Of a DNA stretch of 64,000 nt, positions 1 through 64,000 are shown piece after piece. The notes below the pieces were generated by a model that saw only the letters and a program-made list of their open reading frames with translations, searched no databases and was not told the DNA's origin. Origin of the DNA: Salinisphaera sp. (GTDB lineage Bacteria; Pseudomonadota; Gammaproteobacteria; Nevskiales; Salinisphaeraceae); the NCBI GenBank assembly GCA_027858915.1, contig JAQIBT010000110.1, positions 62,001 through 126,000 on the forward strand. The letters run 5' to 3'. Both the position numbers and the translations under genes were made by a program. Position 1 is the first letter of the stretch. Each line of letters begins with the position of its first letter.

Positions 1-1001
1 TCGTGGCGGATTTCGAAATGCAGCATGGGCTTGTTCTGGGGGCCCAGCCCCATATCAGCGATATGGGCGCCGGCCGCCACTGTCTGGCCCTGTGTCACCA
101 GACTGCGCTGGTTGAAGCCGTAGGCGGATAGATAATGCGCGTCGTGCTTGATGATGATCAGCTTGCCGTAGCCCTTCAGCCCACTGCCGTTGTACACCAC
201 CGTCCCACTGGAGGCCGAGTAGACCGGCGCGCCCAGCTGACCGCCGATCTCGATGCCCTGGCGGCCATCGTTCGGATCGTATTGCCGGATCAGCGAGCCG
301 GTGGCCGGCCATTGCCAGCCGTCCTCGCTTGGGCCGCCGGCGTGAATGGGGGCCGCGGCGGCCGCCGCCGCCTTGCTGGCCTGGGTGATGCGCGCATCGT
401 CACCGGCTGCCTGTGCGCTACTGCTATCGCCCGATGTCGATGATCCGGTGTGCGCGGCTGACGTCGTTTGGTCGGGCGGCGGCTGTGGATGTTGCGAAGC
501 CTTGGATGCGCTGTCTTGCGGCGTAGCCGCGGGCGCCGTATCCCAGCGGCTGGGGGCGCGCTGGATAGTTCTGTGCATCTGCGGCGGTGGCTGATTGATT
601 TGACGGGATGGCGCGTCGACTTTGCCTTGTGCAGGCGGGCCGCTCGCGGCGACCGACGACCGGTCGGCCTCGTCGTTCGCTGCGCCAGTCGCCTGGCCGC
701 GCTGGGGCTGGTTGCCCGGCAGGCTGGAGTAATCGATCGGCGGATACGGATCCAGCCACAGCTTCTGGCCAACAGCCAGATTATACGGCGGGGAGATATG
801 ATTCCAGCGCGCCAGATTGTGCCAGTTGATTCCGAATTGCGCCCCGATGGCGAACAGCGTATCGCCCCGCTGCACGCGGTACGACTCGGGTGCCAGCATA
901 CGGTGGAAAGAGCAGCCGCCGAGTACCAGCGCCAGCAGCAGCGCCGTTACAACAGCCGATAGACGACGAATACGACGATGATTACCGCGACCAGTGTCCA
1001 T
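1..1001 (-). CDS. nlpD: NlpD-type lipoprotein, LysM plus degenerate LytM/M23 domain (3' end outside window)
   Basis: Outer-membrane lipoprotein that in relatives activates the amidase AmiC at the division septum. The reading frame runs off the window edge, so the C-terminal end is missing. Seen: an N-terminal hydrophobic segment ending in the lipobox LVLGGC (Cys about residue 29), then a LysM peptidoglycan-binding repeat (YRVQRGDTLFAIG onward), a long Pro/Ala/Gln/Ser linker, and a C-terminal LytM domain ending in LHFEIR. The zinc-binding positions of active M23 peptidases look replaced (RQGIEIGG where HxGID is expected, SAYGFN where YGH is expected), as in non-catalytic NlpD activators. The ATG at 1001 overlaps the 3' end of yqaA by 55 bases. 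surE-pcm-nlpD order supports the name; rpoS would be expected just outside the window. Confidence 0.9.
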   Translation of the reverse strand, partial: MDTGRGNHRRIRRLSAVVTALLLALVLGGCSFHRMLAPESYRVQRGDTLFAIGAQFGINWHNLARWNHISPPYNLAVGQKLWLDPYPPIDYSSLPGNQPQRGQATGAANDEADRSSVAASGPPAQGKVDAPSRQINQPPPQMHRTIQRAPSRWDTAPAATPQDSASKASQHPQPPPDQTTSAAHTGSSTSGDSSSAQAAGDDARITQASKAAAAAAAPIHAGGPSEDGWQWPATGSLIRQYDPNDGRQGIEIGGQLGAPVYSASSGTVVYNGSGLKGYGKLIIIKHDAHYLSAYGFNQRSLVTQGQTVAAGAHIADMGLGPQNKPMLHFEIRH

Positions 1002-1525
1002 CCGATCCAATCCAAATATTTGAGCAGCTTCTGCTCGAAAACCGGGCCAAGCCAGCGTGCCAGTCCTGCCATCAGAAAGAAACGAGCGCCGCGACCCATC
1101 ACCGACGCCGCGACGAATGGCAGCAACGGCATCGCCACCGCGCCCGCGGCAATAGTGAAAAGTTTATAAGGAATCGGGGCGAAGCCTGCTAGCAGGACAG
1201 CCCAGAAACCGTAGCGGGAAAACCAGCCGCGCGCGGCTTCGTAGCCCTGGTAATAACCGAGTTCATGCAGCCAGGGAAGCAGCGACTCCAGAAACAGTGC
1301 GCCGATCACATAACCGCAGATTCCGCCCACCACCGACCCCAGCGTGGCAATCGCAGCATAACGCCAGGCGAAGGCACGCCTCGCCAGCACCATGGGAATG
1401 AGCATCACGTCTGGCGGAATCGGGAAGAACGAACTTTCTGCGAATGCCAGTACCGCCAGCCAGAGTGACGCCTTGGGATGTGCCGCGGCATTCACGGTCG
1501 TCGCGTAGAGGCGCTGGAACATCAT
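947..1525 (-). CDS. yqaA: YqaA/DedA-like (VTT domain) inner-membrane protein
   Basis: A 192-residue multi-pass inner-membrane protein of the SNARE-associated/VTT (DedA-related) superfamily. Seen: several hydrophobic segments, the motif FFPIPPDVMLIP near residues 33-44, GFAPIPYKLFTIAAG near 113-127, and a C-terminal hydrophobic helix. These re-entrant loop motifs are typical of the YqaA group. DedA relatives are linked to lipid carrier or phospholipid movement, but the exact role of YqaA is not settled. The start ATG overlaps the pcm stop by four bases, implying translational coupling, and the 3' end overlaps nlpD. Placement between pcm and nlpD occurs in a number of gammaproteobacteria. Confidence 0.85.
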   Translation of the reverse strand: MMFQRLYATTVNAAAHPKASLWLAVLAFAESSFFPIPPDVMLIPMVLARRAFAWRYAAIATLGSVVGGICGYVIGALFLESLLPWLHELGYYQGYEAARGWFSRYGFWAVLLAGFAPIPYKLFTIAAGAVAMPLLPFVAASVMGRGARFFLMAGLARWLGPVFEQKLLKYLDWIGWTLVAVIIVVFVVYRLL

Positions 1526-2196
1526 TCGCCTTCGATCAGCGGAACAAAGCTGACCGGATCCAGATCTTCCTGGCTGAAATAATCGCCACTACGCCGAACT
1601 ACAATCAGGCGCTGCTCTCCCGAGGCGCCTACGGGTATCACCAAGCGAGCACCGTCAGCCATCTGTTCGTAGAGCGATGTCGGCAGCGTTTCGGCCCCTG
1701 CGGCCACCAGAATGGCGTCGAACGGACCGTATGTCGACAGTCCCAGCTCCTGTTCGTTGGCCAGCCTCGCCCGCACGTTGCGATAGCCAAGCTTGGCCAG
1801 GCGCGTCCGCACGCGCTCATACAGCGGCTTGACGCGTTCGACCGTATACACATGCGGCACCAGTTCCGCCAGCACGGCGGCCTGATAACCGCTACCGGTG
1901 CCTACCTCAAGCACGGTCTCGGGAATGCTCTCGGCAATCAGCAACTGGGTCATCTGGGCGACGATGAACGGCTGCGATATGGTCTGGCCATAGCCGATCG
2001 GCAACGCTGTGTCGTCGTAAGCTCGGCTGGTCATGGCCTCGTCGACAAACAGATGACGAGGTACCTTCTCCATGGCCTCGAGCACGCGCTCGTCCTCGAT
2101 ACCAAGCGAGCGCAGACGCTCGACCAGACGCGTGCGGCTGCGCGCCGAAGCCATACCGAAGCCGCGCACATGAGGATGCTTGTCGTCAGCACTCAT
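1522..2196 (-). CDS. pcm: Protein-L-isoaspartate O-methyltransferase
   Basis: Cytoplasmic repair enzyme that methylates isoaspartyl residues of aged proteins with S-adenosylmethionine. Seen: GQTISQP (about residues 70-76 from the chosen start), SAM-binding loop EVGTGSGY (97-104), and the conserved C-terminal block LVIPVG. I chose the ATG at 2196 (MSADDKHPH); the frame is also open to an ATG at 2220, which would add eight residues unlike the family. At 224 residues it is close to the usual length. It sits 82 bases downstream of surE and overlaps yqaA by four bases, the standard stationary-phase survival cluster. Confidence 0.95.
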   Translation of the reverse strand: MSADDKHPHVRGFGMASARSRTRLVERLRSLGIEDERVLEAMEKVPRHLFVDEAMTSRAYDDTALPIGYGQTISQPFIVAQMTQLLIAESIPETVLEVGTGSGYQAAVLAELVPHVYTVERVKPLYERVRTRLAKLGYRNVRARLANEQELGLSTYGPFDAILVAAGAETLPTSLYEQMADGARLVIPVGASGEQRLIVVRRSGDYFSQEDLDPVSFVPLIEGE

Positions 2197-2278
2197 TCGC
2201 CACCCTTGTCGGCAACACATCGCTGCACGGCTGCCAGTCGACTATCGGACGCCCTGCTCGTTTGATGCGCGTGGAACA

Positions 2279-3028
2279 TCACAGATTGTCTAACCACTCT
2301 GCCAGCGGATCAATGCTGGCATGTCGCGTGAGGTCGGTCTGGATCGGGGTGACCGACACCCAGCCGTGAGCGACCGCATGGAAATCGGTGCCCGGGCCAG
2401 CATCGGCTTCGCTGCCGGCTGCACCGATCCAGTACAGCGGGCGCCCGCGCGGATCGAGCTGTTCGACCAGCGGCTCGGCCCGATGCCGGTTTCCCAGGCG
2501 AGCGGATTTGTATCCGGCCAGTTCATCGAACGCCCGATCCGGGACGTTGACGTTGAGAATAGTATCCGGCGGGAGCGGGTTGGCCAGCAGCAGGCGCACG
2601 ACCTGAACCGCGACGCGTGCTGCGGTGTCGTAGTGCTGACAGGCCTCGCCAACCAGCGATATCGCAATTGCCGGCAGGCCCAGCGAGCGGCCCTCGGTCG
2701 CGGCCGCCACGGTGCCCGAGTACAACACGTCGTCGCCCAGATTAGCGCCGGCATTGATGCCGGACACCACCATATCGGCTTCGACATCCAGCAGGCCGGT
2801 CGTGGCCAGGTGCACGCAATCGGTGGGGGTACCGTCGACGCAGTACAGGTTCGGCTCTGCCTGGCGTATCCGCAGCGGACGTTCCAGGGTGAGCGAATTG
2901 CTGGCGCCGCTGCGGTTGCGATCGGGGGCGACGGTTACGATGTCATCGCAGATCTGGCTCATCGCCTGGCGCAGTGCGTTCAGCCCCGGCGCATGACAGC
3001 CGTCGTCATTGCTCAGCAGTAGTCGCAT
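2279..3028 (-). CDS. surE: 5'/3'-nucleotidase SurE
   Basis: Metal-dependent nucleoside monophosphatase of stationary-phase survival. Seen: the N-terminal metal site SNDDG (residues 6-10), [10 protein letters not shown] with the metal-binding Ser, and [20 protein letters not shown] with the metal-binding Asn. The ATG at 3028 ([10 protein letters not shown]) matches the family start; the frame continues upstream only to a TTG. Length 249 residues is normal. It is followed by pcm. Directly upstream, where truD would normally sit, an Smr-domain gene lies on the opposite strand. Confidence 0.96.
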
Positions 3029-3138
3029 AAGATGTTGTTCCGATCCCGGATTCACGCGTGCAAGCGCGTCCAAAGCCCGCTAGCATAGCGTATACACACC
3101 TTGTTCTGCTCAGCCTCTGCGCGCCGCTCTGACGCCCT

Positions 3139-3735
3139 ATGGCTTCGATGACAGGAGCATACGTGACCCACAGCTCCAGACCGGATCGGGCGAGCGGCGA
3201 TGCGTCCGGTATCAGCGCAGAGGATCGCGCTCTTTTTCGTGACCAAGTCGGCCCGGTCGCACAGGTCGAAGCCAAGCGTCGACGTGTCCGGCGGCCAATG
3301 CCCTCGGCCCGCCCGGCGATGCGCGAAGCCGACGAACTCGCCGTCATCGGCGAACTGCTCGACGACATCCCTCCTGATCCGGACCTGGGCAGCGGCGACG
3401 ATCTGTGGCATCGCCAGAACGGCATCCAGCACAGCGTCATGCGCCGTCTACGGCGTGGCCATTATCGTTGCCAGGCAGAGATCGATCTGCACGGAATGAT
3501 CGTCAATGTGGCACGCCATTGCCTGGCGGTTTTTCTGCGGGACTGCCTCGACCGCGGCTACCGCTGTGTGCGCATCGTCCACGGCAAGGGACTGCGCTCA
3601 GGCAACCGCGGGCCGGTGCTGAAAATCAAAGTGGCCGGCTGGCTGCGCCAGCGCTCCGAAGTGCTCGCCTACTGTTCTGCGCGCGAGATCGACGGTGGCA
3701 CCGGCGCGCTCTATGTGCTGCTCCGGCGTCAATAG
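3139..3735 (+). CDS. Smr-domain (MutS2 C-terminal-like) protein, probable nuclease
   Basis: A 198-residue protein with a charged N-terminal half and a C-terminal Smr domain: DLHG at 116-119, HGKGLRS at 148-154 and GGTGALYV at 186-193, which are the three signature motifs. Smr domains cut or nick RNA or branched DNA; the stand-alone gammaproteobacterial forms (SmrA/SmrB) include SmrB, which cleaves mRNA at collided ribosomes. Which of the two this represents cannot be settled from sequence reading alone. Starts at 3139 (ATG) or the GTG at 3163 are both possible. It is the only plus-strand gene in the first 29 kb and interrupts the truD-surE pair, so it is probably a later insertion or local inversion. 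Confidence 0.85.
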   Translation: MASMTGAYVTHSSRPDRASGDASGISAEDRALFRDQVGPVAQVEAKRRRVRRPMPSARPAMREADELAVIGELLDDIPPDPDLGSGDDLWHRQNGIQHSVMRRLRRGHYRCQAEIDLHGMIVNVARHCLAVFLRDCLDRGYRCVRIVHGKGLRSGNRGPVLKIKVAGWLRQRSEVLAYCSAREIDGGTGALYVLLRRQ

Positions 3736-3791
3736 GCAGAGACCACGGAGATATTGTCCACGGTCGACGAGCATCAAGCTTTCCTGCTTTG

Positions 3792-3818
3792 AATCTGCGC
3801 AATCTGCGCAATCTGCGG
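3792..3818. repeat. Three tandem 9-bp repeats (AATCTGCGC/G)
   Basis: The unit AATCTGCGC occurs at 3792-3800 and 3801-3809, and AATCTGCGG at 3810-3818. The array lies between the convergent smr gene and truD, in a 205-bp gap in which I see no gene. No function can be assigned. Confidence 0.8.
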
Positions 3819-3940
3819 ATAAAATACTTTCTGCATTAATGCCTTAGCGCCGGTTACGTGCGTTCGCGTTCATTTACGGACGAGATTTTTGTCATGACTC
3901 GTATATCAGTCAGAAGTTATGAATCTTGGTACAAGGCTTG

Positions 3941-5014
3941 CTACTCGTGCTCCCCTGGCGCACGCGCCTGCACGATTTCACGCAGGACGCTGGTTGCAAA
4001 CGCGCCCGATGGTAACCAGAAACTCAGCACCAGATCGTCTTCTTGAAAAGACCAGCTAAAATCACGCGGCAGCAACCTCGTGGCACGTCGCGCACTATCG
4101 ACGCCCGCTGCCGCGAGGCCGGCAATCAGCTCGGCGTATTGCGCCCCGATATCAGCCTCCAGGTCGGCTGCCGCCTCGCTGGTTGCAGGCAACTGAGGCT
4201 TACCGGGCAACAGCGCCGCCGGATGCAGATCATGCCGATCCATGCGCTGGGCCAGCGCGTCCTCGCTCTGGCCGGCGTCTGCCCAGGCGAAAACGCTCTG
4301 GCTGCCGTCCAGCATGCAGACATCTCCGACCAACGGCCGGTCCCAATTGCCGGCGCGCACGCGTGCGTCGACCATCGCGTTGAAAATCAGCGAGCGAGCC
4401 GCCGACAAGGCAAAACCGCGGCGATTACGCGATAATCGCCGGCCCGCAAACAAGGCGCGCGATAGCGTGATATTTCGACCGTCGCGGCCAAACCGCTGTG
4501 CCCCGAAGTAATTGGGTACGCCGCACGCGCGGACCCGCTCAAGATCGGCGCCAAGGGCCTCTCGGTTATCCTGGAACGATAGATCGCGAACGCGCAGGGT
4601 AAACGTGTTGCCACGATGAGCGCCGCGTTTGAGCTTGCGGCCGTGGCGTCGTGCCGTCAGCACGCGGATATCGTCTCGGTCCGGCCACTCGGGCAACGGC
4701 GACTTGATCGGCCACACCAGCGAAAACCACTGCTGGGTTAACGCATGACGGTCCTTGAGACCGGCATAGCCAATATGGCGCGGATGTACGCCGGTCAGGC
4801 CAGACACAATCTCCAGCGCACGGGGCGTGGTGAGACCGGTCTTCTCCACCCACAGCCAGAGATGCTCGCCGGCATCGTCGAGCGCGATATTGCAGTCTTC
4901 CTCGACGCAGAAGTCCTCGGGCCGCGCGCGCAGCGTGCCGTATGTGGGCGGTGCCTCACCACGCGCGTAAGCCAAACGATCGACGTCGACAACGTCGCCT
5001 GATAACAAGCACAT
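3941..5014 (-). CDS. truD: tRNA pseudouridine(13) synthase
   Basis: Makes pseudouridine 13 in tRNA-Glu and some other RNAs. Seen: the catalytic motif GYAGLKDRHA with the nucleophile Asp at residue 88, the conserved NYFGAQRFG block, and SNF-like aromatic positions through the TRUD insertion region. Length 357 residues matches the family. The gene keeps its conserved place between ftsB and surE, but the two genes normally found between ftsB and truD (ispD and ispF) are absent: only 133 bases separate the truD ATG from the ftsB stop. Confidence 0.95.
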   Translation of the reverse strand: MCLLSGDVVDVDRLAYARGEAPPTYGTLRARPEDFCVEEDCNIALDDAGEHLWLWVEKTGLTTPRALEIVSGLTGVHPRHIGYAGLKDRHALTQQWFSLVWPIKSPLPEWPDRDDIRVLTARRHGRKLKRGAHRGNTFTLRVRDLSFQDNREALGADLERVRACGVPNYFGAQRFGRDGRNITLSRALFAGRRLSRNRRGFALSAARSLIFNAMVDARVRAGNWDRPLVGDVCMLDGSQSVFAWADAGQSEDALAQRMDRHDLHPAALLPGKPQLPATSEAAADLEADIGAQYAELIAGLAAAGVDSARRATRLLPRDFSWSFQEDDLVLSFWLPSGAFATSVLREIVQARAPGEHE

Positions 5015-5147
5015 GTCTGAAAACTCAGTCCGGGTATTGCATACAACACAAGAACGTCACGTCAGTCATCGGCTACCGCCCATGCGGGCAACAACGATGT
5101 AGCCGCAGCCGGCAGAGGAAAAGGCAGCGACTTACGACGCCAGTCGA

Positions 5148-5456
5148 TCAGTTCGCCGAAGCCTGGGCAGCGGGCCGGGACTTGCCATCAAGCGTGAGGA
5201 AGAAAGTCTCGTCGGGTTTGACCATGCCCATCTCTGACCGCGCCCGACCTTCGGTCGCCAGGGCGCCGGATTTGAGGTCGTCAATCTGGACCTGCATGGC
5301 CGCATTGCGCGTCCTGTCCTTCGCGTTCTGCAGATGCAGCGTATCGCGGAGCTGGGCGATCCGGTGCACTTGCGCCAGACTGCCGTCGCCCACCCACAGC
5401 CGATACTGCAGGCCCGCGAACACGACCAACAAGGCGATGACGGCGAGCTTGAACAT
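5148..5456 (-). CDS. ftsB: Cell division protein FtsB
   Basis: Small bitopic inner-membrane protein of the FtsQ-FtsB-FtsL divisome complex. Seen: one N-terminal transmembrane helix (FKLAVIALLVVFAGLQYRLW, about residues 2-21), the family motif LWVGDGSL just after it, then a polar helical region suited to a coiled coil with FtsL, and the MGMVKPDETFF block. I chose the ATG at 5456 because the hydrophobic helix then begins at residue 2, as in relatives; an open upstream extension to 5537 is not conserved. It lies 67 bases downstream of eno, its conserved neighbour. Confidence 0.93.
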   Translation of the reverse strand: MFKLAVIALLVVFAGLQYRLWVGDGSLAQVHRIAQLRDTLHLQNAKDRTRNAAMQVQIDDLKSGALATEGRARSEMGMVKPDETFFLTLDGKSRPAAQASAN

Positions 5457-5523
5457 ATCCGGATTGTAGCGCGACCACGAGCCCTGTCCAATACGCCGAA
5501 CAGGACCCTCATCCGGCAGCATG

Positions 5524-9361
<3,838 letters not shown>

Positions 9362-9394
9362 TCAATCATTCTGAGGGGAATCCTGGCGCGCATG

Positions 9395-10729
9395 CTAGCC
9401 CAAAGGCCTGCCGTCGACAACGCGTGATGACATTCCAGGCAGGCTATGACGCCAGATGAATACTCGTGGAACGCCTCCGGGCCATGTATTGGCGGCTGGC
9501 TGTGCCCACAGGTCCCCAACCGCCAGTAAACTCTTTCCTGCATAGATCAGTGGCACGCGCTCGCGCTGCCACGGTGGCACGCGCCGGTCGGTGAACCAGT
9601 CCTTCAGCAATCGACCCGAGCCACGGCCAGTGGCCAACCATTCACCGCCTTGTCGAAACCCGACCTGGAAAATCGCGCCGCCCGAGCCTGTCCCTCGCGC
9701 ATCGCATTTCTGGACGGATAGTTGCCCGGCATCGCCAGGGAGCGTCAATCGCGTGTGACCGTTCCAGGCCAGCCTGCCGGCCGGAGGCACAGCCAGCCGC
9801 CGCATCGCAAACAAATAGCCGTCGTACGCACGTACCTCCGTATCCGCGAACACCACGCGCGCACTCGCGGGCACGCGCGCAGCGCACAATCTCTGGATCT
9901 GGTCGAGATGGCGATGATCCGGAGGATCGGCGTGCACATCGGCCAGCCAGCGCCGCAATAACTGACTTGTGCGTGCCGGGGATAGTCTGGCAAGAGCCGC
10001 CAGCCGCAAGGTCTGTTGCGGGGCCCGCGCTTGTTCCAGATCGATCGCGGCCAGCGCGTCTATCGCCTCGGCTGCCTGGGCCGCCCAGCGCGCGCTGCGC
10101 GACAAGGTAGTGGCCGCTGCGGGCCAGCGGCCGGATAACGCCGGCCACACCTTGCGCCGCAGATAGCCGCGCCCGATCGCCGGATCCTGATTGGAAGGAT
10201 CCTCGATCCACGTCAGCTTGTGCGCGGTCAGATAGTCGACGATTGTCTGGCGCGGCAGTGCCAGCCAGGGCCGCCAGAGCCAGCCGGCGCCGAGTGCCGC
10301 CACGACGGGCATGCTCGCCAGGCCATGTACGCCGGCACCGCGCAGCGCCTGACTCAGAAATGTCTCGGCCTGGTCCTCGGCATGATGAGCCACGGCCAGC
10401 AACCCGTGTTCGGCAAGCGCATCGGAAAGCGCAGCGTAGCGCGCCTGTCTGGCGCCGGCTTCCATGCCGTCGCCTGCGCTATCGACGCGGACATCGAGAC
10501 GCGTGAATTCGATGCCCCAGCCACGGCACACATTGGCGCAATGCGTCGCCCAGTCTTCGGACTGCGGTTGCAGATGATGACAGACATGCAACGCATGCAT
10601 ATGGGCCGCGCCGTGGACCGCAGCGGCTGCGTGCAAAAGCGCGGTCGAATCACCGCCACCGCTGAAGGCCACAGCGATACGGGCACCGTCCACTGGCGGC
10701 ACGGCCAGTGCACCGATTAGCGGACTCAC
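9395..10729 (-). CDS. tilS: tRNA(Ile)-lysidine synthase
   Basis: Attaches lysine to C34 of the CAU anticodon so that tRNA-Ile reads AUA. Seen: the N-type ATP pyrophosphatase PP-loop SGGGDS (residues 23-28), HVCHHLQP, AHHAEDQAETFL, and the TilS substrate-binding and C-terminal domains (WLATGRGSGRLLKDW). The start is a GTG eight bases after the accA stop; no ATG lies close enough to include the PP-loop. Length 444 residues is normal for the longer TilS form. Confidence 0.94.
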   Translation of the reverse strand: MSPLIGALAVPPVDGARIAVAFSGGGDSTALLHAAAAVHGAAHMHALHVCHHLQPQSEDWATHCANVCRGWGIEFTRLDVRVDSAGDGMEAGARQARYAALSDALAEHGLLAVAHHAEDQAETFLSQALRGAGVHGLASMPVVAALGAGWLWRPWLALPRQTIVDYLTAHKLTWIEDPSNQDPAIGRGYLRRKVWPALSGRWPAAATTLSRSARWAAQAAEAIDALAAIDLEQARAPQQTLRLAALARLSPARTSQLLRRWLADVHADPPDHRHLDQIQRLCAARVPASARVVFADTEVRAYDGYLFAMRRLAVPPAGRLAWNGHTRLTLPGDAGQLSVQKCDARGTGSGGAIFQVGFRQGGEWLATGRGSGRLLKDWFTDRRVPPWQRERVPLIYAGKSLLAVGDLWAQPAANTWPGGVPRVFIWRHSLPGMSSRVVDGRPLG

Positions 10730-10737
10730 CCCACGGG

Positions 10738-11709
10738 CTATGCCTCGGACTTGAAGTCGCCGAAGTTCATCCAGCGCTGGTAACGCGCCTCGAGCAGGGC
10801 ATCGATATCCATATGCTTGAGGCGGGCCAGCTGCGCGAGCAGGCGGTCCTTGAGATTCGCCATGAGCGCTTCCGGATCCCGATGGACGCCGCCCAACGGT
10901 TCCTCAATGACGTCGTCGACCAGCTTGAGGCGCTTGAGATCTACCGATGATATGCGCATGGCCTCAGCGGCTTCCTCGGCCTTGTCAGCAGATTTCCACA
11001 GAATCGAGGCACAGCCTTCCGGCGAAATTACCGAATAGACACTGTATTGCAGCATCATCAGCGTATCGCCCACCCCGACCGCCAGCGCGCCGCCGGACCC
11101 GCCCTCGCCGATCACGGTGCAGATGATGGGCACCCGCAGGCGGGCCATCTCGAAAAGGTTGCGCGCAATCGCCTCCGACTGATTGCGCTCTTCCGCACCA
11201 ATGCCCGGGTACGCGCCCGGTGTATCGATGAAGGTCAGCACCGGCATATGGAACCGCTCGGCGGTCTTCATCAGACGCAGGGCCTTGCGATAGCCCTCCG
11301 GTTTGGGCATGCCGAAGTTGCGATGAATCTTTTCCTTGGTATCACGACCTTTCTCATGGCCTATCACCATCACTGAATGGCCGGCCAGGCGGGCGATGCC
11401 GCCAATGATGGCAGGGTCGTCGGCGTAGGTCCGATCACCGTGCAGTTCGACGAAATCCGTAAACACCCCGTCGATATAGTCCTGCGTATAAGGCCGGAGC
11501 GGATGGCGTGCCATCTGCGCAACCTGCCAGGTCGACAACTTCGAGAATATCTGTTCGGTCAGACCGCGCTGCTTGCCCTCGAGGCGCGTGATCTCCTCGC
11601 TGAGGTTGACCTCGCTGTCGTCGGCGACGAAACGCAGTTCCTCGATCTTCTGCTGTAGCTCAGAAATCGGCTGTTCAAAAGCGAGGTAGTCGAGGTTTTT
11701 TTGCGCCAT
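10738..11709 (-). CDS. accA: Acetyl-CoA carboxylase carboxyltransferase subunit alpha
   Basis: Alpha subunit of the carboxyltransferase that makes malonyl-CoA for fatty acid synthesis, working with AccD. Seen: the N-terminal [19 protein letters not shown] helix, [43 protein letters not shown] and [11 protein letters not shown], all diagnostic of AccA. Length 323 residues is normal. It lies 51 bases downstream of dnaE, as in many gammaproteobacteria. Confidence 0.98.
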
Positions 11710-11760
11710 CGGTATCTTCGTCTAGGGTCGTTTTTGGGGTGTCGCGGTTCAATCTGTTAT

Positions 11761-15249
<3,489 letters not shown>

Positions 15250-15345
15250 CGACGAAACTCGCGAAGCTCAAAAAACGGCGAGCGCTGCGCAGGCAGCCCT
15301 CGTTCAACACTTATCGTAACGTGTAATATCAGGCGCCGATTGCGC

Positions 15346-15942
15346 TCAGCGCAGCTGGTGTGCTGCAGCTGCCCTGGCCACCGGCGCGAAGCTGAGGCGA
15401 TGGATCGGGCTCGGACCCAGCGCTTCCAAGGCCGCGCGATGCACCGCGGTACCGTAGCCCTTGTGCTGAGCGAACCCGTAGCCAGGATAGGTCGTGTCGA
15501 ATGCGATCATCTGTCGATCGCGCGCCACCTTGGCGATAATCGATGCGGCACTGATGGCTGGCACCAGCCCATCGCCGCCCACAATTGCGCGCGTTGTAAT
15601 CGCCAGCGCCGGCGGCCGGTTGCCATCGATCCATGCCGCCAGCGGCGCTGGCTTCAACGCCACCACGGCGCGCTGCATGGCGAGCAGGCTGGCCTGCAGA
15701 ATATTCAGCGCGTCGATCTCGGCAACCGAGGCTTCGGCGATCGCCCAGGCGATGGCACAGCCGCGGATCTTGTCATCCAGGCGCTCTCGTTTGGCCGCGC
15801 TGAGCGCTTTTGAATCCGCCAGCCCTCTTGGCAGCGGACTGGCCGGCAGAATCACGGCTGCCGCCACCACCGGCCCGGCCAATGGGCCACGACCGACCTC
15901 GTCGACCCCGGCAACCAGTGGACAGGCAAACTTGGGGCTCAT
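15346..15942 (-). CDS. rnhB: Ribonuclease HII
   Basis: Removes ribonucleotides misincorporated in DNA and RNA from RNA-DNA hybrids. Seen: the catalytic [14 protein letters not shown] near residues 12-25, LADSKALS, and the second acidic cluster IDGNRPP, with AKVARD further on. Length 198 residues is usual. The ATG overlaps the lpxB stop by four bases (ATGA), as in the conserved lpxB-rnhB-dnaE string. Confidence 0.96.
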
Positions 15943-17198
15943 GAGCGCGCTTCCAGCAACTCGATCACCGCGCGTGCAGCGCTTGCATCGGCATCGCGCG
16001 CCAGCCCTTGATGGATCTGGTCGAAAACATCGGTCTGGCGCGCGCGTGCTGCCGGCGAATGCAGCAGCCGATAGATCCAGGCACCCAGCATGGCCGGATC
16101 GGCGTCCTCCTGAAGCAGTTCCGGCACCAACGCGTGGCCGGCCAGCAGGTTCGGCATGCTGACAAATTCGGTCTTGATCAGGTCGAGGCCGCGGGCAAGC
16201 CAGTAGTTGAACGCCGAGAGTTCGTAGGCTACGACCATCGGCGTCTTGGCCAGCAGTGCCTCGAGCGTTGCCGTGCCCGATGCCACCAGCAAGACGTCTG
16301 CTGCGCGCATCACCTCGCGCGAACGGCCGTCGATAACGGTCACATCCAGCCCATGCCCGAACTCGGCCAGCGCTGCTTCAAACAGCCTGCGCACCTTGAC
16401 GTTGGCCGCAGGAACCACGAAGCGCAGGTTTGGCTGACGCGCGGCAAGCCACTGCGCGGCACTCAGAAAGCGCGGCCCGAGCCGGCCCACCTCCGAGCCC
16501 CGGCTGCCGGGCAGGAGGCCTATCAGCTTACCGTCGGTGGCCAAGCCCAGTGCCTCGCGCGCGGCGGCGCTATCAGGATGCAACGGCAACCTATCGGCCA
16601 GCGGATGACCAACAAACGTCACCGGCACATGGTGCGCCGCAAAGAAGTCGGGCTCGAACGGGAAGATCGCCAACATGAGGTCAACGGCCTTGCGGATACG
16701 GCGTGTCCGGCCCGACCGCCAGGCCCAGGCCGTCGGGCAGACATAGTGCACCGTCGGTACACCCAGCGCGCGCACCCGCTCTTCCAGACGCGTATTGAAC
16801 GCTGGCGCATCGACTCCGATAAAGGCCGTCGGGCGCTGCTGTGCTACCGACTCGAACAATTGCTTACGCAGGCGCAGCAGACGTGGAATCTGGCCGATCA
16901 CCTCGCTCACGCCAAACAGCGAAAGCGCCTCGATGTCGGCGTGCGACCCACAGCCCTCGGCCCGCATCAATGGACCCGTGACGCCTTCGAAGCAGGCATC
17001 CGGCCAGTGCCGGCGCAGCTCGCGAATCAGCCCTGCCGCCAGGGCATCACCGGAGACTTCGCCGGCGACAACGAAGAACCGGGGTGCGGCTGTCCTGACC
17101 GCTGCCCCGCTGATCCGGTTCTCGGGCATGCCGCTGGTCGGTTCGTCTTGCTTGACGCTCGTGATGCAAACTCCGGCCACTGACACGTCAGTCTTCAT
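15939..17198 (-). CDS. lpxB: Lipid-A-disaccharide synthase
   Basis: Peripheral membrane glycosyltransferase joining UDP-diacylglucosamine and lipid X to form the lipid A disaccharide. Seen: GEVSGD at 46-51, the PTAWAWR motif near residue 145, [10 protein letters not shown], and [12 protein letters not shown] in the donor-binding domain. The ATG at 17198 gives 419 residues, about 35 longer than usual; the ATG at 17129 (MPENRISG) would give 396 and may be the true start. Neither has a strong ribosome binding site. It lies in lpxD-fabZ-lpxA-lpxB order. Confidence 0.95.
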
Positions 17199-17278
17199 TC
17201 ATCATGCTCACGTCGATCGCGGACAGGAGGCGGCGGGTTGCGATGTCCTGCCACGGCGTGAGAATAAAGCGGCGGGCG

Positions 17279-18052
17279 TCAGCGAATGATGCCGCGCTGA
17301 GCGTTGTCCAGTGACTCAAGCAGGGTCTGTACGGCGGGACTCGACTCGGCCTGTTTGCGAATCGCTTCCTTGGCATCTGCCAATCGCAGTTTTGAGCGAT
17401 ACAGCGTGCGATAGGCTTTCTTGGCGGCGGCGATCTCGTCGTTGGAGTATCCGTTGCGACGCATGCCAATAGAATTCAGGCCGTGCGGCTCGGCCGGTGA
17501 TCCCGCCGAGCGGACGAACGCCGGCACGTCCTGCACCACACCGCTGCAATAAGCCAGAAACGCAAGCTTGCCGACGTGGCGAAACTGATACACCAACGCA
17601 AAACCCGCCAACACACAATGATCGCCAATATGGACATGGCCGGCAAGACTGGCCCCGTTGGCCATGGTAATGCCGCTACCCAACACACAATCGTGGGCCA
17701 CGTGGGTGTAGGCCATCAATAGATTGTCGTTGCCGATGCGGGTCACGCCCTGATCGAGCATGGTGCCGCGGTGAATACTGCAGTACTCGCGGAAAGTATT
17801 GCGATCACCAATAACGAGCTCGGTCGGCTCACCCTTGTAACCGCGATGCTGTGGCGCCGCACCCAGCGATACGAACTGGTAGACCTCATTGTTCTGGCCC
17901 AACGTCGTATGGCCGTCGATAACCACATGGGAGCCAATCCGGGAGCCAGCACCGATCGTCACATGCGGACCGATCACCGTGAACGGACCAATCTCGACGT
18001 CGTCGGCGATGCTGGCCTCGGGATGTACCTGGGCCATGCGATCAACCGGCAT
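17279..18052 (-). CDS. lpxA: UDP-N-acetylglucosamine acyltransferase
   Basis: First step of lipid A synthesis: transfers a 3-hydroxyacyl chain from ACP to UDP-GlcNAc. Seen: left-handed parallel beta-helix hexapeptide repeats from residue about 8 on (IGPHVTIGAGSRIGSHVVID), the catalytic His in LMAYTHVAHDCVLG, and a C-terminal helical domain. The ATG at 18052 overlaps the fabZ stop (TGATG), implying coupling; a TTG one codon earlier is unlikely. About 257 residues, close to family length. Confidence 0.96.
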   Translation of the reverse strand: MPVDRMAQVHPEASIADDVEIGPFTVIGPHVTIGAGSRIGSHVVIDGHTTLGQNNEVYQFVSLGAAPQHRGYKGEPTELVIGDRNTFREYCSIHRGTMLDQGVTRIGNDNLLMAYTHVAHDCVLGSGITMANGASLAGHVHIGDHCVLAGFALVYQFRHVGKLAFLAYCSGVVQDVPAFVRSAGSPAEPHGLNSIGMRRNGYSNDEIAAAKKAYRTLYRSKLRLADAKEAIRKQAESSPAVQTLLESLDNAQRGIIR

Positions 18053-18513
18053 CAAACGTCTCCGTCAACGTCGGCAGGCCTCGTCGGAATCGCCATCAGC
18101 TGCGCCCGGCAGGCCAGCTCGTCGCCCACCCATGCCTCGGCGTCGAAGCGCCACAGACGTTTCTTGGCCGAGCCGATCACCAACTTGAGCATGAGCTGGT
18201 CGCCCGGCACGACCTGGCGCTTGAAGCGCGCCTTGTCGATTCCGGCAAAATACACGATGGTGCCATCGTCGGCGTTGACGGTACGCATGCCGAGCAGGAG
18301 CCCGGCTTGCGCCAGTGCTTCAAGAATCAATACGCCGGGCATCACCGGATGGCCCGGAAAATGGCCGATAAAGAAAGGCTCGTTCACAGTCACGTTCTTG
18401 AGCGCGGTAATCGACTTGCCCGGCTCGCATTCAATCACGCGATCGACCAGCAGGAACGGATAGCGATGCGGCACCCGCTTCATAATCGCTCGAATATCGT
18501 CCAGTTCGTTCAT
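18052..18513 (-). CDS. fabZ: 3-hydroxyacyl-ACP dehydratase FabZ
   Basis: Dehydrates 3-hydroxyacyl-ACP in fatty acid elongation, competing with LpxA and LpxD for the same substrate pool. Seen: hot-dog fold signature HFPGHPVMPG with the catalytic His near residue 51-55, followed by the catalytic Glu in LILEALAQ (residue 65). Length 153 residues is normal. It lies between lpxD and lpxA with a stop/start overlap to lpxA and 17 bases after lpxD. Confidence 0.97.
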   Translation of the reverse strand: MNELDDIRAIMKRVPHRYPFLLVDRVIECEPGKSITALKNVTVNEPFFIGHFPGHPVMPGVLILEALAQAGLLLGMRTVNADDGTIVYFAGIDKARFKRQVVPGDQLMLKLVIGSAKKRLWRFDAEAWVGDELACRAQLMAIPTRPADVDGDV

Positions 18514-18530
18514 TGTTGTCTCCGCAAGAA

Positions 18531-19571
18531 TCAGTTTTTGTCTTCTATCCGCCGCAGGCGACCTTCAATCCGGTCAAGCGCTCGGAACAACGCCAGGCGC
18601 TTGCGCCAGCTACGCGCTGGCATGGCGCGGAATGTCGACGAATATACCCCGGGGGAATTGATATGCTTGGGCACCTGGCTTGCCGCCGTGATGATGACAT
18701 CGTCGGCAATCAAAACGTGATCTCCGATGCCGACCCCCCCGCCGATCAGGCAACGTTGACCGATCACGCAGGAGCCGGCAATACCGGTACAGCCAGCAAT
18801 CACCGTGTGCGCGCCGATGACGCAATTGTGCGCAATATGTACCTGATTATCGATCTTGACCCGATCATGAATGATCGTGTCGTCCAGCGCACCTCGGTCG
18901 ATGGTCGAGTTCGCCCCGATCTCGACGTCGTCGCCGATACGTACACGGCCCAGCTGCGGCACCGCTTCCATGCCTTCCGGTCCGGGCACCAGACCAAACC
19001 CCCTGGCACCAATCACGGCCCCTGGCTCGACACTGACGCGGTCGCCGAGCACGCAGGCCGAAAGAAGACAGGCATTCGCGCCGATTCGTCCCTGCTCTCC
19101 TACGGTCGCCCCAGCGCCGATCACCGCGCCTGCAGCAATGACCGTGCCGGCGCCGATACTTACCGCGGCCTCGACGACGGCGTGTGCGCCAATCGAGACG
19201 TCCGCTGCAATATTCGCCGACCCATCGATAATTGCGCTCGGATGAATACCAGCGACCGTCGAGACGCGTTCGAAGAGTCCGGCGATACGGGCAAAAGTCA
19301 GCCGCGGCCGCGGGCTGACGACGAGCGCGGCCCGGCTCAGACCTGCCGCTTCGGCCAGCGACCGCGTTACGACGATGGCTTCCGCCTGGCTGATCCTGAC
19401 ATCTTCGGCCTGCGAATCATGCTCGGCGAATGCAATGCCACCCGACCGGCCGGGAGCCAGCGCGCAGGGCGCGGTGATCAACGGATCTGCTTCAGCGTGG
19501 CTGTATTCAAGAGCGAAACGTTCGACTAGCGCTTTCAGCGGGTAGCTCTTCGGAGCCGATAATTCCGACAC
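18531..19571 (-). CDS. lpxD: UDP-3-O-(3-hydroxymyristoyl)glucosamine N-acyltransferase
   Basis: Third step of lipid A synthesis: N-acylates UDP-3-O-acylglucosamine. Seen: an N-terminal uridine-binding domain, a long run of hexapeptide repeats ([18 protein letters not shown] onward) and the catalytic His region [13 protein letters not shown], then a C-terminal helix. The start is a GTG three bases after the skp stop; no ATG is available in a sensible position. Length 346 residues is normal. Confidence 0.95.
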
Positions 19572-19574
19572 CGC

Positions 19575-20153
19575 CTATGGCCTTTTGCTCAGCCGCGCCA
19601 GCACCTGGTCGGTGATATCCAGCTTCGGATTTGCATAAAGCACGGAATCGCCGAGGATCACATCGTAGTCATGCGCTTTGGCATAGGCATTGATTTCCGA
19701 GCGCAGGTCGGCGCGCAATTGCTTGAGCTCCTCGGTTTCGGCATCCGACACGTCATCGTTATAGCGGCTCTGCTTAAGCGCAAGATCATGCTGGCTGTCA
19801 CGCACATCCGATGACAGCTTATCGCGCTGCGCATCGCTCATCTTGTCGGCGTTGTCCTTGAGTCGATCCATCTTGACCTGCAGCGTATGTGCTGCCTGCT
19901 CCAGCGCAGTCTTTCGTTTGGCAAAGCGTTTGGCCATATGATCCTTGGCCTGCTGTGCCTGTGGCGATTCATTGACCAGCCGTGTGAGATCGACTACGCC
20001 GATCCTGGGCGCCTCGGTCGGCTTTTGAGCCACCCCGGCAGATGGCTGTGCCATGGCCGCAAGACTGACCAAGGAAGCACACATCGCCACCGCAAAGCAG
20101 GCCATTGTCCGGCGTGCAGGCATTGCCATCGATCTCGATTTCCCGGTCTTCAT
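19575..20153 (-). CDS. skp: Periplasmic chaperone Skp/OmpH
   Basis: Holds unfolded outer-membrane proteins in the periplasm and passes them to the BAM complex. Seen: a signal peptide (basic N-terminus, hydrophobic core ACFAVAMCASLVSLAAMA, cleavage near AMA-QP), then IGVVDLTRLVNESPQAQ, the standard Skp opening, and long charged helices (about residues 65-150) that form the tentacles. The ATG at 20153 was chosen over an upstream TTG. It directly follows bamA, whose product it serves. Confidence 0.93.
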   Translation of the reverse strand: MKTGKSRSMAMPARRTMACFAVAMCASLVSLAAMAQPSAGVAQKPTEAPRIGVVDLTRLVNESPQAQQAKDHMAKRFAKRKTALEQAAHTLQVKMDRLKDNADKMSDAQRDKLSSDVRDSQHDLALKQSRYNDDVSDAETEELKQLRADLRSEINAYAKAHDYDVILGDSVLYANPKLDITDQVLARLSKRP

Positions 20154-20162
20154 ACTAGTCAA

Positions 20163-22508
20163 TCAGAAGCTGGTGCCGAAAGAGAATTGAAAGCGATTGA
20201 CCTTGTCGCCCGGCTGCTTGTTTATATAGGGCGCATAGCTGACGCGCAGCAGCCCGAAGAACGGTGTGAACCAGTCGAAAGCCACGCCCGCAGAGCTGTC
20301 GAGTTTGGAAGCGTTGAAATCCTGAGCGCGGGCGTATACCCGGCCGATATCGTAGAACAGGCTGAAACGGGTGGTTTTGTTGTCAGACTTCAGGAAAGTC
20401 GGAATCACCAGATCAGACTGCAGAGTAGTGAGGAATTGGCCACCGTAGGGATTGTTGAAGGAATCACGCGGGCCGACGCCGCCGTTGCGAAAACCACGCA
20501 CCGACTGCGCGCCGCCGGCGAAGAAATTATCGTAGGGCGGCACGTCAGTCCCCTTGCCCCAGATGGCAGTCTGGCCAATCCGGCCGGTCATGTTCAGCAC
20601 GACCTTGTCCGAGAGTTTGGGTATCCACGACCCAACTCGGAAATAGCGCTGTTGTTTTATGCTGGCGTTGTAATATTCAAGATCGGAGCCCGGCCCCTTG
20701 ATATTGAAGTTGACGCTGGTCAGCGTGCCGCGGGTCGCGAAGAACGTCTTGTTGCGCGTATCGCGCGTCCATCCCGTGCGCAGTTCATAAGTCGTGGCGC
20801 TTGCGCCATTGTCACGTACAAAACGTGCCAATTGATCCGAGACCACCTGTTGGCCATTTCTGTTGACCGGCGACGTGATCTTGTTTGTCGCGACACCAAT
20901 ACCCGCGGTGATATTCGAGTACTCGGTGATCGGGAAGTTGAAGGTCATCGCCCCGCCGATCGAGTCCAGATTGAAACTGGAGCCGTAGCGAGTCAAAGAG
21001 TTGGTCTTGCGATAGAAGGCGGAAAAAGTACGCGATACCCCCTCATCCGTGAAGTATGGATTGGTAAAGCTGCCGCTGATGCTCTTGGCATAGGAGTTGG
21101 TCTGGGCCGATATCTCCACGGTATCGCCGGTACCGCGGAAGTTGGTGTGCTTCACGGTTCCGTTGATCAGAAAGCCCTCGGCGTTGGAAAAACCAACGCC
21201 GAACTGGATCTGGCCGGCGGCCCGCTCGGTCAAGCCGTAATCGACGTCCACCAGATCATCCGACCCGGGCACCTTCTTGGTATTGACCGTCACGTCCTGA
21301 ATGAACGGCAGCCGTGCGAGGCGGGTGCGCGAACGTTGCACGGCCCGTCGTGAATAAGGCGCGCCTTCGAACTGACGCATTTCGCGGCGAAGGGTCTCAT
21401 CGTTGGTCTTGTCATTGCCGCTAAAGACGATCTGGCGAACATAAGTCCGCTTGCCGGGGTCGATGAAAAACGTCAGATCCACCGTCTTGGACTTTTCGTC
21501 TACCTTGGTCAGCGGGTCAACGTTGGCGAACGCATAGCCGAAGTCGGCCAGACCCGAACTGATGGCATCGGAGGACGCGTCCACATCGGCGCGCGAGAAT
21601 ACTTCCCCGGCCTTGACCTTCACCAACCGTTGGAGCGTAGCTTCGGGAACAATCATGTCACCGGCAAACTTGTAGTCGGCAATTTTGTATTGCGCCCCCT
21701 CGTTGACGTTGACGGTGAGAAAAACGTTGCGCTTGTCCGGCGACAGCGATACCTGCACCGACGTCACGTTGAAACGGATGTAACCACGGTTCTTGTAGAA
21801 GGAGTTGAGCGACTCGAGGTCGCCGACCAGTTTTTCACGCGAGTACTTGTCCGGACTCTTCCAGAAGGTCAATGGATGTGTATAGAACGGACGATGCGAC
21901 TTCAGCTTGAATACACTCTTGAGCTGTTCATCGGAGAACTTGTGGTTGCCGATGATATTGATGTCCTTGATCGAGGCAATTGGGCCTTCCTTGACCTTGA
22001 TATCGATCGCGACCCGATTGTTGCCGAGGTTGGTCACCTTGGTGTCGATCTTCACGCTGTAATAGCCATTGGCGTAGTACTGCCGCCGGAGTTCCTGCTG
22101 TAGCGAATCGAGCAGGGATCGCTTGTAGAGCTCGCCCTGCGCCAGCCCCTGATCCTTAAGTGCTTTTTTCAGCTTCTTGCCGCCGAGCGCCTTGTTGCCC
22201 TCGAGCTTGAAACGCGCGATCTCGGGCCGTTCACTGACGTGCACGATGAGCGTGTTGCCACGACGATCGAGTGAGACATTCTCGAACAAGCCCGTGTCGT
22301 AGAGTGCCCGGATCGATTGCTGAGCGCGCGCCTCGGTCATGCGATCGCCGACGCTCACCGGCAGATAGGTAAGTACGGTGCCCGGCTCAAGCCGCTGTAC
22401 ACCCTGCACCTGAATGTTCGCGATCTGGAAGTCGTACGACTGCGCCCAGGCACCCGCGGCATACATCAACATCAGCGCACAGGCCGTACGCTTGAAAAAA
22501 CCGGACAT
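20163..22508 (-). CDS. bamA: Outer membrane protein assembly factor BamA
   Basis: Central beta-barrel of the BAM complex, which inserts outer-membrane proteins. Seen: signal peptide ending AGAWA, five POTRA repeats (about residues 25-430; e.g. IQVQGVQRLEPGTV), then a 16-strand barrel with the conserved VRGFRNGG loop 6 motif and a C-terminal Phe (FQFSFGTSF) as the outer-membrane sorting signal. Length 781 residues is normal. The apparent ribosome binding site AGAGG, nine bases before the ATG, lies inside the end of an inverted-repeat element that separates bamA from rseP. Confidence 0.98.
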   Translation of the reverse strand: MSGFFKRTACALMLMYAAGAWAQSYDFQIANIQVQGVQRLEPGTVLTYLPVSVGDRMTEARAQQSIRALYDTGLFENVSLDRRGNTLIVHVSERPEIARFKLEGNKALGGKKLKKALKDQGLAQGELYKRSLLDSLQQELRRQYYANGYYSVKIDTKVTNLGNNRVAIDIKVKEGPIASIKDINIIGNHKFSDEQLKSVFKLKSHRPFYTHPLTFWKSPDKYSREKLVGDLESLNSFYKNRGYIRFNVTSVQVSLSPDKRNVFLTVNVNEGAQYKIADYKFAGDMIVPEATLQRLVKVKAGEVFSRADVDASSDAISSGLADFGYAFANVDPLTKVDEKSKTVDLTFFIDPGKRTYVRQIVFSGNDKTNDETLRREMRQFEGAPYSRRAVQRSRTRLARLPFIQDVTVNTKKVPGSDDLVDVDYGLTERAAGQIQFGVGFSNAEGFLINGTVKHTNFRGTGDTVEISAQTNSYAKSISGSFTNPYFTDEGVSRTFSAFYRKTNSLTRYGSSFNLDSIGGAMTFNFPITEYSNITAGIGVATNKITSPVNRNGQQVVSDQLARFVRDNGASATTYELRTGWTRDTRNKTFFATRGTLTSVNFNIKGPGSDLEYYNASIKQQRYFRVGSWIPKLSDKVVLNMTGRIGQTAIWGKGTDVPPYDNFFAGGAQSVRGFRNGGVGPRDSFNNPYGGQFLTTLQSDLVIPTFLKSDNKTTRFSLFYDIGRVYARAQDFNASKLDSSAGVAFDWFTPFFGLLRVSYAPYINKQPGDKVNRFQFSFGTSF

Positions 22509-22515
22509 ACTAAGA

Positions 22516-22942
22516 AACCTCTGATCTATTCATACGCGAACCGTGCGGGTACCCAGGGCCGCATGCCTGCAGGGCGCCTGGAAAAGTCTCGTGACAGACT
22601 TCGGTTCGGAAAGACTTCCCGGCCGCGAGCGACTGGGACACGATCCTCGACAGGATGACACCATAGCCGCCGACGGCTCTGGTCGTCGGCACAACACCGA
22701 CGACCGCATTCCGAGATCGCCGACCCCGTTGCGCAACTCGAACGGGCGAGTCGACTCGAGAGACACCGCCAATCGATGGCGTCAGCAGGACGGACCCGGC
22801 ACGACGAGTGCAGTCTCGCTTCAGCGCGCGTCTGGACGGCGCCATCGGTCGTGTATTGGCAATAAGCAAACTGGCATTCCTCTTCCTGGCCCGCCGCGCG
22901 CTGAAGACTTCGGCGCGACCGCGTATGAATAGATCAGAGGTT
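22516..22942. mobile_element. 427-bp element with perfect 23-bp inverted ends, MITE-like
   Basis: Bases 22516-22538 and 22920-22942 are exact reverse complements (23 of 23; outer part AACCTCTGATCTATTCATAC). They bracket 381 bases that fill nearly the whole 445-bp rseP-bamA gap. The open frames inside (both strands, about 120-130 codons) have no recognisable features and no transposase is seen. I find no clear target-site duplication. It may be a non-autonomous transposon remnant, or a regulatory structure for bamA. One end carries the bamA ribosome binding site. No second full copy is present in the window. Confidence 0.6.
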
Positions 22943-22953
22943 CCCCGGCTCCG

Positions 22954-24315
22954 CTACCCGAGCAAGCGCAGGATATCGTTGTAGAAAGCAACGGTCATCA
23001 ACATCAGCAGAGCTACCATCCCTAACTGTTGTCCCGCCGACTGCACGGCCTCCGGCAGAGGCCGGCCCCGTATCCATTCGATCGCATAATACAGAAGATG
23101 CCCCCCGTCTAACACCGGAATGGGCAGAAGGTTCAGCACCGCCAGACTCACACTGATCAACGCCATGAAACTCAAAAAAGCGACCAGACCAAGCTGAGCG
23201 GTCTGGCCGGCAAAGGTCGCGATCTGGATGGGACCACTGACGTTATGCCAAGAAACCTGGCCGATCACCATGCGCCCCATCAGGCGCACCGTGAGCGCCG
23301 ACAGCTCCCAGGTCTTGCCCAGTGCCTGCGGAATAGCTGCCAGCGGGCCGTATTGGCGTACGGTTCGCATCGCGTCCCAGGCCGCCGAATCTACCGTGAT
23401 CTGCGCGCCCAGATGACCGATCGACTGGCCGCTGGCGCTCTTGCGGGTAGCCAGTGTTGCCGTCAGTTCGTGCTGTTGAGCGTTGCGCATCACCGTTAGA
23501 TGGACCCTTTGACCTGGGCGAGCACGGATAGCCTTGACCAGCGCCTGAGGCGAAGCCATCGCCTGACCGTCGATAGAGACCACCTCATCGCCGCTCTGCA
23601 GCCCGGCCGCCGCGGCAGGCGAGCCAGGCAAGACCTGGCCGACGAGTGGCGTGGCCGGCGGTTGGTAGAGATCCATACCGAGCCGGGCGAACAGCGCATC
23701 GGGATCCGCTGGCGCTGAACTCAGGTCGAGGGTGAGATGACGCGGCGCTGCATCGCCATGAGTCACTTCCATCGATACCCGCTCGTGATCGAGCGCGCGT
23801 TCGATCAGCGCCAGCCGCAACTGCTGCCAGTCCTGGATTGACGAACCGCCCAGCGAACGAACCTGATCCTGTGATTGCACGCCGGCCTCGGCGGCCAGGC
23901 TACCCGATGGCGGAGCCTCGAGAACAGGCTTGATACCTGGCACGCCCAGCATGAATACCAGCCAGTAGACAAGAATCGCGAACAGAATATTCACACCCGG
24001 GCCCGCAATCACAATCGCGATTCGTCGCAGCGGATGCACCCGATTGAAGGCATAGGGCAGGTCGGCTTCGGCCACCGGCGCTTCGCGCTCGTCGAGCATC
24101 TTGACGTAGCCGCCCAACGGTATCGCCGACAGCCAGTATTCAATGCCGGTCCTGCGGCTGGTCCAGCCAGCTATCCGGCTGCCAAAGCCGATCGAATACC
24201 GCAGCACGCGCACGCCCATGCGCCGGGCGACCCAGTAATGACCATATTCGTGGATGGCCACGAGCACACCGATGGACACGATGAAAGCCGCAGCCGAAAT
24301 CAGCCATTGCGTCAT
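22954..24315 (-). CDS. rseP: Site-2 intramembrane metalloprotease RseP
   Basis: Inner-membrane zinc protease that cuts RseA within the membrane to release sigma-E under envelope stress. Seen: HEYGH (residues 22-26, zinc ligands and catalytic Glu) in the first transmembrane helix, two PDZ domains (about 110-290; VLPGSPAAAAGLQSGD in the second), and the PIPVLDGGHLL motif supplying the third zinc ligand near the C-terminus. I chose the ATG at 24315; an upstream GTG at 24354 would add 13 residues. Length 453 residues is normal. Its usual upstream neighbour dxr is absent. Confidence 0.95.
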   Translation of the reverse strand: MTQWLISAAAFIVSIGVLVAIHEYGHYWVARRMGVRVLRYSIGFGSRIAGWTSRRTGIEYWLSAIPLGGYVKMLDEREAPVAEADLPYAFNRVHPLRRIAIVIAGPGVNILFAILVYWLVFMLGVPGIKPVLEAPPSGSLAAEAGVQSQDQVRSLGGSSIQDWQQLRLALIERALDHERVSMEVTHGDAAPRHLTLDLSSAPADPDALFARLGMDLYQPPATPLVGQVLPGSPAAAAGLQSGDEVVSIDGQAMASPQALVKAIRARPGQRVHLTVMRNAQQHELTATLATRKSASGQSIGHLGAQITVDSAAWDAMRTVRQYGPLAAIPQALGKTWELSALTVRLMGRMVIGQVSWHNVSGPIQIATFAGQTAQLGLVAFLSFMALISVSLAVLNLLPIPVLDGGHLLYYAIEWIRGRPLPEAVQSAGQQLGMVALLMLMTVAFYNDILRLLG

Positions 24316-24369
24316 GGAAACGCCAACTCCGCCGTGTTGAAGAAAGCCACCCACGCGGGGGAGCCGACA

Positions 24370-25200
24370 TTACGTCTGCGCAGGCAACCAGTGCAGCCCC
24401 AGAACAAACCACGGTGCCGCTGCGATCAGGCTGTCCAGCCGATCCAGAACACCGCCATGGCCGGGAAACAGCTTGCCACTGTCCTTGAGTCCGGCCGAAC
24501 GCTTGAACATGCTGATCGTCAGATCACCCACGATCGAGATGATCGCAACCCATACGCCAAGTGCCATCATGCCAAGTGTACGCGACACGGTGTAATCAAG
24601 CGCAAACGCGGCAATGCCCGCTACCAGAAGTGCCGCGAGCGCGCCGCCGATCGCGCCTTCCACGGTCTTGCCTGGACTCACATTCGGCGCCAGCTTGTGA
24701 CGGCCCAGCGTGCGGCCGGCGGCATAGGCCCCGGTATCGGCTGCCCATACGAGAAAGCACAACACCAGCACGAGCAGCGGCCCGTCGTCGGACTGGTGCA
24801 GATAGGCCACCGACGCCACCGGCGCAGCCAGCAGGATCGCACCCACCGGACCGGCCACCGCCGACTGGCCCAGAGTACCGGCCCAGTCGCGAGGAAACCG
24901 CGCGATCCATAGAATCGCAGTCAGCCATAGCAAGGCCGCCAGGCCGATCAATACGCTTTCGCTACCGGGTCCTACTTCGCTGTGGCGCCAGAGAGCCACC
25001 AGAATCGACAGCAGGAAGACACTGGCCATGAGTATCAGTCGCCCGGGCAATCCCAGCCGCATCAGCGCGCCCCACTCCCAGGCGCCACATAACATCAGCG
25101 CCAACACGAGAGCTGCCATCAGCGGGGTTGGCAGGAACAGGATGGCGGCGATCGCCAGCGGCAGCGCCACCAGCGCCGTGATGATCCGAGTCAACAGCAC
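24370..25200 (-). CDS. cdsA: Phosphatidate cytidylyltransferase
   Basis: Makes CDP-diacylglycerol, precursor of membrane phospholipids. A polytopic membrane protein with eight or so hydrophobic segments, and the family signature near the C-terminus: FKRSAGLKDSGKLFPGHGG followed by VLDRLDS. No ATG lies at the proper start. I chose the GTG at 25200, just after the uppS stop; a TTG at 25236 inside uppS is the other option. Downstream is rseP with no dxr between, unlike the conserved order. Confidence 0.93.
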   Translation of the reverse strand: MLLTRIITALVALPLAIAAILFLPTPLMAALVLALMLCGAWEWGALMRLGLPGRLILMASVFLLSILVALWRHSEVGPGSESVLIGLAALLWLTAILWIARFPRDWAGTLGQSAVAGPVGAILLAAPVASVAYLHQSDDGPLLVLVLCFLVWAADTGAYAAGRTLGRHKLAPNVSPGKTVEGAIGGALAALLVAGIAAFALDYTVSRTLGMMALGVWVAIISIVGDLTISMFKRSAGLKDSGKLFPGHGGVLDRLDSLIAAAPWFVLGLHWLPAQT

Positions 25201-25204
25201 CAGA

Positions 25205-25921
25205 TCAACCCCGGGCAGCCGACGGCAGACCACCAAAACGCCGATCGCGCTGCTCGTACCATGTCAGCGAATCGCGAAAACTGGCCGCGTCAAAATCGGG
25301 CCACAACACATCGCAGAAATGCAGTTCGCTGTAGGCGAGGTCCCAGAGAAGAAAATTGCTGATACGCCGCTCGCCGCCTGTCCGCACGAACAGATCCGGC
25401 TGCCGGAAGCCGGCCAGACTGGTATATTCGGCCAGCATCGACTCGTCGATGTCTGCCGGATTTCGACGGCCGGCAACGCAGTCGTCGGCCAGACGGCGCG
25501 CGGCCTGAACAATGTCCCAACGCCCACCGTAATCCACCGCAACGATAAGCTTGAGGCCGTTATTGCCGGCCGTCTGCTGTTCCGCCGCCGCCATATCGCG
25601 GCTGAGGGCGGCCGAAAACCGGCTGCGATCGCCCACAAAATGCATACGCACCTTATTGGCGTGCAGCGCATTCACTTCACGGCGGATGGTACGACGGAGC
25701 AGATCCATCAGTAGCCGAACCTCGGCGCTCGGGCGATTCCAGTTTTCACTCGAAAACGCGAACAGCGTGAGTACTTCCACGCCGGTCTCGGACGCGCACT
25801 CGATGACTTCACGCACTTTCTTCGCGCCCGCACGATGGCCGGCGGCACGCGGCAGTCCCCGACGGCTGGCCCAGCGGCCGTTGCCGTCCATGATGATGGC
25901 GACGTGGTGCGGTAACGGCAT
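25205..25921 (-). CDS. uppS: Undecaprenyl diphosphate synthase (cis-prenyltransferase)
   Basis: Extends farnesyl diphosphate with isopentenyl diphosphate to the C55 lipid carrier for peptidoglycan and O-antigen. Seen: HVAIIMDGNGRWA with catalytic Asp12, the GHRAGAKKVRE block, LFAFSSENWNRP, and the C-terminal IRTGGE-like motif (VRTGGERRISNFLLW) and dimer-interface region. Length 238 residues is normal. It needs isoprenoid units although three MEP-pathway genes are missing from this neighbourhood. Confidence 0.97.
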   Translation of the reverse strand: MPLPHHVAIIMDGNGRWASRRGLPRAAGHRAGAKKVREVIECASETGVEVLTLFAFSSENWNRPSAEVRLLMDLLRRTIRREVNALHANKVRMHFVGDRSRFSAALSRDMAAAEQQTAGNNGLKLIVAVDYGGRWDIVQAARRLADDCVAGRRNPADIDESMLAEYTSLAGFRQPDLFVRTGGERRISNFLLWDLAYSELHFCDVLWPDFDAASFRDSLTWYEQRDRRFGGLPSAARG

Positions 25922-25929
25922 ACGCCAGC

Positions 25930-26487
25930 CTATACCGTCATGATTTCCTGCTCCTTGTCCTGGAGCAGGCTGTCAATGCGTTCGATGTGCTGATCCGTCA
26001 GCTGCTGAATACGCTGTTCGCCGGCGTGCTGATCATCCGCACTGATCTCCTTCTCGCCCAGCAGTTCCTTGATGTCCGAGTTGGCATCGCGGCGGACATT
26101 GCGCACGGCCACACGGCCGTCCTCTGCCTCGGCGCGCACCACCTTGACCAGATCGCGACGACGCTCCTCGGTCAGTGGCGGCAGCACAATACGGATCACC
26201 TGCCCCGCAGTCGACGGATTGAGGCCGAGATCGGCGGTCATGATGGCTTTTTCGATCTTCTGCACCATTGTCCTCTCCCACGGCTGTACCGTGATCGTAC
26301 GTGCATCCTCGACCGCGACGTTGGCGGCCTGACTCAACGGCACGTTGGATCCATAGTAATCGACCATCACGTGATCGAGAATACTGGTAGTGGCACGTCC
26401 GGTACGGATCTTGCCAAATTGATCGCGCATGACGCTGATGGTCTTGTCCATGCGCTGCTTTGCATCGTTGTATATATCGTCGATCAT
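25930..26487 (-). CDS. frr: Ribosome recycling factor
   Basis: With EF-G, splits post-termination ribosomes. The 185-residue length and the sequence fit the family throughout: [13 protein letters not shown] near the N-terminus, [30 protein letters not shown] and the C-terminal helix. The ATG overlaps the pyrH stop by four bases, so pyrH-frr are probably translationally coupled; uppS follows after a short gap. Confidence 0.98.
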
Positions 26488-27233
26488 GCCTTGGCTCTTG
26501 TCGTGTTGTTATCAACCAGAGTGCCGATATCGTCGGCCCCGGTCACGATATTCATCAGGTCGCCGGCGCGGTTGATATCGAATACCCGCAGCGGCATGCC
26601 GTTGTCCCGGCACAGCACGATGGCAGTAGTATCCATCACGGCCAATCGCTGGTCGATGACTTCGTCGTAGGTCAGATGGGTATAGCGCCTTGCGCTGTCG
26701 TCGGTCATGGGATCGGCGCTGTAGATCCCATCCACCTTGGTGGCCTTGAGCATAAGATCGGCATTGATCTCGATGGCTCGCAGACTGGCTGCTGAGTCGG
26801 TGGTGAAGAACGGATTACCTGTGCCGGCGGCAAAGATCACCACTCGGCCCTTCTCGAGATGCCGGATGGCGCGTCGCCGGATATAGTCTTCACACACCTG
26901 ATTGATACGTATGGCCGACATCACGCGTGCCGTCATGCCAGCGTGCTCGATGGAGTCCTGCAATGCCAGCGCGTTGATCACGGTCGCCAGCATGCCCATC
27001 TGATCACCGGTCACACGGTCCATGCCTCGACCGGCAAGGCCGACACCGCGAAAGATGTTGCCACCACCGACCACCATAGCGACCTGCACTCGCGCCTCGA
27101 CCAGCTCGCGAATATCTGCCGCCAGGCGCTCGATCACATCTGCCGAGATACCGAATTCGGTTCGCCCCATCAAGGCTTCACCGCTGAGCTTCAGGAGGAT
27201 GCGTCGGAAAGCTGGCCGTTTTTTCTCACTCAT
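26484..27233 (-). CDS. pyrH: Uridylate kinase
   Basis: Phosphorylates UMP to UDP for pyrimidine nucleotide supply. Seen: [12 protein letters not shown] at the N-terminus, [22 protein letters not shown] and the DGIYSADP region of the amino acid kinase fold. The ATG at 27233 (MSEKKRPAF) fits the family and has AGAGG about eight bases upstream; the frame is open further upstream but that part is not conserved. Length 249 residues is normal. The tsf terminator lies upstream, so pyrH probably has its own promoter within 27234-27430. Confidence 0.97.
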
Positions 27234-27436
27234 GGACGAACCTCTGGTCTTAATCTTGGCCGAACCCATCCATTCAGGACGTGGCTCGACCCCAAGCACT
27301 ATGTGTTCCGGGTGTTCCGGCGCATGCGCGCATGGGCTTCGCCTGCCCAGCCACCCTCGTGTACCGGCTCTCAAACAGGAGCACGCAGCCGCGGCTAATC
27401 TAACAGCCGAAGCTGACCCACGGCCGAATGAAAGAC

Positions 27437-27505
27437 AAAAAAAAGCCGACTGCTCTCAAGGCCTGTTGCCGTTTCATGCGGCAACAGGCCCTCGTAGCAG
27501 CCGAC
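27437..27505 (-). terminator. Strong intrinsic terminator after tsf, built on a mobile-element palindrome
   Basis: On the minus strand a two-storey hairpin is followed directly by eight T residues (27444-27437). The inner stem is a perfect 12-bp palindrome (27460-27471 with 27479-27490, 7-base loop). The outer stem pairs 27496-27505 with 27445-27454 over 10 bp including two G-U pairs. The tsf stop is 11 bases away. The inner stem matches both ends of the palindromic element at 49042-49322 fused together. Confidence 0.9.
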
Positions 27506-27515
27506 ATACAGCCGA

Positions 27516-28400
27516 TCAGGCCGATTTGCTGGCTTGGGCCTTGACCTCTGCCGCAAAGTCTTCCTGCTTCTTCTCAATGCCTTCGCCGACTTCCAGACGG
27601 GTGTAATCGGTAATCTTGGCGCTCTGGCTCTTCACCAGCTTCTCTACCGTCGTGTCGGGATCCTTCACGAACGGCTGACCCAGAAAAGTAATCTCGGCCA
27701 GGTACTTGCGCAGCCGACCCTCTACCATCTTCTCGATGATCTCATCCGGCTTGCCACTGTCGCGCGCCTGTGCGACGAGGATTTCCTTCTCCGCCGCGCG
27801 CCGCTCGGCCGGCACCTCGTCCGCCGAGAGGTGTGCCGGTGCAGACGCTGCCACATGCATGGCCAGATCGCGCGCCAATGCATCTTCGCCACCGGTAACG
27901 GCGACCGCACTGGCGATACGCGCCCCATGCAGATAGACATCGAGCTTGCCATCAGCGACTGCTTCAATGCGACGAAAACGACGCACGGTGATGTTCTCGC
28001 CCAGCGTCGCAATCAAGGCACGACGATGTGCGTCGATGGTCTCGCCGCCGAATTCGATCGCGGCCACGGCCTCGACATCGGCCGGACGACCGGCCAGCGC
28101 TGCGACAGCAACCTGGTCGGCGAACGCCACGAAGTCCTCGTTCTTGCCGACGAAATCGGTCTCGCAGTTGACTTCCACCAGAACGGCCGCGGTCCGGTCA
28201 TCGTTGACAGCAGCCGCGATACGGCCTTCCGCCGCGATACGACCGGCTTTCTTGTCGGCCTTGGCCAACCCTTCACGGCGCATGTTGTCCGCTGCGGTGT
28301 CGATATCACCGTCGGTGGCCAAGAGTGCTTTCTTGCACTCCATCATGCCGGCGCCGGTGCGTTCGCGAAGCTCCTTAACCAGAGCAGCACTAATTGCCAT
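27516..28400 (-). CDS. tsf: Elongation factor Ts
   Basis: Guanine nucleotide exchange factor for EF-Tu. Seen: N-terminal UBA-like helix region [18 protein letters not shown], and the EF-Tu-contacting motif [12 protein letters not shown] near residue 80, followed by the two core subdomains. Length 294 residues is normal. It follows rpsB with an 47-base gap, the universal rpsB-tsf operon, and ends at a strong terminator. Confidence 0.98.
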
Positions 28401-28447
28401 TATTGAACCTTCAAATCAGTGGTTGATCGGACAGCGTCTCGACCGGA

Positions 28448-29365
28448 TTACTCTTTCGAGTCGCCGGCGAATGCGGACTTGGGCTCATCCGAACCGTCGG
28501 TCGAGGCCACATCGCCAAGCGATGCCGTGGCCCGCGGCTCCGACTCGACCTCGGATTCCTGAATCACGGAATTCTGGGTCGCCTCGGAGGCTGCCTGCGA
28601 TTCGGCTGGCTTGCCGGCGCCGTGCGCATCACCTTCGGCCTGTACCGGCGTGATGTCCTGCTCCTGGCCGGTGAAGTTGCCCTTGCTGCCACGACCGGCC
28701 AGTACCGCATCGGCCACCATTTCGGTGTAGATGCGGATAGCACGGATCGCGTCGTCGTTACCCGGGATCACCACATCGATGCCTTCCGGCGAGCAGTTGG
28801 TGTCGACCACTGCCACTACCGGGATACCCAGCTTGCGCGCTTCGTCTATGGCGATCTTCTCGAAGCCCACATCGATGACGAACAGCGCGTCCGGCAGGCT
28901 GGTCATTTCCTTGATACCGCCGATGCCGCGCTCGAGCTTGTCGCGCTCGCGCTGCAGACTCAGACCTTCGCGCTTGTTGAGCTTGCGGATGGAACCGTCT
29001 TCGATCATTTTCTCAAGATCGTGCAGACGCTGAATAGAGTTCTTCACGGTCTTGAAGTTGGTGAGCATGCCGCCCAACCAACGATGGTTAACAAACGGCA
29101 TGCCGCAGCGCTGGGCCTGCTTGCCGACTGCTTCGCGCGCCGCGCGCTTGGTGCCCACGAACATCACGCTGCCGCCGTTGGCCGACAGACGGCTGATGTA
29201 GTTGTAGGCTTCCTTGACGAGCGGCAAGGTCTCTTCAAGGTTGATGATATGGATCTTGTTGCGATGGCCGAAGATGTACGGGGCCATCTTCGGGTTCCAG
29301 TAGCGCGTACGATGTCCAAAGTGAACGCCTGCTTCGAGCAGCTGACGCATGCTGACTTGACTCAT
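28448..29365 (-). CDS. rpsB: 30S ribosomal protein S2 with long acidic C-terminal tail
   Basis: Ribosomal protein of the small subunit back side. Residues 1-225 match S2 closely ([63 protein letters not shown]). From about residue 230 to 305 there is an extra tail of roughly 75 residues rich in Glu, Asp, Ser, Ala and Gly with almost no hydrophobic core, whereas E. coli S2 is 241 residues in all. The frame shows no disruption, so this is a real extension. It heads the rpsB-tsf operon, preceded by a conserved leader. Confidence 0.97.
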
Positions 29366-29470
29366 AGATTATCTCCGGGTTGAGCCTCCGCGTATCCCAT
29401 GCAGCAACCCCGTCGATTGATCAGGGGCACCCCGCTCCATGTGTCGATACGCGTGTGGATTTAGGTCTGC
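29366..29470 (-). promoter_or_regulatory. rpsB leader (likely S2 autoregulatory 5' UTR)
   Basis: The minus-strand stretch 29398-29377 reads GGGATACGCGGAGGCTCAAC and then CC, very close to the GGGATACGTGGAGG block that I recall from the E. coli rpsB leader, a conserved structure through which S2 represses rpsB-tsf. It is followed by GGAG seven bases before the ATG. The outer boundary at 29470 is approximate. Identity rests on motif recall and position, not on a computed alignment. Confidence 0.6.
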
Positions 29471-29597
29471 CATAGTGGCGATTTACGCCGCGAATTGCCG
29501 TCGACGCGAGCGGTTTATACCATAGTGACATCATTCAGACCACCGTCGCCTTCACGGCGACGGTGATATTTCGCATTATGCCAAGGATACGAACGCC

Positions 29598-30365
29598 ATG
29601 AGCGTGAACATCAAGACGCCGGAAGAGCAGGACAAGATGCGCGAGGCCGGCCGCCTCGCAGCCCAGGTGCTCGACATGATTGGACCGTTTGTCCAGCCGG
29701 GTGTGGCAACAGACGAACTCAACACTCGCTGCCACGATTTCATGGTCGACGAGTTGGGAACGACCCCGGCGCCGCTGAATTACCACGGCTTTCCGAAATC
29801 GGTCTGTATCTCGGTCAACCACGTGGTTTGCCACGGCATTCCCAGTGACAAGCAACTCAAGAAAGGCGATGCGATCAATATCGATGTCACCCTGATCAAG
29901 GATGGCTACCACGGCGACTCCTCGCGGATGTACTTCGTCGGCGACCCGTCGATCAAGGCCAGACGCCTGTCCGATATTGCCGAACAGGCGCTGTACGTCG
30001 GTATCGACATGGTCCGGCCAGGCGCTACGCTCGGCGATGTCGGCGCCGCGATTCAGGAGTTTGTCGAATCGAATCGTTGCTCGGTGGTACGCGAATACTG
30101 CGGCCACGGCATCGGGCTCGGCTTTCATGAAGAGCCCCAGGTATTGCACTACGGCAAGGTTGGAACCGGCCTGACGCTGGAAGCCGGCATGACCTTTACG
30201 ATCGAACCCATGGTCAACGCGGGCAAGCGCCACGTAAAAGTACTGCCTGACGGTTGGACCGTGGTGACCAAGGACCACTCGCTGTCGGCGCAGTGGGAAC
30301 ATACGGTGCTGGTCACCGAGGCCGGCGTCGAAATCCTGACGCCGAGTCAGCTGGTCGCAGCCTGA
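29598..30365 (+). CDS. map: Methionine aminopeptidase, type I
   Basis: Removes the initiator methionine from nascent proteins. Seen: metal ligands and motifs of the pita-bread fold: NIDVTLIKDGYHGDSS (two Asp), GHGIGLGFHEEP (His), FTIEPMVN (Glu) and WEHTVLVT (Glu nearby). Length 255 residues is normal. It is divergent from rpsB, as in E. coli and Pseudomonas, and is followed after one base by glnD. Confidence 0.98.
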   Translation: MSVNIKTPEEQDKMREAGRLAAQVLDMIGPFVQPGVATDELNTRCHDFMVDELGTTPAPLNYHGFPKSVCISVNHVVCHGIPSDKQLKKGDAINIDVTLIKDGYHGDSSRMYFVGDPSIKARRLSDIAEQALYVGIDMVRPGATLGDVGAAIQEFVESNRCSVVREYCGHGIGLGFHEEPQVLHYGKVGTGLTLEAGMTFTIEPMVNAGKRHVKVLPDGWTVVTKDHSLSAQWEHTVLVTEAGVEILTPSQLVAA

Positions 30366-30366
30366 C

Positions 30367-33042
30367 GTGGGACTCATCGAGCAAGATATTCCTACAGAGC
30401 ACGAAGGCCCGCGTGACTGGTCCCACTTTCTGGGCCAGGTGGTCGGGCTGGACGTACACGACATACCCGGCATACGCGCCGCGCTCACCGAAGGCAGGGA
30501 GCGCATCGCCAACGCTTTCTGCCACGATGCCCCGATCGGGCGGCTGGTCAGGGCGCGCGCCGAACTGGTCGACGCCGTACTCGTCCACGCCTGGAATACA
30601 TTGGTCGACGCACAGAACGCCTGCCTGGTCGCGGTCGGCGGCTATGGCCGGAACGAGCTGCTGCCGCAATCTGATATCGATCTGCTGATCCTGTATCGCC
30701 CCGGCATGCTCGACGACATCGGGCCGTCGCTGGAAGCCTTCCTCACCTACCTGTGGGATCTCGGCCTGGAGATCGGCCATAGCGTTCGCTCGCCGGACGA
30801 ATGCGCCGAACTGGCAGCGGACGACGTCTCCATCATGACCAATCTGATGGAGTCGCGTACGCTCGCCGGCGATCCGGCGTTGTTTGCCACCATGCGCGCA
30901 GCCACGTCAGTCGAACATATCTGGCCGTCGGCGGATTTCTTCAACGCCAAGGTCGAAGAACAGAACGCACGCCATGCGCGGTTCGATGAAACAGCGTACA
31001 AGCTGGAGCCCAACGTCAAGGAATCCCCTGGTGGCCTGCGCGATATCCAGACCATCGCCTGGGTAGCCAAGCGCCAGTTCTCGACCCAGACCCTCGACGG
31101 CTTGGTGGACTACGGCTTTCTCAGCCGTCGCGAATTCAGCGAGCTTCATCGTGGCCAGGCATTCCTCTGGCGCGTGCGATTCGCACTGCATATGCTCACT
31201 GGTCGCGCCGAGAATCGCCTGCTGTTCGATCACCAGATCCGGATCGCCCAGCTGATGGGCTACGACGACGAGGAAAATACCCTTGCCGTCGAAAGATTGA
31301 TGCAACGTTATTATCGCAACATCAAAGCCTTGTCGGCACTTAATGATGTTTTGCTTCAACTTTTTTCAGAAGCCATTCTGCATCGCGCCGACAGCGAGCG
31401 TCCGCGACCAATCAACGAACGTTTTCAGGCACGCCATGGTTTCATCGAGGTGGTGTCCGACGACGTATTTCTGGAAACCCCGAGCGCCCTGCTAGAAATC
31501 TTCTATCTGATGCAGACCAGGCCGGGCCTGTCCGGTATCCGTGCGCACACCCTGCGGCTGATGCGACGCGACCGACGTCTTATCAATGAAAGTTTCAGAA
31601 ATTCATTGCATTGTCGGCGATTGTTCACTGAAATTCTAAGGCAAAGAAGCGGCGTCATCCGGGCCTTGCGGCGCATGAATCGCTACGGCATTCTCGGCCG
31701 TTATCTGCCGAACTTCGGCCGCATTATTGGCCGCATGCAATACGACCTGTTCCATACTCTCACCGTGGACGAACATACGCTGTTCGTGATCCGCAACATG
31801 CGGCGCCTCGCCCTGTCACGCTTCAACGACGAAATGCCGTTTGCCAGCGCCTTGATGCAGGATCTCAACAAGCCCCAGATCATGTATATCGTCGGCCTGA
31901 TGCACGATATCGCCAAGGGCCGCGGCGGCGACCATTCGGAGCTTGGCGCGATCGACGCCCGACAATTCTGCGAAACCCACGGCATCTCTTCGGAGGATAC
32001 CGATCTCGTATGTTGGCTGGTACGCCGTCACTTGTTCATGTCGATGACTGCTCAACGCCGAGATATCAATGACGTACAAGTGGTTAACGAGTTTGCACGT
32101 GAAGTCGGTAGCCGCGAGCGGCTGGACCGCCTGTTCCTGCTCACCATCTGCGATATTCGTGCGACCAACCCGGATCTGTGGAATTCCTGGAAGGAAAGCC
32201 TGCTCACGGACCTGTACAATAACGCACGGCGCGCTCTCGAGCGCGGACTTGACGATCCCCTGAGCCGGGACGAGATGGTGGCCGAAACACGCAGCGCCGC
32301 TGCAGCCCTGCTCACGCGCGCCAAGGTCAATACGCCGAAATTCCAGAAAGTCTGGGCGCGATTCGACCCCGAGTACTTCCTGCGTCATAGCGCTGAGGAG
32401 GTGGCACGTCAGACACGGGCCATCGTCGAACACGGCGACCATGAACGACCACTCGTATCGCTGACGCATATCAAGGAACAAGGCACTACGCTATTCGTTT
32501 ATTCACGCGACCGTGACTATCTGTTCGGCGTCACGACCGGCGTACTCGCACAACTCGGTTTATCGGTATTGGACGCTCGCATCAATACGACTCATGACGG
32601 GTACACGCTGGATACGTATGTGGTGGCAGAAGAGAACGCCGAACCAGTCGTTGACCCTTATCGCGTGCGCGAAGTCGAGCAGGCACTGATTGATGCCGTG
32701 GCGGATCCATTGACCGAGAGCGTGGATGTCACCCGTCGCACCTCTCGCCGCAACCGATATTTCAATGTACCCACACAAATATATTTCACGCAGGCGACCG
32801 AGCGCGCCTGCACGGTAATGGAAATCGTGACGGCTGACCGGCCGGGCCTGCTGTCGATCATCGGCGACGTGTTTCATCGCTGCGGCATCCTGATCGAAAC
32901 CGCCAAGATCGCGACCATCGGCGAACGTGCTGAAGACGTGTTTTTCATTACGGATCGCCAGCAACATGCGATCACCAACCACTCGTTTCTGCGCGAACTG
33001 CGAGCAACCATGATACAGGAGCTGGATCAGGCCGATGGGTGA
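30367..33042 (+). CDS. glnD: PII uridylyltransferase/uridylyl-removing enzyme
   Basis: Nitrogen sensor that uridylylates or deuridylylates PII proteins in response to glutamine. Seen: nucleotidyltransferase motif GGYGRNELLPQSDIDLLIL near residues 93-111, a PII-UTase domain, the HD hydrolase motif LMHDIAKGRGGDHSELG near residue 515, and two C-terminal ACT domains (about 705-780 and 815-891; EIVTADRPGLLSIIGD). Length 891 residues is normal. The start is a GTG next to the map stop; overlap-type spacing suggests co-transcription. Confidence 0.97.
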   Translation: MGLIEQDIPTEHEGPRDWSHFLGQVVGLDVHDIPGIRAALTEGRERIANAFCHDAPIGRLVRARAELVDAVLVHAWNTLVDAQNACLVAVGGYGRNELLPQSDIDLLILYRPGMLDDIGPSLEAFLTYLWDLGLEIGHSVRSPDECAELAADDVSIMTNLMESRTLAGDPALFATMRAATSVEHIWPSADFFNAKVEEQNARHARFDETAYKLEPNVKESPGGLRDIQTIAWVAKRQFSTQTLDGLVDYGFLSRREFSELHRGQAFLWRVRFALHMLTGRAENRLLFDHQIRIAQLMGYDDEENTLAVERLMQRYYRNIKALSALNDVLLQLFSEAILHRADSERPRPINERFQARHGFIEVVSDDVFLETPSALLEIFYLMQTRPGLSGIRAHTLRLMRRDRRLINESFRNSLHCRRLFTEILRQRSGVIRALRRMNRYGILGRYLPNFGRIIGRMQYDLFHTLTVDEHTLFVIRNMRRLALSRFNDEMPFASALMQDLNKPQIMYIVGLMHDIAKGRGGDHSELGAIDARQFCETHGISSEDTDLVCWLVRRHLFMSMTAQRRDINDVQVVNEFAREVGSRERLDRLFLLTICDIRATNPDLWNSWKESLLTDLYNNARRALERGLDDPLSRDEMVAETRSAAAALLTRAKVNTPKFQKVWARFDPEYFLRHSAEEVARQTRAIVEHGDHERPLVSLTHIKEQGTTLFVYSRDRDYLFGVTTGVLAQLGLSVLDARINTTHDGYTLDTYVVAEENAEPVVDPYRVREVEQALIDAVADPLTESVDVTRRTSRRNRYFNVPTQIYFTQATERACTVMEIVTADRPGLLSIIGDVFHRCGILIETAKIATIGERAEDVFFITDRQQHAITNHSFLRELRATMIQELDQADG

Positions 33043-33284
33043 CGCGGCCGGCAGGTCCGCGCTCTTGACGTCTGATCGCCCGACCGCGCTTACGCCTATT
33101 ACCCATCGAACCAGGTTCAGGCTTCGAGATCCGGCGCGAACTGTCAGTGGCAACCCAACGGCAATCAACCAGGCGTCAATATCCCCAGCCGCTATCTTTT
33201 TCCGGCTGCGTCGGACCGACTTACGCGGTAGACTTTCGCGCTTTGAAGACAAATTATCTGACCGCGAAGCGCGCAAGGAATCAC

Positions 33285-34109
33285 ATGACCGATATTCAGA
33301 CGATCATCGAAGATGCGTTCGACAACCGCGACCGGCTCTCTCCGCACAGCGCCGACGAGTCAATCCTCGACGCAGTGCAAAAAGCCCTGGATATGCTCGA
33401 CGACGGCAGCGCACGGGTAGCGGAGCCAACGACCGACGGCTGGCGGGTCAATGAATGGCTCAAGAAGGCAGTGCTGGTCTCGTTCCGCCTGCGCGACAAC
33501 GAACCCGTGGCCGGCGGCTTCACGAATTATTTCGACAAGGTGCCGTCCAAGTACGAGTACTACGATGCTGATGATTTCAAGCGTCAAGGCGCACGCGTGG
33601 TGCCGCCGGCGACCGTGCGTCGTGGCGCACACATTGCGCCCAACGTTGTGCTGATGCCCAGCTACGTCAATATTGGCGCCTATGTTGGCAAGGGAACGAT
33701 GATCGACACCTGGGCTACGGTCGGCTCCTGCGCTCAGGTCGGCGAAGGAGTGCATCTGTCCGGCGGCGCCGGACTGGGCGGCGTACTCGAACCCCTGCAG
33801 GCCGCACCAACGATCATCGAGGACGGCTGCTTCATTGGTGCCCGCTCCGAGATCGTCGAAGGCGTTCGCGTCGGCAAGGGCTCGGTCGTCTCGATGGGCG
33901 TATTCATCGGCGCCTCGACCCCGATCTATGACCGCGAAGCCGATCAAATCGTTTATGGCGAAGTGCCAGCCGGGTCGGTGGTGGTTGCCGGCAGCCTGCC
34001 CCGCGATAACGGACGCTACAGCATCAACGCTGCCATCATCGTCAAGAAAGTCGACGCTGGCACGCGTGCCAAGGTCAGCGTCAATGATCTGTTGCGCAAC
34101 GTCGAATGA
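33285..34109 (+). CDS. dapD: 2,3,4,5-tetrahydropyridine-2,6-dicarboxylate N-succinyltransferase
   Basis: Succinyl branch of lysine and diaminopimelate synthesis, feeding peptidoglycan. Seen: N-terminal helical domain, [17 protein letters not shown], and a beta-helix of hexapeptide repeats ([35 protein letters not shown]). The ATG at 33285 ([12 protein letters not shown]) matches relatives and removes an unlikely 46-residue extension. Length 274 residues is normal. The 242 bases between glnD and dapD hold no gene that I recognise; dapC, found there in Pseudomonas, is absent. Confidence 0.97.
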
Positions 34110-34465
34110 GCGATGTTCACATCTACGGCATAAAGAACTGTGATAGCTGCCGGCGCGCTCGCCGCTGGCTGGACGAAGCGGGCGTGGCCTACCAGTGGAT
34201 TGACTTGCGTACCGACGGCATCGACCGCGCCCGCTTGGAAATCTGGAAAGATGTGCTTGGCGCCGATGTCCTGCTCAACAAGCGCAGCAAGACCTGGCGG
34301 GACTTCGACGCCCGACAACGCGCGGCAGCTCAGGCCGACCCGGTTGCCGTGCTCGTGGGCCACCCGACGCTGATCAAGCGGCCGGTCCTCGAGGCCACGA
34401 CGACCACGCTCGCCGGCTTCTCCGAAGCGCGCTATGAAACGGCGGTCACGGGAACCCTTTCATGA
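34106..34465 (+). CDS. yffB: ArsC/Spx-family reductase-like protein YffB
   Basis: A 119-residue thioredoxin-fold protein of the ArsC/Spx family. Seen: [17 protein letters not shown] with a CxxC pair (Cys12 and Cys15), [20 protein letters not shown] and the C-terminal HPTLIKRPV. The YffB subgroup sits beside dapE in E. coli and Pseudomonas; it may act with glutathione, but its substrate is unknown, and arsenate reduction should not be assumed. Four-base overlaps with dapD upstream and dapE downstream mark a tight operon. Confidence 0.92.
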
Positions 34466-35607
34466 CCAACGCCGACTCGGCCCTGAATCTGGCGCAGGCG
34501 TTGATTTCCCGTGAATCGGTCACCCCGGACGACGCCGGCTGCCAACCGCTGATTGCCGAACGTCTCGCCGCCGCTGGCTTTGTAATCGAGCACATGCGGA
34601 TCGGCGAAGTGGATAACCTGTGGGCGGTGGCCGGCAACGACGGTCCACTGCTTTGCCTGGCTGGACATACCGATGTAGTACCACCTGGCCCGATCGAGGA
34701 TTGGCGTACGCCGCCCTTCGATCCGACCGTGATCGATGGCTATCTGTACGGCCGGGGAGCGGCCGACATGAAATCGAGCGTAGCCGCCATGGTCTGCGCA
34801 GCCGAGCGATTCCGCGTCGCATATCCGAACCACACTGGGCGGCTTGCCTTCCTGTTGACCAGCGACGAGGAAGGCTCCGCACGCGATGGCACACGGGCGG
34901 TGATGCAAGCCCTTGGCGCACGGGGGATACACATCGATTACTGTCTGGTTGGCGAACCCTCCAGCAAGAGCCAGCTCGCGGACACCGTCAAGAACGGTCG
35001 ACGGGGCAGCCTGAACGCGCATATCCGAGTACGTGGGCGGCAGGGCCATGTCGCCTACCCGCAGCACGCCGATAATGCGGTTCATCGCCTGCTCCCGCTG
35101 CTGAATGAGCTGGCGACCCACGGCTGGGACGGAGGCGATGAAGCGTTTCCGCCGACGTCGTTTCAGATATCCAGCATTCGGGCCGGCACCGGGGCAGAGA
35201 ATGTGATTCCCGGGGTGGCTGAAGCCTGTGTCAACTGGCGTTTCTCGCCCCTGCAAACCCATGCATCGATCAAGACGTACGTTGAGGAGCGCTGTCGCGC
35301 ACATGCCATCGACCCCGCGACCATTATGTGGCGACTGTCGGGCGAACCATTTATCACGCGCAAGGGGCGTATTGTGGATGCCGCCATCCAGGCAATCAAT
35401 GAAAAGACCGGGCAGCTACCGGTACTATCCACAGCCGGCGGTACATCCGATGGTCGGTTCATCGCACCTACGGGAACCCAGGTTCTTGAACTGGGGCCCT
35501 GCAACGATACGATCCATCAGGCCAATGAACGTGTGCTCGTAGCCGATATAGACCAGCTGTCCGAGATCTATGAAGAGATCATTCGCCGGACGCTGATCTC
35601 GCTCTGA
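34462..35607 (+). CDS. dapE: Succinyl-diaminopimelate desuccinylase
   Basis: Zinc-dependent amidohydrolase that releases LL-diaminopimelate. Seen: CLAGHTDVVPPG (His69, Asp71), GRGAADMKSS (Asp102 bridging metal), TSDEEGSARDGT (catalytic and metal Glu at 136-137) and AGGTSDGRF near the C-terminus. Length 381 residues is normal. It is the last gene of the dapD-yffB-dapE operon, with a four-base overlap to yffB. The roughly 215 bases after it, up to the tRNA gene, show no feature I can name. Confidence 0.97.
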   Translation: MTNADSALNLAQALISRESVTPDDAGCQPLIAERLAAAGFVIEHMRIGEVDNLWAVAGNDGPLLCLAGHTDVVPPGPIEDWRTPPFDPTVIDGYLYGRGAADMKSSVAAMVCAAERFRVAYPNHTGRLAFLLTSDEEGSARDGTRAVMQALGARGIHIDYCLVGEPSSKSQLADTVKNGRRGSLNAHIRVRGRQGHVAYPQHADNAVHRLLPLLNELATHGWDGGDEAFPPTSFQISSIRAGTGAENVIPGVAEACVNWRFSPLQTHASIKTYVEERCRAHAIDPATIMWRLSGEPFITRKGRIVDAAIQAINEKTGQLPVLSTAGGTSDGRFIAPTGTQVLELGPCNDTIHQANERVLVADIDQLSEIYEEIIRRTLISL

Positions 35608-35823
35608 TTCGACATCCCTGTTCTGGACGCAACTCGCCAGTCGAAGAGGTGCTCAGACTCAGAGCGGCCGAGCTTAGAAACTATCCTGGTCAACACAAGG
35701 CCCTGCAGATAACGGACTTGGCGATCCTGGACCCGCGATCTGGCAATCTGTTTCCATGAGTCGCCATCAGCTAGCAGATCAGCCCACTGCAACACAGATG
35801 CCCTTGGTCTCACTTTCATCAAA

Positions 35824-35908
35824 TGGTGCCGACGGCCGGACTCGAACCGGCACAGCTTTCGCCACTACCCCCTCAAGATAGCGTGTCTACCAATTCCACC
35901 ACGTCGGC
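35824..35908 (-). tRNA. tRNA-Leu (anticodon GAG)
   Basis: Reverse strand folds as a class II tRNA: acceptor GCCGACG with CGTCGGC, D arm with GGAATTGGTAGACAC, anticodon stem CTATC/GGTAG with loop TTGAGGG (anticodon GAG), a long variable arm typical of leucine, T arm GCCGGTTCGAGTCCGGC, and an encoded 3' CCA. It is just downstream of secG, as in many gammaproteobacteria, where rimP-nusA-infB normally follows; here dapE lies beyond on the other strand. Confidence 0.97.
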
Positions 35909-35922
35909 ACAAACTCTTCATA

Positions 35923-36354
35923 TCAATTCGGGATTTTCGGGCCCGGATTTTTGCTTTTATGGGCGCTGCTGCCAGCATCGCCGGATTTCGAGGCACTGGC
36001 GCTCCCGCTTTTATTCGACTCGTTGGCCGAAGCCGCCGGTTTGCCCTCGACGACAGATTGTGTCGCGGCCGGCTGCTGAGTCAGCTGATCCGTAATACTG
36101 CCGGATCCAGCCCCTGCACTGGCGCCATTAACCAAGTAGGCCAGCGTCAGACTGGCGAGGAAAAATACCGTCGCCAGTACTGCGGTCGCATGGCTCATGA
36201 AGTTAGCCGAGCCTTTCGCACCGAAAACGGTGCCGGACGCGCCGCTACCAAAAGCCGCGCCGGCGTCGGCGCCCTTGCCATGCTGGACGAGTATGAGCCC
36301 GACCAGTGACAGGGCAACTACAACCTGCACAACCACTAGAATGTTATAAACCAT
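35923..36354 (-). CDS. secG: Preprotein translocase subunit SecG
   Basis: Small inner-membrane subunit of SecYEG. Seen: two transmembrane helices (about residues 3-21 and 54-75) flanking the conserved cytoplasmic loop LVQHGKGADAGAAFG with SGTVFGAKGSANF. The 143-residue length exceeds the 110 of E. coli because of a low-complexity C-terminal tail rich in Ser, Ala, Lys and Gly. It lies 23 bases downstream of tpiA and just before tRNA-Leu, as in Pseudomonas. Confidence 0.95.
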   Translation of the reverse strand: MVYNILVVVQVVVALSLVGLILVQHGKGADAGAAFGSGASGTVFGAKGSANFMSHATAVLATVFFLASLTLAYLVNGASAGAGSGSITDQLTQQPAATQSVVEGKPAASANESNKSGSASASKSGDAGSSAHKSKNPGPKIPN

Positions 36355-36377
36355 GCGTTGCCTAGACCTTCAAACGA

Positions 36378-37133
36378 CTACTGCGCAGCGCGAGCGATAT
36401 CGAGAAACGACTCGACCTTGAGAGAAGCGCCGCCAACAAGCGCGCCGTCGACGTCCTTGCCTGAAAAAATCTCGGCAGCGTTGTCAGGTTTGACGCTGCC
36501 GCCATAAATGATCTGTATCGAGTCGGCCATTGTAGCATCCCGATCGGCAATTTGTGCACGCAGAAACGCATGGACGGCCTGCGCCTGCTCCGGCGTAGCG
36601 GACCGGCCGGTCCCAATGGCCCAGACAGGCTCATAGGCCAGCACGAAATCCTTGAGTTCGTCTGCACTGCAGCCATTCAAGACTGCATTCAACTGCGTTG
36701 CCAGCACGGTTTCGGTTTGATCGGCCTCGCGTTGCTCAAGCGTTTCTCCGATACAGACAATCGGCTGCAGTCCGGCAGCCGCCGCTGCCTTGGTCTTGGC
36801 AACGACGATCTCGTCGGTTTCGCCGTACATGGCCCGGCGCTCGGAATGGCCTACGATCACATATTTACAACCGATCTCACCAAGCATCGTGCCATTGATT
36901 TCGCCCGTAAACGCGCCCGGCTCCGTTTCGCCGGAAAGGTTCTGCGCGCCCACCGCCACGCCGCTGCCGTCCAGGCCCTCGATCATCCGCTGCAGGTAGA
37001 CATTCGGCACACAGACCGCAAGATCGCATGAGAGATCTGCGCCGGTTTGCTTGAACTCGGATGCGAACGCGTCGACCTTGGCCAGGCTGCCGTTCATTTT
37101 CCAGTTACCCGCCACAAATGCGATTCGGCTCAT
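36378..37133 (-). CDS. tpiA: Triosephosphate isomerase
   Basis: Interconverts glyceraldehyde 3-phosphate and dihydroxyacetone phosphate. Seen: GNWKMNG with catalytic Lys12, VGHSERR with catalytic His96, the catalytic Glu in AYEPVWAIGTG, and the phosphate-binding YGGSVKPDN. Length 251 residues is normal. It lies between glmM and secG, the order seen in pseudomonads. Confidence 0.98.
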   Translation of the reverse strand: MSRIAFVAGNWKMNGSLAKVDAFASEFKQTGADLSCDLAVCVPNVYLQRMIEGLDGSGVAVGAQNLSGETEPGAFTGEINGTMLGEIGCKYVIVGHSERRAMYGETDEIVVAKTKAAAAAGLQPIVCIGETLEQREADQTETVLATQLNAVLNGCSADELKDFVLAYEPVWAIGTGRSATPEQAQAVHAFLRAQIADRDATMADSIQIIYGGSVKPDNAAEIFSGKDVDGALVGGASLKVESFLDIARAAQ

Positions 37134-37157
37134 GTTTGTCCTCCTTGAAATATTTCG

Positions 37158-38543
37158 TCAGGCCGCGCCGGCGGCTTCCTGTACTACGGCCGCTAACGAA
37201 TTAGCGCATTGCTCGACCACAGGACCGTCAATTCCTTCGACCATGACCCTCAACAGCGGTTCAGTGCCCGAGGGGCGCAATAATACGCGACCATTGCCGG
37301 CAAGCGAATCCTCGATGTGGGTGACAGCCGACTTGACGCGGACGTCGTCCATGAGCGTAGCCGCCGAGCCGCGCTGAATCGGCACGTTTATCAGTATCTG
37401 CGGGCATTTTTTAACCGGCTCAACAAGCTCGGCCAACGATGCCCCAGACGCGCACATCGCTGCAAGAACCTGGAGTGCGGATACGGTGCCATCGCCGGTA
37501 GTGGCGCGATCGAGACACAGGATATGCCCCGATGATTCACCGCCGACGTTCGCACCCAGTTGCTGCAGTTTCTCAAACACGTAGCGATCGCCGACCTTGG
37601 CTCGCTTGAAATCTACGCCACGGGACTTCAGCGCCAGCTCAAGGCCAAGATTACTCATCAACGTGCCGACGACCGGTCCCGTCAATTCGTTGGTGCTTCG
37701 GCGACCTTCGGCGATCACGTAGAGCAGCTGATCACCGTCTACCACCTGGCCGCGATGATCAACCATGATGCAGCGATCGGCATCGCCATCCAGCGCGATG
37801 CCGACATCGGCCTGCAGGCGTTTGACCTCAACGGCCAACTGCTGCGGATGGGTCGATCCGCAGTCCAGATTGATGTTCAGCCCGTCCGGATGGTTACCGA
37901 TCACATGGACCGCGGCGCCGAGTTCGCGGAACACCTCGGGCGCGGTCTGGTAGGCCGCGCCGTTGGCACAATCCAATACTATCGTGAAGCCACGCAGCCC
38001 GCCGTTTTCCAGGCGCGCCGTCGATTTACAGAACTCGATGTAGCGGCCCGACGCACTTTCCACCCGGCGAGCGCGCCCTAGCCCGTTGGCGGCGACACAT
38101 TGCAGCGGGAGATCAATCTCGGCTTCGATCTCGGCTTCGACTGAATCCTCGAGCTTCTGGCCGTGGTGGGAGAAGAACTTCACCCCGTTGTCGGCAAATG
38201 GATTATGCGATGCGCTGATCACCACGCCCGCGACCGCGCGGAATGTCCGCGTCAGGTAGGCAATGCCAGGTGTTGGCAACGGGCCCACCAACAGCACATC
38301 CACACCGGCCGAGGCAAAGCCCGCCTCTAGCGCTGACTCGAACATGTAACCCGACAGGCGCGTGTCCTTGCCGATCACGACACATGGCCGGGCGCCGCTA
38401 TGCTCGGGCGTATCGTCGGCGCGCAGGCGGCGTAGCAGCACGCGGCCGGCGGCCCAGCCAAGCCGAAGCGCAAAATCCGGGGTCATTGGCGCGATGCCCA
38501 CTTCACCGCGGATACCGTCCGTGCCGAAAAATTTCTGTACCAC
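37158..38543 (-). CDS. glmM: Phosphoglucosamine mutase
   Basis: Converts glucosamine 6-phosphate to glucosamine 1-phosphate, the route to UDP-GlcNAc for peptidoglycan and lipid A. Seen: FFGTDGIRGEVG at the N-terminus, the phosphoserine loop VISASHNPFADNG (Ser112), the metal loop DGDADRC, and the sugar-binding GGESSGH, with RPSGTEPLLRVM at the end. The start is a GTG, forced by position. Length 461 residues is slightly above typical. It follows folP. Confidence 0.97.
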   Translation of the reverse strand: MVQKFFGTDGIRGEVGIAPMTPDFALRLGWAAGRVLLRRLRADDTPEHSGARPCVVIGKDTRLSGYMFESALEAGFASAGVDVLLVGPLPTPGIAYLTRTFRAVAGVVISASHNPFADNGVKFFSHHGQKLEDSVEAEIEAEIDLPLQCVAANGLGRARRVESASGRYIEFCKSTARLENGGLRGFTIVLDCANGAAYQTAPEVFRELGAAVHVIGNHPDGLNINLDCGSTHPQQLAVEVKRLQADVGIALDGDADRCIMVDHRGQVVDGDQLLYVIAEGRRSTNELTGPVVGTLMSNLGLELALKSRGVDFKRAKVGDRYVFEKLQQLGANVGGESSGHILCLDRATTGDGTVSALQVLAAMCASGASLAELVEPVKKCPQILINVPIQRGSAATLMDDVRVKSAVTHIEDSLAGNGRVLLRPSGTEPLLRVMVEGIDGPVVEQCANSLAAVVQEAAGAA

Positions 38544-38566
38544 CGGACCTTCCCCTTATTTAGTGC

Positions 38567-39448
38567 CTAATCGTGGATATCCGCCACGAGCGTACTGGCC
38601 AGCAATGCCATCTCCGCGGTCTCGCGTACGTCGTGGGATCGGATGATAGACACCCCTTGCTGAACACCCCAGAACGCAGCCCCAAGACTGCCGTTGATCC
38701 GCGAGGCCATCGCATCGCGCTCGAACAGCTGAGCGAACATCGATTTGCGCGACGCGCCCATGACCACTGGCAACCCGCGTGCAACCAGCCGCCGCAGCCC
38801 GCGCATCAATGCGAGATTATGGTCGAGGGTCTTGCCAAACCCGAAACCCGGATCGACTATTACACGTTCTCGCCCGACTCCCCGCTCCCCGCAGGCGACA
38901 ACACGCGCATCGAGAAACGTCATCACCTCTGACACGACGTCTGAATAGCGCGGGTCGAGCTGCATATTGCCAGGCTCTCCCTGCATATGCATGACGCACG
39001 CAGCAGCACCTGCTCGCGCGACTGCTTCCAGCGAGCCTGGTCGCTGCAGACTACGGATATCGTTGATCAGGTCGGCACCGGCTTCGCAAACGGCCGCTAT
39101 GACCCTAGGCTCGCTGGTGTCGACCGATACGAATACCTGGCTGTGTCGACGAATTCCTTCGACCACTGGCAGCACGCGCGCCAGCTCGATCTCTGGCGCC
39201 ACCGGCTGTGCACCTGGTCGCGTGGATTCGCCGCCGATATCGATAATCGTGGCGCCTTCCTCGATCATCTCCAGGGCCCGCTCAATGGCCTTCGAGGATT
39301 CTGCATAATGCCCGCCATCCGAGAAAGAGTCAGGCGTGACGTTCAGAACGCCCATGACCTGCGTTGACGTCAGATCGAGCACGTGGTGGGCACCAATCAA
39401 AGCACTGCGGCTGGGTCGCTTGATAGCTGGCGTGCGTAGGTCGGACAT
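38567..39448 (-). CDS. folP: Dihydropteroate synthase
   Basis: Joins p-aminobenzoate to dihydropterin diphosphate in folate synthesis; target of sulfonamides. Seen: VMGVLNVTPDSFSDGG at about 32-47, GGESTRPGA, INDIRSLQRPG, CVMHMQGEP, DPGFGFGKT and GASRKSMF. Length 293 residues is normal. It lies between ftsH and glmM in the conserved order, but a strong terminator after ftsH means it may have its own promoter. Confidence 0.97.
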   Translation of the reverse strand: MSDLRTPAIKRPSRSALIGAHHVLDLTSTQVMGVLNVTPDSFSDGGHYAESSKAIERALEMIEEGATIIDIGGESTRPGAQPVAPEIELARVLPVVEGIRRHSQVFVSVDTSEPRVIAAVCEAGADLINDIRSLQRPGSLEAVARAGAAACVMHMQGEPGNMQLDPRYSDVVSEVMTFLDARVVACGERGVGRERVIVDPGFGFGKTLDHNLALMRGLRRLVARGLPVVMGASRKSMFAQLFERDAMASRINGSLGAAFWGVQQGVSIIRSHDVRETAEMALLASTLVADIHD

Positions 39449-39466
39449 GAAGTAACGATGGCGGCG

Positions 39467-39497
39467 AAAAAAAGCCGGCGCTCAGACAAGCGCCGGC
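39467..39497 (-). terminator. Intrinsic terminator after ftsH
   Basis: On the minus strand, the perfect 8-bp stem GCCGGCGC/GCGCCGGC (8-base loop) is followed directly by seven T residues. It starts about 30 bases after the ftsH stop and lies just before the folP start. Confidence 0.92.
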
Positions 39498-39527
39498 GGG
39501 ATAGACCGCGTAATCCAGCGTGGCCGG

Positions 39528-41501
39528 TCAGGATTGACGGTTATGCGCCGGACTAGGCACACCGCTGTCATCCTGCTTGCCGCCGGCTGGATTCTTGTCC
39601 TCGGCATCTGCCTTGCCGGCGGTAGCGCTGTTATCATCGTTGCCACCGTTGCCGCCCGGCGTGTCTGAGTCGTTCCAGCTTTCCGGTGGGCCCGGCTCGC
39701 GACCATTCATAATCTCGTCGATCTGCTTGCGATCGATCGTTTCGTATTTCATGAGCGCATCGGCCATCGCGTGGAGCTTGTCCATGTTGGTCTCGAGAAT
39801 TTCCCGAGCCCGCTCGTAGCAACCATCGATGATCAAGCGTATCTCTTCGTCAATCGCATGGACCGTGACGTCGGACACACCACCGCTCTGCGCCGCGGCG
39901 CGGCCCAGAAACGGCTCGCTATCCTCGGTGTTGTAGGTGATCGGCCCCATGCGGTCCGATAAGCCCCATTTGGTAACCATGTTGCGTGCAATCTCGGTCA
40001 CACGCTCGATATCGTTCGACGCGCCGGTGGTCACTGCATCCTTGCCGTAGATGATCTCCTCGGCAAGACGGCCGCCATACAGCGTGCAGATCTGGCTGAT
40101 CAGCCGCTGCTTGGAATAGCTGTAGCGATCCTCTTCGGGCAGGAACATGGTGACGCCTAGCGCACGGCCGCGCGGCACAATCGTGACCTTGTGCACTGGA
40201 TCGTGCTGCGGCACCGTCAGGCCGATGATCGCATGCCCGGCTTCGTGGTACGCCGTCATCCGCTTGTCGTCTTCATTCATGATCATGGACTTGCGCTCAG
40301 CGCCCATCATGATCTTGTCCTTGGCGCGCTCAAAGTCCTCGTGTGTGACTTCCTTCTTGTTGGCCCGCGCCGCAAACAAGGCAGCCTCGTTAACCAGATT
40401 GGCAATATCGGCGCCCGAGAAGCCGGGACAGCCGCGCGCGATGATGCTCGGCTTGATGTTCTCGTGCACCGGCACGTTCTTCATGTGAACCTTGAGAATC
40501 TGCTCGCGGCCACGCACATCTGGCAAAGGCACCACGACCTGACGATCGAAACGACCGGGGCGAAGGAGCGCGGGATCGAGCACGTCCGGGCGATTGGTCG
40601 CGGCAATCACGATCACGCCTTCGCTGCCTTCGAAACCGTCCATCTCAACCAGCAGCTGGTTGAGCGTCTGTTCGCGTTCGTCGTGACCGCCACCCAGGCC
40701 CGCACCACGCTGACGACCTACCGCATCGATCTCATCGATGAAGATGATGCAGGGCGACTGCTTCTTGGCCTGCTCGAACATATCGCGCACGCGCGAGGCG
40801 CCGACGCCAACAAACATCTCGACGAAATCAGAGCCGGAAATTGAGAAGAACGGCACCCCGGCTTCGCCCGCAATGGCCTTGGCCAGCAGGGTCTTACCGG
40901 TACCCGGTGAGCCCACCATCAGTACGCCCCGCGGAATTTTACCCCCGACGCGCTGGAACTTCGCCGGCTCGGACAGGAATTCGACCAGCTCCTGAACCTC
41001 CGATTTGGCCTCCTCTACACCTGCCACATCAGCAAACGTGATCTTGATCTGGTCGGCAGCCATCATCTTGGCCTTCGACTTGCCGAAGGACATCGCTCCG
41101 CCGCGGCCACCGCCTCCCTGCATCTGGCGCATGAAATATATCCAGACCCCGATCAATAACAGGAACGGGAACCAGGAAATCAGGATCTGCTTGAGAAACG
41201 AACCTTGGTTCGGTGGTTCGCCAGTGATCTCAACCTTGTTGTCGAGCAGGGTGCCGATCATCGCCTTGTTATCGGACTCCGGGCTGTAGGTACTGAATTT
41301 CTGGCCCGACGACAGGGTGCCGTTGATCTGATGATCCTCGATATGCACCTGCGAGACGCCGCCGTTCTCGACCTTGGTCAGAAAATCGGAATACGCCATG
41401 CTGTGCCCGCTGGACCCGGACGGAGCAAAGCTCGAGAACACGCTCATCAGTACGAGCGCGATCACGACCCAGAGCAGCAGATTCTTGGCTAATTCGTTCA
41501 A
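39528..41501 (-). CDS. ftsH: ATP-dependent zinc metalloprotease FtsH
   Basis: Membrane-anchored AAA+ protease that degrades LpxC, sigma-32 and misfolded membrane proteins. Seen: N-terminal transmembrane helix ([19 protein letters not shown]), a periplasmic domain, a second helix near residue 110, Walker A GSPGTGKT, Walker [10 protein letters not shown], the SRH, and zinc site HEAGH in [11 protein letters not shown]. The start is a TTG with GAGGA eight bases upstream; an in-frame stop 18 bases upstream excludes earlier starts, and the next ATG would remove the membrane anchor. Length 657 residues, C-terminal tail low-complexity. Confidence 0.97.
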
Positions 41502-41593
41502 GATCGTCTTCCTCGATCACCGGCATCGATGATCGTGTAGTTATCCAGTGCGTTGTCTTCGGCCATTATAAACAAATTGGCCGCTCTTCCTGA

Positions 41594-42211
41594 CTAGTTA
41601 CGCCAGCCGGCGCCCAGCAGATACATTTCACGGCTGGCATCACGGGACGCCTTGGGCTTGCGCGTCGCCACTCGGGAAAAACAACCACGCATCTCTGCGA
41701 TCAACTGGTCGAACCCGTCACCCATGAATACCTTGATCAGCATACTGCCGCGTGGAGCCAGCACGTCCTTACAAAACACCAGCGACAACTCTGCCAGATG
41801 CATGACGCTGGCTTGATCCGCGGCCCTTACACCAGAAAGATTGGGGGCCATGTCAGAGAGTACAAGATCAACCTGATCGCCACCGAGTGCGGACATCAAC
41901 TGGTCAAGACCATCCTGTTCGGAAAAATCCCCTTGCAGAAACTCGACGCCGTCAATCGGGTCCATGGCGAGTCGATCCAGTGCGAGCACACGAGCGCTGG
42001 GCGCCACCCGTCGGCAGTACTGGCTCCAGCCGCCGGGCGCCGCGCCGAGATCAATCACGCAGCGCGCACGCGCCAGCAGCCGATCCTTTTCGTCGATTTC
42101 GGCGAGCTTGTATACCGCACGCGACCGATAGTTGTCGGCCTGCGCCGCTTTCACGTAGGGATCGCTGCGATGAGCTTCCAGCCAGCGTTTGGTATCGCTG
42201 CGCTTGCTCAT
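41594..42211 (-). CDS. rlmE: 23S rRNA (uridine-2552-2'-O)-methyltransferase
   Basis: Heat-shock methyltransferase that matures the 50S subunit. Seen: RSRAVYKLAEIDEKD near residue 30, SAM-binding VIDLGAAPGGWSQY, the catalytic lysine-aspartate region SDMAPNLSG, and KVFMGDG. Length 205 residues is normal. It is upstream of ftsH, and divergent from yhbY, the conserved arrangement. Confidence 0.97.
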   Translation of the reverse strand: MSKRSDTKRWLEAHRSDPYVKAAQADNYRSRAVYKLAEIDEKDRLLARARCVIDLGAAPGGWSQYCRRVAPSARVLALDRLAMDPIDGVEFLQGDFSEQDGLDQLMSALGGDQVDLVLSDMAPNLSGVRAADQASVMHLAELSLVFCKDVLAPRGSMLIKVFMGDGFDQLIAEMRGCFSRVATRKPKASRDASREMYLLGAGWRN

Positions 42212-42260
42212 GAGTCGTATACTCCGTTGGCCAATACTTCAATGCCCATTGCGGCTCACC

Positions 42261-42545
42261 ATGCCCATAGCACTCGACAAGGAAACCCGTCTCGCTCTCA
42301 AGAAGCAGGCCCACCATCTCAAACCGATCGTGCAGTCCGGCGCCGCCGGGCTCAGCGAATCCGTACTGGCAGAAATCGACCGTGCGTTGAGCGACCACGA
42401 GCTGGTCAAGATCAAGCTCGTGGCTGACAACAAACAGGCCTTCGCGGCCGAAGTCGACAGCGCCTGCGAGCAGCTGGAAGCAGCCAGTGTCCAGCAGATC
42501 GGCCGCACTGCAACACTGTATCGGCCGAATCCGGAAAAGAAGTAA
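42261..42545 (+). CDS. yhbY: CRM-domain RNA-binding protein YhbY
   Basis: A 94-residue protein consisting of one CRM domain, which associates with pre-50S ribosomal particles in relatives. Seen: LALKKQAHHLKPIVQSG and the GLSESVLAEIDRALSDHELVKI block, matching the family. The ATG at 42261 (MPIALDKE) was chosen over an upstream start inside the rlmE promoter region. It is convergent with greA and divergent from rlmE, as in most gammaproteobacteria. Confidence 0.95.
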   Translation: MPIALDKETRLALKKQAHHLKPIVQSGAAGLSESVLAEIDRALSDHELVKIKLVADNKQAFAAEVDSACEQLEAASVQQIGRTATLYRPNPEKK

Positions 42546-42551
42546 GACACA

Positions 42552-43034
42552 CTAGCGGTAACGGACCTCGACGATTTCGAGGGTCCGTTTGCCGCTGGGT
42601 ACGGTGACATCGACGACATCGCCTTCGGTCTTGCCGATGAGCGCGCGCGCGATCGGCGAAGCAAATGACAGCAACCCTTTCTTGATGTCGGCCTCATCCT
42701 CACCCACGATCTGGTAGGTGAGTTCGTCGCCAGAGTCCTCGTCAGCCAGATCCACCGTGGCGCCAAAAACGATGCGCCCGTTGGCCTGTGCCCCGACCTT
42801 GGCGACATCGACGATCTGAGCCGAGGCAAGCTTGCTTTCGACCTCGGCGATCCGGCCTTCGTTGAAACCCTGCTCTTCCTTCGCGGCGTGATATTCAGCG
42901 TTTTCCTTCAGATCGCCATGCGCGCGCGCCTCTTCGATCGCCGCAACGATACGCGGCCGCTCGGTCTTCTTCAGGCGCTTCAATTCTTCACGCAGCGCAT
43001 CGGCACCGATCTGGGTCAGCGGTGTACGGTCCAT
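42552..43034 (-). CDS. greA: Transcription elongation factor GreA
   Basis: Stimulates RNA polymerase to cleave backtracked transcripts. Seen: N-terminal coiled coil (about residues 1-75) with the acidic tip region [20 protein letters not shown], and a C-terminal FKBP-like domain with [18 protein letters not shown] and [13 protein letters not shown]. Length 160 residues is normal. In many relatives carAB lies upstream; here bioA and its terminator do instead. Confidence 0.97.
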
Positions 43035-43071
43035 GGCACAACCTCGGACAGAATGAGTAAGTAGACGGTAT

Positions 43072-43102
43072 AAAGAAAGCGGCCGCCTGCCCGGCGGCCG
43101 CT
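43072..43102 (-). terminator. Intrinsic terminator after bioA
   Basis: On the minus strand a 10-bp perfect stem AGCGGCCGCC/GGCGGCCGCT with a 5-base loop is followed by TTTCTTT. It is about 45 bases after the bioA stop, separating bioA from greA. Confidence 0.85.
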
Positions 43103-43145
43103 CACATCAATACGACGGCGGGCTCGCAAACCCGAATGTTCATCC

Positions 43146-44540
43146 TTATAGGCTAGCAGCGCGCTCGGTTGGAGTCGAGACAGCCCGTTCAATCCCTTCG
43201 CCGGCGACGCATGCCAGATGGTCGATCTGCTCGGGTGTGATGACATACGGCGGCATGAAATAAATCGTGTCGCCCAGCGGACGCAGCAGCGCACCGCGCG
43301 TCAGCGCGTGGCGATAGACCGACAGCCCGCGGCGCTCGCGCCAGTCGAACGGCGCACGGGTGGCCTTGTCGGCCACCATCTCGATCGCCAGCACCATGCC
43401 GGTCTGTCGCACCTCGGCCACATTGGGATGATCGGCCAGTGTTGCCGTGGCGGCGGCCATGTGGCGTGACAGCAGCTGATTGCGAGCCAGCTGATCGCGT
43501 GCGGCAAACTCATCCAGCGTGGCGAGCGCTGCGGCACAGGCCAACGGATTACCGGTATAGGAGTGCGAATGCAGGAACGCGCTGAGATTCTCGTAATCGT
43601 CGTAGAACGCCTGGTAGATATCGTCGGTGGTCATGGTGACCGACAGCGGCAGATAGCCAGCCGTCAATCCTTTCGACAAACACATGAAATCCGGAGTGAT
43701 GCCGCGGGGCTCTCCTTCCGGGCCGGCCTGCTCGCAGGCAAACAACGTGCCGGTGCGGCCAAATCCGACCGCGATCTCGTCGGCAATCAGATGCACGTTA
43801 TGTCGACTGCAGGCGTCGCGCAGCAGTTCCAGATAGACCGGATGGAACATGCGCATATTGCCGGCGCACTGAATCAGCGGCTCGACGATCACTGCACAGG
43901 TCTCATGCGCATGCTCGGCCAGCAGTGCTTCCATATCCGCGAACACCTCGCGGCTATGCTGCTCCCAGCTCACACCCGGCTCGCGATGAAAACAGTCCGG
44001 CGAGCGCGCAGTCAGCGGCTTGAGCAACAACGGCTCATAGGTCTTCTTGTAGAGCGCGACATCGCCGACCGCCAGCGCGCCGAGTGTTTCTCCGTGGTAA
44101 CTGTTGGAGAGATTGATGAAGCGGGTCTTCTCGCCTTGGCCGGTATTGCGCCAGTAGTGAAAACTCATCTTCAATGCCACCTCGACCGCGGCCGAGCCGT
44201 TGTCCGAGTAGAACACCCGATCCAGACCGTTAGGGGTGACCTCGACCAGGCGCTCGGCAAGCTCGACCGCCGGCTCGTGCGAGAACCCGGCCAGCATCAC
44301 GTGTTCCAACGTATCCAGCTGATGCTTGACGCGTGCATTGATGGCCGGGTTGGCATGGCCGAATATATTGACCCACCAGGAGCTGACCGCGTCGATATAA
44401 CGATTGCCGTCGAAGTCTTCCAGCCATACGCCTTCGCCGCGCGCGATCGGCACCGGCGGCAGGGTTTCGGTGTCTTTCATCTGCGTACAGGGATGCCAGA
44501 GTACGCGTAGATCGCGGTCGATCAGATCTTGATTGGTCAT
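43146..44540 (-). CDS. bioA: Adenosylmethionine-8-amino-7-oxononanoate aminotransferase
   Basis: PLP enzyme of biotin synthesis making 7,8-diaminononanoate with S-adenosylmethionine as amino donor. Seen: LWHPCTQMKD near residue 14, SSWWVNIFGHANPAI, YSDNGSAAVEVALKM, SYHGETLGAL, the DEIAVGFGRTG Asp, the PLP lysine in LSKGLTAGYLPLS near residue 285, and HSHSYTGNPLACAAA. The true start is the ATG at 44540; the frame stays open upstream by chance under the next gene. Length 464 residues is slightly long. No other bio gene is next to it. Confidence 0.96.
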   Translation of the reverse strand: MTNQDLIDRDLRVLWHPCTQMKDTETLPPVPIARGEGVWLEDFDGNRYIDAVSSWWVNIFGHANPAINARVKHQLDTLEHVMLAGFSHEPAVELAERLVEVTPNGLDRVFYSDNGSAAVEVALKMSFHYWRNTGQGEKTRFINLSNSYHGETLGALAVGDVALYKKTYEPLLLKPLTARSPDCFHREPGVSWEQHSREVFADMEALLAEHAHETCAVIVEPLIQCAGNMRMFHPVYLELLRDACSRHNVHLIADEIAVGFGRTGTLFACEQAGPEGEPRGITPDFMCLSKGLTAGYLPLSVTMTTDDIYQAFYDDYENLSAFLHSHSYTGNPLACAAALATLDEFAARDQLARNQLLSRHMAAATATLADHPNVAEVRQTGMVLAIEMVADKATRAPFDWRERRGLSVYRHALTRGALLRPLGDTIYFMPPYVITPEQIDHLACVAGEGIERAVSTPTERAASL

Positions 44541-44616
44541 ATGCGCTTCGTCTGTCGATAAAATACCGCCGACGGGCGGCGGGAAGGTCTGGATCACATG
44601 GTGCGCTTCGGCCGGT

Positions 44617-45660
44617 TCAGTCGGCCAGCGTGAGCAACGTATAAGGCGCTTCGTGCGGCGCGCGCTCATCGCGCGGATGATCGTCTTCCAGCGCCAATGC
44701 CCGGTCTGGATCATAGACCACGAACAGCCGCCCGTCTGGCAACACCGCCACGCCTTCGGCCTTGTTGGCGAATTCGAGTACGCCGCCGTTCTCTTCAGTA
44801 ACCAGCACCGGCGCGCGCCCGGCCTGAAAATCGGCCAGCGACAACGACCAGAGATAAGCGCCGAGTCGATCGCTGCCGTCCTCGTTGTCGACCTCGAAGC
44901 TGGTGAGAAAATACAGTCGCCGATTGGCCGGATCGTATTCGAGACTCGACAGCCCGACGGGATAGCGCACGCTTTGCCATTGCGCTGGGTCGAATTCGTA
45001 TAGTACTTCGAAGTCGCCGGTGAACTTGAGCTGGCCGTTATCCATGCGATATGGCACACCCACGACCTCGGCCACATATTCGAAATCGTCGTGGTGGGCG
45101 CCTACTTCGCGAATGCCGAACAGCAACAGCGGATCTGCGCCGTTCTCGCCCGGCACACTCGCCAGCCCTTCAACCTTGAAGTACGGCGCGCCAATCGCTT
45201 CGGCGAGGTCTGCGCGCAGGCCGACCGAGCTCAGAATACCGTCGTTCTCCCGATCGGCCACCAGCTGTGGCGTGCCGGGCTCGTTGCAAGGCCAGACCAG
45301 CAAACGATTGTATCGATCCTTCGCCGCATCGGCTTTATCTACCCGATCGAAACCGGTGCTCGCCACCAGATAAGCGCCGTCGTCGGTGAGCGCGAAGTCT
45401 TCGTATTTTTCGGCTGTTCGGACCAGATCGGCGGTGTAGAACTCGAGCGTGTCCGTTCGCGGCACGCCGTGCTCGTCGATCGCCAGGGCGAATACCGGCG
45501 AGCGATGATCGCCTGGCACTTGTTTGTCGCTGCCGAACACCAGCCGCTGGCCGTTCCAGGCGACCGCCGAGATCTCGACGTTGACGGGCTCACCCCCGTC
45601 GTCTGTCAGACCGGATTCGAAACAGGCGAATACGCCCTTGCTCACGATACGTGCTTGCAT
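44617..45660 (-). CDS. Unrecognised 347-residue cytoplasmic protein, possibly beta-propeller
   Basis: I do not recognise this family. The protein starts MQARIVSKGVFACFESG, has no signal peptide or membrane helix, and is strongly acidic. It shows repeated short strands with aromatic and Asp-Gly turns (GQRLVFGSDK, DDGAYLVAST, NGGVLEFANKAEGVAV, PDGRLFVVYD), a pattern found in beta-propeller lactonase-like or esterase-like-phytase proteins; that is an inference. The codon use resembles its neighbours, so it is a genuine gene. It lies between ubiA and bioA on the same strand, with a weak hairpin (44566-44582) and TATTTTAT after it. Confidence 0.75.
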   Translation of the reverse strand: MQARIVSKGVFACFESGLTDDGGEPVNVEISAVAWNGQRLVFGSDKQVPGDHRSPVFALAIDEHGVPRTDTLEFYTADLVRTAEKYEDFALTDDGAYLVASTGFDRVDKADAAKDRYNRLLVWPCNEPGTPQLVADRENDGILSSVGLRADLAEAIGAPYFKVEGLASVPGENGADPLLLFGIREVGAHHDDFEYVAEVVGVPYRMDNGQLKFTGDFEVLYEFDPAQWQSVRYPVGLSSLEYDPANRRLYFLTSFEVDNEDGSDRLGAYLWSLSLADFQAGRAPVLVTEENGGVLEFANKAEGVAVLPDGRLFVVYDPDRALALEDDHPRDERAPHEAPYTLLTLAD

Positions 45661-45733
45661 AAGAACTCACGAGCATGAAAAGAGGCAGCGCGCGGCGCTG
45701 TGGATTCCAATATCTGTTATTGAATAGCCAATA

Positions 45734-46609
45734 TCATCGAACCGCCAGATCGAGCACGATCCCGACGAACACGATACCGCCGACGATATTGTGCTGCATG
45801 AAGGCCTTGAAACAGGATTCACGGTCGCGATGACGCGTAAGCCATTGATGATAGAACGCTATGCCAATAGCAACCGCCAGACCCAGGGCATAGAAAACAC
45901 CGAGCCCGAACGCCAGGCCCACGCCGATCAGCAGCGCAAAATGTACGATCTGGCAAACCCCGATCATCGCCCGATCATAGCGCCCCCACAGAATCGCCGT
46001 GGACTTGACGCCGATCTCCAGATCATCGTCTCGATCCACCATCGCATAGAACGTGTCGTAGACCAGGGCCCAGATCAGCGTGGCGGCGAACAAGAGCCAG
46101 CCACCTGCGGGCACGTGCGCGCTTTGGGCGGCAAAGGCCATGGGTATGGCCCAACCAAACGCCGCCCCAAGAAACATCTGCGGCCAGTGGGTCGCGCGCT
46201 TGGTGAACGGGTACAGCACCGCGAGCCCAACGCCAACCACGGACAAACCGATAGTCAGCCAGTTCAGGGTCAATACCAGCGCAAACGACAACAGGCAGAG
46301 AACGGCGAACAATACCAGCGCTTCGCGGCTGGAAATCTCTCCGGTCGCGAGCGGTCGAGCCCGGGTACGCTGGACGTGACCGTCGATCTTGCGGTCGGCG
46401 AAGTCATTGATCACGCAGCCGGCCGAGCGCATCAGCACCGCACCCGCGACAAACACGAACAACACCCACGGATCAGGCAGGCCGCCGGCGGCCAGCCAGA
46501 GCGCCCACAACATCGGCCACAACACCAGGAAAATGCCGATTGGCTTGTTCAGCCGCGTCAGTCGCAGATAGATATCCGCGCGCGAACCGCGCCCTGCAAT
46601 GGTGCTCAT
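45734..46609 (-). CDS. ubiA: 4-hydroxybenzoate polyprenyltransferase
   Basis: Integral membrane enzyme that prenylates 4-hydroxybenzoate in ubiquinone synthesis. Seen: RLNKPIGIFLVLWPMLWAL, first Asp-rich motif NDFADRKIDGHVQRT, second YDTFYAMVDRDDDLEIGVKS, and about eight or nine transmembrane helices. The ATG at 46609 (MSTIAGRG) was chosen over an upstream extension. About 291 residues. Its prenyl donor would come from ispB further along the window. ubiC is not beside it. Confidence 0.95.
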   Translation of the reverse strand: MSTIAGRGSRADIYLRLTRLNKPIGIFLVLWPMLWALWLAAGGLPDPWVLFVFVAGAVLMRSAGCVINDFADRKIDGHVQRTRARPLATGEISSREALVLFAVLCLLSFALVLTLNWLTIGLSVVGVGLAVLYPFTKRATHWPQMFLGAAFGWAIPMAFAAQSAHVPAGGWLLFAATLIWALVYDTFYAMVDRDDDLEIGVKSTAILWGRYDRAMIGVCQIVHFALLIGVGLAFGLGVFYALGLAVAIGIAFYHQWLTRHRDRESCFKAFMQHNIVGGIVFVGIVLDLAVR

Positions 46610-46781
46610 CTGTGGTGTCTCCAGGCGGCAAGGATCGCCGCCACGCATATCAAACCGTGAAACCGATCTGTTGACTGCATGGGCCAGCTACCCACAACAA
46701 AGCGCAAACGGTACCATGCACCAAATTCAGACGGCAGCGATGCGTTGATCGCATCCAGCACAGCACGTCATTGGAGCCTCC

Positions 46782-48146
46782 ATGTCTGCGCCATCCCAAT
46801 CTGGTGGTATACCCATCACCGACTCTCGGCAACTGGTCGAGTATTTCGAAAATGCCTGCAAACCGCCGAGTCGCTGGCGCCTGGGTACCGAACACGAGAA
46901 GTTCGTTTTCGATCGTGACACATTGCGCCCCCTGCCCTTCGACGGCGAGCAGAGCATCTCCAGCTTCCTCGAAAAGCTCAAGCGCTTCGGCTGGCAGGCC
47001 ATGCACGAAGACGGCAAGCTGGTAGCGCTTGAACTCGGTCAGTGTCATATCACGCTCGAGCCGGGCGGCCAGCTCGAACTGGCGGGTGCACCGGTCGAAA
47101 ACGTCCATGAAGTCTGCGAGGAAGTCCATGCCCATCTGCGCCAGGTCAAGGAAGTGGCCAGCGAGATGAACGTCGGGCTGATCGGCCTGGGTTTCCAACC
47201 CAAATGGCCGCGCGCTGACTGTCCGTGGATGCCCAAGCAGCGCTACGACATCATGAAAGCGTATATGCCCAAGGTTGGCAATCTGGGACTGGACATGATG
47301 CTGCGGACCTCGACCGTGCAGATCAATCTCGATTACGGCTCCGAAGCCGACATGATCAAGAAATTTCGTGTTGGCCTGGCACTGCAGCCCATCGCTACGG
47401 CGCTGTTTGCCAACTCGCCGTTCACCGAGGGCAAACCCAACGGCTTCGTATCCTATCGCAGCCAGATATGGACCGATACCGACCCCGATCGCTGCGGCAT
47501 GCTCGACTGGGTGTTCGAAGACAGCATGGGCTTCGAGCGCTACAAGGACTTTGCCCTCGACGTGCCGATGTATTTTGTCTATCGCGACGGGCGCTATATT
47601 GACGCCTCCGGCCAGTCATTTCGCGACTTCATGGCCGGCAAGCTGCCGGCCCTGCCGGGCGAGCGGCCGATGATGTCCGATTGGGACGATCATCTGACCA
47701 CGCTGTTTCCCGAGGTACGGCTGAAGCGTTTCATGGAGATGCGCGGCGCCGACGGTGGCCCATGGCGGCGTTTATGCGCCCTGCCCGCGCTCTGGGCCGG
47801 CCTGTGCTACGACAGCCAGTCGCTCGACGAAGCCTGGCAGCTGGTCGCCGACTTCAGCACCGAAGAACGCAATCATCTGCGCGACCAGGCGCCGATCCAC
47901 GGCCTGAAGACGTCTTTCCGTGGCGCCACGATGCAAGATCTCGCCCGCAAGACTGTCGCTATCGCCCAGGCCGGTCTTGTCCGTCGCGCTCGTCTGGACA
48001 GCCAGGATCGCGACGAGAGCATCTATCTGGAGCAGCTGGCTGAAATCGCCGAAACCGGCATCACGCCGGCCGAAAACCTCCTCGCACTGTATCACGGCCG
48101 ATGGAACCAGTCGGTGGATCCGGTGTTCTCGGAATTTGCCTACTGA
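46782..48146 (+). CDS. gshA: Glutamate-cysteine ligase, plant/alphaproteobacterial type
   Basis: First step of glutathione synthesis. The sequence belongs to the plant-type GCS2-like group rather than the E. coli GshA group: WRLGTEHEKFVF near residue 32, LELGQCHITLEPGGQLELAG, GLGFQPKWPRAD, MLRTSTVQINLDYG and PERWFAY-type terminal AY (FSEFAY). Length 454 residues matches that group. It stands alone, divergent from ubiA and convergent with queH. gshB is not in the window. Confidence 0.95.
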   Translation: MSAPSQSGGIPITDSRQLVEYFENACKPPSRWRLGTEHEKFVFDRDTLRPLPFDGEQSISSFLEKLKRFGWQAMHEDGKLVALELGQCHITLEPGGQLELAGAPVENVHEVCEEVHAHLRQVKEVASEMNVGLIGLGFQPKWPRADCPWMPKQRYDIMKAYMPKVGNLGLDMMLRTSTVQINLDYGSEADMIKKFRVGLALQPIATALFANSPFTEGKPNGFVSYRSQIWTDTDPDRCGMLDWVFEDSMGFERYKDFALDVPMYFVYRDGRYIDASGQSFRDFMAGKLPALPGERPMMSDWDDHLTTLFPEVRLKRFMEMRGADGGPWRRLCALPALWAGLCYDSQSLDEAWQLVADFSTEERNHLRDQAPIHGLKTSFRGATMQDLARKTVAIAQAGLVRRARLDSQDRDESIYLEQLAEIAETGITPAENLLALYHGRWNQSVDPVFSEFAY

Positions 48147-48194
48147 TGACGAAGTCATCGGCCGCCGCCCTGACGGCCTGATCGTTACAGGCGG

Positions 48195-48932
48195 TCAGGA
48201 ACGGTCGCTGTTGCCGTGCTTGTCCAGCAAGGGATACTCGCCACGACCGGGAAGCGGGCTGACGATCGCTTCCCGGCCATAGAACTTCACGCCTTTCTGT
48301 ACCCGCGCGCGGCCACTGGCCTGGCGATGGCGATTGGTGTCACGCAGGCTGTAAACGCAACCACAGTATTCCTGCTGGTAGAAGGCCTCGCGCTTGGCAA
48401 TCTCGATCATGCGCGCCGCGCCGCCTTTCTTGCGCCAGTTGAGGGTCCAGTAAGTCACATCCGGATAGCGCGAAGTCGCCCGTACACCGGCTTCGTTGAT
48501 CTGCGCCATGTTCTTCCAGCGCGAGATGCCCAGCGTGCTCGAGATCAGATCGTAGCCGTTTTCTGCTGCATACAGCGCAGTACGTTCGAAGCGCATATCG
48601 AAACACACCGTGCAACGACGACCGCGCTCGGGTTCGTTTTCCAGCCCCTGAATGCGATCGAACCAGTTGTCGGTATCGTAATCGCCGTCAATATGCGGAA
48701 TGCCGAGTTCCTCGCAGTAACGGATATCCTCGGCCTTGCGCATCTCGTACTCGGCCTGCGGATGGATGTTCGGATTATAGAAATACACGGAGGTATCGAT
48801 ACCCGAGGCCTTGACTGCTGCCAGCACCTCGCCCGCGCAGGGCGCGCAGCAGGAGTGCATGAGCAAACGGCCACCCGGCTCTGGCGGTACCAGTTCGGGG
48901 CGCTGATAGTCGTCTAAACGATAGGGATTCAT
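48195..48932 (-). CDS. queH: Epoxyqueuosine reductase QueH
   Basis: Reduces epoxyqueuosine to queuosine in tRNA; an iron-sulfur enzyme unrelated to the cobalamin-dependent QueG. Seen: [15 protein letters not shown] (Cys28, Cys29, Cys32), [28 protein letters not shown], the CTVCFDMR Cys pair, [11 protein letters not shown]-like [11 protein letters not shown], and [10 protein letters not shown]. The ATG at 48932 was chosen over an upstream GTG. Length 245 residues. It is convergent with gshA, and the region upstream holds a palindromic repeat element. Confidence 0.95.
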
Positions 48933-49041
48933 GTCGTCACTGAGGTTGTAATGCCATACTCGACAAGCATTGTCCGGTTTCAAGCACCGCGCGTCCACGC
49001 GAGCTCGGCGATTATCGAGGTTTCATGAATAAAGGCAGTCC

Positions 49042-49322
49042 AGGGCCTGTTGCCGTTTCATACGGCCCCGCGTTGCGACCCAAAATCGCGTCAGACAAGG
49101 CGCAGAGCGCTGGCCGCAGTCATTCTGCGGTCCAGCTCTGCAACGCCGGATGGCGGGATTTTGGGCCGCAACCCCCAATAACTAACGATGGGACGGCGGC
49201 TATTTTCCCGCAATACCGCGTTGCAGCTCGCTTATGTAGCTTGGCTACACTGCGCTCCCTGCGCCTTGTCTTGCAAAAAAATAGCCGCCAGCGCGGTGTC
49301 GTATGAAACGGCAACAGGCCCT
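49042..49322. mobile_element. 281-bp nested-palindrome element (MITE/REP-like)
   Basis: Ends 49042-49063 and 49301-49322 are exact 22-bp inverted repeats containing GGCCTGTTGCCGTTTCAT. Inside are further palindromes: 49093-49105 with 49259-49271 (13 of 13), 49195-49206 with 49278-49289 (12 of 12), and 49072-49090 with 49154-49172 (17 of 19). The whole unit could fold into a large branched structure. AGTC occurs just outside both ends (49037-49040 and 49323-49326), a possible target duplication offset by one base. There is no coding frame for a transposase. It fills most of the 370-bp gap between queH and the next gene. Confidence 0.75.
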
Positions 49323-49617
49323 AGTCATGGCCGTCATGTGGATGGCCGTCATCTCGCTGGTGCTGTTCTGGCTGCCCCTGCTCGGCCCGCTGCTGGCGGG
49401 ATTTGTTGGCGGACGCACCGCAGGCACGCCAGGCCGCGGCTTCATGGCCGCTATCCTTCCGGCCATCGTGCTGTCTGTCATGCTGCTGGCGATCGGTACT
49501 GCGCTCACGGGCTTGCCCGTGATTGGGGCTATTGCCAGCATCAGCCTGTTTCTGGTGATTTTTGTGCAGGCTATACCGCTGATTATCGGCGCGGTCGTGG
49601 GCGGCGCTACCGCCTGA
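49303..49617 (+). CDS. Small membrane protein of unknown function
   Basis: A 104-residue hydrophobic protein with three likely transmembrane segments (about 9-35, 48-72, 76-102) and many Gly residues (LLAGFVGGRTAGTPGRG, IIGAVVGGATA) resembling glycine-zipper packing. I cannot name the family. The first ATG (49303) lies inside the right end of the palindromic element, encoding MKRQQAL; ATG codons at 49327 and 49336 just outside the element are equally possible starts, giving 96 or 93 residues. Codon use fits the genome. It stands alone between queH (divergent) and proB (convergent). Confidence 0.65.
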   Translation: MKRQQALVMAVMWMAVISLVLFWLPLLGPLLAGFVGGRTAGTPGRGFMAAILPAIVLSVMLLAIGTALTGLPVIGAIASISLFLVIFVQAIPLIIGAVVGGATA

Positions 49618-49700
49618 GTACCAGGCATCGCTGGCTTGCGAACGAAAACCGATGCTGCCACTCATGCGCCCATTGAACAAAACACGCCGCCGCTGGCAGA

Positions 49701-51954
<2,254 letters not shown>

Positions 51955-51997
51955 CTACACTGATCATCAGCTAGTCAATGCCGTGCCGACAAGACAT

Positions 51998-52022
51998 AAA
52001 AAAGCCCCGCCGAGGCGAGGCT
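51998..52022 (-). terminator. Intrinsic terminator after rpmA
   Basis: On the minus strand AGCCTCGCC pairs with GGCGGGGCT (one G-U pair, tight loop), followed by six T residues. It lies about 28 bases after the rpmA stop, so obgE must rely on read-through or its own promoter. Confidence 0.88.
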
Positions 52023-52049
52023 CTACGGATCAATGTCATCGAACCGCTA

Positions 52050-52310
52050 TCAATCGGCAGGAAGGATCGACACGAACTTGCGGTTGCGCGGACCCTTGAC
52101 CGCAAAGTTCACGACGCCGTCGGTACTGGCATACAGCGTGTAATCACGACCCGTACCTACGTTGCTGCCGGCATGAAAAGAATTACCGCGCTGGCGCACG
52201 ATGATATTGCCGGCCCTGACCTGCTGGCCACCGAATTTCTTGACGCCGAGGCGTTTTGACTCGGAATCGCGACCGTTGCGGGTACTACCGCCTGCTTTTT
52301 TATGTGCCAT
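52050..52310 (-). CDS. rpmA: 50S ribosomal protein L27
   Basis: Ribosomal protein whose N-terminus reaches the peptidyl transferase centre. Seen: [20 protein letters not shown] at the start, [11 protein letters not shown] and GNIIVRQRG, all diagnostic. Length 86 residues is normal. There is no cleavable N-terminal extension as in Firmicutes. It follows rplU by 62 bases. Confidence 0.98.
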
Positions 52311-52372
52311 GGGATTATGCCTCCAATATGACTATCGACAAATGGCCACGGGGGCCACGGCCGGGCGCTGTA

Positions 52373-52687
52373 TCAGGCGCCCGGGATCGACGTGATCTTG
52401 AGCTGCGTGTAGTGCTGGCGATGACCATGGCTGCGACGATACTTCTTGCGCCGCTTGAACTTGATCACCTCGATCTTGTCGGCGCGTGCATGCGTCTGCA
52501 CCTCGGCCGAAACGGCTTTCCCTTCGAGCAGCGGCGTGCCGAACTGCACGTCGTCGCCGTCAGAGATCAACAAGACGTCGGCCAGCTCGATCGTGCTGCC
52601 GAGCTCGGCGTCGAGTTTCTCAACGCGCAATACATCGCCCTCAGCGACTCGATACTGTTTACCGCCGGTACGGATAACCGCGTGCAT
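52373..52687 (-). CDS. rplU: 50S ribosomal protein L21
   Basis: Large-subunit ribosomal protein. Seen: MHAVIRTGGKQYRVAEGD at the start and FKRRKKYRRSHGHRQHYT near the C-terminus. The ATG at 52687 is the family start; the upstream open frame to 52810 is not conserved. Length 104 residues is normal. Divergent from ispB, with the shared promoter region 52688-52859, a conserved arrangement. Confidence 0.98.
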   Translation of the reverse strand: MHAVIRTGGKQYRVAEGDVLRVEKLDAELGSTIELADVLLISDGDDVQFGTPLLEGKAVSAEVQTHARADKIEVIKFKRRKKYRRSHGHRQHYTQLKITSIPGA

Positions 52688-52859
52688 GTCCAACTCCACA
52701 TCACAAGATAGTTGCGGGCACAAGCCCGAATTAAGAGGACGGATGATACGGGCTGACGGCCCTGCGGTCAACGTCGAAATCCGCCCGTCCGGGAGAGACC
52801 ATCTTGACATGAAAAGGCGGCCCGCCTAAGTTTGCGGCTGTTTTCGCGATCCCTTCATC

Positions 52860-53828
52860 ATGAGCATCCAGCCGCTGTTCCAGCCGGTCGAAGACGATAT
52901 GCGCGCAGTCGACGCGCTGATCCGGCAACGGCTGAGTTCCGACGTCGTCCTGATCAACACGCTCGGCGAGTACATTATTGCAAGCGGTGGCAAGCGATTG
53001 CGCCCTGCACTGGTGCTGCTCGCAGCGCGCGCTGCCGGCTACCAGGGCGATCAGCATCACGTATTGGCGACCGTGATTGAATTCATTCATACCGCCACGC
53101 TGCTGCACGATGATGTGGTCGACGAGTCGAGCCTGCGGCGGGGTCGCGAGACCGCGAATAACGTCTGGGGCAACGACGCCAGTGTTCTAACCGGTGACTT
53201 CCTCTACTCGCGCGCTTTTCAGATGATGGTCGAGCTTGATTCGTTCGAGGTCATGAAGGTGCTCGCCGATGCCACCAACCGCATCGCCGAGGGCGAAGTC
53301 ATGCAGCTGATGTACAGCCATGATCCGGATCTGGCCGAGTCCGATTATCTGGAAGTCGTGGACCGCAAGACCGCCAGCCTGTTTTCAGCCGGCTGCCGAC
53401 TGGCCGCAGTACTGGCCGGCCGCACGTCCTCCGAATGCGACGCCATGGCAGCCTATGGTCGCCACCTCGGGATTGCCTTCCAGGTCACCGACGACGCGCT
53501 GGACTATGGCCGGGGTGACGAAAGCTACGGCAAGAATCTCGGCGACGATCTCGCCGAAGGCAAGACCACCCTGCCGCTGATCTGTGCGCTGTCGCGACTT
53601 TCCGCCGACACAGCCGCGCCGCTACGCCAGGCCATTCGCGATGGCGATATCACCGCTCTGGATTCGATCATGAAATCGATTGAATCCACCGATGCGATGG
53701 CATACACTTGCGGCCGCGCTGAAGAGGAAGCCGCTATAGCGATCTCCTCTCTGGATATATTCGAGGACTCCGATGCCAAGGCGGCATTAGCTTCTCTCGC
53801 CGAATTCGCGGTTCGGCGCCGATACTGA
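52860..53828 (+). CDS. ispB: Long-chain polyprenyl (octaprenyl) diphosphate synthase
   Basis: Trans-prenyltransferase making the ubiquinone side chain. Seen: GGKRLRPAL at 43-51, first aspartate-rich motif LLHDDVVDES (Asp84, 85, 88), second TDDALDYG, and GDFLYSRAF. Length 322 residues is normal. Product chain length (C40 or C45) cannot be read off. Divergent from rplU, its conserved neighbour; a tRNA-Pro gene begins two bases after its stop. Confidence 0.96.
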   Translation: MSIQPLFQPVEDDMRAVDALIRQRLSSDVVLINTLGEYIIASGGKRLRPALVLLAARAAGYQGDQHHVLATVIEFIHTATLLHDDVVDESSLRRGRETANNVWGNDASVLTGDFLYSRAFQMMVELDSFEVMKVLADATNRIAEGEVMQLMYSHDPDLAESDYLEVVDRKTASLFSAGCRLAAVLAGRTSSECDAMAAYGRHLGIAFQVTDDALDYGRGDESYGKNLGDDLAEGKTTLPLICALSRLSADTAAPLRQAIRDGDITALDSIMKSIESTDAMAYTCGRAEEEAAIAISSLDIFEDSDAKAALASLAEFAVRRRY

Positions 53829-53830
53829 TA

Positions 53831-53907
53831 CGGAGTATAGCTCAGCTTGGTAGAGCGCCACGTTCGGGACGTGGAGGTCGTAGGTTCAAATCCTGCTACT
53901 CCGACCA
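53831..53907 (+). tRNA. tRNA-Pro (anticodon CGG)
   Basis: Cloverleaf with acceptor CGGAGTA/TACTCCG, D arm GCTCAGCTTGGTAGAGC, anticodon stem CCACG/CGTGG with loop TTCGGGA (anticodon CGG), T arm with GTTCAAATC, and encoded ACCA end. The first base C and discriminator A fit proline. It begins two bases after the ispB stop, so it is probably cut from the ispB transcript. Confidence 0.96.
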
Positions 53908-53990
53908 TCGATATCTGCTTTTCACTCGTCGTGTAGCGGGTTGAAATTCCTGCGCCGCCCGATGGCGACGCAAGATCACACCGGTGGCGA

Positions 53991-54434
53991 CTAGCTTTCG
54001 GCCTGAGCTTCCATCATCTGGTCATATTCGCGAGCCAGTTCCGTCTTCTGGTTGTCGGAAAACACCTTGCCAGCGACCTGGAATACTTCCTGCTCCTCCT
54101 CATCCAGATGATGGGTGACGAGATGTTCCAGCTGCTTTGCGGCCACTAGCCAGCCTGGGGAACTATAGTCGGTCTTTTCGAGTGCTTCGATCAGCTCATC
54201 GATCTCGTGATGTTCGGCCACGCTGTGGCGCGCTTTTTCCTGGCTGGAATCGAACTCCATCATGGGGACGTAGAAATACCGCTCTTCGGCGTTGGCATGA
54301 TGCGTTAGCTCGGCCTTGACCAGCGCGAACAGACCTTCACGCTTGTCGGTGTCGCCATGGGTATCAGACAAGGCCGACAGCAGGCGGCGCTGCTTGTCGT
54401 GGCTTTCGCGTAGCGCTTCAAAAATGGTTTTCAT
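53991..54434 (-). CDS. Hemerythrin HHE-domain protein
   Basis: A 147-residue four-helix protein with the pattern of iron ligands of hemerythrins: ESHDKQ (His12), LTHHANAEERYFYVP, EHHEIDELI and VTHHLDEEEQEVF. Such proteins bind a di-iron centre and are linked to oxygen, nitric oxide or iron handling and stress; the ligand here is unknown. No signal peptide, so cytoplasmic. It stands alone between tRNA-Pro and pilB, with ordinary codon use. Confidence 0.88.
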   Translation of the reverse strand: MKTIFEALRESHDKQRRLLSALSDTHGDTDKREGLFALVKAELTHHANAEERYFYVPMMEFDSSQEKARHSVAEHHEIDELIEALEKTDYSSPGWLVAAKQLEHLVTHHLDEEEQEVFQVAGKVFSDNQKTELAREYDQMMEAQAES

Positions 54435-54587
54435 TGGCTTGGTTATTCCGTGTGCTGGTACATGACGTGCTTACAATAGCGCATGGAAGCTTCGGGACAA
54501 ACCGCATAGAATCTGAGCTTTATTCGTGCGTTGCGACTCAGCAATAGAGTTGACTTCACGCGTCACCGAGACAATCCAGGAATCGAG

Positions 54588-56312
54588 ATGGCGACCAAAA
54601 CCCAGTCCAGCGGCTCGTCAGCCCTGGGCGGTCTCGCGCGACAGTTGGTCGAAGACGGCCTGATAGACGCTGGGCGCGCGGCCGATATTCAAACCGAAGC
54701 ATTGCGTGACGGCGACTCGTTCGTCGCTCGCGTCGTCAGCCGAGGCGTTCTCAGCGCCGCCATCCTGGCCCGGGCAGCCAGCGAAGAATTCTCCATGCCA
54801 CTGCTCGACCTGCGCGCTGTGAATCTCGATCTGGCACCCACCCGGAAAGCACCGGAGGCGCTGATCCGCAAGCACGGCGCCCTGCCGATATTCCAGCGCG
54901 GTCGGACTCTGTATCTGGCGGTCGCTGATCCTACGAATCTGCAGGCGTTGGACGAGTTTCGTTTCAATACCGGCCTGCAGATCGAGCCGATTCTGGTCGA
55001 ACAGGACAAACTCGAGCGGGCCATCGAGTCGAGCTTCAGCGCCATTGACAGTGCGATCGCTGGCCTGGATGACGTCGCGCTCGACAATCTCACCGTAGAC
55101 TCAGGCGAGACCAGCACCGCCGACGTGACGCGCGCCGATACGGAAGACGCGCCGGTGGTGCGATTCGTGAACAAAGTCATGCTCGACGCGATCAACAAGG
55201 GCGCGTCGGACATCCACTTCGAACCCTACGAGAAGAGCTACCGCGTGCGCCAACGCCAGGACGGCGTACTGCGAGAGGTCGCGAGCCCGCCGGCCGCCCT
55301 CGGCATGCGCTTGTCGGCTCGCCTCAAGGTGATGGCGCGGCTTGATCTGGCCGAGCGGCGTATTCCGCAGGACGGACGCATCAAGCTGAACCTGTCGAAG
55401 AACCGCGCCATCGATTTTCGCGTCTCGACCTGTCCTACCCTGCACGGCGAAAAGATCGTGCTGCGCATCCTGGATCCGACCAGCGCCCAAATGGGCATCG
55501 AAGCGCTGGGCTACGAACCCGCCCAACGACAGCTGTTCGAGGACACCATCCATCGCCCTTACGGCATGGTGCTGGTGACTGGCCCGACCGGCAGCGGCAA
55601 GACCGTGTCTCTGTATACCGCGCTCAATATTCTCAATACCTCAGACCGAAATATCTCGACGGCAGAGGATCCTGCTGAAATCAATCTTCCCGGCATCAAC
55701 CAGGTTAATGTCCAGCCGCGCGTAGGCCTGACCTTCGCGGCCTGCCTGCGTGCGTTCCTGCGCCAAGATCCCGACGTGATCATGGTCGGCGAGATCCGGG
55801 ACCTGGAAACAGCGGAGATCGCAATCAAGGCGGCGCAGACCGGGCATATGGTGTTATCGACGCTGCATACCAACGACGCGCCGCAAACGCTCACGCGATT
55901 GATGAACATGGGCGTGCCCGCCTACAACATCGCGGCCTCGGTATCGCTGATCATCGCCCAACGGCTCGCCCGCCGGCTGTGTTCACACTGCAAGCAGACC
56001 ACCGAAGTTCCCAACGAAACGTCGCTGAGCGAAGGCTTTCGACAGGACGAGCTGAAAAGCCTGACCATCTATGAAGCATTTGCGGAAGGCTGCGACCAGT
56101 GCACGGGTGGCTATCGCGGCCGGGTCGGAATCTATCAGGTGATGCCGGTGACCGACGCGATCGGTCAGATCATCATGGAAGGCGGAAACGCCGGCGATAT
56201 CGAGAAGGAAGCCGATCGAAACGGCGTCCTTGACCTGCGCGCCGCAGGCCTCAACAAGGTCCGCCAAGGACTTATCGGCCTCGCTGAACTGCATCGAATC
56301 ACCATCGATTAA
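54588..56312 (+). CDS. pilB: Type IV pilus assembly ATPase PilB (or type II secretion-like GspE)
   Basis: Hexameric cytoplasmic ATPase that drives pilus extension. Seen: N-terminal MshEN/GspE-N domain (residues 15-150), Walker A GPTGSGKT near residue 345, Asp box and Walker B QDPDVIMVGEIRD, His box TGHMVLSTLHTNDA, and the zinc-binding CSHCKQ...CDQC tetracysteine site. Length 574 residues matches PilB. The ATG at 54588 is preceded by AGGA; an upstream open extension is unlikely. No pilC, pilD or pilin gene is adjacent: the next gene is convergent clpA. Confidence 0.93.
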   Translation: MATKTQSSGSSALGGLARQLVEDGLIDAGRAADIQTEALRDGDSFVARVVSRGVLSAAILARAASEEFSMPLLDLRAVNLDLAPTRKAPEALIRKHGALPIFQRGRTLYLAVADPTNLQALDEFRFNTGLQIEPILVEQDKLERAIESSFSAIDSAIAGLDDVALDNLTVDSGETSTADVTRADTEDAPVVRFVNKVMLDAINKGASDIHFEPYEKSYRVRQRQDGVLREVASPPAALGMRLSARLKVMARLDLAERRIPQDGRIKLNLSKNRAIDFRVSTCPTLHGEKIVLRILDPTSAQMGIEALGYEPAQRQLFEDTIHRPYGMVLVTGPTGSGKTVSLYTALNILNTSDRNISTAEDPAEINLPGINQVNVQPRVGLTFAACLRAFLRQDPDVIMVGEIRDLETAEIAIKAAQTGHMVLSTLHTNDAPQTLTRLMNMGVPAYNIAASVSLIIAQRLARRLCSHCKQTTEVPNETSLSEGFRQDELKSLTIYEAFAEGCDQCTGGYRGRVGIYQVMPVTDAIGQIIMEGGNAGDIEKEADRNGVLDLRAAGLNKVRQGLIGLAELHRITID

Positions 56313-56383
56313 CAAGCCATAGCCGACATTAGCGGGCTGGCTTTGCTATACCGTTCTTCTTGTCGATTCGCAAACTACGCCCT

Positions 56384-56411
56384 AAAAAAGCCCAGGGCAG
56401 GGCCCCAGGCT
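56384..56411 (-). terminator. Intrinsic terminator after clpA
   Basis: On the minus strand AGCCTGGGG pairs with CCCTGGGCT (two G-U pairs, 5-base loop), followed by six T residues. It lies about 30 bases after the clpA stop, in the short convergent gap with pilB. Confidence 0.85.
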
Positions 56412-56440
56412 GCATAAGGCCACGACTGGAAAACGCTGCG

Positions 56441-58705
56441 TCAAGCCTCTGTGGCGGGCTCGGTCGACGATACGTCCAACGCCAGCGCATCGGCGGCCAC
56501 ACGCACAACGACTCGGCCACCGGCTGCCAATCGGCCAAACAGCAACTCCTCGGCTAGCGGGCGTTTGATATTTTCCTGAATCACGCGGGCCATCGGCCGA
56601 GCGCCCATCTTCGCATCGTAGCCGCGTTCGGCCAGCCATTGACGAGCGGCCGGCTCGACCACCAGTTCGACGCTGCGCGCCTCAAGCTGCGCCTCAAGCT
56701 GTAGCAGGAACTTGTCCACCACGCGCCCGATGACTTCACCCTCGAGCGGCGCGAACTGGATGATCGAGTCCAGACGATTACGGAACTCGGGGGTAAAACC
56801 GCGACGTATCGCTTCCATGCCGTCGCTGCTGTTGTCGCTTGGGTTGAAGCCGATACTGCGACGGTCCATCTGTTCAGCGCCCGCGTTGGTGGTCATCACC
56901 AGGATGACGTTGCGGAAATTCGCCTCACGGCCATTGTTGTCGGTGAGCTTGCCATGGTCCATCACCTGCAGCAGCAGGTTGAAGATATCTGGATGCGCTT
57001 TCTCGATCTCGTCAAGCAGCACGACGGAATGCGGCTGCTTGGTGACGGCCTCGGTCAGCAGGCCACCCTGGTCAAAGCCGACATAGCCAGGTGGCGCCCC
57101 GATCAGGCGCGATACGGTGTGCCTCTCCATGTACTCCGACATATCGAAGCGGATCAGCTCCACGCCCAGATGCAGCGCAAGTTGCCGCGTGACCTCGGTC
57201 TTGCCGACGCCGGTCGGGCCGGCGAACAGGAACGAGCCAATCGGCTTGTCACTGTTGTCCAGTCCCGAACGAGACATCTTGATGGCGCTGGCCAGCGAAT
57301 CGACCGCTGCGTCCTGGCCAAAGATGACCAGCTTGAGATCCCGGTCGAGCGTGCGCAGCACATCGCGATCATCCCGCGACACGGTCTTGGACGGAATACG
57401 GGCAATCCGCGAAACCATCTCTTCGATATCGCGCACCTGCACTGTCTTGCGGCGCTTGGTCGACGGCCGCAGACGCAGACGAGCGCCGGCTTCGTCGATC
57501 ACGTCGATTGCCTTGTCCGGGAGATGGCGGTCGTTGATATGCCGTGCGGCGAGCTCGGCGGCTGCCTCCAGCGCGGGCATCGTGAAGCGCACTTGATGAT
57601 GCTCCTCGAAGCGATCCTTCAACCCCTTGAGAATCAACACGGTATCGGCCACGCTCGGCTCTGGTACGTCGACTTTCTGGAAGCGACGCGCCAGCGCGCG
57701 GTCTTTTTCGAAGATGCCGCGAAATTCCTGGTAGGTCGTTGCACCCATGCAGCGCAGTTCGCCCGAGGCCAGTTTTGGCTTGAGCAGATTGGACGCATCC
57801 ATGACGCCGCCGGAGGCCGCGCCGGCGCCGATCACGGTATGGATTTCATCGATGAACAGCACCGAGCCGGCCTGCTTGGCCAATTCGGCCAGCACACCTT
57901 TCAGGCGTTTCTCAAAGTCGCCACGGTATTTCGTACCAGCGATCAGCGCGCCCAGGTCGAGTGAATAGATCACGCTGTGTGCCAGGATATCCGGCACTCG
58001 CTCCTCGACAATCATCCGAGCCAGACCCTCGGCAATCGCCGTCTTGCCCACACCGGCCTCGCCGACCAGCAGAGGATTGTTCTTGCGCCGACGACAGAGC
58101 GTCTGGATCACCCGTTCGATCTCGTGATCCCGCCCAATCAGCGGATCGACATCGCCCTCCGCAGCCTTGCGATTAAGGTTGGTTGCGTACTGCTCGAGCG
58201 CGGACTTGGTGTTTTCACCGCCCTCTTCGCCCTGCTGAGCCTGACTCTGGCCAGCATCGGGCGCTTCGCCGTCTGCCTTGTTGACCCCATGCGAGACGTA
58301 GTTAACCACGTCCAGGCGAGATACACCCTGCTCGTTGAGCAGGTAGACCGCATGCGATTCCTGCTCTGAGAAGATGGCAATCAACACGTTGACCGCCGTG
58401 ACCTCTTTCTTGCCCGACGATTGGACGTGATAGACCGCGCGCTGCAGTACGCGCTGAAAACCCAGCGTCGGCTGCACTTCGTGATCGTCACCGGCGGGAA
58501 CCACCGGCACGTGCGTATCAATATAGCTCTTGAGCTCGCGCTCCAGGCGCGGGATGTCGGCATCCACTGCGCCGAGCACTTCCATCACCGCCGGATTATC
58601 CAGCAGAGACATCAAAAGATGTTCGACGGTCAGCATTTCGTGGTGCTGACGTCGGGCCACCATGAAGGCAGCATCCAGAGCAGTTTGCAGTTCTTGGCTC
58701 AGCAT
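56441..58705 (-). CDS. clpA: ATP-dependent Clp protease ATP-binding subunit ClpA
   Basis: AAA+ unfoldase that feeds proteins to ClpP. Seen: N-terminal Clp-N repeat pair (residues 1-145), Walker [14 protein letters not shown] in D1, [15 protein letters not shown], Walker [11 protein letters not shown] in D2, the ClpP-contact loop region, and [19 protein letters not shown]. The ATG at 58705 ([10 protein letters not shown]) matches relatives. Length 754 residues is normal. It follows its adaptor clpS. Confidence 0.97.
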
Positions 58706-58764
58706 TTTGCGTCCCCGAACGTAGCGTTCGATTTGGGCCATTCAATCGGCGTCAACAGCACCGA

Positions 58765-59097
58765 TCAGGCTTGTTCCATAGTACACAACAGCGGGTGCTG
58801 ATGGGCACGCGCATGGTCGTTGACCATGGCGACCTTGGTCTCGGCGATCTGAGCCGTATAGGTTCCGGCCACCGCCTTGCCCCGTGTATGTACCGTCAAC
58901 ATGATCTGAACCGCTTTCTCGCGATCCTGCGTGAAATAAATCATCAATACCTCGACTACAAACTCCATCGGCGTGAAGTCGTCGTTGTGCATGATCACTT
59001 TGTATAACGGCGGCCGTTTGGTCTTGGGATCACTTGGGGCAACAGCGGTATCGCCGTCGTCCTGGACGCCCGGATTCGGCTTATCGCTTTGACTCAT
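58765..59097 (-). CDS. clpS: ClpA adaptor ClpS
   Basis: Recognises N-degron substrates and hands them to ClpAP. Seen: variable N-terminal tail, [20 protein letters not shown] with the substrate-pocket residues, and [20 protein letters not shown]. The ATG at 59097 (MSQSDKPN) fits; an upstream start at 59118 is possible. Length 110 residues is normal. Immediately upstream of clpA; the usual infA and cspD neighbours are absent. Confidence 0.97.
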
Positions 59098-59224
59098 TAC
59101 CTCGTACCCTTGGATCAAGAACGCGACAACGCGTTTTGGATCATACCGTTGCTTACGAGTGGATATAGTGGTCTAGACGCATCGAATCAATCGCGGGAAT
59201 CCAGTTTTTGATTCGGAAAACGGC

Positions 59225-60238
59225 CTATTCGCCCAGATTTATCGCCAGCTGGCGCCGGATGCGGCTGGGAACATCCTTGGCCACTTCCAAGCGTGCCACG
59301 TTGATCGCGCTGGCAAAAGCCACGGCATCGGCATCGCCGTGCGATTTCACCACGGTCTTTTGCAAACCGACGAAGGTCGCGCCGTTGTACTGACGCGGAT
59401 CGACCCGCTTACGGAAGGCATTGAGCACCGGCATGGCCAGCACGGCGGCCGAACGGGTCAGCAGATTGCGAGAGAATTCCTCACGCAGATACTGGGCCAC
59501 GAGCTTGCCCAAGCCTTCGCTGGTCTTGAGAGCCACATTGCCGACAAAGCCATCGCAAACCACGACATCAACGTCACCAATATAGATGTCGTCGCCTTCG
59601 ACGAAACCGATATAGTTGAGCCCGCTGCTGGACAGCAATTTTCCAGCATCCCGGATCTGCTGATTGCCCTTGATCTCCTCGGAACCGATGTTGAGCAATC
59701 CGACGCGCGGCCGCTCCACTCGGTGAACAGCAGTCGCCAATACCGCACCCATCACTGCGAACTGGAACAGCTGTTCTGGCGTACTCTCAGTGTTGGCACC
59801 GAGATCGAGCATCAGGGTATGGCCCTGACGCGAGGGAATCGGCGAAATGATTGCTGGCCGATCGATGCCATCCAGCGTCTTCAAGACAAACCGCGCGGTC
59901 GCCATCAGCGCGCCGGTATTGCCGGCAGACACGCAAGCGCTGGCCTCGCCTTGATGGACGAGATTGATTGCCACGCGCATGGAAGAGTCTTTCTTCTTGC
60001 GCAGCGACTTGGCCGGCGACTCGCACATGCCGACCACTTCGGAGGCATGGACGATATAAATCCGCTCGTCAGACGACCCACTGCGGCGGTAATCGCCCAG
60101 TGCTTTTTCCAACGACGTTCTGTCACCCACCAAGGCAATCTCGACGTCGTCGTGCTGCGACACGGACGCCAACGCGGCCTGTACAGCCACGCCTGCGCCC
60201 TGGTCGCCGCTCATCGCGTCGACGGCTATACGAATCAA
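59225..60238 (-). CDS. plsX: Phosphate acyltransferase PlsX
   Basis: Makes acyl-phosphate from acyl-ACP for phospholipid synthesis. Seen: IAVDAMSGDQGAGVAVQA at the N-terminus, IVHASEVVGMCESP, CVSAGNTGALMA, LDLGANTESTPEQL and VVCDGFVGNVALKTSEG. Length 337 residues is normal. It follows rpmF as usual, but the fabH-fabD-fabG-acpP-fabF cluster that normally comes next is replaced by clpS-clpA. Confidence 0.97.
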   Translation of the reverse strand: MIRIAVDAMSGDQGAGVAVQAALASVSQHDDVEIALVGDRTSLEKALGDYRRSGSSDERIYIVHASEVVGMCESPAKSLRKKKDSSMRVAINLVHQGEASACVSAGNTGALMATARFVLKTLDGIDRPAIISPIPSRQGHTLMLDLGANTESTPEQLFQFAVMGAVLATAVHRVERPRVGLLNIGSEEIKGNQQIRDAGKLLSSSGLNYIGFVEGDDIYIGDVDVVVCDGFVGNVALKTSEGLGKLVAQYLREEFSRNLLTRSAAVLAMPVLNAFRKRVDPRQYNGATFVGLQKTVVKSHGDADAVAFASAINVARLEVAKDVPSRIRRQLAINLGE

Positions 60239-60274
60239 GACAGTAATCCGGGGCGCGGGGCGCCCGCGTATCTA

Positions 60275-60457
60275 CTACGCGTCTTCGGCTGTTTCAATCA
60301 CGCGCCGGCCACGATAGAAGCCATCGCCGGTCACGTGGTGGCGCCGATGCGTTTCACCGGTGGTCTGGTCGATCGACAAGGTGGGGTGCACCATCCGATC
60401 GTGGGTGCGGCGCTTGTCGCGCTTGGAACGGGATTTGCGGTTTTTCTGAACGGCCAT
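60275..60457 (-). CDS. rpmF: 50S ribosomal protein L32
   Basis: Small ribosomal protein of 60 residues: [20 protein letters not shown] start and [15 protein letters not shown] end match L32. It lacks the zinc-binding Cys pairs of the C+ paralogue, as is usual for gammaproteobacteria. It sits between yceD and plsX, the conserved order. Confidence 0.97.
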
Positions 60458-60489
60458 GGCGTTGCCTTATCTCGTCACTTGAAAAATGT

Positions 60490-61062
60490 TTAACGCTGCG
60501 GCGGCTCGTCGCTCTTGAGCGACTGCAACACCGCAAACGGATTGGTCTTCCTTTCACCCGCCGATATCTGTTCGGCAGGCGCTTCGATTTCGTACTCGGC
60601 CCGACATTCTGGCCGATGACAGCGGGCCACCAGCGGTAGCGCCAACAACAGCTCATCGTCAACCAGCTCATGGATGTCGATAACGCCGTCCCCAGCCAGT
60701 ATCGGTTCGTCCTCGCGCGGCACGCTGGCCGCAGCGTCATCGTCGCTGACTACAACGCCAGCGATATCTGCTGCAACGGTCGTCTCGAACGATTGCAGAC
60801 AGCGCTGACACGTCATCACCAACTGCCCTGCTGCGCGACCCTTGAGCCGCACCCGCCGCTGTGCATCCTCCGCGAAGTCCAGCGATACCTCAATCACGGG
60901 CGCTTCATCCGCCGCCAACGCACCGCGGGTCCGCGGCAGCTGCTTGAGCGTCAGTTGCCCTGTCAAGGTCTGGCCGGTCAAGGCCAGCCGCCGATAGTCC
61001 AAGATTCTGGCAAGCGTGACCAGCTGTTTCATGGCGCGCGATGTTAGGCCCGGAAGCGTCAT
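60490..61062 (-). CDS. yceD: DUF177 protein YceD (23S rRNA accumulation protein)
   Basis: A 190-residue member of the DUF177 family, needed in relatives for normal 23S rRNA accumulation. Seen: LVMTCQRCLQSFE and CHRPEC with paired cysteines, the acidic GDGVIDIHELVDDELLLALP, and FAVLQSLK near the C-terminus. Starts at 61062 or the ATG at 61032 (MKQLVTLARIL) are both possible. It lies upstream of rpmF, as always in this group. A 13-base match to the mobile element end (61087-61099) lies just upstream. Confidence 0.93.
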   Translation of the reverse strand: MTLPGLTSRAMKQLVTLARILDYRRLALTGQTLTGQLTLKQLPRTRGALAADEAPVIEVSLDFAEDAQRRVRLKGRAAGQLVMTCQRCLQSFETTVAADIAGVVVSDDDAAASVPREDEPILAGDGVIDIHELVDDELLLALPLVARCHRPECRAEYEIEAPAEQISAGERKTNPFAVLQSLKSDEPPQR

Positions 61063-61162
61063 AAGTCAAAGAGATTTTAAGCGCACGTTGCCGTTTCATT
61101 GGGGTGCCAGCGGCACTGGTTTATGATCTGCGCCTCAATCAATCCTCTGGCAAGACAAGCTC

Positions 61163-61753
61163 ATGGCGCGTAAGCAACCTCTCGTGATTCTGGCATCCAG
61201 CTCACCGTGGCGTCGCCAGCTGCTGCAACAGATCGGTATTCGCTTCGAGGCCACCTCGCCGGATATCGATGAAAGCGCGCAACCGGGAGAGTCCAGCCAG
61301 ACGCTCGCGCGAAGGCTGGCCCACAGCAAAGCCGAGACAGTCGCCACCGCCTGGCCCGAAGCCATTGTGATCGGCTCCGACCAGGTGGCAGACGTCAACG
61401 GCACCATCCTCGGCAAACCCGGCCGCGCTGAGCGCGCCATGGAGCAGCTGAGAATGCAGTCCGGCCAGATTGTGCATTTTCATACTGGCCTCTGCGTGCT
61501 GGCACCGACATTCTCGGAGCCGCGTCTTCATGTAGAAACTGTGACAACTCACTTTCGTGAACTCAGCGACGCAGAGATCCAGCGCTATGTGTGCGCCGAA
61601 GACGTCACCGCCACGGCTGGCAGCATGAAATCCGAAGGGCTGGGCATCACGCTTGTCTCAGGTATCGAATCGCGTGATCCCAGCGCGCTGGTGGGGCTGC
61701 CGCTGATCGTCTTGTGCGCGATGTTGCGAGACGCCGGCGTCGACCTGCCCTGA
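61163..61753 (+). CDS. Maf/YceF family nucleotide pyrophosphatase
   Basis: Hydrolyses non-canonical or methylated nucleoside triphosphates; the YceF subgroup acts on 7-methyl-GTP. Seen: LASSSPWRRQLLQQIGI near residues 10-26, GSDQVADVNGTILGKPG, and EGLGITLVSGIESRDPSALVGLPL, all family motifs. Length 196 residues is normal. Its position next to yceD-rpmF-plsX (divergent) and rluC is that of yceF in E. coli, which favours the YceF specificity. Confidence 0.93.
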   Translation: MARKQPLVILASSSPWRRQLLQQIGIRFEATSPDIDESAQPGESSQTLARRLAHSKAETVATAWPEAIVIGSDQVADVNGTILGKPGRAERAMEQLRMQSGQIVHFHTGLCVLAPTFSEPRLHVETVTTHFRELSDAEIQRYVCAEDVTATAGSMKSEGLGITLVSGIESRDPSALVGLPLIVLCAMLRDAGVDLP

Positions 61754-61781
61754 ATTATGTCGTCGTTCACACGCCGCTGAA

Positions 61782-62462
61782 TCACAGCGCCGATTCATCC
61801 CCCGGCAGATTTCTCTGGCGGGCCAGCCATGGCCTCAGCTGACCGATATCGTCCAGCACATCGATCGCGCCGGCTCGACGTAATCGGCGATCATCATGTA
61901 CGCCACAACGCACACCGACGGCGTCGACGCCTGCGGCCTGGGCCATTGCCATATCGTATTCGGTATCGCCCACCACCAGCGCGTACTCGGGCTCCACTGC
62001 CGTGCGCAGCAGAACGTCCTCAACCAGGCGCGGCGCCGGCTTGGGCGCCGATTCGTCGGCACAGCGCGTGACCTTGAAGTAGCCGCGCGTGTCGCTCTCC
62101 TGCATCGCACGATCGAGCCCACGCCGGCTCTTGCCCGTCGCCACTGCCAACGCGAAACCATCCTGCTTAAGCTGAGCCAGCGTTTCCCGAACGGGCTCGA
62201 ACAGTACCGCCCGGCTCCGGGGCCAGCCGCAACGTTCGCGGTAGCGAGACAGTCGCTCCTTGACGCGCCACGGATCCAACTCGGGCCATAGCCGCGCCAA
62301 TACGTCATTGATGCCCAGCCCGATCAGCTCACGCATCTGAGCCGGCGTGCGCTCGGGCAAGCCCGTGTCCTGAATGGCCTGCTGCATGGCGCCGACAATC
62401 TCGTGCGCCGAATCCATGATCGTGCCGTCCCAGTCGAAGATGATCAGCTCGTAGCGTTTCAT
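61782..62462 (-). CDS. HAD-superfamily (subfamily IA) phosphatase
   Basis: A 226-residue HAD hydrolase: DWDGTIMDS (nucleophile Asp10, acid/base Asp12), VATGKSRRGL with the motif II Ser/Thr, KPAPRLV with motif III Lys, and VGDTEYDMAMAQAAG (motif IV). It resembles the phosphoglycolate phosphatase-like proteins found beside rluC in Pseudomonas and relatives; the substrate is unknown. The ATG overlaps the rluC stop by four bases, so it is coupled to rluC. Confidence 0.9.
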   Translation of the reverse strand: MKRYELIIFDWDGTIMDSAHEIVGAMQQAIQDTGLPERTPAQMRELIGLGINDVLARLWPELDPWRVKERLSRYRERCGWPRSRAVLFEPVRETLAQLKQDGFALAVATGKSRRGLDRAMQESDTRGYFKVTRCADESAPKPAPRLVEDVLLRTAVEPEYALVVGDTEYDMAMAQAAGVDAVGVRCGVHDDRRLRRAGAIDVLDDIGQLRPWLARQRNLPGDESAL

Positions 62463-63346
62463 GTAGATGCCTTCATGGAGCTCAGCAGCTGCGCCAGATC
62501 TGCTGGCAACGACGTTTCAAGATGCAAGGCCCGGTCGCCGAAGGCCAGCCGTATGGACGCGGCATGCAGGAACATCCGTCCAAGCCCGCGTTGCTTCCAG
62601 ATCGCCATGCGAGCGTTGGGCCCATATTTGTCGTCGGCTGCCACTGGGTGCCCGGCGTTTGCCGCGTGCACGCGTATCTGATGCGTTCGGCCGGTCTGGA
62701 TCTCGACTTCCATCAAGGTCGCATCGTCGAAGTACTCCAGCGGCGTGAACAAGGACTGGCTCGGCCGTCCGTTCTCGCGATCAACCGTGACTACGCGCTC
62801 GCCGGCCCGCTCCTGGTCACGAGACAGGGGCAGATCAATTTTCAGTTGGCCATGATTCCAGCGCCCTTCCAGCAGCGCCAGATAGCGCTTGGTGGCCGCG
62901 GAATCATTAAGCCCCGCGCGCAAGCCGTCCAACGCTTTTCGCGAGCGCGCCACCAGCAGGCAACCGCTGGTATTCCGGTCCAGCCGATGCACCAGTTCGA
63001 AGTACTCGTTTGGACGCGCCGCACGCAGCACTTCGATAAGACCGAAACGCAGCCCGGTTCCCGCATGTACGGCCAGACCAGCAGGTTTGGCGAACATCAG
63101 GTAATCTGGTGTCTCATCGCAGATGGCGCGCAGCACGCGATCAACAAGACCGTCAGGCGGCCGCCCCGGCTCGGCACTGATTTTCTGGTGCACCGGGGGC
63201 AGACGCACCTCATCGGCTTCGGCCAGTCGGGTGGCAGGCTTGGCCCGACCCTTGTTGATTCGGACTTCACCACTGCGAATGATCTTGTAAATGCGGGATT
63301 TGGGTACGTTCTTGAACAGGCGCAGGAGAAAATTGTCCAAGCGCAT
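62459..63346 (-). CDS. rluC: 23S rRNA pseudouridine(955/2504/2580) synthase
   Basis: Pseudouridylates three sites in 23S rRNA. Seen: N-terminal S4 RNA-binding domain (residues 1-60; RLDNFLLRLFKNVPKS), catalytic Asp123 in VHRLDRNTSGCLLVA, and the RTHQIRVHAANAGHPVAADDKYG block. Length 295 residues is slightly short of E. coli. Divergent from rne, as in gammaproteobacteria generally. Confidence 0.95.
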   Translation of the reverse strand: MRLDNFLLRLFKNVPKSRIYKIIRSGEVRINKGRAKPATRLAEADEVRLPPVHQKISAEPGRPPDGLVDRVLRAICDETPDYLMFAKPAGLAVHAGTGLRFGLIEVLRAARPNEYFELVHRLDRNTSGCLLVARSRKALDGLRAGLNDSAATKRYLALLEGRWNHGQLKIDLPLSRDQERAGERVVTVDRENGRPSQSLFTPLEYFDDATLMEVEIQTGRTHQIRVHAANAGHPVAADDKYGPNARMAIWKQRGLGRMFLHAASIRLAFGDRALHLETSLPADLAQLLSSMKAST

Positions 63347-63716
63347 ACCGTGGTCGTTGGCATCGACCCGGACGTACCGTACTTGAGGCCGCGACGTAGT
63401 CAGATTACACTCCCAAGGTCGTGCAGTTGCGCGGCAAGAAGGCTTTTTTGCCCTTGCCCGCGCTCGCCGACCGACAGTTCAGCAACACGCTTGCGCGCTT
63501 TGCAAAAGCCTATCACGGGCACAGCGCGCGCCGTGTCGTTACCCCACAGAGTTTTCTATTCACCAATGCGCTCCTGCTTAACCGCCTTCATTCATGTTGT
63601 GCTGTCTGCTCTCGTTATCGAGCAGCCACGGCGACGTGCGGCGGCTCGCGTGTCTTTACGCGATGGTCTGCCACTTATACGGACCAGCAGTCGAGCGCCG
63701 TACGGGACCCTTCTCA
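63347..63716 (+). promoter_or_regulatory. rluC-rne divergent region with long rne leader
   Basis: A 370-base gap without a gene. In E. coli rne has a leader of about 360 bases through which RNase E controls its own mRNA; the similar length and position here suggest the same. A possible imperfect hairpin (GCAAGAAGGC with GCCCTTGC around 63432-63460) is seen. I cannot place promoters with confidence. Confidence 0.5.
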
Positions 63717-64000
63717 ATGAAACGAATTCTGGTCAATGCCACCCAGCCGGAAGAGCTGCGCGTGGCCATCGTCGATGGACAGAAACTGCATGATCTCGAT
63801 ATCGAGGTCGGCAGCCGTGAACAACGCAAGTCAAACGTCTACAAGGGCCGCGTCACGCGCGTAGAGCCCAGTCTAGAAGCCGCCTTCATTGATTACGGCG
63901 GTAACCGGCACGGATTCCTTCCCCTGAAGGAAGTCGCCAAGGAATACTTCAAGAAGAACGACAGCAACGGCAAGGACAACATCAAGTCCGCGTTGGCCGA
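63717..64000 (+). CDS. rne: Ribonuclease E, N-terminal part (runs off window)
   Basis: Essential endoribonuclease and degradosome scaffold. Only the first 94 residues are in the window: [20 protein letters not shown] start, the [23 protein letters not shown] motif region of the S1 domain, and [13 protein letters not shown]. This N-terminus with a Lys/Arg-rich MKRILVNA and position beside rluC fit RNase E better than RNase G. Start ATG at 63717. The catalytic DNase I-like domain and the C-terminal scaffold lie outside the window. Confidence 0.95.

Follow-up and report, generated by a model that had tools for sequence, protein, structure and literature searches.

Loss of the MEP pathway and its probable replacement by a horizontally acquired mevalonate cluster in the Salinisphaeraceae

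Results and discussion

Two closed-up sites of MEP genes

The window analysed here, a stretch of 64,000 nucleotides from the marine bacterium Salinisphaera, carries on its minus strand the genes uppS, cdsA, rseP and a bamA-like gene in that order (Table 1). The end of cdsA (24370) and the ATG of rseP (24315) are separated by 54 bases that contain no gene, in agreement with an earlier note on this DNA, which had put the gap at about 54 bases and read it as the conserved site from which dxr is missing. The locus was fetched from 20 members of the order that carry dxr (tblastn with the UppS, CdsA and RseP of the window), and in all of them dxr lies exactly between cdsA and rseP; its absence here is therefore a real, lineage-specific loss from a conserved site. 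The note had also counted ispD and ispF as lost, from a second conserved site, and truD does follow ftsB after 133 bases with neither gene in between. The consumers of isoprenoids that it described as remaining (uppS, ispB and ubiA) were all found in the window.

Table 1. Features of the window that bear on the loss of MEP genes
Feature	Position	Strand	Basis
cdsA-rseP intergenic gap, site of the missing dxr	24316..24369		ORF positions and synteny of relatives
rseP (site-2 protease), directly after cdsA	22954..24315	-	NCBIfam TIGR00054, 368.8 bits against a cut-off of 147.55
cdsA (phosphatidate cytidylyltransferase)	24370..25236	-	PRK11624, E 1.4e-48, below the curated cut-off; conserved operon position
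uppS, isoprenoid consumer kept	25205..25921	-	TIGR00055, 281 bits, above cut-off
bamA-like gene	20163..22508	-	named from sequence and position
ftsB-truD gap of 133 bases, the other conserved site, lacking ispD and ispF	5015..5147		ORFs; identities of FtsB and TruD; ispF absent genome-wide in the family
ftsB	5148..5456	-	PRK00888, E 5.1e-24
truD	3941..5014	-	TIGR00094, above cut-off
ispB-type polyprenyl diphosphate synthase, IPP consumer kept	52860..53828	+	PRK10888, E 2.6e-112
ubiA, isoprenoid consumer kept	45734..46648	-	TIGR01474, 337.8 bits, above cut-off

MEP genes are absent throughout the family

Bacteria usually make the precursors of isoprenoids by the MEP pathway. We looked for its genes in 41 genomes, comprising that of the window (Salinisphaera, 4.33 Mb in 169 contigs, 99.6% complete), 13 others of the same genus, three others of the same family and 24 others of the same order. 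None of the 17 Salinisphaeraceae genomes, the window's own included, has dxr (PF02670), while outside the family 23 of the 24 order members searched carry it. IspG, ispH and ispF were likewise absent from all 17 family genomes, where the best match for dxs (PF13292) was no better than E 1.5e-5. Every family genome encodes exactly three GHMP kinases, and since the only three of the window's genome are the kinases of the mevalonate cluster described below, ispE is absent as well; ispD is absent at its conserved ftsB-truD site. The proposal that this lineage dropped the MEP pathway thus held genome-wide for dxr, dxs, ispE, ispF, ispG and ispH, and a search for the pattern that would speak against it, a complete set of MEP genes elsewhere with no mevalonate genes, found the opposite.

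It is very improbable that only dxr was moved or replaced, for example by DXR-II/DRL, with the MEP pathway still running. DXR-II is known in some bacteria (reviewed in PMC10663253) and would be missed by PF02670, but ispE, ispF, ispG, ispH and dxs are missing too and all the genes for a mevalonate route were found, which refutes this reading for any pathway that needs IspG/IspH. Gaps in the assembly are less credible still: although the window's genome lies in 169 contigs, the window itself displays the closed-up junction, and the same six genes are absent from 17 of 17 family genomes, one of which (G007) consists of a single contig and so refutes this explanation.

The mevalonate cluster

The earlier note had suggested that isopentenyl diphosphate is made by the mevalonate route, from genes outside the window, and a full cluster was indeed found on another contig of the same genome (C163, locus L011, 10.1–16.8 kb). 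Its minus strand carries a type 1 IPP isomerase (IDI), a fusion of HMG-CoA reductase (HMGR) with mevalonate kinase (MVK), a phosphomevalonate kinase (PMK) and a diphosphomevalonate decarboxylase (MVD), with an HMG-CoA synthase (HMGS) divergent from them. One entry in the note's list of mevalonate genes needs correcting: the isomerase is of type 1 (Nudix; TIGR02150, 147 bits against a cut-off of 106) rather than fni.

The fusion joins a class II HMG-CoA reductase and a mevalonate kinase in one protein of 768 aa, with both halves above cut-off (TIGR00532, 420 bits; TIGR00549, 236 bits). Across seven aligned fusions the reductase motifs ENV.G, DAMGANLVNT, HNKG, GNDWRA and GHM.LHARSVA are kept, as are the kinase motifs GKI..LGEH.VVYG, GLG.SAA and KLTGGGGGG. 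The halves match solved enzymes across their length, namely Pseudomonas mevalonii/Delftia-type class II HMGR (PDB 1qax, 6dio) and mevalonate kinases (6mde, 2x7i); the likeness holds half by half, whereas none of these chains spans both halves, which are here joined within a biosynthetic operon. MVD scores 285 bits with TIGR01240 (cut-off 171), while the phosphomevalonate decarboxylase model falls far below its own cut-off. HMGS (498 aa) is above cut-off for PF01154 and PF08540 and below it for the NCBIfam equivalog (162 against 360 bits); its catalytic Glu, Cys and His are intact (motifs GTES, ACLGG and HRPY) and its best PDB matches are HMGS structures. For PMK the best family is TIGR01220 (E 2.2e-39, 135.5 bits, below the cut-off of 165.7), and the gene is operonic with intact GHMP kinase motifs. 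Because HMGS and PMK lie below the curated NCBIfam cut-offs, it is their motifs, their place in the gene order and the logic of the pathway on which we base their assignment. The cluster thus appears complete in gene content, and the pathway is predicted from these sequences to be active.

The same genes occur in three further family genomes (G003, G014 and G016) and in G007, where they lie inside the one contig of 4.14 Mb that makes up the assembly. A contaminant contig was considered as the source of the cluster and ruled out, since the same layout is found inside that single contig. The cluster of G015 (C43, locus L054) has HMGR-MVK, PMK, MVD and IDI, and a match to HMGS was found nowhere in this 99% complete genome, which might obtain HMG-CoA from leucine breakdown or from an unrecognised synthase. 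In the window's genome, genes named from sequence as glycogen phosphorylase-, synthase- and GlgC-like directly adjoin the cluster (L011:4651-9919); at the other loci that were inspected, no glgC homologue was seen close to the mevalonate genes.

In the proposed pathway acetyl-CoA would be converted to acetoacetyl-CoA and by HMGS to HMG-CoA, which would pass through mevalonate to mevalonate 5-phosphate on the one two-domain HMGR-MVK protein. PMK would then yield diphosphomevalonate, MVD would yield IPP and the type 1 isomerase (IDI-1) DMAPP.

Origin and insertion of the cluster

The fusion protein of the window's genome shows 81–86% identity to its nearest named relatives, which are Salinisphaera. 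Fused HMGR-MVK is widespread, occurring in Dyella, Rhodanobacter, Nevskia, Wenzhouxiangella, Cryobacterium and Calditrichota, and the usual gene order with it is MVD-PMK-fusion-IDI. In a tree of 87 fusions the Salinisphaeraceae and the Microbacteriaceae (Actinomycetota) form one clade (SH-aLRT 100), and a single clade of all Proteobacteria is rejected (p-AU 7e-5, six long-branched rows left out). Cryobacterium and its kin share the divergent layout of HMGS with Salinisphaera and are closer to it in HMGS (62–67% identity, against 51–56% for Nevskia and most other lineages) and in PMK (44–57%, against mostly 26–37% for Nevskia and most others). As the fusion groups with Microbacteriaceae and apart from other Gammaproteobacteria, movement of the cluster between phyla is well supported by these comparisons, with the Salinisphaeraceae as its presumed recipient. 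The Microbacteriaceae clusters (Cryobacterium, Frigoribacterium) also have the order MVD-PMK-(HMGR-MVK) and the highest identity outside the family; they differ in that no idi1 homologue lies beside the cluster and that dxs is present in both isolates searched.

The cluster adjoins tas in both Salinisphaera and genus g3. The genes around it there run thiSG-trmB(-prk)-tas, with the PRK-like gene included in g3. The arrangement mutY-asmA-thiSG-trmB-prk-tas is shared with MEP-using members of the order, which makes the tas neighbourhood the likely insertion point of the cluster. This applies to Salinisphaera and g3 only; genus g2 has the cluster at another place, away from the thiSG locus.

We propose that a complete mevalonate cluster, with a fusion closest to that of Microbacteriaceae, reached the ancestor of the Salinisphaeraceae through horizontal transfer. 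The cluster would have supplied IPP and DMAPP, the MEP genes (dxs, dxr, ispE, ispF, ispG and ispH, and ispD at its site) would subsequently have been lost, and the cdsA-rseP and ftsB-truD sites would have closed with that loss. We are highly confident that the family lost the MEP pathway and has a horizontally acquired mevalonate cluster in its place; the activity of the pathway, the direction of transfer and the order of the losses are the parts of this account that we infer.

Nevskia, of the same order, appears from its sequences to have switched to mevalonate separately and with a different version. The one genome of the order outside the family that has no dxr (G028) can be assigned to Nevskia from its fusion protein, which lies at almost zero tree distance from that of Nevskia sp. 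nzgw585; it has also lost ispF, ispG and ispH. Like those of the Salinisphaeraceae, the Nevskia and Dyella clusters have the fused HMGR-MVK and the order MVD-PMK-fusion-IDI, but they occupy a separate branch of the tree, and dxs is kept.

Legionella and Coxiella are known to have lost MEP genes and to carry mevalonate genes while their relatives use MEP, and the Salinisphaeraceae resemble them in the replacement of one pathway by the other. They are unlike Legionella in that the set appears complete with HMGS and PMK, HMGR and MVK are fused, and dxs is lost although pdxJ and thiG stay. A 2026 survey found a recognisable phosphomevalonate kinase in none of the Legionella analysed, and HMG-CoA synthase missing in most (PMC13001223), so that the analogy drawn in the earlier note is weaker than it was put there. 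HMGS and PMK of the Salinisphaera type fall below curated cut-offs, and this could explain the same two gaps in surveys of Legionella. In the open-licence literature Salinisphaera and mevalonate were found together only incidentally and an HMGR-MVK fusion in Gammaproteobacteria was not found, which is a weak negative.

PdxJ and thiG are kept without dxs

DXS makes 1-deoxyxylulose 5-phosphate (DXP), which has three uses, in the MEP pathway, by PdxJ for vitamin B6 and by ThiG for the thiazole of thiamine; to our knowledge it is the only standard source of DXP. That DXP is diverted towards thiamin and pyridoxal is also described in PMC13001223. Both pdxJ and thiG are present in 17 of 17 family genomes, and of the alignment columns that do not vary among E. 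coli and the relatives with dxs, 75 of 93 in PdxJ and 78 of 97 in ThiG are kept in every one of 16 family genomes. The two genes are under purifying selection (median omega approximately 0.20 for pdxJ and 0.11 for thiG, from pairs with dS < 1.5), and their maintenance without dxs implies a DXS-independent source of DXP in the Salinisphaeraceae. In the window's genome thiG is part of a ThiS-ThiG fusion of 332 aa (C163, L012:2062-3060); larger thiG open frames suggest the same fusion in most of the family, and several relatives in the order have thiG alone.

We surveyed dxs in 48 named genomes carrying the HMGR-MVK fusion. It is clearly present in Dyella, most Nevskia, Rhodanobacter, Litchfieldella, Marinobacter gelidimuriae and Cryobacterium, and was not found in five genomes of the Salinisphaera clade, three Wenzhouxiangella isolates and several MAGs. 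Outside Salinisphaera, pdxJ is present in 14 of the 17 fusion genomes without dxs, the Wenzhouxiangella isolates included. The dxs of G028 (C5:594912-595643), Dyella and Nevskia matches DXP_synthase_N in two pieces with about 25–45 profile positions missing; this shortened DXS variant occurs in many mevalonate-fusion genomes and also in G017, where dxr is kept.

One reading of these patterns is that PdxJ and ThiG are vestigial or act on another substrate, so that DXP is not needed. Eighteen of the 93 PdxJ columns and 19 of the 97 ThiG columns do vary in the family, yet we think this unlikely given the presence of both genes in every family genome, their low omega, and the recurrence in Wenzhouxiangella of dxs loss with pdxJ kept. 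A divergent thiamine-diphosphate DXS missed by the profile is somewhat less probable again. The weak PF13292 matches, at E 1.5e-5 or worse, would be compatible with it, but a Transket_pyr search of six family genomes gave just 1–6 proteins in each, and the nine family sequences checked were seven transketolases, one 2-oxoglutarate dehydrogenase E1 and one pyruvate dehydrogenase E1 beta. In the window's genome, moreover, the weak matches adjoin Transket_pyr genes of E1 beta size. In G016 (2.0 Mb, 97% complete) the same search gave a 2-oxoglutarate dehydrogenase E1 only, and no transketolase.

Two candidate proteins were also set aside. The Tas-type aldo-keto reductase encoded beside HMGS was considered as a YajO-like source of DXP. 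Its gene was identified as tas by NF007912 (above cut-off), and as tas adjoins thiSG-trmB-prk in dxs-bearing relatives too, its place is ancestral and the argument from association falls. One 760-aa Transket_pyr protein from Wenzhouxiangella was checked, and it resembles a 2-oxoacid dehydrogenase in which E1 alpha and E1 beta are fused.

A further possibility, to which we give somewhat less than an even chance, is that the Salinisphaeraceae and, independently, Wenzhouxiangella make the DXP for vitamins B6 and B1 by a dedicated and as yet unrecognised enzyme other than DXS. A 2023 survey (PMC10663253) listed 181 species in which Dxs is the only MEP gene missing, and concluded that there is probably an unknown alternative to it. 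Those species are alike in having a demand for DXP with no recognisable Dxs; in the Salinisphaeraceae, however, the demand would come from vitamins B1 and B6 only, with isoprenoids supplied from mevalonate. We found nothing in the open-licence literature that joins thiG and pdxJ with mevalonate or with DXP synthase, again a weak negative.

Conclusion

A whole gammaproteobacterial family appears to have exchanged an essential pathway, and one can see where the old genes were lost, which cluster was gained, what surrounds it and what it is most closely related to. The fused HMGR-MVK is a candidate for a natural two-step channel and would be useful for engineering. The absence of dxs while pdxJ and thiG stay goes beyond what the earlier note had raised and is a sharper puzzle, and the loss of dxs together with the retention of these two genes makes the question of a Dxs alternative testable. 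Because DXP would be needed only for vitamins in the Salinisphaeraceae, the family is a cleaner place in which to seek such an alternative; if a dedicated DXP enzyme does exist, the supply of isoprenoids would be independent of it, and the enzyme may therefore be open to discovery.
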